From Candidatus Poseidoniaceae archaeon (GTDB lineage: Archaea; Thermoplasmatota; Poseidoniia; Poseidoniales; Poseidoniaceae): a stretch of DNA of 64,000 nucleotides. Below, one piece after another: positions 1 to 64,000 of the stretch; position 1 is the first letter of the stretch; each line of letters starts with the position of its first letter. The notes beneath the pieces were generated by a model, which saw only the letters and a list, made by a program, of their open reading frames with translations, made no database searches and had not been told where the DNA came from. The stretch is from NCBI GenBank assembly GCA_938030705.1, contig CALHIR010000047.1:1-64000 (forward strand). The letters are read 5' to 3'. Both the position numbers and the translations under genes were made by a program.

Positions 1-46
1 ATTATTATACAGATAAATAGATTAGAGAACAAAAGATACGAAGGAC

Positions 47-1177
47 ATGACCAACGACGGAACACGGAATCAGAAAGTTAATTCAATGATAATTTCATTG
101 GTAATAACATCATTATGGATATTGATGTTGTCGGCCACTCCTAGCGTTCAGGCACAAGCTCCTACAGCACAAGTTTCACTTGAATGCTCACCAGGGGATG
201 TTCACTTGAATTCTTATCCAGGTGCAGAAAATTCATCAAAAAATGTAACATGTATTATGGAAAATCCCACATCACAAGAGGAAAAAATTGAATTGACAGG
301 AACAGCAGATGGGCTGCCTTTAGAATTTGTAGAGGGTCAAATCTTTGTTACTCCATCTGGAGAATCGAGAGAGGTAAATGTGACGGTTTCTTCCACAGAA
401 GGTGCACATAATTCTGTACGTACACTTTCCATTACTGCAGAAGTCACAGAAATGAACGGAGTACCACCCGCAAACGCTGCGACTGATTCTGTCAATATTC
501 TAGTTACCATAAATCCATTTGACTCGTATGTTGCTGCTTATGATTCTCCACTCAGTTTTACGGTGGTATTATCAAATCAAAGCCAGAATTCATGGGATTA
601 CATTCGTGTTACCAACAACGGAAATTATGATGCATCAATCAGTGCAAACCTCGAAGCCCTCAGCGATGTATTGGGGACTCACAATTTGTCCATCATTAAC
701 CCAGTTGTTTGGAATGTTATTGCTGTTGATGGTAACTCACCAATTCAACTTGGGGTTGGCATTACAGAAGACGCAATATTGAACACATCTTCTTGGGAGA
801 CTTTACAAAACGGTTCGAAAAGACTCAACCTAAGCTCATCAATCGGCTTCGAGAGTCAACTTGAGAATAGCACATGTTACCAATGTACTCAGATGCTCGA
901 TGTGACTTTGGAAATATTTGTAGTCGAGTCCCTGATTGACGAAGAAACATCCGATGCCTGTGTGGAATGGGAATATTGGAATCCAGAGCTAGTTGATGAC
1001 TCTCAACCAGGTAATGGCTGCCCGCACTATGTTGATAGTTCAGGTGGTGGAGAAACCAATGATGAGGAAACTGTGGTGAACGAGTCATCAGAAGTTCCAT
1101 TTGTCGGATTCCTCGCAACCCTGTCGGTGTTTATGCTAGCGGTTGTGATCATCAATAATGAACAAGAGGTTCTTTGA
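47..1177 (+). CDS. Secreted, C-terminally anchored protein of unknown function
   Basis: 376 residues. A hydrophobic N-terminal segment (about residues 14-36, ending in a V-Q-A type signal peptidase site) is followed by a long beta-rich region with many N-x-S/T sequons and a Cys pair (CYQC). One transmembrane helix near residues 350-369 precedes a short cytoplasmic tail. This is a surface protein with its bulk outside the cell. The ATG follows a weak GGA motif; an AT-rich TATA-like stretch (GATAAATAG, 12-20) lies about 30 nt upstream. I recognise no domain family. It sits in the AT-rich left edge and is followed by a repeat element in the convergent gap before the next gene. Confidence 0.8.
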   Translation: MTNDGTRNQKVNSMIISLVITSLWILMLSATPSVQAQAPTAQVSLECSPGDVHLNSYPGAENSSKNVTCIMENPTSQEEKIELTGTADGLPLEFVEGQIFVTPSGESREVNVTVSSTEGAHNSVRTLSITAEVTEMNGVPPANAATDSVNILVTINPFDSYVAAYDSPLSFTVVLSNQSQNSWDYIRVTNNGNYDASISANLEALSDVLGTHNLSIINPVVWNVIAVDGNSPIQLGVGITEDAILNTSSWETLQNGSKRLNLSSSIGFESQLENSTCYQCTQMLDVTLEIFVVESLIDEETSDACVEWEYWNPELVDDSQPGNGCPHYVDSSGGGETNDEETVVNESSEVPFVGFLATLSVFMLAVVIINNEQEVL

Positions 1178-1214
1178 ACACAAGGGGCCCCTTTTAGTTC
1201 GTATACGACATAAA
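1178..1214. repeat. Palindrome-containing intergenic segment
   Basis: Directly after the preceding stop codon lies AAGGGGCCCCTTTT, a near-perfect palindrome. A closely similar motif (AAAGGGGACCCCTT) occurs at 3963-3976, next to the start of the DUF2130 gene. It leads into the longer repeat at 1215-1327. It could be a bidirectional terminator between two convergent genes or part of the repeat unit. Confidence 0.5.
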
Positions 1215-1327
1215 GGGTAGCGAGTGTACTGGGAGACTGAACACCCATTATACTCATCCATAATGTCTCGAGGGGTTTGACAGAACCCTTGCGATTTCAT
1301 GGAAATGATATGTCGGTTGTCTGTATC
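1215..1327 (+). repeat. Dispersed structured repeat, copy 1
   Basis: 113 nt that align without gaps to the reverse complement of 5408-5520, with about 14 mismatches by hand count, and share the first third and the hairpin plan with a shorter copy at 2633-2707. The common start is GCGAGTGTAC, then a GGACTGAAT-like block, a variable inverted repeat and AGGGGTTTGACAGAACCCTT, which can fold. It lies between the 3' ends of two convergent genes and, relative to the minus-strand gene ending at 1370, is downstream and reversed, as in the other two copies. Confidence 0.85.
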
Positions 1328-1369
1328 AGCCCATGAGAGAGGGTGTGAATTTTTAGCCTACACAAGGAA

Positions 1370-1963
1370 TCATGATTTTTTCCGATAAAGCAAGACAAGT
1401 GGAACGCCAAAAAGAAACGTTATAATCATAATATCAGAATATTGAAGGATTTGATCAGACAATGATAATTTGCTTCCGTAAGAGGTATAACTTTCTAAAG
1501 ACCAATCATCTCCATCCGTCGGTTGATGATCTCCGTCAACAACATTGCCTGCTATGGTGAACCGTACATCTTCATCACTGTAAGGAGCTTTCCATTCGAC
1601 GTCCCAAGTACGTTGATTCGCTCCAGAGTGATCATGCGTAATTTCACCGTTTTCGGTGACGTATGTTGCCGAATCTTTGGAGGAAAAATCTCCATCGGAG
1701 GCTTTCAGATTGAATCCTCCCCTGTGACCTTGTTCTGCTTCTTGAGGGCCACCAGAAAGAATGATAGTTAATTCATATATTTCTCCATGTGAATAGTTAT
1801 CTGGTATTCCGATAATTTCAACATAGGTCTCAACACCAGGATTCGATCCATGGCAGTTGCAACCCGTTTCAGAATATCCCTCAATTCCATGTGATGAACC
1901 AAATACCTCCATGGATGGAGCAATCAGAAGACTCGATAACAATATGACAAGTAATAGACGCAA
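1370..1963 (-). CDS. Choice-of-anchor V domain membrane protein
   Basis: Probable start is TTG at 1963, 7 nt after a GGAGAG motif and beyond the stop of the upstream gene, giving 197 residues; an ATG at 2026 would overlap that gene by 47 nt. After a signal-like segment comes a GCNCHG motif, then a beta domain with GGFNL, GEITHDHSG and AGNVVDGDH blocks, the pattern I know from choice-of-anchor V (reelin-like) domains. A final transmembrane helix ends in R-K-K. The mature domain is rich in His, and the C-x-C-H motif is one residue short of a c-type haem site. It is the second gene of a pair with the 174-residue membrane protein. Confidence 0.75.
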   Translation of the reverse strand: MRLLLVILLSSLLIAPSMEVFGSSHGIEGYSETGCNCHGSNPGVETYVEIIGIPDNYSHGEIYELTIILSGGPQEAEQGHRGGFNLKASDGDFSSKDSATYVTENGEITHDHSGANQRTWDVEWKAPYSDEDVRFTIAGNVVDGDHQPTDGDDWSLESYTSYGSKLSLSDQILQYSDIMIITFLFGVPLVLLYRKKS

Positions 1964-1979
1964 TGTAATCTCTCCAATA

Positions 1980-2504
1980 CTATTCTTTCTCTGAATGAAT
2001 ACTTTTGCGATTCTTAATGAGGCCAATAATCAATCCAATCTCAGAAATTTTAGCAGCGATTCCGAGGTAATCTTCCAAAATATAGTGGATGTCATGGTTT
2101 GAAACAAAATATGCAATAAACATGAATAGAGATACTGATGCTAAAGAATATCGAGCAATTCTTTCTCTCGAATCATTTATTTTTATCAGCATTGGTGAGA
2201 CGATAATGGCTAACACTCCACCTCCTCCAAGAAGTAAGGTTCGATCATTAAGTCCCAATAGAATGTGCACTAAACCAGTGAAGAATGCAAGTGAAAAAAT
2301 GGAAGGAGTAAATACAGAGAATTTCTCAGAATATTTTGTTCGCAATATTAAGAACACAACTGCAGAAAAAGAAACTGAAATCAATAAAATTTGCATATTG
2401 CTCAAGACAGAAGAGGCTTCCGCTTCACCATGCGCAGAGGCAACTGGTACAGAATGAACAAAAATTGTCAACGAAAATAAAGAAATCATCATTCTTTTGT
2501 TCAT
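1980..2504 (-). CDS. Multi-pass membrane protein with predicted N-terminal His after cleavage
   Basis: 174 residues: a signal peptide (residues 1-25, ending V-A-S-A) followed by HGEAEA, then about five hydrophobic helices and a charged tail. Cleavage after A-S-A would leave an N-terminal His, a feature of some copper-binding proteins; this is only suggestive. More His residues sit near membrane borders (HILLG, HDIHY). It is upstream of, and probably co-transcribed with, the choice-of-anchor V gene. No family is recognised. Confidence 0.75.
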   Translation of the reverse strand: MNKRMMISLFSLTIFVHSVPVASAHGEAEASSVLSNMQILLISVSFSAVVFLILRTKYSEKFSVFTPSIFSLAFFTGLVHILLGLNDRTLLLGGGGVLAIIVSPMLIKINDSRERIARYSLASVSLFMFIAYFVSNHDIHYILEDYLGIAAKISEIGLIIGLIKNRKSIHSEKE

Positions 2505-2632
2505 CTCAAACCCCTCGGAGTTATGACCTTGTTCAAAATAAACTCAGGTTATAACATAACTATCACCCGATAATACTTAACTACTTTCAATTTATTACTT
2601 CTCAATACCCACTGTACAGGCGTGTCATGAGA
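2505..2632. other. AT-rich intergenic region
   Basis: Between the start of the 174-residue membrane protein (reading left) and the repeat at 2633. It is strongly AT-rich and should hold the promoter of the leftward gene pair (AT-rich runs around 2540-2600). I see no open reading frame or RNA gene in it. Confidence 0.5.
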
Positions 2633-2707
2633 GGGTAGCGAGTGTACTGGTGGACTGAATCCCCTTTGTATCGGAAAATGAAATGCAAAGGGGTTTCGGA
2701 TGAACCC
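2633..2707 (+). repeat. Dispersed structured repeat, copy 2 (short form)
   Basis: Begins with the shared GGGTAGCGAGTGTACTGG block and GGACTGAAT, then an inverted repeat CCCCTTTG ... CAAAGGGG with a loop of about 18 nt, then TTCGGATGAACCC, equivalent to the GACAGAACCC end of the long copies. The hairpin arms differ in sequence from copies 1 and 3 while pairing is kept, which suggests structure is conserved. It ends 6 nt from the stop of the DUF2130 gene, downstream of it and in opposite orientation. Confidence 0.8.
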
Positions 2708-2713
2708 ATAGCA

Positions 2714-3904
2714 TCAAAGTGATTCGTCTTCCGGTGCCGGTAAAAAGTTTTGATCACCCATCTCGATTTGTTGAATTGCAGGCAGTTCTGTGGCAATTTG
2801 TTTGACTGTGCCAAAGAATTCGCTAAATCCTCTCAATCTGGCTTCTGCTGCTTTCCTTCGTGAGCTCCAATTACGCTCCATTGAACGTCGTTCCTTTTCA
2901 ATAATATCCAATTCTGCAATGTAACTATCATCAATTAATCGCATTGCATTAGCAAATTCTTGACCTGCCATATAATTGTACAATAATTCCATTTTACTGC
3001 CCTTTCCTTCTTGACTCTTCACAGCGGTTTCTGCCCGAATCAAACCACCTCTTAATGCAGTTGCGAGACCCTGAACCTCATTGAATTTGCATACCCAAAC
3101 ATTCTCTTCGATCATTGTCATACCTGAGACTCCAGAAGGCATGGCTTCTGAAACTATTACTGAAATATGGCCATTTGCCCTTACAGTATCCTCCTTAACC
3201 TTGGATATCCATTTGTTAGACCATTGTTTTGTGCGCTTAACCTCCCAAATTATGAGGCCAGCTTCTATTCCAGAACCAAATCTTACAGATTGAATTACAT
3301 CTGCCCCCTTTGTTCCTTTGGGAACTTCGCTGATTATATCTGATTGGAATGCCTGACCTACAAGATCTTCAATGAAAATTTCCCCACCCTCGCCTTGTGT
3401 TTGCACAGAGCCTTGAGCTGCTTTTCTAAGAGCCTCTTTATGCAGTTCATTTGTCTGCCTTTCTCTGTCCAAAAGTTCATTGATTTTCATTTGTAATTGC
3501 AGATTCTCCTGCTGAGATGCTGCGTTTTTTTGTTTAGCAAGTTCTTCTGCCATCACTTCGTATTCTTCCAGTGCAGCTTTTTTTGCTTCGAGAGCAGCCT
3601 TTTCTCTTTCCACCTCAATCCTTTTTTCATTGGTTTCGATTTGATGTTTTAGTTTTTGGAGTTCTAGCTCTTTCTTGTCGTCTTCATCTTCTTTGGACAA
3701 CAACATTTTTTCTTTCTCAGATAATTGTGCTTTGAATTTCTGCACCTCTTTGAGATGTGAGCTTTCCATATCCTTTTTGATTTTTGATTCAATTAGTTTT
3801 CTTTCATCAGCCATTCCTTCTTTCAGGTGATGAGAAATCTGTTCATTAATATCAATTATTTTGTTGCAATCGGGACATTCTATCTGCAAATTACCTAACA
3901 CCAT
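2714..3904 (-). CDS. DUF2130 domain protein with long coiled coil
   Basis: 396 residues from ATG 3904; a longer frame exists upstream but its extra codons come from repeat DNA. The N-terminus carries a single CPDC knuckle (IECPDCNKII). A charged coiled coil of roughly 150 residues follows, then the DUF2130 core with KGTKGADVIQ and IIWEVKRTKQWSNKW. The spacing of Asp and E-V-K resembles a PD-(D/E)XK nuclease core, which is my inference. The cellular role of the family is not established. A TATA-like CATATAG lies about 45 nt before the start. Confidence 0.85.
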   Translation of the reverse strand: MVLGNLQIECPDCNKIIDINEQISHHLKEGMADERKLIESKIKKDMESSHLKEVQKFKAQLSEKEKMLLSKEDEDDKKELELQKLKHQIETNEKRIEVEREKAALEAKKAALEEYEVMAEELAKQKNAASQQENLQLQMKINELLDRERQTNELHKEALRKAAQGSVQTQGEGGEIFIEDLVGQAFQSDIISEVPKGTKGADVIQSVRFGSGIEAGLIIWEVKRTKQWSNKWISKVKEDTVRANGHISVIVSEAMPSGVSGMTMIEENVWVCKFNEVQGLATALRGGLIRAETAVKSQEGKGSKMELLYNYMAGQEFANAMRLIDDSYIAELDIIEKERRSMERNWSSRRKAAEARLRGFSEFFGTVKQIATELPAIQQIEMGDQNFLPAPEDESL

Positions 3905-3962
3905 GCTCTTCAACTTCCTACAATCAAACTCGAAATCCACACTATATGAACCCATCCAATAC

Positions 3963-4010
3963 AAAGGGGACCCCTTCGCACACCCACTCATAACAAGGGT
4001 ACGGACGCGT
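3963..4010 (+). repeat. Hairpin repeat, second family, copy A
   Basis: AAAGGGGACCCCTT runs into CCCCTTCGCACACC, a spacer, then AAGGGTACGGAC. The CCCTT and AAGGG arms can pair. The same plan, CCCTTCGTATT ... AAGGGTAATCGGAC, occurs at 5541-5580. It sits in the 5' region of the DUF2130 gene, divergent from the gene at 4166. Confidence 0.6.
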
Positions 4011-4134
4011 GAGTTTCTCATCAGAGGGAGTACAGAGGGGTTATTTCTGCTTGTACTGATCTCTCAAACTGGATTTTATTTCGCTAAAAGTTGAATCTCA
4101 ACAAAATGGGAAATGCCTTTGAGTATAACCCACC

Positions 4135-4143
4135 AATATTATA
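4135..4143 (+). promoter_or_regulatory. TATA box of the gene at 4166
   Basis: AATATTATA is centred about 27 nt before the ATG at 4166, and no Shine-Dalgarno motif is present. This fits archaeal leaderless transcription with the start site at or near the start codon. Confidence 0.55.
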
Positions 4144-4165
4144 CCAAAGCGGCTAATGCACTTCT

Positions 4166-5365
4166 ATGGCTGGTAATCATGAAGGTTCACACCTCATCAC
4201 AAGTTTTCCTGTAGTTTTTTTTGGTTCTCTTATTCTTGCTGCAGCTGTTGGGTATTTCCTTCATAGGAAACTGAATGGACTGCCTAAAATCGGTGAGAAA
4301 TTCTATGATCCTATCATTCTTATTCTCGGTATGTGGTGTCTTATTGGTCTTCTTATCGACGCGTTTGCTCACATCGCTGGTTCGGTAGATGACACCTTCT
4401 TCACACCATGGCATGCTGTTTGGTATTCAGGTTCTGCTGCATATGGGACGTACATGATCTACGCGATTATGCCTGAAGGGGGCATGCGACAACTTGTTTC
4501 AGAACCTTTCAAGACACTAAGAGGGATTGAAAATCAACACAAACCTGGTGTTTATGGGATCATTATCTTTGCTGTTTCTGGGTTTGGCGACCTTATTTGG
4601 CACGAGACATTGGGCGTTGAAGAAAACACCGACATCCTTCTTTCTCCAACACATATCGGGTTGTTCATTGGATTGATGATGTCGGTCAGCGCCCCCGTCT
4701 GGTCAGCTTGGGCAAATGCAAAGTCAGGCCGGGATGGAATCCGATCTCAGGCTTTGATCGTGTTTGGTCTTGGAGCAGCATGGACCGTTGCGCTTCTAAT
4801 GATTCGTTATGCCAACCTATGGATTGCTCCACTGCAAAGTTATTGTTATTCAGCAACAGTCGTTTTCTGTGAGAATGAAAACTACACCACTGCTCTTGAA
4901 ATTGGATTACAATCACTCTTTTTACAGGCTGCTCTCACCTCTACTGTGGTTGCATTGTTTTTGAAACGATGGGAACCTGAACGGGGTTCAATGTTTCTTT
5001 TGTTTATGTTCCATGCAGTGGGAGTGTGGGTCTATTCCGAATTTGATTCTAGACTACTTTGGATGGGTGTTTCCCTTGCTCTACTAGCGGAAATCGGAGT
5101 GTTGGCTTATCAAAAAATGGGGCCATCTGTTTACATCTCTCTCGTTGCCGCAAGTCAAGTCGTTGTTCTTCTGTTGTTTTCCCTTTCAGACGCAGCCCGT
5201 CTTTCAGGCACCCGATACTGGATTGAAGGTGTCAATATTCATCTGATTCCATTTGGATGGAGTATTCATTCAACGTTTGGAGCCATCGTTGTCTGTGCAC
5301 TGATTGGTTGGATTACGAGTATTGTTGCATTTTCTCCTGAGATCCCTGAGACAGATGATCATTGA
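4166..5365 (+). CDS. Polytopic membrane protein with conserved-looking intramembrane His residues
   Basis: 399 residues with about nine or ten hydrophobic helices and few soluble segments. His and acidic residues occur in or beside helices in motif-like blocks: DAFAHIAG, FFTPWHAVWYSG, GDLIWHETLG and LLSPTHIGLF. Such His-rich membrane blocks would fit metal or proton handling, but I cannot name a function. The start is an ATG about 27 nt after a TATA box. It is followed by the third copy of the long repeat, again placed 3' and reversed. Confidence 0.8.
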   Translation: MAGNHEGSHLITSFPVVFFGSLILAAAVGYFLHRKLNGLPKIGEKFYDPIILILGMWCLIGLLIDAFAHIAGSVDDTFFTPWHAVWYSGSAAYGTYMIYAIMPEGGMRQLVSEPFKTLRGIENQHKPGVYGIIIFAVSGFGDLIWHETLGVEENTDILLSPTHIGLFIGLMMSVSAPVWSAWANAKSGRDGIRSQALIVFGLGAAWTVALLMIRYANLWIAPLQSYCYSATVVFCENENYTTALEIGLQSLFLQAALTSTVVALFLKRWEPERGSMFLLFMFHAVGVWVYSEFDSRLLWMGVSLALLAEIGVLAYQKMGPSVYISLVAASQVVVLLLFSLSDAARLSGTRYWIEGVNIHLIPFGWSIHSTFGAIVVCALIGWITSIVAFSPEIPETDDH

Positions 5366-5407
5366 ACTTGTTTGCCATCGTGTTCTTTGCACTGTTACTA
5401 ATCCTCC

Positions 5408-5520
5408 GATGCAAACAACCGACATATCATTTCCACGAAATCGCAAGGGTTCTGTCAAACCCCTCAGGACATTATGGGGGAGTACAATGGGTATTCAGTC
5501 CACCGGTACACTCGCTAGCG
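5408..5520 (-). repeat. Dispersed structured repeat, copy 3
   Basis: Reverse-complement copy of 1215-1327, same length and no gaps, about 14 differences by hand count. On the gene-sense strand it reads GGGTTCTGTCAAACCCCT, a foldable block, and ends in TACACTCGCTA. It begins about 40 nt after the stop codon of the membrane protein and faces against it, as do copies 1 and 2 relative to their minus-strand neighbours. Copies 1 and 3 form long inverted repeats around the 1.3-5.4 kb gene block. Confidence 0.85.
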
Positions 5521-5540
5521 TTCGCAGCGACCCACTGCAA

Positions 5541-5600
5541 GCCCTTCGTATTCTCATATGGTTGCTAAGGGTAATCGGACAAGCCCTTCGCATTCATCCC
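5541..5600 (+). repeat. Hairpin repeat, second family, copy B with tandem partial copy
   Basis: GCCCTTCGTATTCTCAT, a short spacer, then CTAAGGGTAATCGGAC matches the layout at 3971-4005. Immediately after, AAGCCCTTCGCATTCAT (5581-5597) repeats the first arm. The stretch fills the gap between two plus-strand genes and directly abuts copy 3 of the long repeat. No coding capacity is evident. Confidence 0.6.
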
Positions 5601-5659
5601 ATTGAGTATACTGATACAATGTACCAATTGGATTATTTGTCATTGTATTAGCTATTATC

Positions 5660-6529
5660 ATGGCCGACAAGAAAAACAACATCTTGTCAGAGTCAGACAA
5701 GCAGAGAAACGCTTGGAAAAAAGCAGAGAAATTGATAACTCAAAATAAACCAGAAGATGCTCTATTGATCCTTAGAGAACTGGACGAGAGTGGTTCTCAC
5801 CAAACCACACTTCGACTTGCAGGCAAAGCAACTCATAAAATCGCTCAACAAACAAATGACAAATCCGTCTATCGCAAGGCCGCTTCGCTTCTTCGAGATT
5901 CAGTAAATATGAATCCAAAAGAAAAGAAATCCAGTAGAGCATACAATGACTTGCTCAATGAAATGCAAGAGAAGAAGATTAGGAGGCGTTCGTTTAGGAA
6001 AGTTGGTTACGCAATTGCAGGAATAGCAACTTTACTTTTGATTGTGGGAACTATTGGTATTACGCTTGAACCCGCCTCTCGTGAAGCTACCATGTCGCCC
6101 CCTTCGTTCACACAGGGCACCGTATTTTTCGGCCCTGAACCTCTCCGAGGCAATCCAATTCCTTTCCTGCTTTCAGCAGAAGTAACGGTTAACTGGGACA
6201 GAGACGATATTTTCCTTGTGATCGCAGATGAAAATAAGAAAGAAGAATGCGACAGTATTCCACCAATTGAAAGAATTTTATCGGAAAGTCAAACCTGTAA
6301 AGCAGGAGACAGCGAGTTTGAGGTAGTCGGTGAAAATGGTACTACTGGGCTTACATGGGCTCCTGAGGATGGTGAGTACTATGTTGGCATTGGTACTTTA
6401 GGAGAGAATAATCCAGCCGGTGAGGGATTCAAATTGGATGTTACCATTGAATTGAATCTTTCAGCGAGCGGTTATGTGCTGACATTATTGTTTGGTGTAA
6501 TCGGTGTTCAACTAGTAAGAAAGGATTGA
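5660..6529 (+). CDS. Membrane protein with TPR-like cytoplasmic N-terminus
   Basis: 289 residues. Residues 1-110 are charged and helical, with a repeat-like pattern (PEDALLILRELDESG) suggestive of a tetratricopeptide pair. A transmembrane helix lies near 116-136, then an extracellular domain of about 130 residues containing two Cys that could form a disulphide, and a second helix near 270-285 just before the C-terminus. It is the last gene of the AT-rich region. Function unknown; the layout suggests a scaffold or sensor, which is inference. Confidence 0.75.
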   Translation: MADKKNNILSESDKQRNAWKKAEKLITQNKPEDALLILRELDESGSHQTTLRLAGKATHKIAQQTNDKSVYRKAASLLRDSVNMNPKEKKSSRAYNDLLNEMQEKKIRRRSFRKVGYAIAGIATLLLIVGTIGITLEPASREATMSPPSFTQGTVFFGPEPLRGNPIPFLLSAEVTVNWDRDDIFLVIADENKKEECDSIPPIERILSESQTCKAGDSEFEVVGENGTTGLTWAPEDGEYYVGIGTLGENNPAGEGFKLDVTIELNLSASGYVLTLLFGVIGVQLVRKD

Positions 6530-6660
6530 TTATCAATCTCTTCGACATCACGATTATTCAGGAATACGAACCGCTTCCCTCTGCATCTATGCACAAACCC
6601 ACTGATTCGTTTTGGACCAAGTTGTGGCCGCACCAAGACCGGTTCCATCAATGAATGGAA
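6530..6660. other. Intergenic region at the composition boundary
   Basis: Between two convergent genes. Base composition changes here from AT-rich on the left to GC-richer on the right, where it stays to the end of the window. I see no gene, no direct repeat and no tRNA-like attachment site. Confidence 0.45.
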
Positions 6661-6933
6661 TCAGATGAGGCCCATGGAGAGGACTTCGATTTCGCCAACG
6701 CCGTGAATCGCCGACATCTTGGCTTCGAAGGCATCAGCAAGGCCCTCGCCGTCGTTCATCTTGACATGAACTTGAACGAATTTGAGACCGAAGGCCAGTG
6801 GCTTTGTCTCAATGGCTTGAATATCGTAATCGTCGTTACGGAGGGTCGCAATCGTTTCTGCGATAGCGTCCGTGTCAACGTCTTGAAGATCGGAATCAGG
6901 GTTCACCTTGTACGTCATTACTACCATGCCCAT
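6661..6933 (-). CDS. ef1b: Translation elongation factor aEF1 beta
   Basis: 90 residues, the normal size for the archaeal protein, which corresponds to the C-terminal exchange domain of eukaryotic eEF1B. It promotes GDP/GTP exchange on EF1A. The start MGMVVMTYKVNPDS, the central GLKFVQVHVKMND strand and the terminal GVGEIEVLSMGLI match the family. It begins 9 nt after a small zinc-finger gene, a pairing common in euryarchaea, and is probably the last gene of an operon starting with rlmE. Confidence 0.93.
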   Translation of the reverse strand: MGMVVMTYKVNPDSDLQDVDTDAIAETIATLRNDDYDIQAIETKPLAFGLKFVQVHVKMNDGEGLADAFEAKMSAIHGVGEIEVLSMGLI

Positions 6934-6942
6934 GCAATCACC

Positions 6943-7110
6943 TCAGGGACCAACAAACCCGCAGTTGGGGCACTTGTACAACACGCCTTGGTTCCGCACA
7001 CGGGGGCTTCGGCCAATGGGTTGGAAACATCCCGGGCAGGGGAAGGTGGTCGAACCTTCTTCAGCAAGGGGGATGCCTGACGACGTACAGACTTGTGCTC
7101 GTTCACTCAT
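6943..7110 (-). CDS. Small zinc-ribbon protein (HVO_2753-type)
   Basis: 55 residues from ATG 7110. The layout V-C-x-x-S-G, then CPGC, then YKCPNCGFVGP at the C-terminus matches the small archaeal two-zinc-finger family usually encoded next to aEF1 beta. The position where relatives have another C-x-x-C reads RSPRVRNQ, so only five Cys remain and one zinc site is probably incomplete. Likely nucleic-acid associated; exact role not known. Confidence 0.82.
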   Translation of the reverse strand: MSERAQVCTSSGIPLAEEGSTTFPCPGCFQPIGRSPRVRNQGVLYKCPNCGFVGP

Positions 7111-7180
7111 GGGTATGGCTCCTAACGAAGTCGCCCACGGTCTCCCCCTCTTTATGGTTGCGTGAGAGGCAAGCAGGTGT

Positions 7181-7519
7181 TCAAACATCAAAACGCTGGA
7201 CGATGCTCAATTTTCCGTGCTTTCCGGTACTGACCACAAGGGCACCGTCTCTGGACCTGCACCACCCTGATTCAATGCGAATAATATCCCCGACGTTGAT
7301 GGAGTTCACCTGCTCACCCCAAAAGACAAGGCCAACCAAACCGGTCTCATCTCGCCCACAAGCCGCGGCGACCGGGCCGGTGTAACTTGCAGATGCGATC
7401 ATTCTGCGAGGGTACATCCGGAGGACCACAAGTTCAAGCCGCCGAACGGGTGTGTTCGGACGAAGGTTCTCAATGCGATTGGCAGGGGTTGGCCACGTGA
7501 GGCCGGGATGGTTCTCCAT
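7181..7519 (-). CDS. OB-fold single-strand nucleic acid binding protein
   Basis: 112 residues from the ATG at 7519 (an upstream ATG at 7540 would overlap rlmE). The core ACGRDETGLVGLVFWGEQ, then NVGDIIRIESGWCRSRDGAL and a STGKHGKL ending is the OB-fold pattern of SOSS-B/RPA-like single-stranded DNA binding proteins. It has a single OB domain and no zinc finger. It lies 17 nt after rlmE and 70 nt before the zinc-ribbon gene, so it probably belongs to the same transcript. Confidence 0.8.
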   Translation of the reverse strand: MENHPGLTWPTPANRIENLRPNTPVRRLELVVLRMYPRRMIASASYTGPVAAACGRDETGLVGLVFWGEQVNSINVGDIIRIESGWCRSRDGALVVSTGKHGKLSIVQRFDV

Positions 7520-7536
7520 GGCCTCCGAACATCTGC

Positions 7537-8292
7537 TCAATGTTCTTCAAGCCCACCGTCGGTTTTCTTTCGACGAACTCGAAACGACGAGGCCACTGGT
7601 TCAGGGTCGGCTTCAATTTCCTCTCCACCGACGAGTTTGTTGACGGCTGTTTCGTACCGCTCTCGAACCGAAATTTTGGGGGCTTTCCATGGCGTGTGAT
7701 GCCTGCAGACCAAATAGACTTCAGAGGATGAATTTCTCGATGCGTCGGGGGAAAACCGCCGAACACTCGAGAAGTGGGGTCGCACGGCAGCGATGAGTTC
7801 CTCGACGCCAATGCCCTGGAATAATTTGGTAGTAAAGGCGCCTCCCTTCTTGAGCAGGGGAAGTGAGAAATCAAACACGTCAGCGACCAAGGTCATGGCG
7901 ACGGACTGATCCATGTCCCACTTCCCGGTAATGTCTGGTGAAATATCTGAGACGATGACGTTGAGGGTCTCGCCGTCAAGTTCCTCCAAAATTCGTTCTT
8001 GAGTCAGTGGGTCGGTGATGTCGCCAGTAAGCAAGATGGCACCCTCAACGGGAGCACACGGCTGAAGGTCAACGCCCACCACCTTGCCTTTATCGCCCAC
8101 CAGTTCAACGGCGACTTGAGCCCATCCCCCCGGGTGGCAGCCCACATCAAGAACAAAATCGCCATCACGAACGAGGTTGAAACGTTCCTGGATTTGTTTG
8201 AGTTTGAAGGCAGAGCGGGCACGATAACCGCTGGCTTTGGCTTGTTTTCGCCACGAATCACGCTTGTGATTCTCTACCCAGTGGTCCGCCAT
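7537..8292 (-). CDS. rlmE: 23S rRNA 2'-O-methyltransferase RlmE (FtsJ/RrmJ)
   Basis: 251 residues from ATG 8292; the longer frame upstream runs through an opposing gene and is a shadow. It shows an N-terminal substrate segment (YRARSAFKLKQI), the SAM motif VLDVGCHPGGWAQVA, the DLQP acidic loop, a catalytic Asp in VIVSDISPD and Lys in FTTKLFQG, giving the K-D-K-E arrangement of FtsJ enzymes. The C-terminal 50 residues are a basic extension. It is divergent from a thioredoxin-like gene. Confidence 0.92.
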   Translation of the reverse strand: MADHWVENHKRDSWRKQAKASGYRARSAFKLKQIQERFNLVRDGDFVLDVGCHPGGWAQVAVELVGDKGKVVGVDLQPCAPVEGAILLTGDITDPLTQERILEELDGETLNVIVSDISPDITGKWDMDQSVAMTLVADVFDFSLPLLKKGGAFTTKLFQGIGVEELIAAVRPHFSSVRRFSPDASRNSSSEVYLVCRHHTPWKAPKISVRERYETAVNKLVGGEEIEADPEPVASSFRVRRKKTDGGLEEH

Positions 8293-8412
8293 GAAGAAAC
8301 CCTCAACCTGACGCTCCCTCATCGCCCTCATCAATCCTTTTCTCAAAAGCAAGGGAAAGCAAGGAATCAAGGCGTTAGCCAGCGTGGCGGTGAGTACCAC
8401 GGAGGGCCATCC

Positions 8413-9345
8413 ATGAAGTTGAACCCCGCTGCCCTCGTTTGTGTCGCAGTGGCGGTCATGGTCGCGACCCTTTCCGTTCAGGCCACCGTGGTCAACTTGT
8501 CCACCTCGTTTGACCAACCGGTGGCGACCGAAGGGGGAGGACGAACCTTGTTGGTGGAAGAAATAACAGCGACATGGTGCCCGAGTTGTGCAGAGATTGA
8601 CCCCGAACTTCTCCAAGTCGCTGACAGCCACGGGTCGAGGATTGCTCTCTTGGCGCTCCATCCATCCGACGGAGAAGATGCCTTCCAACCGCCAGCCAGC
8701 CAACACCGCATTGACCGCCTTGCTGTGAAAAATCCCACCATAGCCGAATCCACACCAACATTTGTGGTTGAATCTGGACAACCCCGTCGAGGATATGATG
8801 CTTGGGCAGAGGTCCAGCGTGACATATTGAACGCAGAACTCAGCCGACAAGCCGTGAGCGAACTTGACGTTGAAGTTGTCAAAACAAAAGACGGCTACCG
8901 AGCGAGTGTGAGCTACGCCGATTTGGGGGTGACCAACGGAACACAACTCACCCTGATGGTGATGGAACACGGCAAGACCATGCCCCAAGGCGTGGTGAAC
9001 CCAGGGGATGACCATCGAGACCGTGTCGTGGTAGGGCTGGCGGAGTGCGCCCTGGACAATCACAGCATCATCACATCCATTGGTTTGCTTGGGGCTGCCG
9101 TTGAAGGCACCTGCCAAGCCTCGTTCTCCGTAGAGTTTGAGGCGTATGCGTCATGGAGCGTTTTGCTCGTTCATGAAGCCACCACGGCGAGTTTGGCCGC
9201 TGGAGGAGAGTCCCAATCCCATGGCGCCGTGGAAATGGCGTTCAGGGACCGTGCTGCATTGGAAGAAGGTCCCACCTCCATTGGAACCCTCTTGCTGGTG
9301 TCCTGTGCAGTTCTGGCAGTCGCCTCAATTGTTCGGAAAAAGTAA
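8413..9345 (+). CDS. Membrane-anchored thioredoxin-fold protein
   Basis: 310 residues from ATG 8413. A signal peptide (residues 1-27) precedes a TlpA-like thioredoxin domain with the active site WCPSC at Cys56 and Cys59. A beta-rich second half follows, then a C-terminal transmembrane helix ending R-K-K. The domain would act on the outer face of the membrane as a disulphide reductase or oxidase. The VKOR and DsbA-like genes lie about 1 kb further on, in the opposite direction, and may share its pathway. Confidence 0.83.
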   Translation: MKLNPAALVCVAVAVMVATLSVQATVVNLSTSFDQPVATEGGGRTLLVEEITATWCPSCAEIDPELLQVADSHGSRIALLALHPSDGEDAFQPPASQHRIDRLAVKNPTIAESTPTFVVESGQPRRGYDAWAEVQRDILNAELSRQAVSELDVEVVKTKDGYRASVSYADLGVTNGTQLTLMVMEHGKTMPQGVVNPGDDHRDRVVVGLAECALDNHSIITSIGLLGAAVEGTCQASFSVEFEAYASWSVLLVHEATTASLAAGGESQSHGAVEMAFRDRAALEEGPTSIGTLLLVSCAVLAVASIVRKK

Positions 9346-9356
9346 TTTTTTCTTAA
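9346..9356 (+). terminator. T-rich terminator candidate
   Basis: A run of Ts (TTTTTTCTT) directly follows the TAA of the thioredoxin-like gene. Archaeal RNA polymerase terminates at such T-tracts without a hairpin. Confidence 0.5.
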
Positions 9357-9432
9357 TTTCATTCCTTCCTCCATCATGGAACTGGAAAAAAAGTTCCGGA
9401 AACCGGAGTCTACACTCACGGGAAGAGGAAGG

Positions 9433-9441
9433 TTTCATAAA
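9433..9441 (+). promoter_or_regulatory. TATA box of the gene at 9463
   Basis: TTTCATAAA is centred 26 nt before ATG 9463 and there is no Shine-Dalgarno sequence, as expected of a leaderless archaeal transcript. Confidence 0.5.
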
Positions 9442-9462
9442 CGGCAAGGCCAATGTAATATC

Positions 9463-9732
9463 ATGACAAAAACATGGGAAGACATCGCATGGGAGACCGA
9501 AACACCCCGAAAAGAATGGGTTGTGGAATACTACGCCAAGGTAGGAACCGAAACAACACACCATCTGTCTGTTCTCCACGGAGAGGGCATGGAAGATGTA
9601 CAACGGCAGTTAATGCAGGAACTTCGGCTCACCTACACCGAAGCCTCTGAAATTGAAGTCACGGTGCTGCGCATGGAGGAAATTGAAACCGAGCCAAACG
9701 TGGCCATGTTCAACGGCGCTTTCACGCCCTGA
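9463..9732 (+). CDS. Small hypothetical protein
   Basis: 89 residues from ATG 9463 (an upstream ATG at 9376 would place the TATA box inside the gene). Soluble and acidic, with predicted alternating strands and helices (KEWVVEYYAKVG, DVQRQLMQELRLTY). No Cys, no membrane segment, no recognised domain. Its stop codon abuts that of the convergent His-rich protein gene. Confidence 0.7.
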   Translation: MTKTWEDIAWETETPRKEWVVEYYAKVGTETTHHLSVLHGEGMEDVQRQLMQELRLTYTEASEIEVTVLRMEEIETEPNVAMFNGAFTP

Positions 9733-10251
9733 TCACTCGACGGCCCGATAGATGAGTTCGATCAGTTGACCGTCTTCGATGACATGTTCACCAAAGGTGT
9801 CCACCTGAGTTCTTTCGCCGCCCTCTTCGGTCACAAACATCAGGAATTCGTGCGATGAATCAATACGGTAATCATCAAAACCACTCTTGTCCATGTGCTT
9901 GCCCCATGTGTCGAAGAAGGCTTCCAGAGGGAGAACTGTAGTGTTATCACGGTACTCGGCGTGAATACGACCATCGCCGCTGTGTGTGTGAAGCGGACGC
10001 ATGGTACAATCTCCGTCATTCAACCCGACATCACCTGGAATCTCAATAAACGAGCCGAGAACGGAAATGCGAAGTTGAGCATGGTCGTGTCGCTGGATTC
10101 CTGAGTGAGATCCGATACAGTCATCCGCAATCGCATGCCGCTCGTCTGCTGAGTTGAACGGGGGCTCTCCGTCGCTTTGGCCCAACAGGAAACCCAAAGC
10201 TGCAAGGGATGAGAGGGTAATAACCAACCAAAACAACGATTCTTTGTTCAA
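9733..10251 (-). CDS. Membrane-anchored His-rich protein of a thiol-redox operon
   Basis: 172 residues. One N-terminal transmembrane helix (7-25), then an extracellular domain with RHDHAQLRI, a Cys pair (DDCIGSH and DCTMRP), PLHTHSGDGRIHAEY and LEAFFDTWGKHM. I know similar H-x-H blocks from small archaeal and actinobacterial proteins encoded near thioredoxin or VKOR genes, but no function. The start overlaps the VKOR stop by 4 nt (ATGA), so translation is likely coupled. The His-rich loop could bind a metal; this is inference. Confidence 0.75.
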   Translation of the reverse strand: MNKESLFWLVITLSSLAALGFLLGQSDGEPPFNSADERHAIADDCIGSHSGIQRHDHAQLRISVLGSFIEIPGDVGLNDGDCTMRPLHTHSGDGRIHAEYRDNTTVLPLEAFFDTWGKHMDKSGFDDYRIDSSHEFLMFVTEEGGERTQVDTFGEHVIEDGQLIELIYRAVE

Positions 10252-10871
10252 GCGGAGGCCTCCTTTGCATCTTCAGGAAGTTCATCGTTCCACAGACCTT
10301 CTTCGTGCATTTTCCCGGCTCGCCAGAATCCAAACAGACAGACCATGTTAGCGATGTGAGCCATGGTGCAGAACTGGCAAATCTTCTCCATGGCGATCTC
10401 GTAGGAGACCAAAAGCGCAATGATAGGGACGCCAACGGCGGTCATGTACTTCCCGTACTTGAGGTAGTTTTCAGCCCAAAGAGCATCGGGTTCTTTGGAC
10501 ACGGAGTTGGTGATGAACATCAAGGCACCGAAAGCCAACATGCCAATCATACCCCAGGGCAGACCAAAAACCGGGTCCGTGTTGTATTGAGCATTTCCGA
10601 GAACATCGTCGCAAGAAAACACAGTGGCGGTGGAGCAGACGTTCCCACCTTCACTGATTTTGTTGGAAATCCACAGCGTGTGAACCGAGACCACAAACCC
10701 AGCCAACACCACGAGGTTCATGCCCAGCATGTGCCGACGCCGAGCATGCTCAAGCAAGGGTTGTCGCCCGGAAAGGGATGCGCCAAGTCCGTCGCCAGCC
10801 TTGGTCATCAAGACCAAACCAAAAACGATGGGAAGCACGTAGCCGAGAAGGAGAAGGTTCTGGTCAACCAT
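10248..10871 (-). CDS. Vitamin K epoxide reductase family protein
   Basis: 207 residues with four or five helices. It carries the full VKOR set: loop cysteines Cys79 and Cys87 (VCS...FSCDD) and the C-x-x-C Cys165-Cys168 (KICQFCTMAH). Such proteins pass electrons from a periplasmic-type thioredoxin partner to quinone, driving disulphide formation in secreted proteins. It begins 2 nt after the thioredoxin-like gene and overlaps the His-rich gene by 4 nt, so the three form an operon. Confidence 0.9.
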   Translation of the reverse strand: MVDQNLLLLGYVLPIVFGLVLMTKAGDGLGASLSGRQPLLEHARRRHMLGMNLVVLAGFVVSVHTLWISNKISEGGNVCSTATVFSCDDVLGNAQYNTDPVFGLPWGMIGMLAFGALMFITNSVSKEPDALWAENYLKYGKYMTAVGVPIIALLVSYEIAMEKICQFCTMAHIANMVCLFGFWRAGKMHEEGLWNDELPEDAKEASA

Positions 10872-10873
10872 GG

Positions 10874-11569
10874 TCAGGCCCCCTGAGGCGTGATCCGCAT
10901 GATGGCATCAAACACCTTTTCTTGGGCGTTTTCGGTGGATGTCCACGCCACAATACCATCGGGTTGAACCAAGAAGTAAGCCGGGGTCCCCGGCACTTTC
11001 CATTCCTTCATGTTGTCTTGGTCAATATCGTCAATGTAAACAAAGGGATGGGCATCCCCGCTGCGCTCTGTGCAGGATTTACCATCGCAGACCTCTTCAC
11101 CAGACTTGTCCCGGAAGGCCTTGATTTCGTCTCGGCTGGTCTCATGGCCGGGGATGTCAAGTTCGGTGGCGCTGGCAATGAAATTGACAACGGGACCGTC
11201 CCAAGGACCCATGCCGGAGTTGGTTCTGTGTGAAGGTTGGAGTTTCATGAAGTATTCAGCGTCAAAGCCCACATCACCGGCGGAGCGAACACAGAACGGG
11301 CAGTCAGTGTCCATGAATTCAATCAACAGCCACTGGCCCTCAGCATCACCGGCGGTCCAGTTTTTCGTCAGATAACTGTCCATGTCAAATTCGTACCATG
11401 AACTGCCGTTGTAGGCCTTGCCTTCCAAGAGAGGCGCTCGGTCACCTTCTTTCGTTCCGACCTTGATCGGGTCGGTGGTCAGAGCAAGGAAAATAATAGC
11501 GACGAAAAAGAGCGCCATCACTTTGATTCCGGTATCGGTTCGTACGTCAGCTTCTGTGTTGGTCTTCAT
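10874..11569 (-). CDS. Membrane-anchored thioredoxin-like oxidoreductase (DsbA-type partner)
   Basis: 231 residues from ATG 11569, 6 nt after GGAGTG; a GTG at 11578 that overlaps the epimerase stop (GTGA) is an alternative. An N-terminal helix (about 17-37) anchors an extracellular thioredoxin fold with active site DTDCPFCVRS and a cis-Pro region (PGTPAYFLV). An insertion contains a further Cys pair. It is the natural redox partner for the VKOR encoded next and probably oxidises secreted proteins. Confidence 0.88.
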   Translation of the reverse strand: MKTNTEADVRTDTGIKVMALFFVAIIFLALTTDPIKVGTKEGDRAPLLEGKAYNGSSWYEFDMDSYLTKNWTAGDAEGQWLLIEFMDTDCPFCVRSAGDVGFDAEYFMKLQPSHRTNSGMGPWDGPVVNFIASATELDIPGHETSRDEIKAFRDKSGEEVCDGKSCTERSGDAHPFVYIDDIDQDNMKEWKVPGTPAYFLVQPDGIVAWTSTENAQEKVFDAIMRITPQGA

Positions 11570-11574
11570 CGGGT

Positions 11575-12525
11575 TCACTCCAATCCAATTTCTTCAAGCA
11601 GGGATGCTGCCGTGTGGCGAATGGCTTCTTCGCTGTTCATCTTCACATCAAAACCTGCCTTGAGCATTTTCTCTATCCCAAGACGAGCGCGAGGAATATC
11701 ACCCGCCCATCCACGGTCGCCGCCCGTGTACTCAATGCTCGCGTCAAGACAACCGGTCACCTCGACCACAATCTCCGCTATGCGGCGAACAGAGGCGGTG
11801 TCATGGCTTCCAAGATTGTACAAATTCAAGGGTTCATTCGCATGAGCCATGACGTGCAGGATGGCATCTGCACAGTCACCCACTTCCATGTATGATTTTT
11901 CCTGAAGGCCATTACCCAACACCTCCAAGCGGGACGGGTCGGCCTTGAGTTTGTGGATGAAATCAAAAATCACCCCGTGGGTGCCTCGGGCGCCGATAAT
12001 GTTCGCAAAACGAAAAATCCATGCCTGCATGCCAAAGGTGCCCACCCAACTGCTGATGAGGCCCTCGCCTGCTTGTTTGCTGGCACCGTAAAGAGAGATG
12101 GGCATGCACGGCCCGTGGTTTTCGGGTGTAGGAAGCGGTGCATCTTCGCCGTAAACAACGGAACTTGAAGCAAAAGCAATCTTCTGAACACCAGCGATTC
12201 GCATGGCTTCGAGGATGTTGTAGGTCGCCACGGTTCCCTGCTTAAGGTCGGTGTCGGTAATGCGCGTACCAAGTCGGATATCCGGGTTTGCAGCCAAATG
12301 GAAGACACAATCAATGTCCATGGCCATGGCCTTGTTCACGTCCTCAGGCCGACAAATATCGCCCTCGACGAAAACGACGTTGCCAGCATCGATATGCCCT
12401 TGGATAAAGGAAGCCTGACCGCTCGAGAGGTTGTCGATGACCACCACGCTGTCGCCTCTTCCAACCAGTCGGTCAATGAGGTGCGAACCAATGAAGCCAG
12501 CTCCGCCGGTGACCAAGGCTCGCAT
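11575..12525 (-). CDS. NAD-dependent nucleotide-sugar epimerase/dehydratase
   Basis: 316 residues from ATG 12525. Extended short-chain dehydrogenase: NAD-binding GGAGFIGSH at residues 7-15, DNLSSG, FHLAANPD, catalytic SSSVVYG and Y-x-x-x-K (YGASKQ). It resembles UDP-glucose 4-epimerases (GalE-like), but the exact sugar cannot be read from sequence. It is first in the operon with the thioredoxin-like and VKOR genes, perhaps only by shared promoter. Confidence 0.88.
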   Translation of the reverse strand: MRALVTGGAGFIGSHLIDRLVGRGDSVVVIDNLSSGQASFIQGHIDAGNVVFVEGDICRPEDVNKAMAMDIDCVFHLAANPDIRLGTRITDTDLKQGTVATYNILEAMRIAGVQKIAFASSSVVYGEDAPLPTPENHGPCMPISLYGASKQAGEGLISSWVGTFGMQAWIFRFANIIGARGTHGVIFDFIHKLKADPSRLEVLGNGLQEKSYMEVGDCADAILHVMAHANEPLNLYNLGSHDTASVRRIAEIVVEVTGCLDASIEYTGGDRGWAGDIPRARLGIEKMLKAGFDVKMNSEEAIRHTAASLLEEIGLE

Positions 12526-12614
12526 GGAACGACCACGAAAACCGTTCGTATAAGGCAAATGGTTCCGGCATGCGGACCAAACAGAGGCTTCAAGGGGGTT
12601 GATGTGAATGGTTC

Positions 12615-12629
12615 TGTTCCTGAGGAACA
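12615..12629. promoter_or_regulatory. Short inverted repeat upstream of the gene at 12651
   Basis: TGTTCC-TGA-GGAACA is a perfect 6-bp inverted repeat with a 3-nt centre, 22 nt before the ATG. It may be an operator or a small hairpin in the leader. Confidence 0.35.
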
Positions 12630-12650
12630 AGACTCGGGGGAGGTGAATAC

Positions 12651-12899
12651 ATGAAGAAAACTGAAACTGAAAAGACCACGGAATCCCTGGACAACAACAT
12701 CTTGGTGGGTTATGTTCGTCGGAGCAACGCCGGTGGAGCACTCAAACTTTCCATCAACACGGCGGCTTTTGCTGACTGCAGCACCTACATGACCAGTGAT
12801 GGACAAGCCTACGTCCCACTGGTGATCTCGATGGGGGCCTTGCAGAAGGTGCTCTCGGGCGAACGTGCAGTGACCACCGTCACCCAACTCCACGACTGA
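12651..12899 (+). CDS. Small conserved-looking protein of unknown function
   Basis: 82 residues with a strong Shine-Dalgarno (GGGAGGTG, 7 nt before ATG). The body is compact: NILVGYVRRS, GGALKLSINTAAF, AYVPLVISMGALQKVLSG and AVTTVTQL suggest a small beta-rich fold with one helix. One Cys, no membrane segment. It lies alone between the divergent epimerase and a glycosyltransferase gene, with an inverted repeat upstream. I do not recognise the family. Confidence 0.75.
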   Translation: MKKTETEKTTESLDNNILVGYVRRSNAGGALKLSINTAAFADCSTYMTSDGQAYVPLVISMGALQKVLSGERAVTTVTQLHD

Positions 12900-13015
12900 A
12901 GCCGATTCGGCTCCTTGTGCAGTTCCTTCTCTCTGAGAAGTACAACGCTGCGTGGTTGACCACGGACGACCATACGGCCATTCCTCTGTCTTTACGTCGG
13001 TTTTTTTGGACATCC
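12900..13015. other. Intergenic region
   Basis: Follows the small protein gene and precedes the TATA box of the glycosyltransferase. It contains a T7 tract near 13001-13007 that could terminate the upstream transcript. Nothing else is apparent. Confidence 0.4.
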
Positions 13016-13023
13016 ATATATAG
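13016..13023 (+). promoter_or_regulatory. TATA box of the glycosyltransferase at 13045
   Basis: ATATATAG is centred 26 nt before the ATG with no Shine-Dalgarno in between; a good archaeal promoter for a leaderless mRNA. Confidence 0.65.
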
Positions 13024-13044
13024 AACCTAGCCGACGGGTTTTCC

Positions 13045-13989
13045 ATGCCTCAAGGTGAAGTGCCGCCCAGTGCGGCGAAACCTCACATCATTGCTGGCAT
13101 GCCGATGTACAACGAAGAAGAAACCATTGGCTCGGTCGTGACTCGAGCGCTTCGCTACGTGGATGAAGTCATCTGTATCGATGACGGGTCATCCGATGCA
13201 TCAGCCCGCATCGCTGAAGCCTGCGGCGCTACCGTCATTCGGCACAGGGTTAACCGTGGCTATGGTGGAGCCTTGAAGACCCTCTTTTTGCGAGCCGCTG
13301 AACTCGATGCTGATGCCCTCGTTCTTCTCGATTCTGACGGACAACACGAAACCTCCGACATCCCAAAATTGCTCGCCCCCATTCTGGCAGGGGAAGCAGA
13401 CTTCGCCATCGGCTCCCGATTTGTTGACGGGGGTGGCGGCACCGACATGCCCGCCTATCGTCGCCTCGGAATCAAGGTCATCACGGCCGCCTCCAACCTC
13501 TCGAGCGAACTTGGCATTCGAGACACTCAATCCGGATTCCGTGCTTTTTCCCGAACCGCCCTCGAACGGCTCCGGTTTGATTCGGAAGGCATGGAACTCT
13601 CCCTCGAAATGCTGGAGGACGCCCATGAAAAACAACTCAAAGTGCTGGAAATACCCACCGTCATCCGCTACGATGTACCGAAAGGTTCCAACTTCACCGC
13701 CGTCTCACACGGGTTCACGGTGATGACGTGGGCACTCCTTTCCCTCTCCCAAAAGAAACCCTTGCTGGTTCTCGGCATTCCTGGCTTTGGGCTACTCGCA
13801 GCAGGTGCGGCGATGGGGATGCGAACCGCCCAAGGATTCACCATGCAAATTGACAGCATCATCGGTTCAGGAATTTCAGCCGTATGGATCGGTCTTCTCG
13901 GACTTGCCCTCATGGCCACCGGCCTCGTATTACAAAGTGCTCAACGCTTCTTGCGCTTGCTTCTTGTTCGTGAGTTTGGTTTGGACTGA
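13045..13989 (+). CDS. Family 2 glycosyltransferase with C-terminal membrane helices
   Basis: 314 residues. A GT-A domain carries MPMYNEEETIG, the VICIDDGSSD nucleotide loop, HRVNRGYGGALKT, the metal site LLDSDGQH and SGFRAF. Two hydrophobic helical pairs (about 230-260 and 275-300) anchor it. This matches archaeal polyprenyl-phosphate glucose or mannose transferases (dolichol-phosphate mannosyltransferase type) that supply sugars for protein N-glycosylation. Two further related proteins occur at 37.7-39.5 kb. Confidence 0.88.
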   Translation: MPQGEVPPSAAKPHIIAGMPMYNEEETIGSVVTRALRYVDEVICIDDGSSDASARIAEACGATVIRHRVNRGYGGALKTLFLRAAELDADALVLLDSDGQHETSDIPKLLAPILAGEADFAIGSRFVDGGGGTDMPAYRRLGIKVITAASNLSSELGIRDTQSGFRAFSRTALERLRFDSEGMELSLEMLEDAHEKQLKVLEIPTVIRYDVPKGSNFTAVSHGFTVMTWALLSLSQKKPLLVLGIPGFGLLAAGAAMGMRTAQGFTMQIDSIIGSGISAVWIGLLGLALMATGLVLQSAQRFLRLLLVREFGLD

Positions 13990-14274
13990 TCAACCCATGA
14001 CCCTCGTCGCCAAGGCGAGGAGATAAGGAATTGCAAAGAGACCAAAGAAGACGAACATGGCGATACGAACCGTCTTCTGGTTTTTCTCGTCTTTCTCGTT
14101 TTGCTCGATGCACGTTTCCTGCTTACAAATACGAGGTTCGGCTTTGACGGAAATGGGGTCCTGACAAATTCGACAGTGTTTGTGTGGAGGTACCTTTCCT
14201 CCACTCGCAATGTTCCCGACAAATTGACTTGACTTCTTGGCCACCATGTCTTTCACTTTCTTTGCATCCACCAT
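13990..14274 (-). CDS. Tail-anchored zinc-ribbon protein (DUF2116-like)
   Basis: 94 residues. A basic N-terminus is followed by HKHCRICQDPI ... ICKQETCIEQNEK, a four-Cys treble-clef-like motif, then a C-terminal transmembrane helix (about 71-91). This layout matches archaeal DUF2116 proteins. Function is unknown. It begins 9 nt after the UMP kinase stop and is probably co-transcribed with it. Confidence 0.78.
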   Translation of the reverse strand: MVDAKKVKDMVAKKSSQFVGNIASGGKVPPHKHCRICQDPISVKAEPRICKQETCIEQNEKDEKNQKTVRIAMFVFFGLFAIPYLLALATRVMG

Positions 14275-14283
14275 GTCAACACC

Positions 14284-14991
14284 TCATGCTTTGATGATCG
14301 TCCCGTCGAAAAGGTTGCCTTCAAGGGCGTCATCTAGTCGACGTAGTTCTCGACCGTCCAAGACAGCCAAATCCAAACCAGCCTCCATCGCGACTTCGAC
14401 GGCGATTGGGTCGACAACGGTGGAGGCCCCCGGTTCAAGTGGGGTACCGACTCCGACGATGGCCCCGAGTTCTTCAAGCGTTATTTCGGTCAACGCTTCG
14501 GCATCATCGTGATGCCGAGGGTCCTTCGTGTAGACATGAGGGACATTGGTGGCGATAATGCAGTGGCGGGCATGAACCGCTGCCGCCAACTTCACCGCAA
14601 CCGTATCGGTGGTGTGGCCAGGAACCGTGCCCCCCATCACAACGATGTGGTGGCGTTCGAGAAGCACACGGGCCTCTTCGATGGTGTGGGGCACCGTCGG
14701 GGCTACATCGCACCCGATGTCAAGAAGAACTTGTTGAAGGACGGTGGCGTTAAGCCGGGTCCCTGCGATACCGATTTCATCCAGTTTCTTCCTGTCGGAA
14801 ACGGTCTCTTTGACGAGCAGAATACCTTCTCGGGCAGGCAATCCCCCACCCACGACAAGACCGATGCGCCGGCCGTTGCCTTCCAGATGCACCATCAACT
14901 GACGCAACTGACCCATCCACATCGTACGGTCAGCGGCTTCCTCCGGACGGAGGAGGCTCCCGCCAAGGGCCACGACATGAATGATGCTCAT
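14284..14991 (-). CDS. pyrH: UMP kinase, archaeal type
   Basis: 235 residues from ATG 14991. Amino-acid-kinase fold: VVALGGSLLRP at the N-terminus, GLVVGGGLPAREG, a Thr-rich GGTVPGHTTDTVA, NVPHVYTKDP and the C-terminal GTIIKA ending typical of archaeal PyrH. It phosphorylates UMP to UDP in pyrimidine synthesis. A longer frame to 15258 runs into the divergent release-factor gene and is not used. Confidence 0.88.
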   Translation of the reverse strand: MSIIHVVALGGSLLRPEEAADRTMWMGQLRQLMVHLEGNGRRIGLVVGGGLPAREGILLVKETVSDRKKLDEIGIAGTRLNATVLQQVLLDIGCDVAPTVPHTIEEARVLLERHHIVVMGGTVPGHTTDTVAVKLAAAVHARHCIIATNVPHVYTKDPRHHDDAEALTEITLEELGAIVGVGTPLEPGASTVVDPIAVEVAMEAGLDLAVLDGRELRRLDDALEGNLFDGTIIKA

Positions 14992-15115
14992 GATTCTCCT
15001 GCATCGCGGCCATGTTTTCATCCTATCCCTTCTGAAGCGAGACACCGCGTAAAAACACGATGTTGAGGAGGGAGAATTGAAGTGCCTCGCCACAGCCGGA
15101 CAAAGGGGGAAGGCC

Positions 15116-16375
15116 ATGTCAGACGATGCCAAGTTGTCAGCGCGTCGTTTGCGCCTAAAATTGGCCCTTGAAGAACTCCAAGAGATGAAGGGCTTTGGAA
15201 CCGAACTGGTCACCTTGATCATCCCTCCGGACCGACAGATCTCCGACGCCCGCGCCATGCTTCAAAACGAGCACGGGCAAGCTGCGAATATCAAATCCAA
15301 AGGCACCCGAAAAAACGTTCAAGGCGCCATTGAATCCGCCATCTCAACCCTTTCCCGCTTCAAAACGCCCGGTGAACACGGACTGGCCATCTTCGTCGGC
15401 TCCATCATCATTGGAAACAACAAGAGCCGAATGGTTAACATCGTGGTTGAAGAACCTCCTCAGTCCTTGGTTTCGTTTCGGTACCGATGCGATTCAAGGT
15501 TTGAATTGACCCAACTCGAAGAGATGCTGGTGGATAAGAAGTCCTACGCGCTTTTTGTCATTGACCGTGCAGAGGCCGCCTATGGCATCGCCACGGGAAA
15601 ACGTATTCATGTCCAAGAGCATCTTGTTTCCAACATCATGGGAAAGCACCGGCAAGGTGGTCAATCCGCTCAACGTTTTGAGCGACTCATCGAAGAAGCG
15701 GCGCACAACTTTTTCAAGCGAGCCACCGAACATGCCTCCTCATATTGGCTGCCACACTTGGAGAACATCCAGGCGGTCATCGTGGGTGGACCGGGAGCGA
15801 CCAAGGATTTCGTCGTCAAGAACGAGTATTTTCACCATGAAATCACCAAGAAGATTGCCAAAACCACCTTCGACGTGGGCTATTCAAACGAGTCTGGAGT
15901 CAGGGAACTGGTTGAGAATGCCGGGCAATTGATGGGCGAAATTGAATTGGACGCTGAACGCCAAATTATGAACCGTTTCCTCGAAGAGTTGATTCGCGCC
16001 CACCCGAAGGCAACCTACGGTGAGATGATGATCAAACAGGCATTAACCCAAGGCGCCGTTGACACCCTGTTGATTTCAGAAGGCCTTCGTGGCAACATCG
16101 TCGAGTTGAGTTGCAAGAAATGCGGTCACGGCACGGAAGAGAAGTGGGAGGCTCGGCTCACTCGCCAGCAGGAACTTCCCTCCTGCCCCGCCTGTGATGC
16201 ATCGGGAGATTCAATTCGGGAACTGGCCACCTATTCCATCATTGATTCCCTCAGTCAACTCGCTGAAGAGAGTAACTCACAAGTCACCTATATTTCTGTG
16301 GACACAGAAGAAGGTTCCCAGTTGATGCAGGGCTTTGGTGGCCTTGCGGCCATTTTGCGTTATCCAATGATGTGA
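15116..16375 (+). CDS. prf1: Peptide chain release factor aRF1
   Basis: 419 residues from ATG 15116; the frame extends to a TTG at 15077. It has the stop-codon recognition NIKS motif at residues 58-61 and the GGQ peptidyl-hydrolysis motif at 181-183 (KHRQGGQSAQR), matching eukaryotic eRF1 positions closely. The C-terminal domain keeps a zinc mini-domain (CKKCG ... CPACD). It reads all three stop codons. ArgRS starts 9 nt after its stop. Confidence 0.96.
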   Translation: MSDDAKLSARRLRLKLALEELQEMKGFGTELVTLIIPPDRQISDARAMLQNEHGQAANIKSKGTRKNVQGAIESAISTLSRFKTPGEHGLAIFVGSIIIGNNKSRMVNIVVEEPPQSLVSFRYRCDSRFELTQLEEMLVDKKSYALFVIDRAEAAYGIATGKRIHVQEHLVSNIMGKHRQGGQSAQRFERLIEEAAHNFFKRATEHASSYWLPHLENIQAVIVGGPGATKDFVVKNEYFHHEITKKIAKTTFDVGYSNESGVRELVENAGQLMGEIELDAERQIMNRFLEELIRAHPKATYGEMMIKQALTQGAVDTLLISEGLRGNIVELSCKKCGHGTEEKWEARLTRQQELPSCPACDASGDSIRELATYSIIDSLSQLAEESNSQVTYISVDTEEGSQLMQGFGGLAAILRYPMM

Positions 16376-16384
16376 GGTGAAGTC

Positions 16385-18148
16385 ATGGAGATACTGAAAT
16401 CTGAAATCCAAGACCTTGTTGAGGCCGCCGTAGAGTCCTTGGGGGTCAATTCAAGTTTAATCGAACGGATGCTCCAGCCAGCACGCGAGGCTGACCAAGG
16501 CGACCTCTCGCTTCCCTGTTTCCCCTTCGCCAAGGCCCTCAGCATGTCGCCCGTGGCCATTGCAGAACAAATCAAAGACGCCATGGGAGAACACGCAGCC
16601 ATCGATGAGGTGAACGCCGTCAATGGCTACCTGAACATCCGTGCTGACCCGGCTTGGTTGGCAGGTCGCCTGCTTAGCGGCGATGTTCGCCATGCCGCCA
16701 ATGGCTCACGAAGAGAAGTGCTCATTGAACACACCTCGGCCAATCCAAACGGACCGTTCCATGTTGGACGGGCTCGAAACGCTATCTTGGGCGATACACT
16801 CGTTCGCTTGCATCGCCTTTGGGGCGATACCGTCACGGCAGAGTATTACGTGGATGACATGGGAAAACAGGTGGCTGTTCTCGCATGGGCCCTCGAGAAC
16901 ATGTCCGCAGATGATGTGGAAGGTTTGCTTTCTGAACGAGAACCTGCCAACCCCCAATGGGTGGACAAGGCCGATCACCAACGGGTGAGATGGTACCAGG
17001 CGGCTCAGTTGTTGCGAAAAGAAGGCGAACAGAGCGAAAGCATTGAGAAGGCCATTGGTGAGCTTGTTCACGCAAGTGAACACGGCGACGAAGAAGTCCT
17101 TCAGTCCTTCCAAAGCGCCTACCAGCCCGTGCTCGACGGCATGTTGGAGACACTGGGCCGGCTTGGCATTGCCTTTGACCGTTTTACCAAAGAATCGGTT
17201 TTTGTCACCAACGGTGATGTAGCGAATCTCATGGAAACCCTGGGCTCGTTGGAAATCAACGGCGTAGCAGACAACGGTGCCCAATTTTTGGATTTAGGAC
17301 AACGTGGCTTGAAAGGGAAAACAGAGTTCTTCTACCGTCGCGGCGATGGTTCATCGCTCTACGCCACACGGGACATCGCTTACCATCGCTGGAAATGGAC
17401 GCAATGCAATGAACTGATCAATGTCCTTGGCGAGGATCATAAACTGCAGGCCCAACAAGTCGGGCTCACCCTTGAGGAACTTGGAGACCGCCGACCGGAA
17501 GTGATGTTCTATTCATTCATCAAACTCCCCGAAGGAAAAATGTCCACTCGGCGGGGCAACGTGGTGTTCATGGACGACCTGCTAGAAGAAGCCCATGCAC
17601 ACGCTGTTGAGGTCCTCAAAGAACGGAGACCCGATCTTTCCGCTGAAGCGATGGCCACCATTGCGGAGGCGGTGGGTACCTCCGCTGTCCGGTTCAACAT
17701 CATCAGCGTCAGCCCAGAGAAAGGATTCACCTTCCGATGGGAAGACGCCTTGAGTTTCGAAGCAGGTTCCGCGCCTTTCATCATGTACAGCCATACCCGA
17801 GCATGCTCAATTCAGCGCAAGGTAGTGGAGGTAGATGCTGCGTTCCTGGAAAACAACCGAACGCCTGCTGTTCCCGACGAAACGATGCCGGACGGGTTGG
17901 TCCAATTGCTGCGTATGCTGGCTGTTCATGACGACCGACTGGCCAAAGTGGTGAGAGAACATCGACCCAATCTTTACGCCGAATATCTCTTGCAACTTTC
18001 AACAGCCTACAACTCGTTCTATAGAGACTGTTATATTCTTGATGAAGGAAAAGTAGACCCGTTTTATTTTGCCGTTTCCGAACTTGCTCGAACCACGCTC
18101 AAAGAGGGCATGATTGGGCTTGGCATTGTGCCACTCGAAACGATGTGA
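16385..18148 (+). CDS. argS: Arginyl-tRNA synthetase
   Basis: 587 residues. Class I synthetase with an N-terminal Add1 domain, the HIGH-type motif as HTSANPNGPFHVGRARN (near residues 115-130), a KMS-type motif EGKMSTRRGN (near 384) and the C-terminal anticodon-binding DALR domain ending GLGIVPLETM. The HVGR version of HIGH is common in archaeal ArgRS. It is downstream of prf1 in the same direction and overlaps nothing. Confidence 0.95.
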   Translation: MEILKSEIQDLVEAAVESLGVNSSLIERMLQPAREADQGDLSLPCFPFAKALSMSPVAIAEQIKDAMGEHAAIDEVNAVNGYLNIRADPAWLAGRLLSGDVRHAANGSRREVLIEHTSANPNGPFHVGRARNAILGDTLVRLHRLWGDTVTAEYYVDDMGKQVAVLAWALENMSADDVEGLLSEREPANPQWVDKADHQRVRWYQAAQLLRKEGEQSESIEKAIGELVHASEHGDEEVLQSFQSAYQPVLDGMLETLGRLGIAFDRFTKESVFVTNGDVANLMETLGSLEINGVADNGAQFLDLGQRGLKGKTEFFYRRGDGSSLYATRDIAYHRWKWTQCNELINVLGEDHKLQAQQVGLTLEELGDRRPEVMFYSFIKLPEGKMSTRRGNVVFMDDLLEEAHAHAVEVLKERRPDLSAEAMATIAEAVGTSAVRFNIISVSPEKGFTFRWEDALSFEAGSAPFIMYSHTRACSIQRKVVEVDAAFLENNRTPAVPDETMPDGLVQLLRMLAVHDDRLAKVVREHRPNLYAEYLLQLSTAYNSFYRDCYILDEGKVDPFYFAVSELARTTLKEGMIGLGIVPLETM

Positions 18149-19264
18149 TCATACATCTTGACGGTACCAACCCTCTGGCAATTCCATCGGATTGTTTGGC
18201 TGAGCAGCCTTGACTTTGCGTACGATTTCCAAACGCATGGCGTCCAGCCCGACGTTTTCTGTGGCTGACAAACACACGCGACCTTCTCCATCCACCAATA
18301 ACGGAAGTTCCGGCTCCCCTTCACTTCCTTGGTCCCGCCACGCCTCTTCTTCGGCCCTTACCGCATCCCACATCGGCGGTAGAGGTTGGAGCAAGTCGGC
18401 CTTGGAACTGACCAGCATCAACTCCGTTTCGGGCAGGAGGGTTCGCACTTCTTCAAGCAGGTTCATCTGCTCCTCGTAAGGGGTGCCGCACGATTCGCTT
18501 TCATCAACGAGGAACAACACCAAAGAACCAACGTTTTCCAAAGCCGCAATGGCCTGCATCTCAATGTGATTTCGCTCCTCCATCGGTCGGTCGAGCAAAC
18601 CGGGTGTGTCCACCATTTGGTATTGAAGACGGCGATGAATAAAGTGTCCAACGTGAATTTGTTTGGTCGTGAACGGGTAGTGGTTCACCTCCATTTTACC
18701 TGTACTCAGGGCCGAGATAAAAGCCGACTTTCCGACATTGGGTGCACCACACACAACAATACAAGGCGAGACAGGGTCAACTTTTGGTAGGCGTTTAAGC
18801 GTCTCACGTGCTTCGCTTAACCATTTCAAGGAAGGGCCAACTTGACGCATGATGGATGAGATTCGCCCGTAAGCTTCACGTCGTGCGTCATGCATCAATT
18901 CCGTTCGACCGGTTCGGATGATTTTCTTGGCGTTCTGGGATGCGATGCTGAGCACTTGTTTTGACGCCCATTGAAGCGTCGCCAAATTTTTCCGGTACTC
19001 GTCACAGCCCACGCACGCGTCGATCATGGCGACGTCAAACAAGGGCGATTGGTCAAGTGAAGGCCAAGCAGCGACCAATTCCTGAAATTCTGTGGCGATG
19101 ATGTCTGCCGCAGTTTGGACCATTCGAGTCATTTGCTTGCGCACCCGGAATACACGGTCGGGGTCGTCAACGCGGTCGGCTGCCTTCTTCGCACGTGAGA
19201 AGGCCTTGTCGAGGACCTCGTCCTCCAATAAGACCGTACTCAGCGTGCGCCAGGAGACCTTCAT
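18149..19264 (-). CDS. NOG1-family GTPase
   Basis: 371 residues. An N-terminal helical NOG1 region of about 165 residues precedes a GTPase domain with P-loop GAPNVGKSAF (near 172), switch YPFTTKQI, DTPGLLDRP and a G4 motif SSKADLL in place of N-K-x-D. Family members assist large ribosomal subunit assembly. The tail is short. It converges with argS at 18148/18149 without a gap. Confidence 0.9.
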   Translation of the reverse strand: MKVSWRTLSTVLLEDEVLDKAFSRAKKAADRVDDPDRVFRVRKQMTRMVQTAADIIATEFQELVAAWPSLDQSPLFDVAMIDACVGCDEYRKNLATLQWASKQVLSIASQNAKKIIRTGRTELMHDARREAYGRISSIMRQVGPSLKWLSEARETLKRLPKVDPVSPCIVVCGAPNVGKSAFISALSTGKMEVNHYPFTTKQIHVGHFIHRRLQYQMVDTPGLLDRPMEERNHIEMQAIAALENVGSLVLFLVDESESCGTPYEEQMNLLEEVRTLLPETELMLVSSKADLLQPLPPMWDAVRAEEEAWRDQGSEGEPELPLLVDGEGRVCLSATENVGLDAMRLEIVRKVKAAQPNNPMELPEGWYRQDV

Positions 19265-19374
19265 GCCTGTTCCTCAACGCTGTCCCGCCGTCATCCCTTG
19301 ATGAAGTATCCCGTTGGGAAACGGGTTCAAAGGACAAAGGTGAGGTTCATGTACGCTCGCCGATTGGTTGAAAC

Positions 19375-19815
19375 ATGGCGAAGAAGAAAACCACGACCCT
19401 TCCTGACTGGGCCCAATCAATGTGGGAAGAAATGGGGTCACCCAAGTTGGATGACCTCAAATCTGTTCACAACGGCGACCTCCTCGAGCGACGGCAAGGC
19501 CTGCGAAGGGATGACTTTGTGGAGATCCACTTGGACGTCCAAGCCTTTGCCAACCCAGAGGATGCCTTTCTGCGAGGGCGATTGATCTCCTCGGGAAAAT
19601 CGAGTTTGGAAATTCTGACCGAAGACGGTCGCTGCGAATTCATCTCCAGAAACGTCATTGTCAAGATGGTCTTGGTCGCCCACACACGACCGGCTTACAT
19701 CGACGATGAAGAGTTGCTCGCCTTTGAGCGAGAAGACATGAAGCGACGCTCAAAGTTGCATGAAAAGGTCGAGAAGGAAACCAAAGGAAACGACGACTCT
19801 CACCTTTGGGGTTGA
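19375..19815 (+). CDS. Hypothetical protein, beta-rich core
   Basis: 146 residues. A short N-terminal helix, then a core (DFVEIHLDVQAF ... LRGRLISSGKSSLEILT ... CEFISRNVIVKMVLVAH) with strand spacing reminiscent of an LSm-like or Sm-like barrel; this is only a visual impression. The C-terminus is highly charged. It starts a run of three small genes (this, pterin dehydratase, ferredoxin) spaced by 4 and 2 nt, so they are likely one operon. Confidence 0.72.
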   Translation: MAKKKTTTLPDWAQSMWEEMGSPKLDDLKSVHNGDLLERRQGLRRDDFVEIHLDVQAFANPEDAFLRGRLISSGKSSLEILTEDGRCEFISRNVIVKMVLVAHTRPAYIDDEELLAFEREDMKRRSKLHEKVEKETKGNDDSHLWG

Positions 19816-19819
19816 TTCC

Positions 19820-20065
19820 ATGACGCATCCGGCCGGCTGGACCGAACTTGAAGGCCGCCTTATGCGTGAATTCTCCTTTGACAACTTCCTTCAAGCCAAG
19901 GACTTCATTGACGAAGTCAGTCGCCTGTGTGAGGCTCAGCAACACCATGCAGAACTTCATTTTGGTTGGGGCTATGCTGTGGTCGAGACCTACTCTCACG
20001 ACACCAACAGCATCACCCAGCGAGATATTGATTTGGCTTCCGCCATCAACACACTCGAGGCCTAA
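19820..20065 (+). CDS. Pterin-4a-carbinolamine dehydratase-like protein
   Basis: 81 residues from ATG 19820. It has the family pattern of a FxNFLQAKDFIDEV helix, QQHHAELHFGWGYAVVETYSHD (the H-H ... H signature region) and a final helix ITQRDIDLASAIN. The enzyme dehydrates 4a-hydroxytetrahydropterin, or serves as a transcription or molybdopterin-related factor in prokaryotes. It is slightly short at the N-terminus compared with the usual 95-100 residues. Confidence 0.85.
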   Translation: MTHPAGWTELEGRLMREFSFDNFLQAKDFIDEVSRLCEAQQHHAELHFGWGYAVVETYSHDTNSITQRDIDLASAINTLEA

Positions 20066-20067
20066 CC

Positions 20068-20406
20068 ATGCCGGTTGACCCCAAAGGCAGAACTGAACCG
20101 GGATTCACTCGGCACGCTTTCATCTGTGGGCACGAGCGACCGGAGGGGGCGGCTCGGCCATCATGTGGGTCAAAAGGAAGCCTCGACCTTATGCGTCAAA
20201 TGAAAACTCGGGTCAGGGAACACACCGATGAGAACATACGGGTACAGAAATCTGGATGTTTGGACCATTGTGAATTTGGCCCCACTTGCGTGGTTTATCC
20301 CGAAGGCGTCTGGTATGGACTGACTTCCGAGCAGAGCCTTGAGGCCCTGCTGAACCATTTGTTGACCGGTGAGGTTGATGAAAACCAAACGCTGAAGATG
20401 GAATGA
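20068..20406 (+). CDS. Thioredoxin-like [2Fe-2S] ferredoxin
   Basis: 112 residues. Cys20-x12-Cys33 and Cys64-x3-Cys68 form the cluster-binding pattern of thioredoxin-like ferredoxins (FICGHERPEG...SCG and KSGCLDHC), followed by GPTCVVYPEGVWYG. The protein would carry electrons in the cytoplasm. It starts 2 nt after the pterin dehydratase. Confidence 0.88.
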   Translation: MPVDPKGRTEPGFTRHAFICGHERPEGAARPSCGSKGSLDLMRQMKTRVREHTDENIRVQKSGCLDHCEFGPTCVVYPEGVWYGLTSEQSLEALLNHLLTGEVDENQTLKME

Positions 20407-20817
20407 TCAGAGTTTGACCGGCCGGGTGGCACCGCAGGCTTGACACTTGAGCAGCGTGGTACGGTCTTCCTTCACGAAGTGCGTGTCTGGAGCGCTGCAC
20501 TGACTGCATTTGATGTAGGTGTTGACGTAGTTTGCGATCGTTCCTTTGATTCGCTTAGGAGGAATTCGCCCCTTGAACCGGGCGCGTGGCCCGTCCCGAG
20601 AACCGGAAGTACCGAGTTCGTTGAGAATGTACTGATAGACATGGTTTTCATCTCGGTCCATCATGGAGACGACTTCGTTAAAATTTCGAAAGATGGTGTT
20701 GGAACCTTCAATCATGATCTGTGGAGCAGGGAGTCGCCACCGCGAACGAGAGGAAATCTCCTCGGGAATGTTTTCACGGGCTCGGTCGAGAAGGCTCTCA
20801 TAGTCAAAGTCGGCCAT
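20407..20817 (-). CDS. eif2b: Translation initiation factor aIF2 subunit beta
   Basis: 136 residues from ATG 20817. An N-terminal helix, the central fold (IEGSNTIFRNFNEV ... LGTSGSRDGPRARFKGR) and a C-terminal zinc ribbon (CSQC ... CQACGA) with YVNTYIKC in front are diagnostic. It is part of the aIF2 complex that brings initiator tRNA to the ribosome. It is divergent from the GfcR-type gene across a 100-nt gap. Confidence 0.95.
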   Translation of the reverse strand: MADFDYESLLDRARENIPEEISSRSRWRLPAPQIMIEGSNTIFRNFNEVVSMMDRDENHVYQYILNELGTSGSRDGPRARFKGRIPPKRIKGTIANYVNTYIKCSQCSAPDTHFVKEDRTTLLKCQACGATRPVKL

Positions 20818-20916
20818 GTTTTTCCCCCGGGCCTTCCTCCCTTCAAGACTTTCCCTCAGGGCCTGCAAACAGGAAAGCATTGATGAGCGTTCCACGGCAG
20901 GGATGATTTGAGCAAC

Positions 20917-21501
20917 ATGGTCCTGAGCATCGAAGAACTCAAAGCACTTGCATCCAGCCTCATGAAAGAAGGGTTGAACACTCAACAAATTGCTGATGAA
21001 CTCTCCCTGTCCCAAGACACCATCACGTGGCTTCTTTCCGGAACGGGTGAAAGCGACCGCCCCAGCGATGTTCGCATCGGTTGGCGCACCTTGGGTGTAC
21101 GGCCTCAACGCATTGCTGCCGTAGGCTCCATCATGGCCGATGTCGCCGATGAGGAAATCGGCTACGATAGCATCGATACAGTGGTTGGCATATCGATCAA
21201 CGGAATCGCCTTTGCCTACGAAGTCGCCCGTGTTCTCGAATCCGACATGACGGTCTTCCGAACCACCGACGAAGGCGAAGGAAGTGGCTCATTGTCCAAC
21301 AAGTACGGCCAAGTCGCTGGGAAGCGAGTGGTCATCATTGACGATGTGCTCTCTTCGGGGAAAACCTTGTCGAAAACCATCCAGTCGATTCGTGCTGCGG
21401 GTGGCGAGGTCGTTTTGGCCATTGTATTGGTGAACAAGACCACGCGGAACGAAATTGACGACGTTCCCCTTCGTGGTCTCATCCGAGCCGTCGCTGTTTG
21501 A
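20917..21501 (+). CDS. gfcR: GfcR-type HTH regulator with phosphoribosyltransferase fold
   Basis: 194 residues from ATG 20917 (a TTG at 20908 is possible). An N-terminal helix-turn-helix (LNTQQIADELSLSQDTITWLLSG) is fused to a PRTase domain with the PRPP loop VVIIDDVLSSGKT. This fusion is the archaeal orotate-PRTase-like family including haloarchaeal GfcR, which activates central sugar-metabolism genes in response to metabolite binding. Its targets here are unknown; rpiA in the window is a possible one. Confidence 0.87.
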   Translation: MVLSIEELKALASSLMKEGLNTQQIADELSLSQDTITWLLSGTGESDRPSDVRIGWRTLGVRPQRIAAVGSIMADVADEEIGYDSIDTVVGISINGIAFAYEVARVLESDMTVFRTTDEGEGSGSLSNKYGQVAGKRVVIIDDVLSSGKTLSKTIQSIRAAGGEVVLAIVLVNKTTRNEIDDVPLRGLIRAVAV

Positions 21502-21511
21502 GGTGAGTCTG

Positions 21512-23110
21512 ATGCACTGGAGCGACGTGATGGCCAAGCGTCTCGCCGAACGAGGCGACCAACACATCGTCGCCACCGGCATTACCCCAAGCGGTGAATT
21601 TCACATCGGTCATCTCAGGGAAATACTGACCGGGGACATGATCGCTCGTGCCGCTCGGCGAGCGGGCATGGACGCAGAACTGGTCTTTGTCGTGGACAAC
21701 GCCGACCCCCTACGAAAGGTCTACCCGTTCTTGGATGCGAGTTATGAGGCCTTTATTGGACATCAACTTGGCTCCATACCAGCTCCCGATGCTGAAGGCA
21801 AGCCGGATTGGGACCGTTTTAACAACGAAGGCTGGAGTTATGGCGACCACTTCTTGCAGCCTTTCCTGGAAGCTCTGCGCCAAATTGGCGTCGTGCCTCG
21901 ACTCTTGCCCAATTTAGAAGCCTACAGAGCAGGCAAATTCAGCAAAGCGGCAAAGGTTGCCTGCGACAACCCCCACGCCATTCGTGAGATCATTGAACGA
22001 GTTTCTGGGAGAGAACTTCCCGATGATTGGTTTCCTTGGCAACCGCTTGATTCCAAGGGTTCGTTGGACGGAACCGTCATCACCGACTATGAATACCCGC
22101 TGGTTCACTGGACAGACAGCCACGGCCAAAGTGGTTCATCCGACATCGAAAAAGGCGAAGGTAAACTTCCCTGGCGCCTTGACTGGCCTGCGAAATGGGG
22201 GTTCAATCAAATCACATGTGAACCCTTTGGAAAAGACCACGGAGCAGCCGGTGGCTCATACGATACCGGGAAGGAAATCGCCCTCCTGTTTGGTCATGAA
22301 CCACCTGCTCCCCTCACGTATGAATGGATTAGCCTGAAGGGCAAGGGAGCCATGTCATCTTCTTCAGGGAACACCGTTGGCCCGATGGAAGCCTTGCGGT
22401 TGGTTCCACCTGAAATCCTTCGGTTCCTCGTGGCCAATTCAAAACCAAGTAAGGCTATAGAATTTGATACTGGGATGGGTTTGGTCAATCTTGCTGACGA
22501 GTACGAGCGGCTCACAGCCCGGGACTTTGACACCGAGATGAAGGATGAAAACCTCAGTCGGCGAAAACAGGTTCAAATCGAAGACGCCAAGGTGGCGCTT
22601 GAGCTGTCTGCCATCCATGAGCAAGAGAAGCCTTCTGCCACTTCAATCAGTTTCCGACACATGGCCCTGCTGGCTCAAATCAAACCCAACGATGAGGATG
22701 TTTGGGCCAGTTTGAGAGATTCGGGAGGACCTCCTGAGCCTACGCCTCAACTGGAAGACAGGTTGAAACGAATGCGTGCGTGGATCGCTTCCGAACACTT
22801 TCCCGAGGACATGCGAATCAACATCTGCCAATCGCCGGACAAGGAGGCCATGGAACATCTCAATGACCTGCAACGGCTCGTCCTGGTTCACCTCAACGAA
22901 ACCCTCGGGGAAGCAATCTGGACAGCCGACGGAATCACAGCAGCTTTCAAAGCAGCAGGCCAAGCGGCCGAGGTTGGCATGAAAGACGTCTACAGGGCGT
23001 GCTATGCCTTGTTTATGGCGGCTGAACGGGGGCCAAGACTTGCTCCCATTCTCGCAAATTGCAACCGAGGGGATATACTCGAATTGGTGAACATAGCCTT
23101 GGAAACCTAG
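21512..23110 (+). CDS. lysS: Lysyl-tRNA synthetase, class I
   Basis: 532 residues from ATG 21512, preceded by GAGGTGAG. HIGH motif at about residues 31-34 (SGEFHIGHLREIL), KMS motif as GAMSSSSGN near 280, and the archaeal class I LysRS layout with a helical C-terminal domain. It is unrelated to the class II LysRS of most bacteria. The start lies 10 nt after gfcR, so the two are probably co-transcribed. Confidence 0.95.
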   Translation: MHWSDVMAKRLAERGDQHIVATGITPSGEFHIGHLREILTGDMIARAARRAGMDAELVFVVDNADPLRKVYPFLDASYEAFIGHQLGSIPAPDAEGKPDWDRFNNEGWSYGDHFLQPFLEALRQIGVVPRLLPNLEAYRAGKFSKAAKVACDNPHAIREIIERVSGRELPDDWFPWQPLDSKGSLDGTVITDYEYPLVHWTDSHGQSGSSDIEKGEGKLPWRLDWPAKWGFNQITCEPFGKDHGAAGGSYDTGKEIALLFGHEPPAPLTYEWISLKGKGAMSSSSGNTVGPMEALRLVPPEILRFLVANSKPSKAIEFDTGMGLVNLADEYERLTARDFDTEMKDENLSRRKQVQIEDAKVALELSAIHEQEKPSATSISFRHMALLAQIKPNDEDVWASLRDSGGPPEPTPQLEDRLKRMRAWIASEHFPEDMRINICQSPDKEAMEHLNDLQRLVLVHLNETLGEAIWTADGITAAFKAAGQAAEVGMKDVYRACYALFMAAERGPRLAPILANCNRGDILELVNIALET

Positions 23111-23188
23111 AGGGATTACCCGAGGTAAAAAGAGAGAGGTTTCCGAGGCCATTCCATCACACCCTTCAAAAGGTGTAACCTCTGTTCC

Positions 23189-24373
23189 ATGTCCATGGGA
23201 GGAGTTTACTGTCCAACCTGTGAGGCAGGCGTAGAAGTCACTGCTACCTTTTGCCTCTCCTGTGGCCATGATTTGACAGCACAGGGACCCATCACCGCCA
23301 CCGGCCACGACCTAAATCAACTGAAGGACGTGATTCGTCTTCGCGATGACCTTTCTATGGCGGAAAAATTTGACATGATCGCACGTGTCGAAGACGGTGC
23401 AGACCCAATCGCACTTGGCATTGCCGCCGCCGCCGATGATGGCGACCTGCCCGCTGAACAGACCGGGCCGTCCCCCGCGGCCGGTGATGTCGCTCCAGCG
23501 TTGCAAAACGCCACGTGGGACAGCACAGCGGCAAACGCAGCCATCGAATTGGCGACCGAAGGGTCCAAAGTCAACGACATGAAGAAGGCCGGCGTGTTTG
23601 AAAAAGAGGACGAGACCTTTGTTGAAGCCATGAACTTGGGCCGGAAAGCCACGCTTGAGTTGCTCAAGGTGTCCCAAGGTTTGGTCCTCCCTGCCAATGA
23701 GGCGTTGCAGAGCGTCCCCATCATGCAACCCCCCAACAAAAGTTTCTGCCCGAAATGTGGGTCCGACATTCACGCCAACGCCATGCTTCAATGGAGGAAG
23801 TGGAGCGACACCTCAACCGAGGTGCTGACCATGCAACTTGAAGCCGCCATGCGGACGTCGCTGATGCATCTGTCTGCATCGTATCGAGACAAGATTCAAG
23901 ACCTTCAAGACCAACTTTCTGACGCTAAGAAAGCCGTTGAAGGAGCCAAGAAATCGGCCCCTGTACCTGCAAAGGCAAATGAAAAGAAGGACTCGAAAGA
24001 GAAGGGCGAAGAGAAGAAAACGGGGAAGGCTGCAGCCGCTACCAAAGCAGCACCAAAGAAAACCAATGCTGCTCCAGCCAAACCAAAATCGGGAGGCCTC
24101 TTTGGGGCGAAGAAGCCAAAAAAGACCTACGAAGGCGAACCCGGGGGCAAAGCCGAGTGGTTCTTGGAAGAAGCGCTTGACACGGTTTACGACCCGCACG
24201 GCACCGGCAAGCCGGTGAAAGGTGCCATGATTCTCGCTCGCTCATCCGAAGGCAACGTCAGGGTGCGTGATGTCATTCGTATTTATGCGGTTGAGGGCGA
24301 GGAAGGCATTTCCGACCTCGCATGGACGAGCCCACTGACCAAGTACCTCATCGAAGCGTATGACGCTTGCTGA
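23189..24373 (+). CDS. Zinc-ribbon protein with Lys/Ala-rich linker, unknown function
   Basis: 394 residues. An N-terminal double-knuckle zinc ribbon (YCPTC ... FCLSCGHDL), a helical middle, a second partial ribbon (FCPKCGSD), a coiled helix, then a 90-residue Lys/Ala/Pro-rich linker and a C-terminal folded block (KAEWFLEEALDTVYDP ... LTKYLIEAYDAC). Soluble; resembles lineage-specific proteins without assigned role. The start could be the ATG at 23195. The exporter gene follows after 30 nt. Confidence 0.75.
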   Translation: MSMGGVYCPTCEAGVEVTATFCLSCGHDLTAQGPITATGHDLNQLKDVIRLRDDLSMAEKFDMIARVEDGADPIALGIAAAADDGDLPAEQTGPSPAAGDVAPALQNATWDSTAANAAIELATEGSKVNDMKKAGVFEKEDETFVEAMNLGRKATLELLKVSQGLVLPANEALQSVPIMQPPNKSFCPKCGSDIHANAMLQWRKWSDTSTEVLTMQLEAAMRTSLMHLSASYRDKIQDLQDQLSDAKKAVEGAKKSAPVPAKANEKKDSKEKGEEKKTGKAAAATKAAPKKTNAAPAKPKSGGLFGAKKPKKTYEGEPGGKAEWFLEEALDTVYDPHGTGKPVKGAMILARSSEGNVRVRDVIRIYAVEGEEGISDLAWTSPLTKYLIEAYDAC

Positions 24374-24403
24374 AGCCAACGGTTTTCCCAAGCACCGAGC
24401 GGA

Positions 24404-27328
24404 ATGCTTCTTGACCCACCACCCCCTCCACCAACCATGGACAGCGAGGCGTCAGCCCCCGAAGCCTTGCGCCATGCTCTCGACCGAGCCGCTGCGTCGT
24501 TGAAAGAGACCTTCAACCAGCGATTGAGCGGACTGTACGGCACCGTCCTTGCCTCGCCTGGAACCGTATTGGCGTTGTTCGTCGTCATCAGTGCGGTCTT
24601 TGCCCAGCAGGGTATGGCCTTTCAAGAGCAAATCGACGGCGACGTGGAAATCTTCCTGCCCGACGGGGCATCGTCAACCGATTTACTGCTCGAAGTGCGT
24701 ACGGAATGGTCCACCGATCTTGCGGTGATTTACATCACGACGCCGAACGCCAACAACCCCAACGATACCACGAACATCACGGATGAGGTGGTTCTCAACG
24801 AAATCAGTTGGCTTGAGGGAGATGACCGTAACATCGGAGGGGATTCGACCAGCCGTGGTATGGATTTCGACAAAGACGACCACGGGCGCAACGATGGTGT
24901 CTTGTGGATCATCTCTCCTGCTCAAGTGATCAAAGAGATTAACTCAGCTGACGGGCGATTCAATAATTCCCTTTGCGTGCACGGAGTAAACAACCGCTTA
25001 CCTCTCGCCCTTGATTGCGAATTATTGCCCGAGGGCGGAGAATACGCCATCCCAAGCCAAGACAGAATTGACCAAATCATCGAAGAATCCAACGGCGCTT
25101 TTGACACCCTCATCAAGGATACAAACGACATGGATCCCACCGTCGACAGTGATGGTGATGGAAACTACACAAACGACATGGACGGTGATGGGATTTGGGA
25201 CACCACGGCCATCATCGTCGGCATGCATCACAACCCCTCCGTCACGGGCGACTGGGAGGACTTCTCTGCGCTCTTGAACCACTTTCAAGACATCATCGAT
25301 GCCCGCCCATCGGAGTATCGAAACACGGAGTCCATCACGGTGACGGGCCTTACCAAGGTCTTGGAAGACATCTCCGACGCCATTTACGAAGATTTGTTGA
25401 TGATTCTGCCTTGGTCCGTCCTGTTCACCGTCTTGGTCATCACCGCCCTTCACCGTTCAGCCAAGGTCGTCGTCATCACGGGCACACCCATTCTGATGGC
25501 CCTTGCCATCACGTTCGGTTCATCGGTCGTCATGGACATTACCTTGACGCCGATGATCGTAGCGACCTTCCCGATACTGATTGGGTTAGGGGTGGATTAT
25601 GCCCTGCACATGGTCAACAGGATTGAGGAAGTCAGACGAAAAGAAATCGATAAAGCGCACGATGAGAACGAGCGGCGCAGAAAACGGGGAGAGCGTGAGC
25701 TGACCGTACCCGACCTATGGGATCTCGAATTTTACAAATCATGCGTGATGGAGATGACCCGCTCGACGGGCGTGGCAGTTTTCCTCTCCGCCATGACCAC
25801 CATTGTCGGTTTTTCAGTCCTCATTGCGCCGATGATCGTCCCCATTGCTCCAATACGCTCTGTCGGCATCACCTTGGTCATCGGCATCTCATCCACACTG
25901 ATTTTGAGTATCGTGTTGGTCCCAACCCTCGCGTGGATGTTGAAGTTCAATAAACGTAGCAATCCTGGTGTATGGAAGAACATCGGGCAGGCTCCCATCA
26001 AGGGATTTCTCATCGTCATCCTCCTTGCGGGTTCAGTTACGGCTTATGGCGTGGCCAATATGGATGAGTTGAACAAACCAATTACCGGTTCTTCCGAAGC
26101 ACCCGACGGCATTGAATCCCTGAATTCTCTCGCTGAGTACTCGCGCCAATTCAGCAGTGGACAAACATCCCTGTTCATTTACGACGCCTCTGAGCGACCG
26201 AATAACAACAATACGCAGCACGTCCGAGATTTACCCGTTCTCGATTCGATGGACGCCATGGAGTCCAAAATTGACCAGGTCGATGAAACATCAACGACCA
26301 GCATCATCACCTTCCTCAAAGCGGTCCCCGCCACCATCACGTTAGCCGATGGCATCACGCTTGGCGATGGTTCGTTGTGGGACCTGCTCCATAACCCCTG
26401 CTGGGAAAGCGAGGACCTCCTTGACCCGGATTGTGCAGGATGGACCCTCGTGCCGGTGAGTGAGCGAGAAGCGCTGCGAAAAGACATGGTGAACGTGGCC
26501 TTTGACACGCTCTCGTCAGAGGTTCGTTCCATGTTGATGAACGAAGACAACACGAAAGCCATCGTTTACGTGACCCAACCCTACATGAATTTGAACGTAG
26601 CAGGAGAACTTCGTGATGAAATTGATGACATCCTTGGCGAGGGACCAAAGCTCTTGAACACCCAAACTTCACTCCTTACCGGGGGTCTTCCCGTTTCCTT
26701 AGACATCAACGAAGGCATTCACGATACGCAAAGCACGACCACCCTGCTGACGCTTCTGGTCCTGACCGTTTTGTTGATGTTCGTTTTCCGTTCGGTCCGC
26801 CTTGGCATCTACACCATGATTCCCGTTGCAGTGGTCATCCTGTGGCAGCCGCTCTTGATGCAAAGCGGGGACGTCAACGTGAACATCTTCACGGCGATGA
26901 TAGGCACGATCGTTTTCGGGATCGGGGTGGACGATTCCATTCACGTGATGCACCGTATACGAGAGGAAGGAGAATCACCCCACGGCATGGCATCAGCTAT
27001 TGAAGAGACTGGTCAAACCATTTTCGAGACGACCATCACGACCGTCTCGGGGATTGCCGCAGGTTTCCTTGCCGCCTTCCCTGGTCTCGAGAATTTCTTC
27101 ATGCTGATGTGTTTGCTCATCATCTTCGCTTTCATCACCAGCGCCTTTCTTCTCCCCGCCATTTTCACGGCAGAACACGTCACACGAGCGAAAATCAAGG
27201 GCCATCCACCGTGGATTGATTTCGGAGAAGGCGTGGCCGTCAGTGATTCATCCGTGATGAAACCCATGGACGCAGTCATCCCAGGAAGCTTATCGCTGTA
27301 CGGTGAAGGTGGAGGGAGTAGGGAGTAA
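24404..27328 (+). CDS. RND-superfamily exporter (MMPL/SSD type)
   Basis: 974 residues. One helix near 45-65, an extracellular domain, a cluster of helices (about 325-560) containing GLGVDYALHMVNR, a second extracellular domain, and a second helix cluster (about 785-930) containing GIGVDDSIHVMHR. The two halves are a duplication, as in RND and sterol-sensing-domain proteins, with the proton-relay Asp in each GxGVD motif. The first extracellular domain includes two D-x-D-G-D-G loops near residue 248. The substrate is unknown. The last codons overlap the RNase P RNA gene on the other strand. Confidence 0.9.
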   Translation: MLLDPPPPPPTMDSEASAPEALRHALDRAAASLKETFNQRLSGLYGTVLASPGTVLALFVVISAVFAQQGMAFQEQIDGDVEIFLPDGASSTDLLLEVRTEWSTDLAVIYITTPNANNPNDTTNITDEVVLNEISWLEGDDRNIGGDSTSRGMDFDKDDHGRNDGVLWIISPAQVIKEINSADGRFNNSLCVHGVNNRLPLALDCELLPEGGEYAIPSQDRIDQIIEESNGAFDTLIKDTNDMDPTVDSDGDGNYTNDMDGDGIWDTTAIIVGMHHNPSVTGDWEDFSALLNHFQDIIDARPSEYRNTESITVTGLTKVLEDISDAIYEDLLMILPWSVLFTVLVITALHRSAKVVVITGTPILMALAITFGSSVVMDITLTPMIVATFPILIGLGVDYALHMVNRIEEVRRKEIDKAHDENERRRKRGERELTVPDLWDLEFYKSCVMEMTRSTGVAVFLSAMTTIVGFSVLIAPMIVPIAPIRSVGITLVIGISSTLILSIVLVPTLAWMLKFNKRSNPGVWKNIGQAPIKGFLIVILLAGSVTAYGVANMDELNKPITGSSEAPDGIESLNSLAEYSRQFSSGQTSLFIYDASERPNNNNTQHVRDLPVLDSMDAMESKIDQVDETSTTSIITFLKAVPATITLADGITLGDGSLWDLLHNPCWESEDLLDPDCAGWTLVPVSEREALRKDMVNVAFDTLSSEVRSMLMNEDNTKAIVYVTQPYMNLNVAGELRDEIDDILGEGPKLLNTQTSLLTGGLPVSLDINEGIHDTQSTTTLLTLLVLTVLLMFVFRSVRLGIYTMIPVAVVILWQPLLMQSGDVNVNIFTAMIGTIVFGIGVDDSIHVMHRIREEGESPHGMASAIEETGQTIFETTITTVSGIAAGFLAAFPGLENFFMLMCLLIIFAFITSAFLLPAIFTAEHVTRAKIKGHPPWIDFGEGVAVSDSSVMKPMDAVIPGSLSLYGEGGGSRE

Positions 27329-27613
27329 GCCCCTTTCTGTTCCCTTTCGGTGACCGCATTCAACTGTGCATCCTACCTGTCCCTCATCGTGCCGAGTCAA
27401 CGGGACGGTTTGGACTTGCTCCGGCGGGGTAGCTCGTCTCATCGACAACAAGGCAACCTCGGTCTTTCAACGTCATTGTACACACCTTGCATCGTTCGTT
27501 TCTGCAGCTTGAACCCAACCATTTCTGCTTGCTTCCTTCTGGTAGCCGCCTGCACTTTGGAGAGGGGACTTTCCTCAGAGTCGAACTCTGTCAGCGGTCC
27601 TCCTACTCCCTCC
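27311..27613 (-). ncRNA. rnpB: RNase P RNA, archaeal
   Basis: About 303 nt on the minus strand. The ends pair as P1: GGAGGGAGTAGG at 27613-27602 with CCTACTCCCTCC at 27322-27311, a perfect 12-bp helix. The universal CR-I GAGGAAAGTCC is present, preceded by a CAGAG/CTCTG hairpin, then CGGCTACCAGAAGG, CCCCGCCGGAGCAAG (CR-IV region) and ACAGAAAGGGGCTTAC (CR-V, pairing with CR-I as P4). It is the catalytic RNA that trims tRNA 5' ends. The 3' end overlaps the last 18 nt of the RND exporter gene on the opposite strand. It lies 52 nt after the large surface-protein gene, with only a weak TATA-like sequence near 27638. Confidence 0.95.
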
Positions 27614-27665
27614 ATGCGCCCGTGGGCACCTTTTCCATTTGAATGCGACCCTCTTCGCCAACCCA

Positions 27666-30600
27666 TCACTGGTACGGGTTTTCACCGGGCGATGCTGCTT
27701 GTTGAGGAGCGCCATAGGGGCCTGTCGGAGGTTGTTTTTCGACGGCAGGAGGCTTTTGATTCAATTCAGGTGCTCGTTTGCTTACCGGCACTTCTTCTCG
27801 TCGGAGTCCGATGAAAAGCAAGCCAACAAGCCCGGCGACCAACAAAACAACCACCACCAATAACACAGGATTGACCGTGCTGATGGTACCCAAGACACCG
27901 TCGGAGCGAGGCTCTTCCACAAGCACCGTTTGGGATTGTGAGTTGGGTCCGTTTACGATGCTGAGTTCAAGCCACTGCGTTCCGTCTCGACCGGGTTTCC
28001 ACAGGTATTGGTAAATCATCTGTTCACCGGCTTGGATGTTGAGCACACGTGCGTCCAAACGAGTTCGTGCACCGCTTGATTCCACCTGCTCGAGAACCAT
28101 GTTGGCCTCGCCATCGGCCAAACCGCTGTTGGTGATAAGAGCAGAAACTTCGATGAGATCGCCCTGGTGAATATCACTTGAGGGTTTCATGTCAATGTCT
28201 GACACGGCGTAAACCGGTACGCGTTGTTCAAGATTCCAAACGCGAAGGGGTGCATCCACATCATTGAACACCGAATCGATGGTTAAACCGGCTTCATCTG
28301 CACCCGTGACCCAAATTCGGAGTTCGACCGCTTTGGTTCTGAACGCAGGCAACATGAGGGCGTCCAAGTCCAATGAGCACCGAACAGGGACAGATTCTCC
28401 GTTTGTCCGTTCACCAAGAATCTCAAGAGGAAGACTTCCGTTGTCAAAGACATACGAATTCAATCCAAGGCCGGCTTCGTTCAACGACCAATGCAAGCGA
28501 AGCGAATCAACGTCTAACCGAGCGTTTTCTTCGAGTCGTAATTCAAATTGCAATCCTTGCCATTCATCTTCAACCAACATGGACTTGAAGCCCGGCCGGT
28601 CAACGGCATCGACGCGTGGGGCCTCGTTGTCAACAATAAACCAAACAAAGGCAGAGTCATCTCCTCTATAGACGGCGCCATTTGGCGCATCCATGAGGCC
28701 ACCGTACAATCCATACGTTCCGTCGAGCAACGGTGCAAGAATACTGCCAGAGAAGTGGCCACCGACGACTTCCGCCTCCAGGTTGTTTTCACCCAAGGTC
28801 AATTCCACATCGAGATCCTGGCTGGGCAAGGTCCCTGTTCGGTACCAAACGACATCACCATGTACATCGAACGTCGTTCGTGGTTGAACCCAGTATCCAA
28901 GGGCATCCTCCTCTTCGCCAGGAAGAGAAATCCGAACGGAATCGTGGTCAATAGAGAGTTCACCCGAAAACCTCCAATTGAGAGGTTCGAGCAAGAACCG
29001 GTTGGATTGACCGGACTGGTCGAGGAGGTTGATCTCAGGAATTCTCTCAACAGATGTATCGGGGTCGTACCCCCACTCGATGGAGAAGTTCACGACATAT
29101 TCCCCGTTCCGGGAAAACAAATCGTCCGCTTCTGCCGGAACTAACTCACAGGACTCCACCTCTACAAAGGGATCGAGTGAAGTGCAAACATCGGTGCTTT
29201 GGTTCCATTGGATGAGGGCAGGATTGGGTGTATTTGCCGCCAATTTAAGATCGATTTCTGCGAGGTCAAAGATGCCGTTTTGCTCCCACACCGGGATACG
29301 AATTTCATACCATTCATGCGGGTGGAACCACGGCGATTCAACGCCATCGGACCACCCGAGGAACGAAGCCCCTAGCGAAGGAGCACCGTTGGCATTGAGT
29401 TGGACATGGAACATCGGCTCAGAGAGGCTTCCACCGCCCTCCATGATGTGCCCGGCACTGTCTGCAATCTCAACCCAACCAACGAAGTAATCGCCCTGTA
29501 CTGCCGCACTGGAATCGACATTGAGCCGATATTCCCCCATCAACGTGGACAGGTTTTCAGGAAGTTCAAGCTGTGATTTCATGACCTCATCAGCGTCCAT
29601 TACGCCGTTATCGTTGTGATCATCAACCCATGAATGCCAGAGATAAACATCGGCGTGTGTTGGGAGGTGAGGCCGGTCTGCCACGGTGAAAAAGAGAGGG
29701 GTGCGGGGGGCGATATCTCGACTATCAAACCGTTCAACGGAGCGGTCAACAAGGGTCGGGGGCACGTTATCAAAGAGGAACGTCTGTGTCAAGGGAAGGG
29801 TGCTGACGACGTCTTGTCCCCGCAACGGGACCACCTCAATGCCCAAGTCAAGCGAGGGGCGCCCCAGTGGCACCGTGTAAGGAAACAGAACCACGCCGTC
29901 ATCGATCATCGATGTGGTTGCGTATTCATTCCCGTCAACGAGGAAACGGACGAGCACTTGTCCGGACCGAGGTACGCCCTCCGTGATATTTTCAAAGCCC
30001 AAGGCGACCTCAAGGTAAACCACCTCACCGCCTCGCAAATACGGGAATTCGGCATCGGAGCGTACCCCTTCGTTGGATAAAACGGACCATGATTTGATTT
30101 CGACATCGTTTTCCACGCCTTGAACGTGCCCCAAACCAAACACCTTGGACACCGGGAGGAGCGGCCCTGACGATGAAATCAAACTGACCGAAAGCGTAGC
30201 TGATGACTCATCGTCCCATCCGTCGGGGAACCGGAAGTGATGCCGGAGTTCGAGGAATTCACCCGAACCTACGGCTGAAATGGAACCCGCCGTTCCCTCA
30301 TCAAACCAAACCAATGCGGCACCCGAAGCGGTGCAGGCGGAAATTGATGTGGACGTGATAGGAAGCGAAGCAATGGGGCAGGTGATCTTCGACTGTTGTT
30401 GTGAACCGGAGAGGTGGAGTTCGACCTGCCAACTGGATTGCGTGGCGTGCGTGAACGCATCGGAAATTCCGAGAGGGGAGAAATCGAAGGTACCAACGGA
30501 TTCAATCCAATCAACCCCGGGAACAAAAGTGTCCGAGACGTTGTGGACTTCCAATTCAACAGCTTTGACCGAGGCTTGGGATTGGATATCGTTCACCGTG

Positions 30601-32663
30601 AGTTTGACCGAACCGGTTCCGTCCATGCGAACGGGGAGGTTCACGGTTCGCTGGCCGGCCTGAGGAATGGCGGATGAGAGTGCGTGGTTCAAGCCCATTA
30701 CCAACGGATGACCAGCGTTTAACTCGAGTGATATATCAGCCTCATACGGCACGAAGATACCGCCGAATAACAAGTCGGCCGAAGTGAGTGATGAGCCGAT
30801 TCGGACTTCAACGGTGGCCATCGGAAGCCCAGACGGCCCGTGATTGTTGGAGGCTTGGGCAAGGGCGTTGTTGAGCGTGGTCAGTTCTGAATCATCAAGC
30901 GACACCATCTGGAGATCATCGATGTTGGAAAGCGTTCGACTCAGGATGTCTTGGCCGTTGACCGCCATGGCCATGAACGGACTTGCGATGGTTCCAGAGG
31001 GTGAAGCAACGGCGAAGGAAAAGGCACCGATACCTTGGGTTGGAACAGCGATCTCGAGCGATGCTGCATTCGCCGGGGCGATGGCCCGAGACACCCAAAG
31101 GTGGTCGGTGACGAGCGTGTTTTGCAAACCAAAAGCGCCGTTGCCAGTGCGGTCCATGGACCACTCGTTCGCACCATCAAGGCCAACATCAAAGCGAAGA
31201 CCGTCAGGTAGGGAGGTACGGACCAACTCAAACTGAACTGCATCCCAAGTGAACGTACCGCCACCCGTGGCGTTGATCATTCTCAACTGGAACATGTGGG
31301 CGGGCATGTCTAGCGAGATTTGGTCCACTGCCCCAAGGTTGGTCCACGATTGACCTGCGTCGATGGAAAATTGGAGTTGCCCGCCACCGGAGTGCGTACT
31401 GTTGACACTGATACCGGAAAACCCTGACCGAACATGGTAGACATCGGACAGGACAGAAGCAGAACTGGTGATGGCGCCGTTGGCCCAATTCCCGCCTTGA
31501 ATGGCCCATCCTTCACCGGTTGGGTCGGTGTCGAAACTTTTGTCCACATGGCCGTTGAGTCCCCAACTCCGAATCTCAGGGCCACCTCCACCCGATGCCT
31601 CTTTCATGTGTACCTTGAATTTCAGCAGAGGGTAATCGTGTGAGTTGATCATCCCTAAATCGACCCATGTGGAAGTAAGACGTTCAAAGCCCGGAACGGG
31701 CACATTGCTGGATGCGTCAAGAATCTGCCATTCAAAGACGGAACCCGGATACACCATGGCATCCATATGGAGAAGACCATGCATCATGTTCTCTCCGCGA
31801 CCAAGAAGGGAAGGACCAAAAGGCTCCGAGGTCCAATTTCCCTCACCGTTGCCCGCACCTCCTGTTGGCGAGATGACGATGTCGTCAACCCATGCCGTAT
31901 CCGACCCGCTGTCCACGCTTCCGTCTTTGACATACTTCCACGTGAGCGTCTGAGCAGTTGCGGGAATGGTGAAGGTTTGGAGATTATTGGTCTGGGTCCC
32001 CGACCAACGGTAGGTGTAGCCATTGAATCTCGAGCAACCCGTGTTGTCAATGCAAAAGAGGAGATAATCAAAACTCGCTTCTGAAGATACACTGTATCGG
32101 AAGGTTCCGGTCGCTGCAGGAATTTGCGAAACGTCAAGGGTCATTGTGGATTCTTGATTATGGTTGATGTTTCCGGACCTGGCATGGTTTGCTCCTTGAA
32201 GCGCTGTGCCGGCAGGTGGTGTTTCAATCGCCCAGTTTGATGCCCCCGTCTGTGACCATTCAGGTGCAAAGGAACCGGATTCGAAGTCATACATCCAGGC
32301 TTGGGGGAGAATTTGGAGTGAGGATTTGTTTACGTCCATACCGTCATAGACGGTGTTGCCTGCAAAGTCACCATATTCCGTGAGCACAGAGGACATCCGA
32401 TTGGCCAATGGAGAAGCGCTGAGGTCAAGATCCAAGGATTGGATGGAGTGGCCGTCCGGAACGGACACCTCCACCTTTTGGTTGGCCCCATCGGGCCATG
32501 AACCGATGGTCAACGTCTCCGCCTGGCCCAGAGGTGTTGTTTCGTTGAGAAGTTCATCGATTTCCAGAACATCGTGGACTTCGTGGGTCATCGGGAGAAG
32601 TGAGAGAACGAAGAGAAGGACGAGCCCGAGCGCCACCGATGCAGGTCGAGCCCTCGCCCTCAT
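27666..32663 (-). CDS. Giant secreted surface protein with C-terminal anchor
   Basis: 1665 residues. The N-terminal signal (ALGLVLLFVLSLLP) is followed by a long beta-sandwich array: a concanavalin/MAM-like block (DFESGSFAPEWSQTG ... WVDDIVISP), repeated similar blocks, and near the C-terminus a CARDB-like adhesion domain (HQGDLIEVSALITNSGLADGEA). One transmembrane helix near 1605-1625 precedes a Pro/Gln-rich cytoplasmic tail. It probably forms part of the cell surface or binds polymers; the ligand is unknown. The RNase P RNA gene follows in the same direction. Confidence 0.85.
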   Translation of the reverse strand: MRARARPASVALGLVLLFVLSLLPMTHEVHDVLEIDELLNETTPLGQAETLTIGSWPDGANQKVEVSVPDGHSIQSLDLDLSASPLANRMSSVLTEYGDFAGNTVYDGMDVNKSSLQILPQAWMYDFESGSFAPEWSQTGASNWAIETPPAGTALQGANHARSGNINHNQESTMTLDVSQIPAATGTFRYSVSSEASFDYLLFCIDNTGCSRFNGYTYRWSGTQTNNLQTFTIPATAQTLTWKYVKDGSVDSGSDTAWVDDIVISPTGGAGNGEGNWTSEPFGPSLLGRGENMMHGLLHMDAMVYPGSVFEWQILDASSNVPVPGFERLTSTWVDLGMINSHDYPLLKFKVHMKEASGGGGPEIRSWGLNGHVDKSFDTDPTGEGWAIQGGNWANGAITSSASVLSDVYHVRSGFSGISVNSTHSGGGQLQFSIDAGQSWTNLGAVDQISLDMPAHMFQLRMINATGGGTFTWDAVQFELVRTSLPDGLRFDVGLDGANEWSMDRTGNGAFGLQNTLVTDHLWVSRAIAPANAASLEIAVPTQGIGAFSFAVASPSGTIASPFMAMAVNGQDILSRTLSNIDDLQMVSLDDSELTTLNNALAQASNNHGPSGLPMATVEVRIGSSLTSADLLFGGIFVPYEADISLELNAGHPLVMGLNHALSSAIPQAGQRTVNLPVRMDGTGSVKLTVNDIQSQASVKAVELEVHNVSDTFVPGVDWIESVGTFDFSPLGISDAFTHATQSSWQVELHLSGSQQQSKITCPIASLPITSTSISACTASGAALVWFDEGTAGSISAVGSGEFLELRHHFRFPDGWDDESSATLSVSLISSSGPLLPVSKVFGLGHVQGVENDVEIKSWSVLSNEGVRSDAEFPYLRGGEVVYLEVALGFENITEGVPRSGQVLVRFLVDGNEYATTSMIDDGVVLFPYTVPLGRPSLDLGIEVVPLRGQDVVSTLPLTQTFLFDNVPPTLVDRSVERFDSRDIAPRTPLFFTVADRPHLPTHADVYLWHSWVDDHNDNGVMDADEVMKSQLELPENLSTLMGEYRLNVDSSAAVQGDYFVGWVEIADSAGHIMEGGGSLSEPMFHVQLNANGAPSLGASFLGWSDGVESPWFHPHEWYEIRIPVWEQNGIFDLAEIDLKLAANTPNPALIQWNQSTDVCTSLDPFVEVESCELVPAEADDLFSRNGEYVVNFSIEWGYDPDTSVERIPEINLLDQSGQSNRFLLEPLNWRFSGELSIDHDSVRISLPGEEEDALGYWVQPRTTFDVHGDVVWYRTGTLPSQDLDVELTLGENNLEAEVVGGHFSGSILAPLLDGTYGLYGGLMDAPNGAVYRGDDSAFVWFIVDNEAPRVDAVDRPGFKSMLVEDEWQGLQFELRLEENARLDVDSLRLHWSLNEAGLGLNSYVFDNGSLPLEILGERTNGESVPVRCSLDLDALMLPAFRTKAVELRIWVTGADEAGLTIDSVFNDVDAPLRVWNLEQRVPVYAVSDIDMKPSSDIHQGDLIEVSALITNSGLADGEANMVLEQVESSGARTRLDARVLNIQAGEQMIYQYLWKPGRDGTQWLELSIVNGPNSQSQTVLVEEPRSDGVLGTISTVNPVLLVVVVLLVAGLVGLLFIGLRREEVPVSKRAPELNQKPPAVEKQPPTGPYGAPQQAASPGENPYQ

Positions 32664-32762
32664 GCCGCTCCTACGCTCGCTTCAAGGTCTAAAGGGTTGG
32701 GACTTTTTGCCATGGACCTTCGAAGTGAGAAAGTCCATAGAGGGGGTGGGGAAGGAGTGCGC

Positions 32763-33452
32763 ATGGACGTTGAGGCTCTCAAAGAAGAAGCGGGTGTCGC
32801 CGCCTGTGCTTACGTAAAATCTGGCATGAACGTGGGTCTTGGAACGGGTTCAACCGTAAAATACACCATTTTAGAATTGGGGCGACGTGTCCGTGAAGAG
32901 CGGTTAGAAATCGTGGGCGTGCCAACTTCACTGGCCACCAGGGACCTCGCCATGGAGGTCGGCATACCGCTTGCTGACCTTGACGACCTCGATGGCTTGG
33001 ATGTGGTGATTGACGGCACCGATGAATTTGATCCACAATTCCAGCTCATCAAGGGCGGAGGGGCGGCCTTGCTCCGAGAAAAGGTGGTGGCACAATCCTC
33101 CGCCAGTATGGTCGTCGTCGCTGATGGTCGAAAGCAAGTTGACACCCTCGGTGCGTTTCCTCTCCCCATCGAAGTTACACCCTTTTCCTACAATACGACC
33201 AAACGGGCCATTAAAGAAGCGCTCGGGTGCGAGGTCATCATGAGACAAAAAGACGGCGAGTTGCTCACAACCGACAACGGGAACTTCATCGCCGATGCCC
33301 ACGCTGGACCCACACTGGCCAACCCTGAAGAGACCGAGCGGCAACTGCTCAATCTCGCAGGCGTGGTTCAAGTTGGCTTGTTCAACAACATGTGCGATGT
33401 CGTCGTGCTTGCCTCCTCCGAGGGCGTTTCCATTTTGGAAAAGGGCGATTAA
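32763..33452 (+). CDS. rpiA: Ribose-5-phosphate isomerase A
   Basis: 229 residues from ATG 32763; upstream in-frame ATGs at 32697 and 32712 lack support from homology. It shows the NVGLGTGSTVKYTI phosphate loop, DVVIDGTDEFD catalytic acids, LIKGGGAALLREKVVA (Lys and Glu of the active site) and VADGRK. It interconverts ribose-5-phosphate and ribulose-5-phosphate, supplying ribose for nucleotide synthesis. Confidence 0.94.
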   Translation: MDVEALKEEAGVAACAYVKSGMNVGLGTGSTVKYTILELGRRVREERLEIVGVPTSLATRDLAMEVGIPLADLDDLDGLDVVIDGTDEFDPQFQLIKGGGAALLREKVVAQSSASMVVVADGRKQVDTLGAFPLPIEVTPFSYNTTKRAIKEALGCEVIMRQKDGELLTTDNGNFIADAHAGPTLANPEETERQLLNLAGVVQVGLFNNMCDVVVLASSEGVSILEKGD

Positions 33453-33482
33453 GGGATTTTCAAAACCCCCTTGCGTGAAGCA

Positions 33483-33489
33483 TTAAATA
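33483..33489 (+). promoter_or_regulatory. TATA box of tRNA-Lys
   Basis: TTAAATA is centred 25 nt before the first base of the tRNA gene, the expected archaeal promoter distance for transcription starting at the mature 5' end. Confidence 0.6.
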
Positions 33490-33510
33490 GACGGGGCAGA
33501 AGGCCGGAAT

Positions 33511-33587
33511 GGGCCTGTAGCTTAGTCAGGTAGAGCGACGGACTCTTAATCCGTCGGTCGCGGGTTCGAACCCCGTCAGGCCCGCCA
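33511..33587 (+). tRNA. tRNA-Lys (anticodon CTT)
   Basis: The acceptor pair GGGCCTG/CAGGCCC, D arm with AGTCAGGTAGAG, anticodon stem ACGGA/TCCGT with loop CTCTTAA (anticodon CTT at positions 34-36), and T arm CGGGTTCGAACCCCG fold as a standard cloverleaf. The mature part is 33511-33584 and the CCA end is encoded (33585-33587). No intron. Confidence 0.96.
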
Positions 33588-33590
33588 ACG

Positions 33591-33887
33591 TCAACCCGTC
33601 CACTTCGCCATGATGTTGCTTTGTGCAACCGGTCCGAAGTTGTGCGAATCCTCGCTTGAAGTCGGGTCTGGTTGATCGCCGGTCAAAAAGAGGCGTCCGT
33701 CCGGCTCAATACGGTGAATGCGTTTGACCATCAGCACGTCCTTTTTCAGTGGATGGTGGGCAAGAACAACATCACCCACCTCAAGCGTGGCTGCTTCATC
33801 AATCTCACAAAAAGTCAATATTTGACCATCGTGGAAGGTAGGCCACATGCTGTCGCCTTGGATGCGTACATCCAAGAGAGTGGTCAT
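33591..33887 (-). CDS. sodX: Nickel-type superoxide dismutase maturation protease
   Basis: 98 residues, S24/S26 peptidase fold. The catalytic Ser lies in QGDSMWPTF and the Lys in VLMVKRIHRI, followed by LFLTGDQPDPTSSEDS and FGPVAQSNI. It removes the N-terminal leader of the Ni-SOD precursor encoded 9 nt upstream, exposing the His ligand. It is a minimal soluble form without a membrane anchor. Confidence 0.88.
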   Translation of the reverse strand: MTTLLDVRIQGDSMWPTFHDGQILTFCEIDEAATLEVGDVVLAHHPLKKDVLMVKRIHRIEPDGRLFLTGDQPDPTSSEDSHNFGPVAQSNIMAKWTG

Positions 33888-33896
33888 GGACCGGCC

Positions 33897-34337
33897 TCAG
33901 GAAGCGCGAATCCAAGGCACTTCACGTCCCTTGGCGGACCAAAACATCTCATGGATGGCCTCACAGGCGTCCATGAGTTCTTGAGCGTGGTCAGCGGAAA
34001 CTTCGACCTTACAAGCAGAACAGAGTTTGGCAGCGTGCCAGAAGGTGTCGTGAAGGTCAGGGTTGCCTTCGAGATGTTGAGGCTTGAAGAAATCCGTCCA
34101 CAAGACGAGAAGTTCGTCCTTGCACTTTTGGGCTTCCTCTTCTTTCACCGCTGCGTAGCGGGCCATGGTGTTCATGTAAGCGGCCATTGCCACACCATCC
34201 GATGTGTCTGGGCAGGTCATGGCGAGCATTTTCTTGGTCATGGACTGAACGGCTTCGGCAGCGATACGGGCACTGGCTGGGTCGTAAACTCCACATGGAG
34301 CATCACAGTGGGCTTCGGCGACGATAGGGGTCTTCAT
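33897..34337 (-). CDS. sodN: Nickel superoxide dismutase
   Basis: 146 residues from ATG 34337. A nine-residue leader (MKTPIVAEA) precedes the nickel hook HCDAPCGVYDP, in which His1, Cys2 and Cys6 of the mature enzyme bind nickel. The rest is the usual four-helix bundle, with further Cys in AMTCPDTSD and KLCSACK. It converts superoxide to peroxide and oxygen. It is paired with sodX, giving a complete Ni-SOD module. Confidence 0.94.
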   Translation of the reverse strand: MKTPIVAEAHCDAPCGVYDPASARIAAEAVQSMTKKMLAMTCPDTSDGVAMAAYMNTMARYAAVKEEEAQKCKDELLVLWTDFFKPQHLEGNPDLHDTFWHAAKLCSACKVEVSADHAQELMDACEAIHEMFWSAKGREVPWIRAS

Positions 34338-34386
34338 GGACCACCCGAGAGGATGGAACCATAAGAACATGATTCTTTTCCAACGT

Positions 34387-35307
34387 TCACGAGGGCGATG
34401 AGATGGTGGTGCCTCGTTCACCCCGGAGGGCCAAAAGCACATCACCGGGTGAACACAGAATAGAAGCCGCCGTCGGTCCAGATTGTTCAGCAAATTGGCA
34501 CAGTGCTTCGACTTTCGGCCCCATGGAGCCTTTCGGAAATTCGCCTGCTTCGTCTAAATCGCGCGCCTCCGTGACCGTCAAGCGCCGTATCGCCTCGGCG
34601 TTCTCTGTACCAAAGTTTCGGTAAATGGCGTCGGCTTCCGTGCTGATGATCAACGCGTGAGCTTCGAGACCCCTGGCCAGCAAGGAGGAAAAATGATCTT
34701 TGTCCACCACGGCAGGCATGCCCTGGAGATGCTTGTCGAGGCGAGCCGTGGGTACGCCTCCGCCCCCTCCACAAATCACCACGGCGTTTAGGTGCACGAG
34801 GTGTTGGATGACATCCAGTTCCATGATGCGAATGGGGATGGGGCTTGCAACAACCCGCCGTGGACCGTGAACCGTTTCTGCAATGTCCCAATCAGCGGTC
34901 ATGACGGTTTGGGAAGGAAGCACAGGACCAATCGGCTTGGTCGGCCATGCAAATCCTTCGTCGTCTTTGTCAACTTCCACTCGCGTCAACAGAACTGCCG
35001 TTCGTTCTGGCCGACGGCGTCGCTCCAAAATCGCCTGGAGATTCATCGATAATTCGTGCCCGATCATTCCTTGGGTCGCTGCAACCCAAGCGTCCAACCC
35101 TTGAGTTTGCTGTTTGTCCATGGCGAGGAGGTGACCTACTTGAGGACCGTTTCCGTGGGTGATGACCACACTCCAGTCCATTTCGAGAAGATCGATAACG
35201 TCGCTCATGACTCGAGCGAGAACCTCGGTTGCATCACTTCTCTCATTCCCAGGGGATTGCAAAGCGTTTCCACCCAGTGCGTAGACGGCAATCTTTCTCA
35301 CACCCAA
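34387..35307 (-). CDS. arcC: Carbamate kinase
   Basis: 306 residues, full length. AVYALGGNALQSPG at the N-terminus, VITHGNGPQVGHLLAMD, the conserved CGGGGGVPTA loop, VDKDHFSSLLARGL and PKGSMGPKVEAL fit ArcC. It makes ATP and carbamate from carbamoyl phosphate, or the reverse. The start codon is not clear: TTG at 35307 or GTG at 35301. No arginine deiminase or ornithine carbamoyltransferase gene is near. Confidence 0.9.
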   Translation of the reverse strand: MGVRKIAVYALGGNALQSPGNERSDATEVLARVMSDVIDLLEMDWSVVITHGNGPQVGHLLAMDKQQTQGLDAWVAATQGMIGHELSMNLQAILERRRRPERTAVLLTRVEVDKDDEGFAWPTKPIGPVLPSQTVMTADWDIAETVHGPRRVVASPIPIRIMELDVIQHLVHLNAVVICGGGGGVPTARLDKHLQGMPAVVDKDHFSSLLARGLEAHALIISTEADAIYRNFGTENAEAIRRLTVTEARDLDEAGEFPKGSMGPKVEALCQFAEQSGPTAASILCSPGDVLLALRGERGTTISSPS

Positions 35308-35404
35308 TGGTTCTTATGGACCGTTTTGACACTTTGCACGATATACATGAACCGGCCCTGTGTTTTGATGTTCCAAGAGGGAGACATTCACATAGGCTGA
35401 ACCT

Positions 35405-36775
35405 GTGGAACGTTTCGGTGAGAGCTTGGTCAAGACCATTTGGATCGGCGATGTGCAAAACGGTCAACACACCGACCAGACGGTTGAATTGAAAGGATGG
35501 GTGAAACGCAGCCGAGGGAACAACAACATCTGGTTCGTTGTTCTTCGGGACTCAACGGGAACCATCCAGTGCGTCGGCAAGAAGAAAGCCCTTGGCGAAG
35601 CAGTATTCGAGACGCTCAAAGGGGCCATCATCGAAACGAGCGTTGTCTTCACCGGCCATGTCCGTGCTGACGAACGCGCCGAAGGCGGCCATGAACTTGA
35701 CATCGCCAATGTCGAGATCGTCGGTGCCGTCAATTCCGAACGACCCTTCCCCATCACCGAAGCGGATATGCTGGTTGAGGATGAGGACGGTGAACTGACC
35801 TACGGCGGAACAGAGCACACCCTCAACCATCGCCACCTCTACTTGCGCACAACCCGTGCCACCACCATGTTGAAACTACGAAGTTCAGCTTTCGGCGCCA
35901 TTCACAATTACTTCCGAGGGCATGATTTCTTGGAATATCAGGCCCCGAATTTCGTGGCAGGAGCCGTTGAAGGCGGTTCCACGTTGTTCGAAGTACCGTA
36001 CTTTGGGAAGCAAGCCTACCTCACGCAATCATGGCAACTCTATGCGGAGGCCGCTATGCCTGCCCTCGAACGCTTGTACACCATCGCCCCTTCATTCCGG
36101 GCAGAAAAATCCAGAACCCGTCGTCACCTGACCGAATTTTGGCATGCAGAAATGGAGATGGCTTGGGCCACCAACAACGACATCATGGCCCACGGCGAAG
36201 GCGTTGTCCGGAGCATCGCAAAAACGCTCTTAGAAGAACGTGAGGACGAACTCACTTACTTGGAACGGGACCTCGAAATGATAGCACGCTACGCCGACAG
36301 CCCATACCCGAGGATGCGATATGATGAGGCCATTGAGATTCTTCAAGGCAAGGATGTGTCGGTTGAATGGGGTCAAGATTTGGATTATTCAAAAGAAAAA
36401 ATCCTCACACAAGATTTTGATGTGCCGCATTTCTTGACACACTACCCCAAGGTGGCCAAACCCTTCTACCATCGCGTTGACCCAGAAGACGAGAAGTACG
36501 TGCTTTGCCATGACCTCTTGGCCCCTGAAGGCTACGGCGAAATCATCGGAGGTGGTGAGCGCACGTGGTCGGAACAAGAAATTTTGCAACGGATTGACGA
36601 AGAGGGCACGCCTCGGGAACCCTACCAGTTTTACATCGACGTACGTTCTTACGGTGGCGTACCGCACGGTGGCTTTGGACTGGGCGTTGACCGTGTCGTG
36701 AGTTGGCTCGCTGGAGCAACCCACATTCGCGAGGTCATTCCGTTCCCCCGCACTTCACGGCGAGTCACGCCCTGA
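35405..36775 (+). CDS. asnS: Asparaginyl-tRNA synthetase
   Basis: 456 residues. An N-terminal OB anticodon-binding domain (VELKGWVKRSRG) precedes a class II core: motif 2 FRAEKSRTRRHLTEFWHAEMEMA and motif 3 GFGLGVDRVVSWLAG, with the Asn-type ending IREVIPFPRTSRR. The start may be GTG 35405 or TTG 35426; the latter has GGTGAG at a good distance. It is divergent from carbamate kinase. Confidence 0.93.
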   Translation: MERFGESLVKTIWIGDVQNGQHTDQTVELKGWVKRSRGNNNIWFVVLRDSTGTIQCVGKKKALGEAVFETLKGAIIETSVVFTGHVRADERAEGGHELDIANVEIVGAVNSERPFPITEADMLVEDEDGELTYGGTEHTLNHRHLYLRTTRATTMLKLRSSAFGAIHNYFRGHDFLEYQAPNFVAGAVEGGSTLFEVPYFGKQAYLTQSWQLYAEAAMPALERLYTIAPSFRAEKSRTRRHLTEFWHAEMEMAWATNNDIMAHGEGVVRSIAKTLLEEREDELTYLERDLEMIARYADSPYPRMRYDEAIEILQGKDVSVEWGQDLDYSKEKILTQDFDVPHFLTHYPKVAKPFYHRVDPEDEKYVLCHDLLAPEGYGEIIGGGERTWSEQEILQRIDEEGTPREPYQFYIDVRSYGGVPHGGFGLGVDRVVSWLAGATHIREVIPFPRTSRRVTP

Positions 36776-36907
36776 TCAGAGCAGCGTTTCCCCGCACATC
36801 GGGCACGGCATCCCCGGAATAAATGCGCCAAGCAAAAATCCACAATGCGGGCAGATGGACATTAAATCGTCAACGACCATGGGGTGTTGTTCTCCCAACT
36901 TCCACAT
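36776..36907 (-). CDS. Mini zinc-ribbon protein, 43 residues
   Basis: A short frame whose ATG overlaps the stop of the HAD phosphatase gene by one base (TGATG). It encodes ICPHCGFLLG ... MPCPMCGETLL, two C-x-x-C knuckles 15 residues apart that can bind one zinc, and ends exactly beside the asnS stop. The tight coupling and clean Cys spacing argue for a real gene. The function is unknown; a role with the phosphatase is inferred from coupling only. Confidence 0.68.
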   Translation of the reverse strand: MWKLGEQHPMVVDDLMSICPHCGFLLGAFIPGMPCPMCGETLL

Positions 36908-37668
36908 CAAGGTTTGGGCAGGCCAAACCGTTCACAAATCTGGTCAAGAACAAGCAAGAGATCTTTTTCCTCAATGACATGGTTGGCAAACTCCCTTGGT
37001 CGCTCGTCCCACGGGTTGAACAAAACAGCGCATCCACTTTCACCAAACATGCCCACATCGCCCATGGAGTCTCCAACAGCGGCGGTGTTTGATTTTGTTA
37101 CACCGAGGCGGCGTTGAAGCATTTTCACGATGGCCCCTTTTCCATTCATTTGCACTTGATACCGTCCATAATCTCCGATGCCGGCTGGTGAAGAACCATC
37201 GCCGGATTCCATCAGCCATCCATTTGTGAAAACGTGGAGTTTTGAATCATAGCCGTTGCTTTGTTCCCGTGCCGTATGTCGGTCTATGCCTCCCCACCGA
37301 CGCTGCCAAAGCGCTGTACTGGGAAAAGATGCCGCGATGTCTCGAGCGGTTTTTTGAAGCCCACCACTGACAATGGCCACATGAACGTCATGGTCAAGGA
37401 GATGCTGAATGAGGGTCTTCCATCCTTTCATCATCGGCATCCCTTCCATCAAACCTCGGAGACGCTCATCCGTGATGTTGCCCCCGGGAGCGGATTTGAT
37501 CAAGGCCAAATCGAGTTTTATCCAGTCCCATTCGTCAAGAAGCCCTTGGTTGTAAAGTTGAAAGGACTCATCATTGGAGATGCCGAGTTTATCGTACACG
37601 AATTGCCATGTTGAGAGATGGTCAACCAAAACACGATCCATGTCCAGGCAAACGAGACGGGCGGTCAT
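36907..37668 (-). CDS. HAD-superfamily phosphatase (phosphoserine phosphatase-like)
   Basis: 253 residues. Motif I CLDMDRVLVD supplies the nucleophile and acid Asp, motif II is VAIVSGG, and motif IV is AAVGDSMGDVGMFG, with a cap region between I and II. This is the SerB-like branch of HAD enzymes, although the substrate is not certain. It starts 4 nt after the degenerate glycosyltransferase gene and is coupled to the mini zinc-ribbon gene. Confidence 0.85.
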   Translation of the reverse strand: MTARLVCLDMDRVLVDHLSTWQFVYDKLGISNDESFQLYNQGLLDEWDWIKLDLALIKSAPGGNITDERLRGLMEGMPMMKGWKTLIQHLLDHDVHVAIVSGGLQKTARDIAASFPSTALWQRRWGGIDRHTAREQSNGYDSKLHVFTNGWLMESGDGSSPAGIGDYGRYQVQMNGKGAIVKMLQRRLGVTKSNTAAVGDSMGDVGMFGESGCAVLFNPWDERPREFANHVIEEKDLLLVLDQICERFGLPKP

Positions 37669-37672
37669 GCGT

Positions 37673-38500
37673 TCAACTCCCCTTTGGCCAATTGTATTGG
37701 TTCTGAATTCGAGCGACTTGCTTTCCCATGATGTACAAAATTAAGGCGACCATCATGGCAAATAGACCGATGAGCGTCATGGCGATGGTGATCAGCGTGA
37801 CCCCGATGGACGTCGAATTCAATTCGGTAAACATGGATGCGAGGTCCCCCGATAAGCGATAACCCAACACGAAAAGCACGACGCCCGGAATACCGAACAA
37901 CAAGAGGGGATGTTTTGATTCCAACATCCAATAGAAGAGTTGAGCAAACCTCGAAGCGGTGGCCAATGATTGTCGCTGAGGCAATTGAATCGGGACGCCA
38001 CTCTTGACAAACCTCGCCCGGATGGTATCGGCGATGTCTTCGGTCGTGGCCGCCTCTGAAAGGCCAGCGAGATGTTCAGCACCTTTTGGACTGAGAATCA
38101 AATGGCCCAACTCGGTTGAAGAGAGCAGGGTGCCTTCCCCTGAATCGCCGGATGATGCTTCTCGGTAAAGGTGGTGAATGTCCCACCCTTCACGCGCTCG
38201 GTTCACACTGAGCGGAAGATCGGACAACTTCCACCGAGCAGTGATGGGCAAACACAAGGTGAGCCCATCAAAGGATTCGAGAGACAAGACGGCTTTGGCC
38301 AAATGTTGAGGGACCAAATCGCCGTTATGATGCACAACCTTGCACCCCACCTCATGAGCTAAGTCCACTGTTTCATCATTGGAACCCGTATCAAAAAGAA
38401 TGACCTCGTTCGCAACTTCACGGCAACGAACGATCAGCGAGACAATGCGCAATTCAATGTCCCGTCCAATGAGGACAACACGCTCAAGAGGTGCACTCAC
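37673..38500 (-). CDS. Degenerate glycosyltransferase-like membrane protein
   Basis: 275 residues from GTG 38500; ATG codons further upstream lie in the divergent gene. The first half shows the FDTGSNDETVDLAHEVGCKVV core of GT2 proteins, but the segment where DxD should occur reads LCLPITARWKLS, with no metal-binding acids. The C-terminal half has two long helices (about 200-225 and 235-265), like those of polyprenyl-phosphate glycosyltransferases. It is likely a non-catalytic homologue or an enzyme with changed chemistry. Divergent from an intact GT2 gene. Confidence 0.7.
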   Translation of the reverse strand: MSAPLERVVLIGRDIELRIVSLIVRCREVANEVILFDTGSNDETVDLAHEVGCKVVHHNGDLVPQHLAKAVLSLESFDGLTLCLPITARWKLSDLPLSVNRAREGWDIHHLYREASSGDSGEGTLLSSTELGHLILSPKGAEHLAGLSEAATTEDIADTIRARFVKSGVPIQLPQRQSLATASRFAQLFYWMLESKHPLLLFGIPGVVLFVLGYRLSGDLASMFTELNSTSIGVTLITIAMTLIGLFAMMVALILYIMGKQVARIQNQYNWPKGS

Positions 38501-38602
38501 GTTTCCCTGTCTCGCCTTGAGGCTATCAAACCTGTTCTTCCTGAATACATGGGGAACCGCTTTCAAGCATAGATTGATTGAGGCGGCCCCGAAGGGCAGG
38601 GC

Positions 38603-39547
38603 ATGCTGAAGGGCTGGCACATCGGCGTGGTCATCCCTGCACGAAACGAGGAATTGCACATCGCCGACGTCATCACTGGCCTGCCGTCCTTTGTGGACTT
38701 GGCCGTTGTGGTGGATGATGGCTCGCAAGATGAAACGGAAATGCGGGCGAAAAACGCTGCAAGAAACTGTGAATTGACCGTCCTTCAAGGTGGAGGAAAG
38801 GGTGTTGGCTCGGCCATCGACGCCGGCCATCGACATCTCGTGAACACCTTCAACTCAAGGTTCATCAGCGTGGTCATGGCGGGCGACGGCCAAATGAATC
38901 CCGATGACATGGAAGGATTGCTTGAACCTATTTTCAACAACCAAGCCGACCATGTCAAAGGCAATCGTATTCAACATGCTGATGGATTCAACCGCATGCC
39001 CCAATACCGTCAGCGGGCGTCAAAAATCCTCGCTTTTTTCACCACGTTGGCCGCCGGGCAAGCCATCAGCGACCCCCAATGTGGCTACACAGCGACTTCC
39101 TCGGAGGTCCTTAGAAACTGGAATTGGGAACGACGTTGGAGCGGATATGGCTACCCAAATTTTTGGTTGGTGAATCTGGCCAGCGAAGGATACCGGATTG
39201 TGGAGCGGCCTGTGGAATCCATCTATAGAGGTGAGCGAAGCGGGATAAAACCGATTCGTTTCTTTCTGAGCGTCGGATGGATGATGGCCGTTGAACATCA
39301 TCGCAGAAATCTGTCCTGGTTGATGCCAAAGCGGCTCACGCCTCATACGCTCTTTGCCTTGTTCGCCTATGGCCTCGGCTGGTCAGCCCTCCTACCGTTT
39401 CTTTCCAACGACCTCGAGCAAGAGCTCTTTTTCAGAGGCGTACCTGCCGTCGTAATGTGTCTCTTCTTTTGGTTGATGGCGCATCTTTTTGACCGAGCCG
39501 CAACACGAGTCCACAAGGAGTTGAGGTTGAATGCGACGCCACGATAA
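38603..39547 (+). CDS. Family 2 glycosyltransferase, membrane-bound
   Basis: 314 residues. VVIPARNEELHIADV, VVVDDGSQDET, GGGKGVGSAIDAG, VMAGDGQMNPDDM (metal site) and DPQCGYTA give a complete GT-A domain. Two or three hydrophobic helices at the C-terminus (about 250-300) anchor it. Likely a polyprenyl-phosphate sugar transferase. It overlaps the parvulin gene by 17 nt and is divergent from the degenerate homologue. Confidence 0.85.
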   Translation: MLKGWHIGVVIPARNEELHIADVITGLPSFVDLAVVVDDGSQDETEMRAKNAARNCELTVLQGGGKGVGSAIDAGHRHLVNTFNSRFISVVMAGDGQMNPDDMEGLLEPIFNNQADHVKGNRIQHADGFNRMPQYRQRASKILAFFTTLAAGQAISDPQCGYTATSSEVLRNWNWERRWSGYGYPNFWLVNLASEGYRIVERPVESIYRGERSGIKPIRFFLSVGWMMAVEHHRRNLSWLMPKRLTPHTLFALFAYGLGWSALLPFLSNDLEQELFFRGVPAVVMCLFFWLMAHLFDRAATRVHKELRLNATPR

Positions 39548-39860
39548 ACGAAGAAAGCCGCGGAAAGCGCACGTTCGTCATATTCTCGTGGCCAATAAAC
39601 CAGAAGCGAAACTCATCCTCGACGAGTTGAACGCTTCAAAAAAACCGCTTCGGACGTTCAAGAAACTGGCAAAGAAATACTCGAACTGCCCCAGCGGGAG
39701 CAAAGGGGGAGATCTTGGCGAATTTGTTGAGGGTCAAATGGTCCAAACCTTCGAAGACGCCGTTTGGGCATCAGAGTTTGAAGTCGTGCCAGAATCCTTC
39801 ATCAAAACCCAATTTGGTTTTCATGTCTTGTGGGTGCACAGCATCACGCACCCGGAATAG
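39531..39860 (+). CDS. Parvulin-type peptidyl-prolyl cis-trans isomerase
   Basis: 109 residues. After a basic N-terminus come VRHILVANKPEA, FKKLAKKYSNCPSGSKGGDLGEF, MVQTFEDAVW and IKTQFGFHVLWV, the standard single-domain parvulin. It isomerises X-Pro bonds; no signal peptide is seen, so it acts in the cytoplasm. It begins inside the last codons of the glycosyltransferase gene. Confidence 0.92.
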   Translation: MRRHDKRRKPRKAHVRHILVANKPEAKLILDELNASKKPLRTFKKLAKKYSNCPSGSKGGDLGEFVEGQMVQTFEDAVWASEFEVVPESFIKTQFGFHVLWVHSITHPE

Positions 39861-39938
39861 TGGTGGGCGTACCAAGATTTGAACTTGGGTCCAAGCGTCC
39901 CAAACGCCCGAGTATAGGCCAAACTAACCCATACGCCC
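39861..39938 (-). tRNA. tRNA-Pro (anticodon TGG)
   Basis: On the minus strand the acceptor GGGCGTA/TACGCCC, D arm, anticodon stem GGGCG/CGCTT with loop TTTGGGA (anticodon TGG), and T arm CCAAG-TTCAAAT-CTTGG form a cloverleaf. Mature part 39864-39938, with CCA encoded at 39863-39861. No intron. It begins at the end of the parvulin gene, on the other strand. Confidence 0.93.
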
Positions 39939-39971
39939 TTGGTCTGTGCCACGGCGTCTTACCTATGAACT

Positions 39972-40412
39972 TCACTCAAAGAACATCCAGCGACCGTTTG
40001 CGATTCTGACGGCCACCCCTTCGACTTCGGCTTGTTCCATCAGTGCATCAGCAGGAATCTCAACCTCCTTTTTGTCCAAGAGAGATTGCACCTGAATTTG
40101 CGAAATCGTGCCATCTTCGGAAGCCAAAGTTCGAAGTTCTCCCAACAGGGCCCGAGGAGAAATCTCCTGAGGTTCATCATTCACGGCAGAAGACCGCAGA
40201 AGACGAGCCCGTAATTCATCCCGGAGCTCAGGAGGGGTGTTGGCCAACGCCACTTCAAGATGAAGCGTGGAACTGGACGTGCACTCTTTCACGACCTTCG
40301 CATCGCTTTTCATTGCGGTCCCGCAATGTGGACAACGTCCACCTTGACGCCGATGCCCCGAACATTGTTGGCAGGCCGAACACCGCAGAACGAGCCAACG
40401 TTGTTCCGCCAC
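39972..40412 (-). CDS. Zinc-ribbon protein of unknown function
   Basis: 146 residues. An N-terminal ribbon (RCSAC ... RCPHCGTAM) is followed by two helical blocks; the last part (SQIQVQSLLDKKEVEIPADALMEQAEVEGVAVRI) resembles a small winged-helix unit. Nucleic-acid binding is plausible but unproven. It starts 9 nt after the decarboxylase-like gene. Confidence 0.72.
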   Translation of the reverse strand: MAEQRWLVLRCSACQQCSGHRRQGGRCPHCGTAMKSDAKVVKECTSSSTLHLEVALANTPPELRDELRARLLRSSAVNDEPQEISPRALLGELRTLASEDGTISQIQVQSLLDKKEVEIPADALMEQAEVEGVAVRIANGRWMFFE

Positions 40413-40421
40413 ATCATCGCC

Positions 40422-41066
40422 TCAGAGCGTGAAATCGTGCTGGCTTTGCGGTTGACCCGGTCGGCGAGCAGGAGCAGCGGGCGCTTTTGTGTCAACACGC
40501 TTTCGTGGTTCAGGCGCTGCTTTGCGGGTCAGGGCCCCACGGATCGGGCCCGTTTTGGTTCGTGCACCGAGTGAAAGGGATTCGGGGAGGATCAACGCTG
40601 CAACCGCCACACCGTGGTGGTCTTGACCGGCCGTAACCTCGTCAACAGCGACGTCAAATTCAATCACCTCAAGGTCACGACTTGCCAGCCGACGTTGCAG
40701 GTTCCGTCGGAGCAGCAAGACCGTTTCTTCGTAATCTCGGTCGGTGGTGATGGTAGCGACGATGGCGCACTCGTCGCCCTCTGGCGTGACGCAGGTTGCC
40801 CAAGCCACACCAGCCGAAGCCGACGAACCGCTCCAAGCATAGGCCGTAGCCAAGTGGCATTCCACAAGAGAACCCATGGGGAGCGGGCGAGGGGGCGTGG
40901 CCCCGAAACCGAGGGGGAGCATGGCACCCTGGGCTTGAATTAAGCGAACGTCTCCCAAACCAAGCTCGACGAGACCTTGGTCAAAAGCATCCTCTGCATT
41001 TTCGCCCCAAGGAGCGACAGCGGTCATGAGCCAGCCGGGACAGGAAGCCGAGTTTGAGGATTGCAT
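40422..41066 (-). CDS. Pyruvoyl-dependent arginine decarboxylase homologue without cleavage serines
   Basis: 214 residues (or 201 from ATG 41027). EDAFDQGLVELGLGDVRLI, PRPLPMGSLVE, SASAGVAWATC and the C-terminal VAVAALILP align by eye to archaeal PvlArgDC. In that family self-cleavage occurs between two Ser in a SSIMPP-type motif to form the pyruvoyl cofactor; here the site reads AQGAMLP, with no Ser. The C-terminus has a Pro/Arg/Lys-rich tail of about 45 residues. It is therefore probably inactive as a decarboxylase, or repurposed. Confidence 0.75.
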   Translation of the reverse strand: MQSSNSASCPGWLMTAVAPWGENAEDAFDQGLVELGLGDVRLIQAQGAMLPLGFGATPPRPLPMGSLVECHLATAYAWSGSSASAGVAWATCVTPEGDECAIVATITTDRDYEETVLLLRRNLQRRLASRDLEVIEFDVAVDEVTAGQDHHGVAVAALILPESLSLGARTKTGPIRGALTRKAAPEPRKRVDTKAPAAPARRPGQPQSQHDFTL

Positions 41067-41092
41067 GATGGGGCCTGTGGCGCAACGGGTTC

Positions 41093-41404
41093 ATGAACAA
41101 CTTGGTGCTAGGCCGATGCATGGCACAAGCAACACGGGGCCTTCTCTTTACGGCCTTTGCGTTGGTTGTTGGAGTGGCCATGATGGCGGGGTTAAATTCA
41201 GGTGAGTATACGCTAACATTGGCCCTAGGCGCCATGTTAGCGACCTTGGTGGGTATTGGATTCATGATGCAAGCAGGAACATCATCTCCACCAAAAGGAA
41301 TCGCTTTGAGCGGAACCCAGCCATTGGTTGGCAACGGCCAAACGATGGAGGTCAGCGATTCTCTCCCGGACCCTATGGACCAAGATTTCGAGATGCCGTT
41401 GTGA
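41093..41404 (+). CDS. Small membrane protein
   Basis: 103 residues (94 from a second ATG at 41120). Two hydrophobic helices (about 16-36 and 41-61) are followed by a soluble Pro/Ser-rich tail. No known domain. It is divergent from the decarboxylase homologue and convergent with aCPSF1, abutting its stop codon. Confidence 0.65.
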   Translation: MNNLVLGRCMAQATRGLLFTAFALVVGVAMMAGLNSGEYTLTLALGAMLATLVGIGFMMQAGTSSPPKGIALSGTQPLVGNGQTMEVSDSLPDPMDQDFEMPL

Positions 41405-43321
41405 TCAGAACAAACGCACTGTTTCGAGGTTACTGGGTGCAAACGTCAAACAGTTGTACCGTTCTCGAAGCGTCAAACCGAGTTCGTTGCACTTTTGATA
41501 ATCGCCATGATGACAGATGATGTTCTTTGGCGGCGGGTTGATGCGGTCAACGAAGTCGAGCAATTGTCGTCGGTCTGAGTGTCCAGAGAAACCGTCGATG
41601 GTCACCATTTCACAACCGATCTTCACAATCTCCGTCTTGCCGTTAATGAGCATCGGGACTTCGCCGAAACCCTTCTGCAGACGTCGCCCAAGGGTTCCCT
41701 CGGCCTGATAGCCAACGAAACAAAGCGAATTGCGTTCTTCATGAGCCCAGTTTTTGAAATATTCCATGACCGGGCCGCCGTTGAGCATCCCTGAGGTCGC
41801 CAACACAATACACGGCGAGGTGTCCATGACAATACTCTCACGGAGTTCTCGTCCCTTGACCGGGCGGAACCATTCGCTGGTGAACGGGTTTTCTCCGTCG
41901 TCCTTGAGGAGGGACTTGCTGAGGGCTTTCGTGAGGTAATTTGGGTGAGAGGCGTGTATGGCCGTGGCTTCTTGAATCATGCCGTCGAGCCAAACAGGTA
42001 CGGGTTTCACCGTCCCAGAACGGAAGAGTTCGTCGATAGCGATCATGACTTCTTGACTTCGTCCAACTGCAAACACCGGACAAATCATCTTCCCGCCTCG
42101 CATCAAGGTTCTGGAAACAATGTCCTGCAATTCCTGATTGGCTTCCTGACGGGAAGGCTGGTAGTCGCCCGAAGCGCCGTACGTTGATTCTATCACCAAA
42201 GTTTCAACCCGAGGGAAACGGGTGTTCGCAGCGTCAAAGAGCCAAGATTTCTCGTATTTCTGGTCCCCACTGAACACGATGTTATGCTTGCCGTCTGCAA
42301 TGTTGAGGTGAACGGCAGAGGAACCCAAAATGTGGCCTGCGTTTGAAAAGGTCAATTTGACATCCGGGGCGATATCGGTGGTTGAATCCCAATCCACGTC
42401 AACAACGTGCTTCATGCACATCCGAATGTCTTCCATATCGTAAGGCGTCCGCTTTCCTTCAGCCCCGCCAACTTTGAGGTAGTCCGTCTGGAGGAGGAGC
42501 ATCAAATCACGTGTTGGTGGTGTGCAGTATACCGGGCCGCGGTAGCCGTACTTGAACAGAACAGGAAGCATGCCGGCGTGGTCCAAGTGGGAATGCGTTA
42601 ACACCACAGCGTCCAGCTTGTCCAAGGGAAGAGCTTCAGGGGCGTTGAAAAACGGCATGGGGTCGGTGTCCGAGGCGATGTTTACGCCAACGTCGATCAT
42701 GATTCGAGATTCGTTGGTGGTCACGTAGTGGCAGGCACGACCCACTTCACGGTAAGAGCCGAGCGCGGTGACCCGAGCCCACGTTCCACCCGGGCGGGTG
42801 GGGCGATGGATGTTCAAACCGAAATCTTTCAGTAATTTTCGTCGCTCATCGCCGTGCGTTTGTCGGTACATGCGTATGTCGTGCACCGTTTTAGAGAAGA
42901 GCGGGGGTGTTCGCTCAACCTTCACAGCCCAGCCGGTCTTGTCGCGAATAGCATTACTGTTTTCACCACGTCGCCCGATGGCGGTGCCTGGCTGTTTGCA
43001 CTGGATGGTCACTTCTCGGTAACATGCGTCGAAGTACATCTCCGTAATGTCCGCATCCTCTGGAATGATTTCACGGATAACGTCCTGGGCTTGGTCCATG
43101 TCCATCATCGAATCGATGGGGGTTCGCAGGACGATTTTTCGCTTCACTCGGCGAGCAATTTTACCGATCAATCCGTCCTGTCCCGTGAAGGGTTTCATGT
43201 CCTGTGTGATGATGGCGATGTTCCCTGCCTCGAGGTCGATTTCATAATCGATCGTCCGGGGAATAATTTTGGCAATCTCGTCTTTCAGTTCTCTGTATGT
43301 CATTTGCACGGTTTTCACCAC
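41405..43321 (-). CDS. Beta-CASP ribonuclease aCPSF1
   Basis: 638 residues. Two KH-like N-terminal domains (about 1-150; GTAIGRRGENSNAIRD) precede a metallo-beta-lactamase domain with LTHSHLDHAG (near 240), a beta-CASP insertion and C-terminal GHSDRRQLLDFV and HHGDYQK motifs. In archaea aCPSF1 cleaves RNA at U-rich 3' ends and is the general transcription-termination nuclease. It lies downstream of the proteasome beta gene with a 72-nt gap. Confidence 0.95.
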   Translation of the reverse strand: MVKTVQMTYRELKDEIAKIIPRTIDYEIDLEAGNIAIITQDMKPFTGQDGLIGKIARRVKRKIVLRTPIDSMMDMDQAQDVIREIIPEDADITEMYFDACYREVTIQCKQPGTAIGRRGENSNAIRDKTGWAVKVERTPPLFSKTVHDIRMYRQTHGDERRKLLKDFGLNIHRPTRPGGTWARVTALGSYREVGRACHYVTTNESRIMIDVGVNIASDTDPMPFFNAPEALPLDKLDAVVLTHSHLDHAGMLPVLFKYGYRGPVYCTPPTRDLMLLLQTDYLKVGGAEGKRTPYDMEDIRMCMKHVVDVDWDSTTDIAPDVKLTFSNAGHILGSSAVHLNIADGKHNIVFSGDQKYEKSWLFDAANTRFPRVETLVIESTYGASGDYQPSRQEANQELQDIVSRTLMRGGKMICPVFAVGRSQEVMIAIDELFRSGTVKPVPVWLDGMIQEATAIHASHPNYLTKALSKSLLKDDGENPFTSEWFRPVKGRELRESIVMDTSPCIVLATSGMLNGGPVMEYFKNWAHEERNSLCFVGYQAEGTLGRRLQKGFGEVPMLINGKTEIVKIGCEMVTIDGFSGHSDRRQLLDFVDRINPPPKNIICHHGDYQKCNELGLTLRERYNCLTFAPSNLETVRLF

Positions 43322-43393
43322 ATGCTCCCGCAGTCAATGTAGACCACAGCACGCTCGAGAGCGTAAGGCGGCAAAGCCGCGGGAAGAGGAAAC

Positions 43394-44014
43394 TCACTTC
43401 AGAATTTTTGCAATTTCGTCTTGAGAAACTTGTTGGTAGCCAGCACCGGGCGTGATGATGGCCAAGTCCATGCCGTTGCCGGAGGCCGCATCACGCTGTC
43501 CTGATGCATGAAGGGCTCTTGCAGCCAGTCTTAAGGCCTCCGCTTGGCTCATGTTTTCTTTGAAGCCGTCCTCAAGCACACCGTACATGTATGGGGAACC
43601 GGAGCCCGTTGCGCAATAAACATCGGGAATGGAACCTCCTGCGGAGTCGATGGAGTAAACGTGGCCACCATCAGCATCAACGCCGACGATGAGGAGTTGA
43701 ACCCAGTGAGGGCGACCCGAGAGAATGTTTGCTGTCAGCGTGGCAGCCCCTTTGACCGTCATGGGTTGTTGGCGGCGGAGTTCAAACAGCGCCACTTCAG
43801 CAGCCAGGGTTCGAGAGAGTGATTGTGCGTGGCCGACGAGTCCAGCCGTGGTCAGCGCAAGGTTATCGCCGATCTTGAACAGTTTTTGGACGCTCTTGTT
43901 GGCGATGAAATGACCCATCGTCGCTCGGTGGTCTGCACCAACGACAACACCGCCCTTGAACGTGATTCCCACAGTGCTCGTTCCGGTCTTCATAACGGTC
44001 TGGTGTTCTGACAT
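43394..44014 (-). CDS. psmB: Proteasome subunit beta
   Basis: 206 residues from ATG 44014. A short propeptide ends KTG, then the catalytic Thr (TSTVGITFKGG), Asp/Lys in VVVGADHRAT and a Ser/Asp region (ATGSGSPYMYG). It forms the inner rings of the 20S core and carries the proteolytic Thr. The alpha subunit is not in the window. Confidence 0.95.
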   Translation of the reverse strand: MSEHQTVMKTGTSTVGITFKGGVVVGADHRATMGHFIANKSVQKLFKIGDNLALTTAGLVGHAQSLSRTLAAEVALFELRRQQPMTVKGAATLTANILSGRPHWVQLLIVGVDADGGHVYSIDSAGGSIPDVYCATGSGSPYMYGVLEDGFKENMSQAEALRLAARALHASGQRDAASGNGMDLAIITPGAGYQQVSQDEIAKILK

Positions 44015-44170
44015 GGTCTCCTCTCCAACCCGACACTTCTTGAACCTTGGGCATCGGGGGCATGGGATGGAATCCTTCATTCGGTGGCGCGACCAAGGCA
44101 GGCAAAGAAACGAGGTCGCCAACGGTTAAGAAACGGAGTGTTGAAGAGGTCTCGCAGGACCTCGGAGCCT

Positions 44171-44794
44171 ATGCGACGACGACGGCGAAAGGCCAAGGAC
44201 GAAGGGCAATCCTCGCTTGATGCGTTCAGTCAGGCCCCCGGCGCTGAAACTCCTGCAGCGGAACCTCTTGTTCCTCCGATGCCAGATTTGGACCTTCTTG
44301 AAGCAGCCGAAGTGAAACTCGAACAGACCAACCGCATGGCTCACGCCGAATCCAACACTGTGGAGTCCGGCCCTCGCAGTTTCAGCATGCCAAGTTCACA
44401 AGCGAGAACCACACAGAGCATGCCCAGAGGAGAGGTCACCTACCACAACCTCGGTCATCTTTACCCCAACCCTCCTGTTCCGCTTTACGAAGGAGAAATG
44501 GTCTTGCACAACTCCACTCTGCTGGATTTAACAGGATGTGGCACCTTGATGGACTGGGTGGCGGAAGGCCATGGTTGCATTGTCGAAATGAAACGAATGA
44601 TGAAGCGGAAAACGGAATTCAATCAAGCCATCGTGATGCTCAACCAATTCGTGGAAGGCGATGTGCAGGGCCAAATCATTCGGATTACCGACACCCGGCT
44701 GTTGTTGCTCCCCCAGGGCTGTCGAGGCATTAAGGGCACTGAGATGGAGAGCTTTGCCGTCTCATCTGACGATCTGACGGACGTGTATGGATGA
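44171..44794 (+). CDS. SepF-like cell-division protein
   Basis: 207 residues from ATG 44171; a GTG start at 44084 would add 29 residues. The N-terminal 120 residues are basic then low-complexity. The C-terminal domain (GCGTLMDWVAEGHGCIVEMKRM ... AIVMLNQFVEGDVQGQIIRITDTRLLLLPQG) has the SepF/DUF552 pattern. Archaeal SepF anchors FtsZ to the membrane. An obvious N-terminal amphipathic membrane-targeting helix is not evident with this start. Overlaps the next gene by 4 nt. Confidence 0.72.
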   Translation: MRRRRRKAKDEGQSSLDAFSQAPGAETPAAEPLVPPMPDLDLLEAAEVKLEQTNRMAHAESNTVESGPRSFSMPSSQARTTQSMPRGEVTYHNLGHLYPNPPVPLYEGEMVLHNSTLLDLTGCGTLMDWVAEGHGCIVEMKRMMKRKTEFNQAIVMLNQFVEGDVQGQIIRITDTRLLLLPQGCRGIKGTEMESFAVSSDDLTDVYG

Positions 44795-45432
44795 AGGAAC
44801 AACCCATTGACTTGCCCTGCCCAATTTGTGCATCAGCGGGCAAGGTCAACATGATCGCTCATGTAGATGAAATCCCCTATTTCGGAGAACACACTCAAGT
44901 GACCATCCTCTGCCATGATTGTGGCTGGCGCCAGACGGACTTCATTCCAGCAGAGGGAAAGAAAGCGGGCGGTTGGTCCATGCTCATCGATGATGAAGAG
45001 AAGATGGCTGCTCGCGTGGTGCGCTCTTCCTCGTGCACGGTTTCCATACCAGAACTGGATTTGGAGGTGAAACCGGGCAGTAATGCAACCGGTTATGTCT
45101 CCAACGTCGAGGGCGTTTTGCACCGATTTCAAGAGATCATTAACATGGTGGAACGCGATCTTTCTCAGCAATTCTTGGATGCAGAAGATGAAGAACGTGA
45201 GGCGTTGATGGAGCAACTGACGACGCTGCAAAAAATGACGTTGACCCTGGCCAATTTGGGTGGCCCCGAAGCCGAAACCATCACCCTCGTTTTGCTCGAC
45301 CCCCACGGCCATTCCATGATTCTCCATCCAGACGCTGAGGAACGAGATTTGACGGAAGAAGAGTTGAGAGAACTTCCTGTCGGTCCGGACCCAGCTGTCT
45401 TTTCAACCGATGAAGCTGGCGAATCAGCGTGA
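44791..45432 (+). CDS. ZPR1-type zinc finger protein
   Basis: 213 residues. A C4 zinc finger CPICASAGKVN ... ILCHDCGWRQTDF is followed by the ZPR1 beta domain (STCTVSIPELDLEVKPGS-like block with TGYVSNVEGVL). In eukaryotes ZPR1 binds eEF1A; archaea have this single-copy version with unknown role. Its ATG overlaps the SepF-like stop (ATGA) and its end overlaps the TrpRS end by 9 nt. Confidence 0.9.
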   Translation: MKEQPIDLPCPICASAGKVNMIAHVDEIPYFGEHTQVTILCHDCGWRQTDFIPAEGKKAGGWSMLIDDEEKMAARVVRSSSCTVSIPELDLEVKPGSNATGYVSNVEGVLHRFQEIINMVERDLSQQFLDAEDEEREALMEQLTTLQKMTLTLANLGGPEAETITLVLLDPHGHSMILHPDAEERDLTEEELRELPVGPDPAVFSTDEAGESA

Positions 45433-46809
45433 GTCTTCAGCGAGGAAATCGCTGACAAGATGGGCCGTTTGGTCTCGCATTTCGTGAAGATTGTTCATCC
45501 ACTCGGTGGCTCGCTCAATGCAGCGTTGCTTCATTTCGCCGGCCAACAGTTGACCGGACCGGAAAGCGGCGTTAATCTCCGAAAGATAGGTATCGTCTTC
45601 CTCAAAGAAGTACATCATGTACTGGTAAGCGACATCAATGTCGGGGTTTCCACCGAGGCGGCGATGTTCTTCAACCGTGGGTTGGCCACCCGAAAAGGCC
45701 CGCTTGATCTTCTTCTCAACCGCTGCGAGGTCATCCCTGAGAAACAGGGTGGTCTTCGGTTGACTGCTGCTCATTTTATCGCCGGTCATACCGACAGCAA
45801 AATGGTGGTAGGTGGAGGCAGGCGCCAGAAGGCCAAGACCCCCCAATCGGCGTTCCAATTTCAGCAGAGACATTCGAATCCCGTGTTTGTCCCGCTGGGT
45901 CGCAGAGGGTACGTGGACATGGCCTTGCTTCGGACTTGAGATGATGTCCGAAAAGCCGAGTTCAGCCAGGGCTTCGACGACGGCATCAAACACAGCGGCC
46001 ACCTTTGCTTTGTCAACACGCCCGTTCGCCATCTGCCCAAAGACCGCTGCGTTCTCATCGTGGATGGAGAGACTTACGAGAAGTCCTCGGGATGAGGCAT
46101 CTCTCAAATTAAACCAGTTGGTTTTCGCGGCTAAGCCTCGGGTGAGACGGAGGTGAGGGTCTTGGTCGACACCGACCGGCACGACCACGGGACGAAGGCC
46201 GCCAAATTCATCCAGTTGTGGATGTAAGATGTCGCCGACTTGAACCAATGGCGCTTGAACATGGGCTAAGTTTGTTTCACCCGTGAAGCCGTAGATGGAT
46301 TCAAATTCGTTCAAATTGGTTCGCTTACCGAGTTGGAATCCAAGGCGCTGCACAACGGGCCGGGTGGATTGGAAGTAGACGTTGGTTTGGTCAGGATTGA
46401 GACCCAAAGCTGCGTAATGGGCGATGTATTCATCAAGGGCAACGCGCCGGCCTTTTTCCAGCGACACACCACGTGTGGCTTGACTTTCCAAGTCAGCCAC
46501 GGCAATCGTGACATCTCCGCCTTGCTGTTGGAACCACTTGACTTGTTCCACCACCATTGAATGCCCGAGGTGCATTTGGCCACTTGGCATCAAGCCGGTC
46601 AACACCCCAAAGGGAGAACCTGTACGTTGAGCCTCGAGGATTTGGTCCACCTCGCGATGCGCAAATACAATTCCACGTCGGTGGAGTTTGGAGGGCGAGT
46701 CCAAGGACACACCGTCCATTGAACTCAAGCCAAATTGCTGAAGAATGCGATCGTAATCGGTGGATTGGGCACTTCCCCAAGGGTCGATAACCAGGTCGTC
46801 GTTGGCCAT
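45424..46809 (-). CDS. trpS: Tryptophanyl-tRNA synthetase
   Basis: 461 residues, the longer archaeal/eukaryotic-type TrpRS. The HIGH motif is GQMHLGH near residues 78-84 and KMS is GDKMSSSQP near 341. An N-terminal extension carries IDPWG, known from archaeal and eukaryotic TrpRS. It charges tRNA-Trp. It begins 21 nt after the secreted-protein gene in the same direction. Confidence 0.95.
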   Translation of the reverse strand: MANDDLVIDPWGSAQSTDYDRILQQFGLSSMDGVSLDSPSKLHRRGIVFAHREVDQILEAQRTGSPFGVLTGLMPSGQMHLGHSMVVEQVKWFQQQGGDVTIAVADLESQATRGVSLEKGRRVALDEYIAHYAALGLNPDQTNVYFQSTRPVVQRLGFQLGKRTNLNEFESIYGFTGETNLAHVQAPLVQVGDILHPQLDEFGGLRPVVVPVGVDQDPHLRLTRGLAAKTNWFNLRDASSRGLLVSLSIHDENAAVFGQMANGRVDKAKVAAVFDAVVEALAELGFSDIISSPKQGHVHVPSATQRDKHGIRMSLLKLERRLGGLGLLAPASTYHHFAVGMTGDKMSSSQPKTTLFLRDDLAAVEKKIKRAFSGGQPTVEEHRRLGGNPDIDVAYQYMMYFFEEDDTYLSEINAAFRSGQLLAGEMKQRCIERATEWMNNLHEMRDQTAHLVSDFLAEDSR

Positions 46810-46830
46810 GTTGTGTCCCCTTGGTCCTTT

Positions 46831-48129
46831 TCACGCTTCCTCGTCGGCATCAAGGCTTCGCTTCTTGAGGGTCGGCAGGCCTTCGTTATGAAGGGTTTCT
46901 TGCCCAGCCAGTTTTGACCAAGGTCCAAGCCCTTCCCGCCCCAAGACGCCCAGCATGAGAAAGGTGGTGAGAACGCCAATACCAACCACTGCATAGGGAA
47001 TCCATGCATCTTGCCCGTCAGTCGGCCGTGGTTGGACCAACCATGTGAAGCGAACATCAGATTCGTCAACGAAGCGCTTTGACCACTTGAACAGGTCCGT
47101 GGTCTCATGACCTGCGATGGTTACCGCCGCCGAATGGTTGTTGAAGAAGTCAGCCTGCGCGAGCACATCATGGTCGACACCCGTGCCGTTCAAAGCGATG
47201 TCAACGGCATGACCGTTGACCACCGAGAGCACCAACGCGCCATCGGTTTGCTGCCACCAACCTTCCATGGCATTTTTAGCGCCCTCTATAGAAGGCAATG
47301 CATTACTTGAATCCCTCGAGGAAACAGAACGGACTTCCACGCCGCCGACATCGATAATCCATGTCAGCGGGACATTCCAGGGCAGGCCGTTTGAAACCGA
47401 GAAACAGGCCTCGGTTTCAAGGGATTCAAAGGAAAGAACAGAACCGTTCTCATCTTCATTCATGACATGGGTGTGCTCATAACAACGCTTGCCTGACCAA
47501 GAAGACCACGCCTCGCCCCATGTTGTCAACCAAATCCCCGGTGTCGTGTCAAGATAGTCAAGGATCTCGCTGTCGTGGCGGACCGTGGCATCGTTAACCC
47601 GGCCAATCCAATACATGTTGACCAGCCCCCCGGCTTCAATTTCTGACTGGAGATCTTCCAAGGAAGCGATGCCTTTCTCCAGACTTCCACCCCGCCGACC
47701 GAGGTTGTACCAATCCCAAAGGTCAATCGGTGTGTCGGAAGCATTGTGCCAAGCTGTATCGCCCAACCCGGTCAAATCCCCGTGGACCGTGAAGCCCTGG
47801 CTTGCGATTTTTCCATGGTCGGCCATCGTCAACGTATCAGGTGTGTAGGAGGAAAGGGGAGCAGAGCCCCACTGACTGGCGTTGATTCGATCCTCGATAT
47901 AGGTCTTGCAGGCTTGTGCAACCGCCCCGGGGTCGTTCTGCCAAGACAAGCCTGGCATGCCATAGCAACCAAACTCATCGCCTGCTTCCAAGCGCTCTTG
48001 TCCGAGGGAGGTTCGCAACCAACCGTCCTCTTCCCAAGCCGATTGGGCCAAGGCCACCGGATGGAAGACGACGGCGAGAATGAGAAAGAGGAGGAAACCC
48101 GGCAAAGCAAGGCGCCGGCTGGTTCCCAT
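46831..48129 (-). CDS. Secreted, C-terminally anchored protein of unknown function
   Basis: 432 residues from ATG 48129; the frame extends to 48240 but across the divergent gene start. A signal peptide (LALPGFLLFLILAVVFHPVALA), a large ectodomain with about six Cys and several Trp-rich strands, and one helix (VVGIGVLTTFLMLGVLG) near residue 385 before a cytoplasmic tail. I recognise no domain. Its partner trpS follows after 21 nt. Confidence 0.78.
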   Translation of the reverse strand: MGTSRRLALPGFLLFLILAVVFHPVALAQSAWEEDGWLRTSLGQERLEAGDEFGCYGMPGLSWQNDPGAVAQACKTYIEDRINASQWGSAPLSSYTPDTLTMADHGKIASQGFTVHGDLTGLGDTAWHNASDTPIDLWDWYNLGRRGGSLEKGIASLEDLQSEIEAGGLVNMYWIGRVNDATVRHDSEILDYLDTTPGIWLTTWGEAWSSWSGKRCYEHTHVMNEDENGSVLSFESLETEACFSVSNGLPWNVPLTWIIDVGGVEVRSVSSRDSSNALPSIEGAKNAMEGWWQQTDGALVLSVVNGHAVDIALNGTGVDHDVLAQADFFNNHSAAVTIAGHETTDLFKWSKRFVDESDVRFTWLVQPRPTDGQDAWIPYAVVGIGVLTTFLMLGVLGREGLGPWSKLAGQETLHNEGLPTLKKRSLDADEEA

Positions 48130-48238
48130 GTCCGTTGCTCTCTTCACTTCTCTTTCACGGTTGTCCTTGGCCCGTCTGCGTCGTTGTGAAATTGCGGGTT
48201 CAAGCAGAAATGTTGGAGTAACCATCAAAACAAAAGGC

Positions 48239-49039
48239 ATGGCAACCCCGTGCGTGAGCCCACATCGAGACCTTGAGGACGCATGGTTGACACTTCAACC
48301 TCATTGGGGCATTCAACCGAGTTCGCACCCCCTTCCTCGGACACCGGTTTACACCGCCCTTCGTATGTTTCTTTCCCCCCTCCTCCGCCCGTTGCTGAGG
48401 TGGAACATTCGCGGAGCAGAGCACATACCTCGCACCGGTGCCACCATTTTGGCAGCCAACCATCTCTCCCATGTCGACCCCGTTGCGGTCATCGCCGCTG
48501 CACGACGAACAACGCATTACTTGGCCAAAGACGGTCATTTCAGCAATCCCCTTACCAGTTTTCTCATGCGAGCAACCGGTCAAATAGAGACCCATCGTGA
48601 AGCGGGGGGGAACGATGCACTCGCTAGCGCAGCAAGCATCCTCAACAACGGTTGTGCGCTTGGCATTTTCCCCGAGGGAACTCGCTCAAAACGCACGGAA
48701 GCCCCGTTCTTGCTTCCCGGAAAAACAGGCGTTGCTCGACTGGCGGCCGCCTATCCAAGAGCAGTGGTTGTGCCACTGGCTTTGGTTGGGACACGAGAAG
48801 TCATGCAACCTCAACGCCACAAATGGCCACGGTTGTGGCGCCGGTTCAACGTGAATGCTGCCCCGGGCGTGACGTGGCTGGAGTGGTTGGCTTCGGAAGA
48901 CGGCGGGAATCAATCGACATCGTCCTTGCTTGCTCTCTCCAAGGCAGAGGATCATGAGATCAGGGCAGAGTTGGCCCGTTTGTACCGACACTTCACCAAC
49001 CAGTTGATGGGCACACTTGCCGCATCCGGTGCCCCTTAA
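48239..49039 (+). CDS. plsC: 1-acyl-glycerol-3-phosphate acyltransferase (PlsC family)
   Basis: 266 residues from ATG 48239. AANHLSHVDPVAV holds the catalytic H-x4-D, IFPEGTRSK the phosphate-binding motif, and VPLALVGTREV the third block; one or two hydrophobic segments near the N-terminus bind the membrane. In bacteria the enzyme adds the second fatty acid to glycerol phosphate. Archaea normally use ether lipids, so this gene in an archaeon is notable, although it is known in Marine Group II genomes. Confidence 0.85.
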   Translation: MATPCVSPHRDLEDAWLTLQPHWGIQPSSHPLPRTPVYTALRMFLSPLLRPLLRWNIRGAEHIPRTGATILAANHLSHVDPVAVIAAARRTTHYLAKDGHFSNPLTSFLMRATGQIETHREAGGNDALASAASILNNGCALGIFPEGTRSKRTEAPFLLPGKTGVARLAAAYPRAVVVPLALVGTREVMQPQRHKWPRLWRRFNVNAAPGVTWLEWLASEDGGNQSTSSLLALSKAEDHEIRAELARLYRHFTNQLMGTLAASGAP

Positions 49040-49041
49040 TT

Positions 49042-49051
49042 CTACATATAG
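49042..49051 (+). promoter_or_regulatory. TATA box of the gene at 49072
   Basis: CTACATATAG is centred 25 nt before the GTG start, with no Shine-Dalgarno between; it supports a leaderless transcript starting at GTG 49072. Confidence 0.6.
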
Positions 49052-49071
49052 ACTCACGGGATAAGGACAAC

Positions 49072-49815
49072 GTGGCGGTTTATCCATCTCCGTTTGGGGT
49101 GTTGAATGAACGCGGAACATTTCGCGTACCCCAAGATAAAATCGAAGCAGAACTCCGTGGATTGACACTTCTTGATTCCATCGTAAAAGACGGGGCCGCG
49201 TGGAAGAAACGTGTTTGTCCGGATTCTGGAAACACACTTCTCACCACCACCACGGACGGTTATGAACTCCGCATCGACGTTATCGGCACCGTTGAATCCT
49301 TTCTGACCAGCGATGACGAACACCTCGAGGTGTACATTCTGCGTGGCCGGAACCGAAGCGTTGGTTCAGTGGACAAAGTGTGCATTGTTTACGACCTCCG
49401 CCATCCTGGATGCGCCATCGCTGATGCCCTCATTTCCTTGGTGCTTCTCGCTGAAGCGGAATGGCCTGAATTAGCGACGCCAACGACGCTTCGGGAGTTC
49501 TCCTATGCGGCGAAGAGACGGGCCATCGCTCGGCGATTTAAACTCGGGATCATCGAGTTGACGCCTGAAGATATCGAAGAAATTCGCGATATACGAGAGG
49601 CTTTGGAGTGGGGCATCGCTCATGCCGCCATCGACATGCTTTGCGGATTTGCCCGAAGGTGTTACACCTGCAAGGGGATGGAAATTGAGGATGTTCGCCT
49701 CCACACGGAAGCCATGTTCAATGAAATTGACAGGAAGGACATCATCGCTTACGCAGCCAGCCCAAGCACGCCAAGCGACCTCTTGTTTCTCCCAAGCTAT
49801 GCACGGGCCAAATGA
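49072..49815 (+). CDS. Hypothetical protein, helical, cysteine-containing
   Basis: 247 residues, GTG start supported by a TATA box 25 nt upstream. The first half is mixed (GYELRIDVIGTVESFLTS ... LEVYILRGRNRSVGSVDKVCIVYDLRHPGCAI); the second half is helical with CGFARRCYTCKG, a small Cys cluster. Soluble; no family recognised. Close in front of thyA but with a 45-nt gap. Confidence 0.72.
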   Translation: MAVYPSPFGVLNERGTFRVPQDKIEAELRGLTLLDSIVKDGAAWKKRVCPDSGNTLLTTTTDGYELRIDVIGTVESFLTSDDEHLEVYILRGRNRSVGSVDKVCIVYDLRHPGCAIADALISLVLLAEAEWPELATPTTLREFSYAAKRRAIARRFKLGIIELTPEDIEEIRDIREALEWGIAHAAIDMLCGFARRCYTCKGMEIEDVRLHTEAMFNEIDRKDIIAYAASPSTPSDLLFLPSYARAK

Positions 49816-49860
49816 AGAAGGCCTAAGTGCTTCCTTGACCGCCTTCCGATGGGTGGACTC

Positions 49861-50655
49861 ATGGACGCTTACTTGGACCTGATGCGACACATCTTGAACG
49901 AGGGGGCCGACAAGGGAGACCGGACAGGTACGGGAACAAAATCCGTATTCGGCTATCAAATGCGCTTTGATTTAGCCGAGGGCTTTCCAATGGTCACCAC
50001 CAAAAAGCTGCACCTGCCATCGATTGTTCATGAATTGCTTTGGTTCCTTAAGGGCGACACAAACGTTGGCTATCTGCAGGAGAACGGCGTCCGAATATGG
50101 AACGAGTGGGCCGATGAAAACGGAGACCTCGGCCCTGTTTACGGAAAGCAGTGGCGTAAATGGGAGGCCAAAGACGGACGTATCATCGACCAAGTGCAGC
50201 AAGCCATTGAAGCCATCAAAACGAACCCAAACAGTCGTCGAATAATCGTTTCTGCGTGGAACGTGGGCGAACTTGATGAAATGGCCCTTATGCCATGCCA
50301 TGCCTTTTTCCAGTTTCACGTTGCAGATGGGCGGTTAAATTGTCAATTATACCAACGGAGCGCCGACGTCTTTCTCGGCGTACCGTTCAACATCGCCTCC
50401 TACGCCCTTCTCACGCACATGATGGCCCAAGTCTGCAACTTGAAACCGGGCGTCTTTGTCCACACCCTTGGCGATGCACATCTCTACAACAATCACCTGG
50501 ACCAAGCCAAGCTCCAAATCACTCGGGAACCCATGGCGCTTCCAACGCTCAAGCTCAACCCGGAAATAACGGACATTGACGACTTTACCTCCGACGATAT
50601 TGAAGTGGTTGGCTACCAACATCACCCGCACATCAAAGCCCCCATCTCCGTTTGA
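49861..50655 (+). CDS. thyA: Thymidylate synthase ThyA
   Basis: 264 residues from ATG 49861, exactly the E. coli length; the catalytic Cys is then residue 146 ([11 protein letters not shown]), as in E. coli, which supports this start over ATG 49849. [48 protein letters not shown] and the terminal IKAPISV are all present. It makes dTMP using methylene-tetrahydrofolate; DHFR downstream recycles the folate. Confidence 0.96.
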
Positions 50656-50665
50656 GGTCTCGCCT

Positions 50666-51136
50666 ATGCTGTCCATGATCTTCGCTTGCGATGAACGTGG
50701 AGCCATTGGAAAGGGAGGGGGCTTGCCTTGGCGGCAATCCACTGACCTTCAACACTTCAAGCGAGTGACGTTGGGCAAAACCGTGGTCATGGGGAGGAAA
50801 ACGTGGCAGAGTCTCGGCCGAGCGCTCCCTCAACGACGCAATATCGTGATGACTCGGGCAGGCCTTGACGATGACGTTGAAACCATGGAGTTTGACGAGG
50901 TGCTATCGCTTTCGGATTCAGAAGAAGTCATGATCATCGGAGGTGGAGAGATTTATGCCCTCTTCCTTGAACACGCAAAGGAAGTGCATCGGACCATCAT
51001 CCACACCGTGGTCGAAGACGCCGACACCTTTGCCCCAGAAATTGAACCCGTGGGCTTCTATCTCATGACCCAACGAACGGTGGCCCCGGGGGAACGCGAC
51101 GACCACGCCATGACCTTCCAGCATTGGATTGTGTGA
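50666..51136 (+). CDS. folA: Dihydrofolate reductase
   Basis: 156 residues from ATG 50666, 10 nt after thyA, with GAGGT upstream. FACDERGAIGKGGGLPW, the TVVMGRKTWQSLGRALPQRRNIVMTR NADPH region and MIIGGGEIYALFL are the DHFR signatures. It reduces dihydrofolate made by ThyA. The thyA-folA pair is a typical bacterial unit. Confidence 0.94.
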   Translation: MLSMIFACDERGAIGKGGGLPWRQSTDLQHFKRVTLGKTVVMGRKTWQSLGRALPQRRNIVMTRAGLDDDVETMEFDEVLSLSDSEEVMIIGGGEIYALFLEHAKEVHRTIIHTVVEDADTFAPEIEPVGFYLMTQRTVAPGERDDHAMTFQHWIV

Positions 51137-51144
51137 GTATTTTC

Positions 51145-51543
51145 TCACTCAGGCCGGTATTCCGTCACGCGAACCCCAAGTCGGCCTTGCAAGGCCTTTC
51201 GCTGCATGATTCGTGCATATTTTTTCTCAAAGGCAGCCTTCAAGTCAACTTCCATAGCCAAGCTATGCCCCATCAATAAGATGAGAACATCCGCCATTTC
51301 CTCTGCGCACTCTTCAAGGGGTTTGCCTTTGGTTACCGCCGCAGCCAATTCGCCCAATTCCTCAATGGTCAAGGCCAGACGGTAGCCCATGTCGTGACCG
51401 TTCTGACCGGCAAAGTCGTGCTTGGCGTGAAAGGCGGCGACCTTTTTCATCATCGCTTCCCATTCATTGAGAGGGTCGTGGTTCATCCATTGTTCCACCG
51501 AACGGCCGTTCATGAAGAGAAGTGCCGCCCGCCCGTTCATCAT
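51145..51543 (-). CDS. MazG-like nucleotide pyrophosphohydrolase
   Basis: 132 residues. An all-helical MazG fold: YRLALTIEELGELAAAVTKGKP supplies the E-E-x-x-E metal site and EECAEEMADVLILLMGHS the E-x-x-D site. Such enzymes hydrolyse (d)NTPs to monophosphates for pool cleaning. The N-terminus has several Met; the exact start is uncertain. It lies 7 nt after MTAP. Confidence 0.85.
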   Translation of the reverse strand: MMNGRAALLFMNGRSVEQWMNHDPLNEWEAMMKKVAAFHAKHDFAGQNGHDMGYRLALTIEELGELAAAVTKGKPLEECAEEMADVLILLMGHSLAMEVDLKAAFEKKYARIMQRKALQGRLGVRVTEYRPE

Positions 51544-51550
51544 GTTTGTG

Positions 51551-52333
51551 TCAATTGAGCATGCCGAAAATACAGGCCCATATCGGGTCCAAACGGTCGT
51601 TCGCCTGAGCCGAGACGGCTTGGTGGTCTAGCGCTTTGGAGCCGTCGGCCGGGTCGCGCCCCGCCGCCCAGTTTGAAGAGATACAAACCGCTGCATACGG
51701 AAGGTCCAATTCAGCCGCCAGTTTTGCTTCCCGTGGCATCGTCATACCGACCATCTCTCCACCCAAACGGTCGATGGCGTTGACTTCTGCTACCGTTTCA
51801 AATTGCGGCCCTTGGGTCAACCAGTACGTGTAGTGCATCGGTTCGGCGGCGTCATAGCCTTGAACGGCCCTCAGGATGTCCTCCAGTTTCTGGTTCATGG
51901 CTTCATCAAACGGGACGGTCACAGAGGTGAACACGGCCTCGTCATCGTGAAACGTGGTTCCAACACCGGTGAAATCGAGGTATTGTTCCGCCAAGGCCAC
52001 TTTGCCGGGCGGGAAGGATGAAGCGATGGCACCAACCGAACACACGGAAACAACAGCGTCGACATTGGCGTCGTTGATCGCCATCATGTTGGCACGGTGA
52101 TTGATCTTGTGTGGGGGGCAACCGTGGCCGGAGGCATTGTGATGACGCTGAAGAAAAATCAACTCAACAAGCCGACCGCCCACCTCAAGGGTAAACGTTC
52201 GAAGTGGAACCGAGCCGTAGGGAGTCTCGACGCGAACTTCGTCTTGCCGTACAAGCGAGGCTTGTTGGTCATCGAGACGAGAACCCAAGTCAATGTTGAC
52301 CAAACCCGTTCCGCCAATCACACCCAGTCGCAT
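51551..52333 (-). CDS. Methylthioadenosine phosphorylase / purine nucleoside phosphorylase
   Basis: 260 residues from ATG 52333. GVIGGTGLVNID, FLQRHHNASGHGCPPHKINHRANM, VCSVGAIAS, LTQGPQFETVAEVNAI and GGEMVGMTMPREAKLA match the trimeric MTAP/PNP family. It splits methylthioadenosine or purine nucleosides with phosphate. Exact substrate is not decided by sequence alone. Confidence 0.9.
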   Translation of the reverse strand: MRLGVIGGTGLVNIDLGSRLDDQQASLVRQDEVRVETPYGSVPLRTFTLEVGGRLVELIFLQRHHNASGHGCPPHKINHRANMMAINDANVDAVVSVCSVGAIASSFPPGKVALAEQYLDFTGVGTTFHDDEAVFTSVTVPFDEAMNQKLEDILRAVQGYDAAEPMHYTYWLTQGPQFETVAEVNAIDRLGGEMVGMTMPREAKLAAELDLPYAAVCISSNWAAGRDPADGSKALDHQAVSAQANDRLDPIWACIFGMLN

Positions 52334-52397
52334 GGTTGGCCACACGTCCTCTGATTTGTCAAGCCTGCGGCCCAACCATCGTGAAAGGACCCGTTCT

Positions 52398-53360
52398 TCA
52401 CTCGTTGAGTCGAGCGATGAGGTCGGCCTTCTTTCCAGAGACGGGTTTACCGGCTGCCTTGAGCAATTCCTTGAGTTCAGCGACCGTCATGGCACCATAA
52501 TCCGGCGCATCGGCGTCTTCGGCAGGAGCAGGTGCCTCTTCGGCAGGAGCAGATGCTTCTTCAGCGGGTCCGGTGGCTGTTTCCTCAACGGCTTCAGGCA
52601 CGTCGCCTTCCTCTTCGTCGTCGCCGACCACTTCACCTGCTTCCTCGGCCATGGCGGCTGCAAGGGCTGCAGCTTTCTTGGCCTTCATCTCAGCAGCCTG
52701 GCGCTGTTCCTGAGCATGAATCTCGTCAAGTGTTGGACCGTCGGATGCTACCACACCCTCCTGGAGCAACTGGCTCTTGCGGATCGCCACCGAGCGGACA
52801 GGGTAAATGGACTTCACAGCCTTTTCAATGTCTTCTTCGAGTTTGCCATCCAGCAATGCACGTTGCACATCAGCGTAGGTGTTTTTGGCCGCAAAGGCGA
52901 TGATGAGGTCTCGGGTACGAGTTCGCATGTCTTGCTTGACTGAGGTTTGAACACGTTGCTGTGTGATGATGAGGGGCTTCATTCGGACCAGGTAGCCGTC
53001 GGTGGTGACCACATCGACCACGTCGTCAACCTTTCCGCGGTAGCGACGGATTTGACGTCGAGTGTGGTCGGTTTGATGATGGTGTCCAATGAAGGTGGTC
53101 AAGGCATCCTGGCCAACGCACTCGGTAACACGGAATCGCATGACCACGTGCATCTTGGAAAAGTTTCCATCAAATTCTTGCTGTGTCATCTCGTAAACAC
53201 GGCCGATGATGTATTCATCAGACTCACCGATGGTTTCGCCAATTCGCTTAAAATCCCATGGATGACGAGGTGCACGGATGGTGTACCATCGCTTCGTCTT
53301 CCACTTATCACGTTGTTTTCGTGCTGCTGCACGTGCCTTTGCACTGATTTTTTTCGCCAT
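52398..53360 (-). CDS. rps3ae: Ribosomal protein eS1 (S3Ae) with C-terminal SAP motif
   Basis: 320 residues from ATG 53360. The first about 200 residues are the eS1 fold (KWYTIRAP-like start WKTKRWYTIRAP, IGRVYEMT, MHVVMRFRVTE, RTRTRDLIIAF, IYPVRSVAIRKSQLL). A further 110 residues follow: a Lys/Ala helix, an acidic Ala/Pro/Glu-rich linker with repeated PAEEA units, and a terminal MTVAELKELLKAAGKPVSGK segment that fits the SAP nucleic-acid-binding motif. Normal archaeal eS1 is near 200-220 residues, so the extension is unusual. Confidence 0.93.
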   Translation of the reverse strand: MAKKISAKARAAARKQRDKWKTKRWYTIRAPRHPWDFKRIGETIGESDEYIIGRVYEMTQQEFDGNFSKMHVVMRFRVTECVGQDALTTFIGHHHQTDHTRRQIRRYRGKVDDVVDVVTTDGYLVRMKPLIITQQRVQTSVKQDMRTRTRDLIIAFAAKNTYADVQRALLDGKLEEDIEKAVKSIYPVRSVAIRKSQLLQEGVVASDGPTLDEIHAQEQRQAAEMKAKKAAALAAAMAEEAGEVVGDDEEEGDVPEAVEETATGPAEEASAPAEEAPAPAEDADAPDYGAMTVAELKELLKAAGKPVSGKKADLIARLNE

Positions 53361-53479
53361 GTCGATCCACTCGGTGTGTCTTGCGGGGGCTACCCCACTT
53401 GCAAGTTGCCGAGAAACCTCCCCTATTTGAATGAGCCTCATGCGCAGAAGCGGACGGATGAAAGCGATTCGGCAACCTC

Positions 53480-53959
53480 ATGAGCCATGCCCTCCACGCC
53501 AATCCCGTGGGACTTCATCACATCTCCTGGAGGGCAACCGGCAGTGCCCTGTCCGATGTTGACGTGTTGGTAGAGTCGGTTGCTTGGCTCATTGGTGATA
53601 AAGAGGCCGTGGAGACCGACAAAAGTTCCTCTTATCACGGCCCTGAATTGACCTTGGTCTCGGCCTCCACCGTCAACAAAAGAAAGGCCATGCGTTCCTT
53701 TGCACGACTTGGGGAAGACAACCTTCGCACACTCATCGAGAACATTGACCTGCAAATGGACGACCAGAATGTGTTGCATTTCCGTCTTGTTCTTGATGAC
53801 CTCATCGACCAACGCGTCGTACTTGCGTCCGATTTTGGAGCTGCCACCGTCAAAGGCCAAGCTAAATTTGAGGTCTATTCCGGCCAACCTGCGGATGAAC
53901 AACGCCTGGCCACCTTGAACGAGGCCCTCATACTTGCTAAGGAGAGCGGTGACGCATGA
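53480..53959 (+). CDS. RNA-binding protein, archaeal exosome-subunit-like (PF01877 type)
   Basis: 159 residues. HHISWRATGSALSDVDVLVESVAWLIG, then YHGPELTLVSASTVNKRKAMRSFARLG and a beta segment with VLHFRLVLDDLIDQ fits the archaeal RNA-binding family related to exosome-linked proteins. Soluble. It is divergent from eS1 and overlaps the next gene by 4 nt (ATGA). Confidence 0.78.
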   Translation: MSHALHANPVGLHHISWRATGSALSDVDVLVESVAWLIGDKEAVETDKSSSYHGPELTLVSASTVNKRKAMRSFARLGEDNLRTLIENIDLQMDDQNVLHFRLVLDDLIDQRVVLASDFGAATVKGQAKFEVYSGQPADEQRLATLNEALILAKESGDA

Positions 53960-56118
53960 AGAGGGGGCGCTGCCTGTTGGTTCTTGTCTCCACCTGTATG
54001 CTCGTGCTAACGACGGTCCCCTTCTCGCATGCAACGGAAGGCGACACCGAGCCATGGCCAACACCCAACTGCAACGCTGAACGAGAAAACTGGACCATGG
54101 GGCTCGTGTTTTGCAACGAGGAGGCATCGGGTGGCTACACGCTGTATTCGCCAATCCCCTCAAACACGACCTACCTCATTGACCACGAAGGCCGTGAACT
54201 CCACCGTTGGAGCTCTCCCGGCGAACACCGCCCTGCTCTCTCAGCCTACCTGCTTCCTGACGGCGACCTTTTGAGGACCGCCAACATTGCGCAAACCGCC
54301 ATTGGTAATTTTTCAGGTGGTGGGACAGGCGGGAAGGTTGAACGCATCGCTTGGGATGGAACGTTGGAGTGGTCATGGGAATACTCCTCCACACTCCACA
54401 TATCGCACCACGATATTGAACCCATGCCCAATGGAAACTTGCTCATGATCGCTTGGGAAGAGCGAACCGAAGAGGAAGCCCTTCAGGCAGGACGAAACCC
54501 TGCCATTGCCAGTGATTCTCCGGGCGGAGAAAACAATGTTTGGCCAGACCACATCATCGAAGTCAAACCCATAGGCTCAGACGATGCAGAAATTGTCTGG
54601 CGTTGGCATGCTTGGGACCATCTGATTCAAGATTACGATGAAACAAAAGACAATTACGGCGTGGTTGCAGACCATCCAGAACGCATCAACATCAACTATG
54701 TCGGAGGTACTGGAAATCAAGCCGGCCGAGCCGATTGGATGCACTGCAACGGTTTGGATTACAACAGCGTTCTCGACCAAATCGCACTTTCCTGCAGGAG
54801 CATGAACGAGATTTACATCATCGACCACAGCACAACCACGGAAGAAGCCGCAGGCCACACGGGAGGAAACGCTGGAAAAGGAGGCGATATCCTCTACCGA
54901 TGGGGCAACCCCCAAGTTTACCACCAAGGTCTTTCCAGTGATCAACAACTCTTCAGTCAGCACGATGTACAGTGGATAGAGGAAGGGCATCCCGATGAAG
55001 GCGGACTCATCGTATTCAACAACGGGAACGGGCGCTTTCCTGCCTACTCATCGGTTGATATCCTACATCCGCCCATGGAAAACGGAAGCTACAAACTTGA
55101 ATCAAACGGTACTTTTGGCCCGAATGCCCCTTCCTGGACTTGGGACCAAGGCGAGGAGATGTATTCCGGTTCAATCTCCGGTGCTCAAGCCCTGTCCAAC
55201 GGAAATGTCCTGGTGACCCACGGCACCAAAGGAACGCTGTACGAAGTCAATCGAGACGGCGAAATTGTCTGGGAATACATTGGTCCAGTCGGACCAAATG
55301 GGGCCTACGTCCAGGGCGAACCGATCCCAGACGGGAACCGAGCAGGAACGACGGCGAATGCGATTTTCAAAGCGACCCACTACCCCGTCGACCATCCTGC
55401 CTTTGCCAACCAAACCATGACGGCGATGAAGTACGTCGAGCAATGGAACGATTCGTGCCCTGAAGAAGAGGCATGGGGCTGGGACAAAGACGGCGACGGA
55501 TGCATTGACGATAGTGACGCCGACGGTGTTCTCGATCCGCTTGATAGGTGTGCATTGGGCGATGATGCTCTTGACATTGACCAAGACGGCATCATCGACG
55601 CTTGCGATGACCTGATTGACAGTGACGGTGACATGGTGGCCGACGAGAACGATCTTTGCGAGGGGCATGACGATGCCGTTGACATTGACCAGGATGGCCT
55701 ACCCGAGCCATGTGATGAATTGGTCGACAGCGATAATGACACCGTTCCCGATGACGCAGACACCTGTGAAGGCCATGACGACCGTATTGATGTCGATAAC
55801 GACTCACGCCCCGACGGGTGCGATTCACTCCTGGACTCGGACGGGGACGGTGTTGCTGACAGCGAAGACACCTGTCCTGATGGCGATGACAACCTAGACG
55901 CAGACCTCGATGGTGTACCAGATGCGTGCGATGCATCACCCCTGCCAATCCAAAACGACAACACTTCCGAAGACAACGACTCGGAGCATCAAACCGTCGC
56001 AGCCGACAACCCCGAAAACCAAGCGTCGATACTTGGCCAGTACCCACTTGCGTTGTTCTTGGCTGGATGTGGGGTGGTGGGGATTTGGAGCGTCGCCAAA
56101 AGACGCTCAAAACCTTGA
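53956..56118 (+). CDS. Arylsulfotransferase-like surface protein with thrombospondin type 3 repeats
   Basis: 720 residues. Signal peptide (about 1-26), then an ASST-type beta-propeller (TYLIDHEGRELHRWSSPGE, AYLLPDGDLLRTA, SHHDIEPMPNGNLL, QHDVQWIEEGHPDEGGLIVFNNGN, ALSNGNVLVTHG). Residues 519-662 are four consecutive 36-residue repeats of the D-x-D-x-D-G calcium type, each with two Cys and a D-S-D start. A C-terminal helix (LALFLAGCGVVGIWSVAK) anchors it. Activity on sulfate esters is inferred from the fold only. The ATG overlaps the previous stop. Confidence 0.87.
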   Translation: MKRGRCLLVLVSTCMLVLTTVPFSHATEGDTEPWPTPNCNAERENWTMGLVFCNEEASGGYTLYSPIPSNTTYLIDHEGRELHRWSSPGEHRPALSAYLLPDGDLLRTANIAQTAIGNFSGGGTGGKVERIAWDGTLEWSWEYSSTLHISHHDIEPMPNGNLLMIAWEERTEEEALQAGRNPAIASDSPGGENNVWPDHIIEVKPIGSDDAEIVWRWHAWDHLIQDYDETKDNYGVVADHPERININYVGGTGNQAGRADWMHCNGLDYNSVLDQIALSCRSMNEIYIIDHSTTTEEAAGHTGGNAGKGGDILYRWGNPQVYHQGLSSDQQLFSQHDVQWIEEGHPDEGGLIVFNNGNGRFPAYSSVDILHPPMENGSYKLESNGTFGPNAPSWTWDQGEEMYSGSISGAQALSNGNVLVTHGTKGTLYEVNRDGEIVWEYIGPVGPNGAYVQGEPIPDGNRAGTTANAIFKATHYPVDHPAFANQTMTAMKYVEQWNDSCPEEEAWGWDKDGDGCIDDSDADGVLDPLDRCALGDDALDIDQDGIIDACDDLIDSDGDMVADENDLCEGHDDAVDIDQDGLPEPCDELVDSDNDTVPDDADTCEGHDDRIDVDNDSRPDGCDSLLDSDGDGVADSEDTCPDGDDNLDADLDGVPDACDASPLPIQNDNTSEDNDSEHQTVAADNPENQASILGQYPLALFLAGCGVVGIWSVAKRRSKP
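55510..55941 (+). repeat. Four tandem 108-nt coding repeats
   Basis: Each unit encodes 36 residues of the pattern D-S-D-x-D-x-V-x-D-x-x-D-x-C ... D-x-D-x-D ... C-D, with no insertions or deletions between units. Acidic residues form calcium-binding loops and each unit has one Cys pair. The units differ at the DNA level, so the array is not a recent slippage product. Confidence 0.85.
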
Positions 56119-56120
56119 AA

Positions 56121-56136
56121 TTTCGGGGCCCCGAAA
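56121..56136. promoter_or_regulatory. 16-bp perfect palindrome before the ferredoxin gene
   Basis: TTTCGGGGCCCCGAAA begins 3 nt after the stop of the preceding gene and ends 22 nt before the TATA-like box (56159). It could be an operator for the ferredoxin promoter or a hairpin at the end of the upstream mRNA. Confidence 0.55.
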
Positions 56137-56158
56137 CCTAATTTCATCGTTGACAAGC

Positions 56159-56168
56159 AATTAAGTAG
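56159..56168 (+). promoter_or_regulatory. TATA-like box of the ferredoxin gene
   Basis: AATTAAGTAG would place transcription start near 56188, just before or within a GGTGAGG Shine-Dalgarno (56187-56193) ahead of ATG 56201. Confidence 0.45.
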
Positions 56169-56200
56169 AGTGTCCGACGAGCGCTGGGTGAGGAATCTAA

Positions 56201-56476
56201 ATGCCCCACGTTGTCACTTCACCCTGCGTTGACCACAAGTATCAGGAATGCGTTGCCGTTTGCCCGGTGGAAGCCTTCCGAGAAGCCGAAACCTACCTCG
56301 TCATCGATCCCGATGAGTGCATTGACTGTGGCGCTTGCATCCCCGAATGCCCCGTTGATGCGATCTTCGCAGACACCGACGTCCCCGAAGGCGAAGAGGC
56401 TTGGATTGATCGCAACGCCGAGGAATCCGTTGACGCCGAGATTGCCGAAGGCGATTCCCCCGTTCTCGCTGACTGA
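56201..56476 (+). CDS. Seven-iron type ferredoxin
   Basis: 91 residues. Cys9, Cys17, Cys21 followed by Pro, and Cys40-x2-Cys43-x2-Cys46-x3-Cys50-Pro give seven cluster ligands, the pattern of [3Fe-4S][4Fe-4S] ferredoxins such as FdxA. A very acidic tail follows. It is a low-potential electron carrier in the cytoplasm. It has a GGTGAGG Shine-Dalgarno and a palindrome upstream. Confidence 0.9.
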   Translation: MPHVVTSPCVDHKYQECVAVCPVEAFREAETYLVIDPDECIDCGACIPECPVDAIFADTDVPEGEEAWIDRNAEESVDAEIAEGDSPVLAD

Positions 56477-56542
56477 AACCGTCCGGCACACGGACAAGAA
56501 CCAACCGTCATAAGGGAGGGCGGCCAGGGAGGCTTGAGCATC

Positions 56543-57532
56543 ATGAAAACGGACTTTTCTCAACTCCGAAAAGGGAGCGACCTCCTCAAGCGTGGCTTTG
56601 CACGAATGCAGCAAGGTGGCGTCATCATGGACGTCGTCAACCCGGAACAAGCCGCTGTTGCTGAGGATGCTGGAGCCGTCGCCGTGATGGCCCTCGAGCG
56701 CGTACCTGCTGACATTCGAAAAGCCGGTGGCGTAGCCCGAATGAGTCACCCCGACATGATTCAAGGAATCTTGGATTGCACGTCCATCCCCGTCATGGCC
56801 AAGTCAAGAATTGGACACGATGGCGAAGCCCGTATTTTGGAAGCCATGGGCGTTGACATGGTCGACGAAAGTGAGGTGCTCACCCCAGCGGACCCGTACT
56901 TCCACATCAACAAACACACCTATGACATCCCCTTCGTTTGTGGAGCGACTGGCCTTGGAGAGGCCGTCCGACGAATTTGGGAAGGCGCTGCCATGATCCG
57001 GACCAAGGGAGAAGCTGGCACGGGCAACGTTGTCGCCGCCGTCACCCACGCCCGACTCATCGACCAAGAGATCCATCAAATCCAATCCCTTGATGACCAC
57101 GGCCTTGACCTCGCAACAGAGAAAATCATGGAACGCTACCGGGTACTCTCTTCTCATTCCGAACTTCCTGGAACTCATCTCATGACTCCCTTTGGCGCCA
57201 TTGACGATGAGATGCACCAAGGTGTTCGAACCGTACTGGACGAGGTACACCGGTTGGGCCGGCTGCCCGTTGTGACCTTCTCTGCGGGAGGCATCGCTAC
57301 GCCCGCAGACGCCTCGCTCATGATGCGAATGGGCATGGACGGAATCTTCGTCGGCTCTGGAATCTTCAAATCCAGCGACCCCCCAACCATGGCAGACGCC
57401 ATTGTTATGGCTACCGCACATTACGACGAACCCAGTAAGGTCGCTGAAGCCATGGCCATGATGGAAGGAATTCCAATGAAAGGCGATGAACTCGAGACGC
57501 TCGAGGTTCGCCTTGATCAACGTGGCTGGTGA
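56543..57532 (+). CDS. pdxS: Pyridoxal 5'-phosphate synthase, PdxS subunit
   Basis: 329 residues from ATG 56543, 10 nt after GGAGG; the TTG at 56534 is too close to that motif. [40 protein letters not shown], the catalytic Lys in [24 protein letters not shown] and [12 protein letters not shown] are diagnostic. It makes PLP from ribose and triose phosphates with ammonia from PdxT, which is not in the window. The family is usually about 290-300 residues; here an insertion is seen near residues 170-205. Confidence 0.95.
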
Positions 57533-57533
57533 A

Positions 57534-57767
57534 TCAGTTCAACGGGTCTGAGATTCCCTCTTCCCCCAAGGTCCATTTGAGGGTCTTGACCACGCCTTGC
57601 AATGCTTTGTGATTTCGAGCAGCCTCTTTCATCCCCTCTTTGTCATCCTCATCCTTGCAGGAGTCGTACCAAGCCTTCCACTGATTCATTTTGGTGGTGG
57701 CTTGTTCAAGCATATCTTCAATCTCCGTCCATGTTCGGTCATAGGTGCGATGGGGTCCTTCTGCCAT
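57534..57767 (-). CDS. Small helical protein of unknown function
   Basis: 77 residues, charged, with two or three helices (EIEDMLEQATTKMNQWKAWYDSCKDEDDKEGMKEA as one run split by short turns). One Cys. No domain recognised. It is the last gene of the minus-strand cluster and abuts the pdxS stop. Confidence 0.7.
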   Translation of the reverse strand: MAEGPHRTYDRTWTEIEDMLEQATTKMNQWKAWYDSCKDEDDKEGMKEAARNHKALQGVVKTLKWTLGEEGISDPLN

Positions 57768-57817
57768 ACTATCAACAAAGGCCGGGAATTTACCCTACAT
57801 AGCCTCTTGCACGACGG

Positions 57818-58882
57818 TCATGGAGAATGCTCAATTTTTTCATCAACATATGGCCGTTCCGTTTCAAGCACGACCCCATCACCAATCACGCAATTTTCAA
57901 CGACACAATTTGAGGGAACAATCACGCCCACGCCCAAAACAGAATGGACGACATGGGCCCCATGCCCAATTTTACAACCCTCCATGAGAAGCGAGTCTAA
58001 AACTTCGGCACCGGATTTTATTTCGCAATTTGGGCCAAGAACGGCACGGTCAACAGCACCTTCACACACCACGCTTTCGGCCATAAGTACCCCGTCCTTT
58101 TCGAAAAATTGGGGTGGGAAGGTGAAAGGAAGTTCACCATAACGAGACATCAACGTTGTTTGGGCCTTGATGAGTTCAAAGGGCTGACCAACATCAAACC
58201 AGACCCCGTCGATGGTTTGCGCATACATCGGCCATCCAAGTTCAAGCAAGCGTGGAAAAAGTTGTTTGCTAAAATCAAATTTTTGACCGACAGGGACGTG
58301 TTCAAACACCTCGGGCTCCAAGATATACAAACCGGCATTAATGACGTTGCTAAACGCTTCCTCAGGGCTTGGTTTTTCCAGAAAACGTCGGATAAAGCCC
58401 TGACGGAGATCACCATCAACCTCGCCGTCCATGGTTGAGGACAAACCAACAATTCCAAATTCAGATGGATTTTCCACCTCCCACAACGCCATGGTGACTT
58501 TGGCGTTATTTTGACGATGTGCGGCAAGCAGGGAGGCGACATCAAACGAGGCAACGGCATCCCCGGAACCCACCACACATGTGGTTTGAATGGAGCCACG
58601 CAAAAGACCAACACTTCCTGCCGTACCCATCGGTGATGCTTCTTGATTAATCCGAGCTTTCACTGTACCCGAGGTGTCAGACCAAGAGTTGACATGCGAT
58701 TGAAGTTGGTCGCCCCGGTACCCCGTGGTGACCACAATATCACGGATCCCCGCCTCAACCATGGCGTCCTTAACGTAATCGATGACGGGCCGGCCGAGCA
58801 CCTCCACCATGGGCTTTGGGCGGGTTGCGGTGAGCGGCATCAAACGGGAGCCTTGACCGCCCGCCATGATGATGCCCAACAT
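57818..58882 (-). CDS. Sugar-phosphate nucleotidyltransferase
   Basis: 354 residues. The signature GIIMAGGQGSRLMPLT with RPKPMVEV at the N-terminus, VVGSGDAVASFD, FLEKPSPEEA and NAGLYILEPE are those of glucose- or mannose-1-phosphate nucleotidyltransferases. The C-terminal 90 residues have left-handed beta-helix hexapeptides (VLGPNCEIKSGAEVLDS). It makes NDP-sugars for glycosylation. Sugar specificity unknown. Confidence 0.9.
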   Translation of the reverse strand: MLGIIMAGGQGSRLMPLTATRPKPMVEVLGRPVIDYVKDAMVEAGIRDIVVTTGYRGDQLQSHVNSWSDTSGTVKARINQEASPMGTAGSVGLLRGSIQTTCVVGSGDAVASFDVASLLAAHRQNNAKVTMALWEVENPSEFGIVGLSSTMDGEVDGDLRQGFIRRFLEKPSPEEAFSNVINAGLYILEPEVFEHVPVGQKFDFSKQLFPRLLELGWPMYAQTIDGVWFDVGQPFELIKAQTTLMSRYGELPFTFPPQFFEKDGVLMAESVVCEGAVDRAVLGPNCEIKSGAEVLDSLLMEGCKIGHGAHVVHSVLGVGVIVPSNCVVENCVIGDGVVLETERPYVDEKIEHSP

Positions 58883-58891
58883 CGAATGACC

Positions 58892-59908
58892 TCAGCGTCG
58901 TCGAATGGGGCCCATGCGGCGCATGTTCTTCTTCTTTGAAGAACCAGATTTCCGCTTCTGAGTTTTGGCGCCGTCGTCTTTGCCGACACCTCCGAAGACC
59001 AATTCGCCATCTGAGAGCAAAGACTGAACGAGCATATCTGCTACTTCATCGGATTCAGCACCTGTTTTCATTTCAGCCTTGACGGCCTTGTTATGGTCAA
59101 CAATCCATGATTCACGCTCTTGGCGAGCCATGTTCAACTCGTCACGAGCCTTGTTAACATCAACCATCATCTGCTCAATTTTTTCGTGGACGCCATTGGC
59201 TTTTTCGTGAAACTCCACCGATTCAGTATGATGACGGTCGCCTTCTGCCTTCAGGAAGTTTCGGTGATCAAGGCCCTCTTTGTACTCAGCCCACTTTTCA
59301 TCCGCACGCTTCAAAGCATCTACGAACAAGTTGTGTGCATCATCGGATTCAGCCTTGAGGGTCGCAATGGCTTCATCGAGGTTGGAAAGGTCAACTGAAA
59401 CCATCTCGAATTTGGCCACTTCGGGCTCTAATTCATCGGCTCGCCGCTTCATGCGCTTGATTTGTTCCATGGTTTCCTTTTCCTTTTTCGTACTGGACGA
59501 TGTGGTTTGGAATTTCTCTTCAAGCGTGTTGATTTGACTGATGAGGTGAGAATATTCTGCCGTGGCAGATTTCTTTTCACCGTGTTCTCCTCGACGACCC
59601 TTGACTTGGGAGAAAAGGTCACGAAGTTGCTGGTTGATGGCGTCTCGCTTGGCTCTGTGAGCGTTGCGTTCTGCGTGGATAGCATCCAATTCAGCCTTCA
59701 TGATGTCAAGCTTTTCTCGGTGTTCCTTGTATTGGTCTTGAACGGCATTGCGCTTTTGGGCCATGGCTTTCCCTTGGTCACGGAGGTTGTTACGAGTATC
59801 TCGCAACCTACGAACCTTGGCTTCCATGTCCCTGAGTTCCGACAACTTATCGGCATCGGGGTTCTTTTCAGCGTCCTTGGGCATCCCGCGCATGAACCTG
59901 TCCACCAC
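58892..59908 (-). CDS. Coiled-coil protein with basic C-terminus
   Basis: 338 residues, nearly all heptad-type helix, with long runs of Glu, Lys, Arg and Ala. The tail (GVGKDDGAKTQKRKSG ... NMRRMGPIRRR) is strongly basic. This is the layout of a coiled-coil family widespread in euryarchaea and of unknown role, at times mislabelled phosphoserine phosphatase. It starts 40 nt after the membrane-protein gene and is followed 9 nt later by the nucleotidyltransferase. Confidence 0.82.
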   Translation of the reverse strand: MVDRFMRGMPKDAEKNPDADKLSELRDMEAKVRRLRDTRNNLRDQGKAMAQKRNAVQDQYKEHREKLDIMKAELDAIHAERNAHRAKRDAINQQLRDLFSQVKGRRGEHGEKKSATAEYSHLISQINTLEEKFQTTSSSTKKEKETMEQIKRMKRRADELEPEVAKFEMVSVDLSNLDEAIATLKAESDDAHNLFVDALKRADEKWAEYKEGLDHRNFLKAEGDRHHTESVEFHEKANGVHEKIEQMMVDVNKARDELNMARQERESWIVDHNKAVKAEMKTGAESDEVADMLVQSLLSDGELVFGGVGKDDGAKTQKRKSGSSKKKNMRRMGPIRRR

Positions 59909-59948
59909 CTACACCATTTCAAGGCTGTGGCTGACCCAAATCTCGTCA

Positions 59949-61547
59949 TCAAGAAGTGAATCCGCCAAAGAGTTCCAGAAGAAGAAGGATGCCGGCGAAC
60001 ACCAACCCGAATCCACCGAAGAGGTAGGCGACGTAGGTGGTCGTGCCTCTCAACCATTGACGGAACTCGGCTCGGACACGGACATTGATTTGACGGCCAA
60101 GTAGCAATTCTCCGTTGGTCTCCTCCAGACGCACCGAAACCGTAGCATCACCTGTTGTGGTTGGAATCAGGGTCTGCCAAGAGACCGTGCTGTCCTTGAG
60201 AAGCCCCGACATCTTCCCCAAAACATCGTCGTTGCCTTCGGTGGCGAGCGGGAGAGCTTCGGAAGACCACCAGTACTTCTCGCCCGGCTCAAGGCGGTAC
60301 GTCAAAGCCAGATCCTTTGGTTCAAAATTGGGTGTTTGCACTCGGAAGACCACGGTCCGAGTCTTATCGGAAAGGTTGTGGAAAAGGGTGAAGAGATTTG
60401 CTTTGTCGGTGACAACATTTTCCATGTCCACTTCAAAAATTAAGTCCGCCATGGCCGGCTTTCGACCGCTCTCAAGGTCCTGCTTAAGGCGGTCAACCAT
60501 ACGGAAGAAAGCAGGGCAACGTTGGTTGATAAGCCCCAACAGCACCAGCCATGCCTCGAGGGTGAAAGTCTCGTTTGAAAACACATGGTCCATTCCCTTC
60601 TTGGTCAGAATTTCACTCATTTCCAGTTCCAAAGTTTTGCGATCGAGTCCGGTTGCATGCCGATACAGCGTCATGAGAAATTTTTCATGCGCAAAATGTC
60701 GGTCTATGCCGCGTTTGAAGGAGCCTTCCAGGACCTTGGTGTACTCGTCGTATTGCGAGCGAAGCAGCGGATCCATGTGCGTTTTGATGAGATCACTGAA
60801 CACCATGTTCAAGGTCGAAGGATGGACTGGAGGAGTGTAGGCTGGAAGCAGACCTGTCTGTTCAACCATGTTGAAGGGAGCGGAACGGGTTGGAAGATGT
60901 TGGCCAAAGGAAAGAACCAAGAAAGAGGCTGAAATCAACAAAAAGAGGTTTCCAAAGATGCTGCCTGCTCCGTACCAAAAGACTCCAATCAGCATAAAAG
61001 CGGCGAAGATTGCCAAAACCAGTGATTTTGTGTGGTGAGCCATCGATGTTTGGAGTTGATACAGGAGTCCATCGTAGCCATGCAAGGATTGAACCGAGCG
61101 GTGTTCGCTGTTCGAGGCGTCAACGCGTTCATGAAAGGTGGAGAGGGAAATACTCACACGATAGCGATGGAAACTCACAGCGAGAATATAGCCTAGGACG
61201 ACCACGAAGGAAAGACTTGCCGTAAACGTGGCAAAACCCATACCAAGGTTCGGTTCAATGTTTTCTTCCCAAAAGGTGGGAGAGGATTGAGAGAAGGCCC
61301 ATGTGGCGAAGTACATCAAAGCACCAAACGCCGGGAGGAACATGATGAGCCGCAAACCAGAACTGATGATTTGTCGGTCAATGGCATGGATGATTGATTC
61401 CGAGAGCCTGAAGCCAAATCGTTGACCGGCTGAAGCAGAGAGGGGGGCTTCACCTTCTTCCGAAGAAAGGGTTTCTTTGCCTTCCTCTTGGGAAAGGTCC
61501 TCTTCTGCCATGGCTCGTGATGAATTGCCCTGTTCTAAAGTGTTCAC
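59949..61547 (-). CDS. Polytopic membrane protein with large soluble domain
   Basis: 532 residues from a GTG that overlaps the regulator stop (GTGA); ATG 61511 is an alternative. Acidic N-terminus, then four helices in two pairs (about 65-125 and 175-215), a cytoplasmic or external domain of about 280 residues with helical bundle and a beta-sandwich (TVVFRVQTPNFEPKDLALTY), and a C-terminal helix (VAYLFGGFGLVFAGILLLLELFG). Function unknown. Coupling to the DtxR-type gene suggests they are expressed together. Confidence 0.8.
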   Translation of the reverse strand: MNTLEQGNSSRAMAEEDLSQEEGKETLSSEEGEAPLSASAGQRFGFRLSESIIHAIDRQIISSGLRLIMFLPAFGALMYFATWAFSQSSPTFWEENIEPNLGMGFATFTASLSFVVVLGYILAVSFHRYRVSISLSTFHERVDASNSEHRSVQSLHGYDGLLYQLQTSMAHHTKSLVLAIFAAFMLIGVFWYGAGSIFGNLFLLISASFLVLSFGQHLPTRSAPFNMVEQTGLLPAYTPPVHPSTLNMVFSDLIKTHMDPLLRSQYDEYTKVLEGSFKRGIDRHFAHEKFLMTLYRHATGLDRKTLELEMSEILTKKGMDHVFSNETFTLEAWLVLLGLINQRCPAFFRMVDRLKQDLESGRKPAMADLIFEVDMENVVTDKANLFTLFHNLSDKTRTVVFRVQTPNFEPKDLALTYRLEPGEKYWWSSEALPLATEGNDDVLGKMSGLLKDSTVSWQTLIPTTTGDATVSVRLEETNGELLLGRQINVRVRAEFRQWLRGTTTYVAYLFGGFGLVFAGILLLLELFGGFTS

Positions 61548-62212
61548 ACAATATCGTTGACGATTTCAACAAAAACGCATTTCATCCAATCATCCGAAAG
61601 AAGCGCTTCCCGACCGTCAGCAAGAAAAGAATCAGCACCGGTCCGGACGATTTGGGAGCCGATTTGGAAACCCCCCGCTTCCAAAGCTCTGGCCTGTTCA
61701 TTTGGCATAAAAATCGCAGTAAGCCTTGCCGGGAGATTCGGTTCGAGGTTCATCAAAGAGACAGAAGAAGAACCCGAGGAAAGCCGAGCCGCAATGTCCG
61801 GCGTAGGACGAGGAATTTCTCGCCCACTTGGGTCTTTTGTCTCGGGTGTGATCAGCCGAGAAAGAGCGACTTCCATGTCGTCATCAATGGCATGCTCCAG
61901 CCGACAAGCGGTTTCGTGAGGGTTGCCATCGTACGGTAAAATGGAAAGAAGAACTTCTGCGAGACGATGTCTCCGCTTCATTTTTTGACCGTGGACCAAA
62001 CCGGTATCCGTTAATCGAGCCCCCTTGTAAGGAACATACTCAAGGTACCCTCGAGCGGCTAAACGTTGCACCATCTCGGTCGCTGAGGCTGGACTCACGT
62101 CCAATTTGGCTGCAAGATCCCCGGTGCGGACCATGCCACCGGGGTCGCCCTCGTGGAATTCGTACATCATCTCAAGATACTCATCCTCAAATTCTTGAAA
62201 ATGCCCCACCAT
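61544..62212 (-). CDS. DtxR-family metal-dependent regulator
   Basis: 222 residues from ATG 62212, 8 nt after AGGAGG. A winged helix (GMVRTGDLAAKLDVSPASATEMVQRLAARGYLEY), a dimerisation region with metal ligands RRHRLAEVLL and ACRLEHAIDDDMEVAL (the C-x2-E-H site), and a C-terminal FeoA/SH3-like domain. Such proteins repress iron- or manganese-related genes when metal is bound. Targets are unknown here; the coupled membrane protein is a candidate. Confidence 0.9.
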   Translation of the reverse strand: MVGHFQEFEDEYLEMMYEFHEGDPGGMVRTGDLAAKLDVSPASATEMVQRLAARGYLEYVPYKGARLTDTGLVHGQKMKRRHRLAEVLLSILPYDGNPHETACRLEHAIDDDMEVALSRLITPETKDPSGREIPRPTPDIAARLSSGSSSVSLMNLEPNLPARLTAIFMPNEQARALEAGGFQIGSQIVRTGADSFLADGREALLSDDWMKCVFVEIVNDIV

Positions 62213-62232
62213 CAACGACGCCTCCTGAACGA

Positions 62233-64000
62233 TTACTTCCCTTCGTGTGCTTTGAATATTTTCGTACAGGCTGGACACCTGACCGAACCTTCGTAGGACG
62301 ACGGGATTCGAAGCGTTTGAGTACAATCTGGACAAGTGATCTCTATTTTATCACTCACGGGCGCCTTTGATGTCGGTTGGACCGCAATCTCGGGGTCCTC
62401 CTCGACTTCAACCTCAGTTTGTTCCAACTGCTCCGGTTCAACCTTGAATTTGTGTGAACAATCCGGGCATCCGACCGAACCCTCATATTCCACTGGAACC
62501 CGGAGCCGCCTGTTGCATTCAGGACATGAAACCTCCCGCTTTTCCTGATGTTTTGAGGAGGAGGGTGTCGACGCCTTTTGCCCGTTTGGTTGACCAGAGG
62601 AGGGACGGTCGGAGTTTTCTTCTTTTCGAGCCCACAACCGAAGCACTAAGGCGATACCTCCGCCCACGGCGAGCCCCCAAAGCATGGCCCCAATTGGCCA
62701 CTGTGTGTTGGATTCAATCATCGCTTCCCCGGAAACATAAGTGGCATCGGCAGAGATTACAGCACCATCGATGTACCAGAGCGCTTGGATGGCGACGTTA
62801 CTCCCTTTTGGCCAAACAACATCGACTTCCAATACGGTGGATGACTGACCGGCCCAATCAGGTGATGTGACTTTTGCAAGGCGTGTGCCGTAAGCGTCCA
62901 TGAGCCACACTTCACCGCTGGCATCCAACGGGGGCCCGGACTGTTGGAACGTCAACTGAACGGCGGCCGTATCCCCCTCAACGGGCCGAATGGGATCCGT
63001 TGTTGGAGAGAAGGCTAACCAAAATTGTGTATCATCAGAAGGTAAGGACGAGGTGGCGGCAAGAGGGCCCGGTCCAATCAACCAGTTCGCGGGTGAGATC
63101 TGGGCAACCAGTCCGTCAGCCTCAAGATGGCCAAACACCATCGTCACCTCGTGACGACCTTGTTGAAGCAAGAGGTCATTTTCCTGCAGGAAAACGGTGG
63201 AGCCGCCGACCTCATAGCCCACTTGTAAACGGACCTCTCGGTCCTTACCCTCATCGAGTTCAAGGTTCAACGTCAAAGCAAGTTGGTCGTTTTCCGTCCG
63301 ATTCACCTCGGTAAACGAAAGGCTCACGGATTGTTGTGGTTTGATGACAAAGGTTGTGGAACCACCTTCATGCCCGTCAAAAACACCGTCGTCACTCTCC
63401 AGCACCCAAGTCAACATGGTTTCACCCTCTTCGAGGAATTGGAGGACAGCACTGATTTCACCCGCCGCACCTTGATTCAACTCAACCCATTCACCCTGTC
63501 CGGTGGACGTACCGGTCGACAAAACAAGACGAACACGACCGTCCAAATCGCCGATGTTCCGTAGCAGCAAGTTGGCTTCAACACGGTCACCTTTGTGCCA
63601 AGGACCGCCACTGTAAGACGGCGTTGTGGCTCCGGCTGATTGGAAGACGGCCGATGGCATGTCCACGATGAGTTGAAGCGGCGTGGCGGAGGCATCGCTG
63701 ACACGGTCGCCAGACGGGCCGCATTGAAGGGTCATTGGCTTGGCAGAAAGCGTGAATGTCCAAGTTAAATTGGTTGATGGCTGGAGGAGAACAGATGATC
63801 CATTGAACACCTCGGAGTCATCCGCCAAACAAAGGATGGAACCCGTAAACGAGGCCGAGCCGTTGTTCCAGACCGAAACCGAGACCGTCAAGTCGCCACC
63901 CGCCTGGACCTCATCTGCGTTGGTTTCAATCAAACCTTCCAACAGTGGAAGAGGAGGGGGGCCGACTTCCCAAGAACCGTTCAGGGCATGAGTCCCGGTT
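62233..64000 (-). CDS. Surface protein with cytoplasmic double zinc ribbon (partial)
   Basis: The frame stays open to the right edge, so the N-terminus is missing; at least 588 residues are present. The ectodomain has CARDB-like beta sandwiches (VQAGGDLTVSVSVWNNGSASFTG, GDRVEANLLLRNIGDLDGRVRL, VEGDTAAVQLTFQQSGPPLDA). One helix (GAMLWGLAVGGGIALVLRLWA) is followed by a linker and two zinc ribbons: SCPECNRRLRVP ... GCPDCSHKF and TCPDCTQTLRIP ... RCPACTKIF. The zinc tail would lie in the cytoplasm. The DtxR-type gene follows 20 nt downstream. Confidence 0.85.
   Translation of the reverse strand, partial: TGTHALNGSWEVGPPPLPLLEGLIETNADEVQAGGDLTVSVSVWNNGSASFTGSILCLADDSEVFNGSSVLLQPSTNLTWTFTLSAKPMTLQCGPSGDRVSDASATPLQLIVDMPSAVFQSAGATTPSYSGGPWHKGDRVEANLLLRNIGDLDGRVRLVLSTGTSTGQGEWVELNQGAAGEISAVLQFLEEGETMLTWVLESDDGVFDGHEGGSTTFVIKPQQSVSLSFTEVNRTENDQLALTLNLELDEGKDREVRLQVGYEVGGSTVFLQENDLLLQQGRHEVTMVFGHLEADGLVAQISPANWLIGPGPLAATSSLPSDDTQFWLAFSPTTDPIRPVEGDTAAVQLTFQQSGPPLDASGEVWLMDAYGTRLAKVTSPDWAGQSSTVLEVDVVWPKGSNVAIQALWYIDGAVISADATYVSGEAMIESNTQWPIGAMLWGLAVGGGIALVLRLWARKEENSDRPSSGQPNGQKASTPSSSKHQEKREVSCPECNRRLRVPVEYEGSVGCPDCSHKFKVEPEQLEQTEVEVEEDPEIAVQPTSKAPVSDKIEITCPDCTQTLRIPSSYEGSVRCPACTKIFKAHEGK

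Follow-up and report, generated by a model that had tools for sequence, protein, structure and literature searches.

Repeats at gene ends of marine Poseidoniales as likely half-sites of mobile gene cassettes linked to a short serine recombinase

Poseidoniales (Marine Group II) are abundant surface-ocean archaea that are, to our knowledge, uncultured. Repeats that lie beside genes in their genomes, here called heads, are likely half-sites for recombination that bound mobile gene cassettes and would be acted on by a short serine recombinase. Heads have a conserved TA core at which homology between loci breaks, and near-identical units bounded by this core occur in different genera. Heads also precede recombinase genes, and head family and recombinase vary together. 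A profile search found heads in 134/145 genomes of one Poseidoniales family and 53/99 of the other; 89 genomes sampled from the phylum beyond this class had none. No description of such cassettes was found in the literature searched.

Repeat copies in the window

The window analyzed here is a whole stretch of 64,000 nt from a Candidatus Poseidoniaceae archaeon (GCA_938030705.1, contig CALHIR010000047.1, positions 1 to 64,000); its cassette features are listed in Table 1. A preliminary description of this DNA had listed three copies of the repeat. Copies 1 and 3 do form an ungapped inverted pair of 115 nt (1213-1327 and 5408-5522; 88% complementary, about 14 differences), and copy 2 is akin to both, at 85% over 39 nt with copy 1 and 91% over 35 nt with copy 3. 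A BLAST search of the window's genome with copy 1 recovered copy 3 (E 6.8e-36) and copy 2 (E 1.1e-5), and a profile search found 12 heads in this genome; the repeat is therefore not a chance resemblance. Two further copies had escaped the earlier list: head 4, which shares its core with head 3, and a partial fifth copy, of which 31-35 nt match two other heads at 91-97% identity. The earlier statement that each copy lies 3' of a gene and faces against it holds for copies 1-3 but not for head 4, at which a gene starts.

Table 1. Features of the cassette region of the window; the terms half-site, cassette and cargo follow the interpretation proposed in the text
Feature	Position	Strand	Basis
Putative outer half-site, short, T2 type (GGGGCCCC...AAAGGG), left of core 1	1182..1217	+	sequence, regex class
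Head 1, type A, from TA core 1218-1219	1218..1327	+	head comparison
Cassette 1 cargo: overlapping reversed genes 1370-2026 and 1980-2504; no Pfam match	1370..2504	-	
Tail, short, T1 type (ATACCCACTGTACAGG...GAGAGGG)	2605..2635	+	sequence, regex class
Head 2, CCCCTTTGTA...TGCAAAGGGG family, TA core 2636-2637	2636..2732	+	head comparison
Cargo gene, DUF2130 (PF09903, E 3.6e-44)	2714..4021	-	ORF list, Pfam
Tail-to-tail joint: T2 half 3963-3999, TA core 4000-4001, reversed T1 half 4002-4033	3963..4033	.	limits by eye; comparison with tail-tail joints of L070 and L109
Cassette 3 cargo gene, 399 aa, no Pfam match	4166..5365	+	
Head 3, type A, TA core 5516-5517	5408..5517	-	head comparison
Head 4, head to head with head 3 across a shared TA; same family as the head of the G091 recombinase	5516..5616	+	
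289-aa gene pointing away from head 4, no Pfam match	5660..6529	+	
Head-interior remnant, right edge	6586..6620	-	E 2.7e-8 vs L045, 9.3e-8 vs L070
Core gene aEF-1B, beyond head remnant	6661-6933		EF1_GNE match

Head 1 is common to locus L058 of genome G028, with 99.6% identity from its TA onward; the far end of this homology, at 2028, lies within coding sequence and not at a TA. Head 2 also occurs in the window's genome with a different left flank (G000:C60, L037). Since the gene caller starts the DUF2130 gene at 3904, the open reading frame past that point may be non-coding.

Homology breaks at the TA core

Heads are about 110 nt long and mostly start with TA-GCG or TA-GGC. Among 29 aligned heads, the T of the core is present in 28 and the A in all 29; a TAG core was located in 107 of 111 heads. 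When 124 heads were compared, 53 locus pairs shared a head and at least 250 nt of cargo in register (offset of at most 6 nt, reach of 250 nt inside, start not beyond +60). In 51 of these pairs the homology ends 0-28 nt outside the TA; in the other two it starts 8 and 45 nt inside. Four in-register alignments that begin at +155 or further in, three of which link recombinase loci, stand outside this count, as do 465 alignments out of register. Of the latter, 360 fall short of 250 nt, 27 lie in a single locus, 16 include another head and 62 are of other kinds. Forty of these 62 are largely repeats in one protein family or recombinase genes at differing distances, and one of the forty connects the inner side of a head with the outer side of a different head. 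In 48 shorter alignments the similarity crosses the core (from beyond -28 to beyond +20), since tails and opposite heads are conserved in their own right. Where the outer flank is shared to within 45 nt of the core, 15 of 28 distinct pairs end exactly at the core and 13 do not.

Near-identical units are found in different genera. For example, a cassette with an aldo/keto reductase and an HxlR-type regulator matches at 98.1% over 1814 nt, TA to TA, between loci L070 (g1) and L118 (g11), which belong to two genera and have unrelated flanks and different tail joints. The preliminary idea of a gene-plus-element unit resembling an attC cassette is borne out, because the same TA-to-TA ends occur in different genera. 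In G065 and G287, one chromosomal flank is joined at the same TA to differing heads (BLAST homology of 85% begins 76 nt from the core, and 21 of the first 25 nt match by eye). A search for an empty target, with both flanks in one relative and no insert, gave no clean case at EF1B, where the flanks are plastic, or at L110, which has few homologues. At L041 the flank was present but joined to another head, and L126, which has no head there, matches the L065 flank to within 12 nt of the core (one flank compared).

The opposite cassette ends, or tails, measure about 30-37 nt and are of two types, T1 and T2. Regular expressions, which miss some joints, assigned the outer flanks of 107 heads to 14 head-head, 17 T2-head and 18 T1-head joints, the remaining 58 being neither T1, T2 nor head. 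In seven pairs (L039/L108, L046/G290, L046/G039, L050/G290, L107/L109, L112/L039 and L118/L070), a tail end that adjoins a head in one genome adjoins a second tail, across the same TA, in the other. Both head orientations are found, tail-tail joints are present alongside head-head joints, short same-strand runs are seen at L038, L124 and L192, and some islands have inverted heads at both ends. By eye, cassettes span about 0.5-5 kb with one or a few genes. Their cargo includes a restriction-modification-like pair, redox enzymes, regulators and repeat proteins.

A short serine recombinase linked to heads

The recombinase at L041:6556-7341 has 261 aa, of which residues 14-167 match PF00239 (E 8.1e-32), and its PF07508 match spans positions 3-52 of 102. 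The catalytic domain is N-terminal, followed by the Recombinase domain, and the protein contains no Cys; the predicted makeup is a resolvase domain at the N-terminus joined to the first half of a 'Recombinase' domain, without a zinc ribbon. The resolvase motif residues (Y, R, S, Q; R-V-S; D-R..R) are invariant in eight aligned recombinases, and we take Y, R, S, Q and D-R..R to have catalytic roles. Relatives of solved structure, recognized by sequence, are resolvases, invertases and the TP901-1 integrase domain. A large L109 protein was rejected as a recombinase, being a beta-propeller-like repeat protein.

Relatives of the recombinase occur in 31 of 292 genomes of the order. All ten N-terminus-complete genes at 57% identity or more have a same-orientation head upstream, at 57-619 nt (at most 371 nt in nine of them, the tenth being a weak match, E 4.8e-4), and recombinase genes read away from the adjoining head. 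A 5' recombinase remnant in G029:C28 likewise lies 161 nt behind a head. Over the wider set, any head within +-1.5 kb was found at only 11 of 30 recombinase loci; of the 19 without one, 18 stand at 27-47% identity and the exception, L178, is a 69% C-terminal remnant. Judged by eye, head families pair with recombinase subfamilies, and cassettes without a recombinase, the window's included, carry heads of recombinase-linked families. A scan of IMG/VR with a single recombinase gave four pattern matches and no relative, and a scan with the recombinase alignment gave at least 543 relatives, the best 80 listed being at 29-46% identity. Charybdis elements were considered as a source and set aside; they can carry integrases (PMC12324425). 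The linkage and co-variation suggest that this enzyme of about 260 aa probably moves the cassettes and would catalyze the exchange at their ends.

It is improbable that the sites belong to another enzyme acting at TA (either XerA, by analogy with pdif modules, or an undetected DDE transposase that duplicates TA), with the serine recombinase as mere cargo. Such a reading would fit the rarity of recombinase relatives compared with heads, the islands with inverted heads at both ends, and the enzymes of the window's genome: of the two families searched, this assembly (90% complete) gave no PF00239 protein, nor any relative of the short serine recombinase, and a single PF00589 protein that, by our reading of its sequence and neighbors, is probably the chromosomal XerA. 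However, passive cargo varies behind one head, whereas the recombinase genes behind heads keep a single orientation and a different recombinase goes with a different head family. Head and tail ends are unlike apart from the TA, in contrast to the inverted-repeat ends of Tc1/mariner elements, and no DDE transposase is among the 25 families listed per cargo sample (the two samples had 22 and 13 families more). XerA itself was rejected as the cassette enzyme because no listed head lies near it, the nearest on its contig being about 24 kb away. With the short serine recombinase as the enzyme, mobilization in the window's genome would be in trans, as this genome has no PF00239 protein.

Structure and orientation of heads

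The preliminary description had noted hairpin arms that vary yet still pair. In 29 heads, the covariation score over 17 pairs, proposed from these same sequences, is 0.256; shuffles give 0.160 +/- 0.017, with none of 500 attaining 0.256, and slid partners give 0.039-0.105. This part of the claim is upheld, but the number of further pair types in the same heads does not exceed shuffles (25 vs 23.2; 152 of 500 reach 25). The covarying inverted repeats may be recognized through their structure; alternatively, recombinase subfamilies may read them, each co-evolving with its own motif. A guide-target relationship, with a head motif matching the flank, was unsupported by eye.

Gene orientation was counted for 111 heads in 59 loci, after 20/82 and 27/76 profile matches had been dropped as weak, partial or overlapping; in 92 of these heads, a gene was called on the cargo side no more than 400 nt away. 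The gene ends at the head in 59 of these 92 (binomial p 0.009 against 0.5, a crude null) and starts there in 33, so 'always 3' of a gene' does not extend across loci. Heads as 3' RNA elements or terminators, spread at gene ends through ordinary homologous recombination, would agree with this excess and with the covarying hairpins, but we rejected this reading as highly unlikely because one head in three stands at the 5' end of a gene, recombinase genes point away from their heads, homology breaks gather at a single dinucleotide, and Rfam at gathering scores gave no match at heads (only RNase P and a tRNA in the window).

Proposed mechanism and its significance

As a mobile cassette, each unit would run from a TA through a head of about 110 nt with several inverted repeats, then one or more genes and a tail of about 30-37 nt, to a second TA, and autonomous cassettes would encode the recombinase within a head. 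In the manner of serine recombinases, the enzyme would cut both strands at the central TA and swap halves, possibly through a circular intermediate. Since TA is palindromic, orientation would be uncontrolled and any two halves joinable, which would account for the head-tail, head-head and tail-tail joints observed, and a half could also be joined to a chromosomal site ending in about CARAGGG-TA. In integrase terms, the head would be an attP-like half and the tail or target an attB-like half. Cassettes that lack a recombinase, including those of the window's genome, would be moved in trans.

These cassettes look like a means of shuffling genes among marine Poseidoniales. Present in nearly all sampled genomes of one family, the system would offer a concrete mechanism for the gain and shuffling of accessory genes. 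Cassette ends would mark flexible genes, and the sites are a likely cause of assembly breaks there. The system would also offer short serine recombinases whose sites have an orientation-free core and come in many natural variants, making recombinase-site co-evolution testable.

Comparison with known systems

1. IS607 elements share a small serine recombinase that moves DNA without target duplication. Their DNA-binding domain is N-terminal (PMC6188088), unlike the Poseidoniales recombinase, in which the catalytic domain (residues 14-167 of 261) takes that place. The IS607 model scores 23.8 bits against a cut-off of 110.

2. Staphylococcal cassette chromosome (SCC) elements, with CcrA/B/C recombinases, are likewise serine-recombinase cassettes, and can stack in tandem. 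CcrB is the best NCBIfam match of the recombinase (E 8.6e-22), but below cut-off (77.5 bits vs 900; CcrA 28.8 vs 700, CcrC 45 vs 900). The Poseidoniales system differs in being archaeal, in its 261-aa enzyme as against the 542-position CcrB model, in having no fixed rlmH-like target, and in its cassettes, which as judged by eye are about 0.5-5 kb long and hold one gene or a few.

3. Phage large serine integrases also use two kinds of half-site around a central dinucleotide and leave hybrid sites after exchange. The N-terminal resolvase domain with conserved Ser and Arg is present in the Poseidoniales recombinase, but the full recombinase domain, zinc ribbon and coiled coil of large serine recombinases are not. 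In large serine integrases the zinc ribbon has four Cys and is accompanied by a coiled coil (PMC3783163), and the dinucleotide alone sets orientation, as a work by Ghosh et al. that this paper cites states in its title. The Poseidoniales dinucleotide, in contrast, is palindromic, and the half-sites are scattered genome-wide at gene ends.

4. Integrons and CALINs (attC with IntI) are alike in their single- or few-gene cassettes with a structured site at one end, in forming arrays, in having many sites without a nearby recombinase, and in site arms that are variable yet self-complementary. The consensus attC box has a G/TT crossover. The exact junctions of the gene-plus-site units and the covarying arms would agree with heads being true attC sites, as in the preliminary comparison, recombined as folded single strands by an IntI-type tyrosine integrase. 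Archaeal integrons have been published from a screen of 6718 archaeal genomes, with 'Thermoplasmatota' and 'Poseidon' absent from the main text (PMC9668308). Even so, we consider this identification very doubtful. The window's genome shows no candidate for IntI, its one PF00589 protein being the XerA-like one with no listed head within about 24 kb; the core of the 29 aligned heads is TA, and not the G/TT of R'/R'' boxes; in place of a one-orientation tandem array there are both orientations, head-head and tail-tail joints and only short same-strand runs; and the enzyme adjoining heads is a serine, not a tyrosine, recombinase. Poseidoniales heads also occupy several dispersed chromosomal sites, with no single platform seen, and the recombinase is itself carried as one cassette. 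The cassette system works like an integron, and its linked enzyme is of another class. We tentatively raise the possibility, at somewhat less than even confidence, that this genome-wide, orientation-free system is a second, independent solution to integron-type gene capture. The attP-like heads would then lie mostly at gene 3' ends and attB-like tails at 5' ends, any two TA cores could recombine, and the recombinase would travel as one cassette of many, so that genes beside a chromosomal CARAGGG-TA site would be open to capture.

Repeat copies in the window

Pairwise alignment within the window bore out the three repeat copies of the preliminary description. Copies 1 and 3 are an inverted pair of 115 nt (ungapped, 88%), and copy 2 matches copy 1 at 85% across 39 nt and copy 3 at 91% across 35 nt. 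A fourth copy was found with R1, a sequence-only profile made from 29 heads, the head being the repeat of ~110 nt that starts at a TA core at the long end of each putative cassette. Copies 3 and 4 share the TA at 5516-5517 and thus stand head to head. The only Rfam matches in the window at the gathering score were archaeal RNase P RNA at 27314-27610 (-) and a tRNA at 33511-33584 (+).

Heads, cores and changing joints (window positions unless a genome, G, or locus, L, is named; C, contig; hyphens set off the TA core)
Feature	Position	Strand	Core	Remark
Head 1	1215-1327		AAAGGG-TA-GCGAGTG	matches heads of G065 and G290:C45 recombinases (by eye)
Head 2	2633-2707		AGAGGG-TA-GCGAGTG	
Head 3	5408-5520		ACTCGC-TA-GCGTTCG, common to heads 3 and 4	as head 1 (by eye)
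Head 4 (R1)	5511-5616	+	as head 3	63 bits; matches head of G091 recombinase (by eye)
Headless core	4000-4001		AAGGG-TA-CGGACGCG	
Partial head interior, 31-35 nt	6586-6620	-		directly before core gene aEF-1B
Head in another locus	L046:8786			matches head of G101 recombinase (by eye)
Head beyond order Poseidoniales, same class	G319:C15:12733-12843			
Tail ends with changing partner	L039/L108, L046/G290, L046/G039, L050/G290, L107/L109, L112/L039, L118/L070			

Homology ends at the core

In whole-locus alignments, similarity between copies runs from the first bases of the head through the head into the adjoining gene, and the other side is different. Among 53 in-register locus pairs that have a head in common and a further 250 nt or more, many of them not independent and most given with an outer flank of 400 nt, the outer homology limit lay at -28 to 0 from the TA in 51; the remaining two had it at +8 and +45. 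Another 48 alignments, which are shorter, cross the core owing to the conservation of the tails and opposite heads themselves. A cassette with an aldo/keto reductase and an HxlR-type regulator occurs, complete or partial, in G004, G021, G023, G029, G039 and G142. Its copies in two genera (L070 and L118) are 98.1% identical over 1814 nt with a TA at both ends. Past the tail TA, L118 continues with another head and L070 with another tail, and the L045 contig ends at that TA. Cassette 1 of the window (head 1 and its genes) and locus L058 of G028 agree at 99.6% across 812 nt; the EF-1B region of G028 is 76% identical to that of the window's species. It should be noted that the homology of cassette 1 (compared here for 1370-2028 against L058:8039-8697) stops inside a coding sequence at 2028, without a TA, where two otherwise different upstream genes have a C-terminal stretch in common (by eye), which counts against a simple picture of exact ends.

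Opposite the head are short tails of two types, T1 (ATACCC...CACGCGTCGG-TA) and T2 (GGGNCCCC...AAGGG-TA). With simple regexes, the outside of 107 heads was T2 in 17 cases, T1 in 18 and a second head in 14, and the other 58 fitted none of these types; the bases preceding the TA outside the head are mostly C/G-A/C-A/G-A/T-G/C-G-G (n=93, the 14 head-head joints excluded). The same tail end, at the same TA, has a head as partner in one genome and a tail in another (Table). Where two loci have a common outer flank within 45 nt of the core, it stops exactly at the core in 15 of 28 distinct pairs (17 of 30 rows before two reciprocal ones are set aside). In G065 and G287, a single chromosomal flank meets different heads at the same TA, with BLAST homology (85%) from 76 nt off the core and, by eye, 21 matches in the first 25 nt. 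The joints found are of the types head-tail, head-head, tail-tail and head with chromosomal half-site. For the L110 island, TGCAACGG-TA is read at the two outer flanks, on either strand, which implies a palindromic target; the outer flanks of the L041 island imply TTGNATGGG-TA-CCCATNCAA. Another head-flanked island (L109:11406-16566), apparently frameshifted, carries repeat proteins of TSP3 and beta-propeller-like type and matches PGF-CTERM weakly.

Position relative to genes and distribution

The copies had been described as always lying 3' of a gene and facing against it, which is true of the original three but fails across 111 heads in 59 loci (simple gene caller of our own, nearest gene within 400 nt). 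On the cargo side the nearest gene is turned with its 3' end to the head in 59 of 92 cases and with its 5' end in 33, against 63 and 36 of 99 on the outer side. Since both 3' fractions exceed one half (p about 0.009 on each side, against 0.5), heads favour gene 3' ends without a strict tie to them. A head (L121:6331-6438) begins ~20 nt after the end of a tRNA-Leu gene. By eye, a large number of heads are no more than ~300 nt from the end of a contig, in C41 and C60 of the window's own genome as in many further MAG contigs; such cassettes are therefore a probable cause of breaks in short-read assemblies.

Within the window's family, 134 of 145 genomes gave heads with R1; in the sister family, 53 of 99 did. 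In a phylum sample of 116 genomes they were present in 20 of 24 from the order and in none of 89 outside the class, the kinship of 75 of these 89 being taken from list order; of three further genomes of the class, one had a match (G319, E 5.3e-13). Scoring covered the first 25-37 candidates of each genome, and copy numbers are therefore minima: at least 12 in the window's genome and at least 24 in G110.

Heads beside serine recombinase genes

Among the scanned cargo proteins (49 and 38) there was one serine recombinase, at L041:6556-7341 of G065 (261 aa; PF00239, E 8.1e-32, plus half of PF07508). It shares a 4.3-kb island between inverted heads (L041:6306-10616) with a C5 DNA methylase and an EcoRII-C-like protein; this cargo is restriction-modification-like. 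Its relatives occur in 31 of 292 genomes of the order, and no PF00239 protein was found in the window's genome. All eight aligned recombinases have the same resolvase motif residues, and the nearest NCBIfam models (CcrB, XisF, CcrC) all score far under their cut-offs.

Each of the ten recombinase genes with at least 57% identity and the N-terminus reached is preceded by a head of like orientation, at a distance of 57, 84, 93, 147, 156, 185, 188, 194, 371 and 619 nt, the last a weak match (E 4.8e-4). A remnant and two fragments also lie near heads: in G029:C28 a 5' remnant of 33 codons, 161 nt behind the head; in G141 a fragment (49%) that follows a head at 320 nt and has an inverted one on its opposite side; and in G036 a C-terminal fragment at a partial head. 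Within recombinase loci of about +-1.5 kb, a head was present in 11 of 30; the 19 headless loci comprise 18 at 27-47% identity and one 69% C-terminal remnant (L178). Longer stretches revealed a head ~1.5-1.6 kb upstream of two distant recombinases (G065:C20, 50%; G230, 42%) and a facing head 4.6 kb downstream of a third (G125). The more distant recombinases of G212, G236, G080 and G198 (40-47%) have no head within 1.5 kb and may use other sites. One scan of GTDB contigs gave 18 recombinase loci, of which 13, at 50% identity or more, belong to records named Poseidoniales, Poseidoniaceae, Poseidonia or 'Euryarchaeota archaeon', and five are bacterial (26-32%). Two of the 13 come from G290 (JAOMOG), whose record titles lack the 'MAG' tag and show a plate-like name; it is probably a single-cell genome, in which case binning chimaeras would be a less likely explanation.

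The ten recombinases are 56-75% identical, save one pair at 91%, and their heads are clearly different; cassettes without a recombinase bear, by eye, the heads of recombinase cassettes (Table). The hairpin arms had been said to differ between copies yet still pair, and the analysis supports this. In two helices that we proposed from the very sequences tested, paired cells (72.7% vs 65.8%) and covariation (0.256 vs 0.160) exceeded 500 shuffles (0/500 for each), but the number of pair types did not (152/500). The head may be recognised as a folded strand; because its motif changes with the recombinase, we favour inverted repeats that are binding motifs co-evolving with the recombinase.

Proposed mechanism and related systems

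Serine recombinases cut both strands at the central dinucleotide, which in serine integrases alone sets orientation, according to PMC3783163 and a title in its reference list. A palindromic TA would thus allow halves to be ligated in every combination, matching the joints seen. In our model the head would probably be the attP-like half and the tail the attB-like half, and entry of a head-head circle at a tail-tail site would yield tail-TA-head ... head-TA-tail. As a caveat to this assignment, the cassette recombinase is without the zinc-ribbon part that in phage integrases tells the two sites apart.

Archaeal integrons have been described (PMC9668308), and Charybdis elements occur in Poseidoniales (excerpts of PMC12324425). 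The top matches of our literature search, with most subscription journals outside it, included papers on archaeal integrons and SCC/ECC and none on an archaeal serine-recombinase cassette system.
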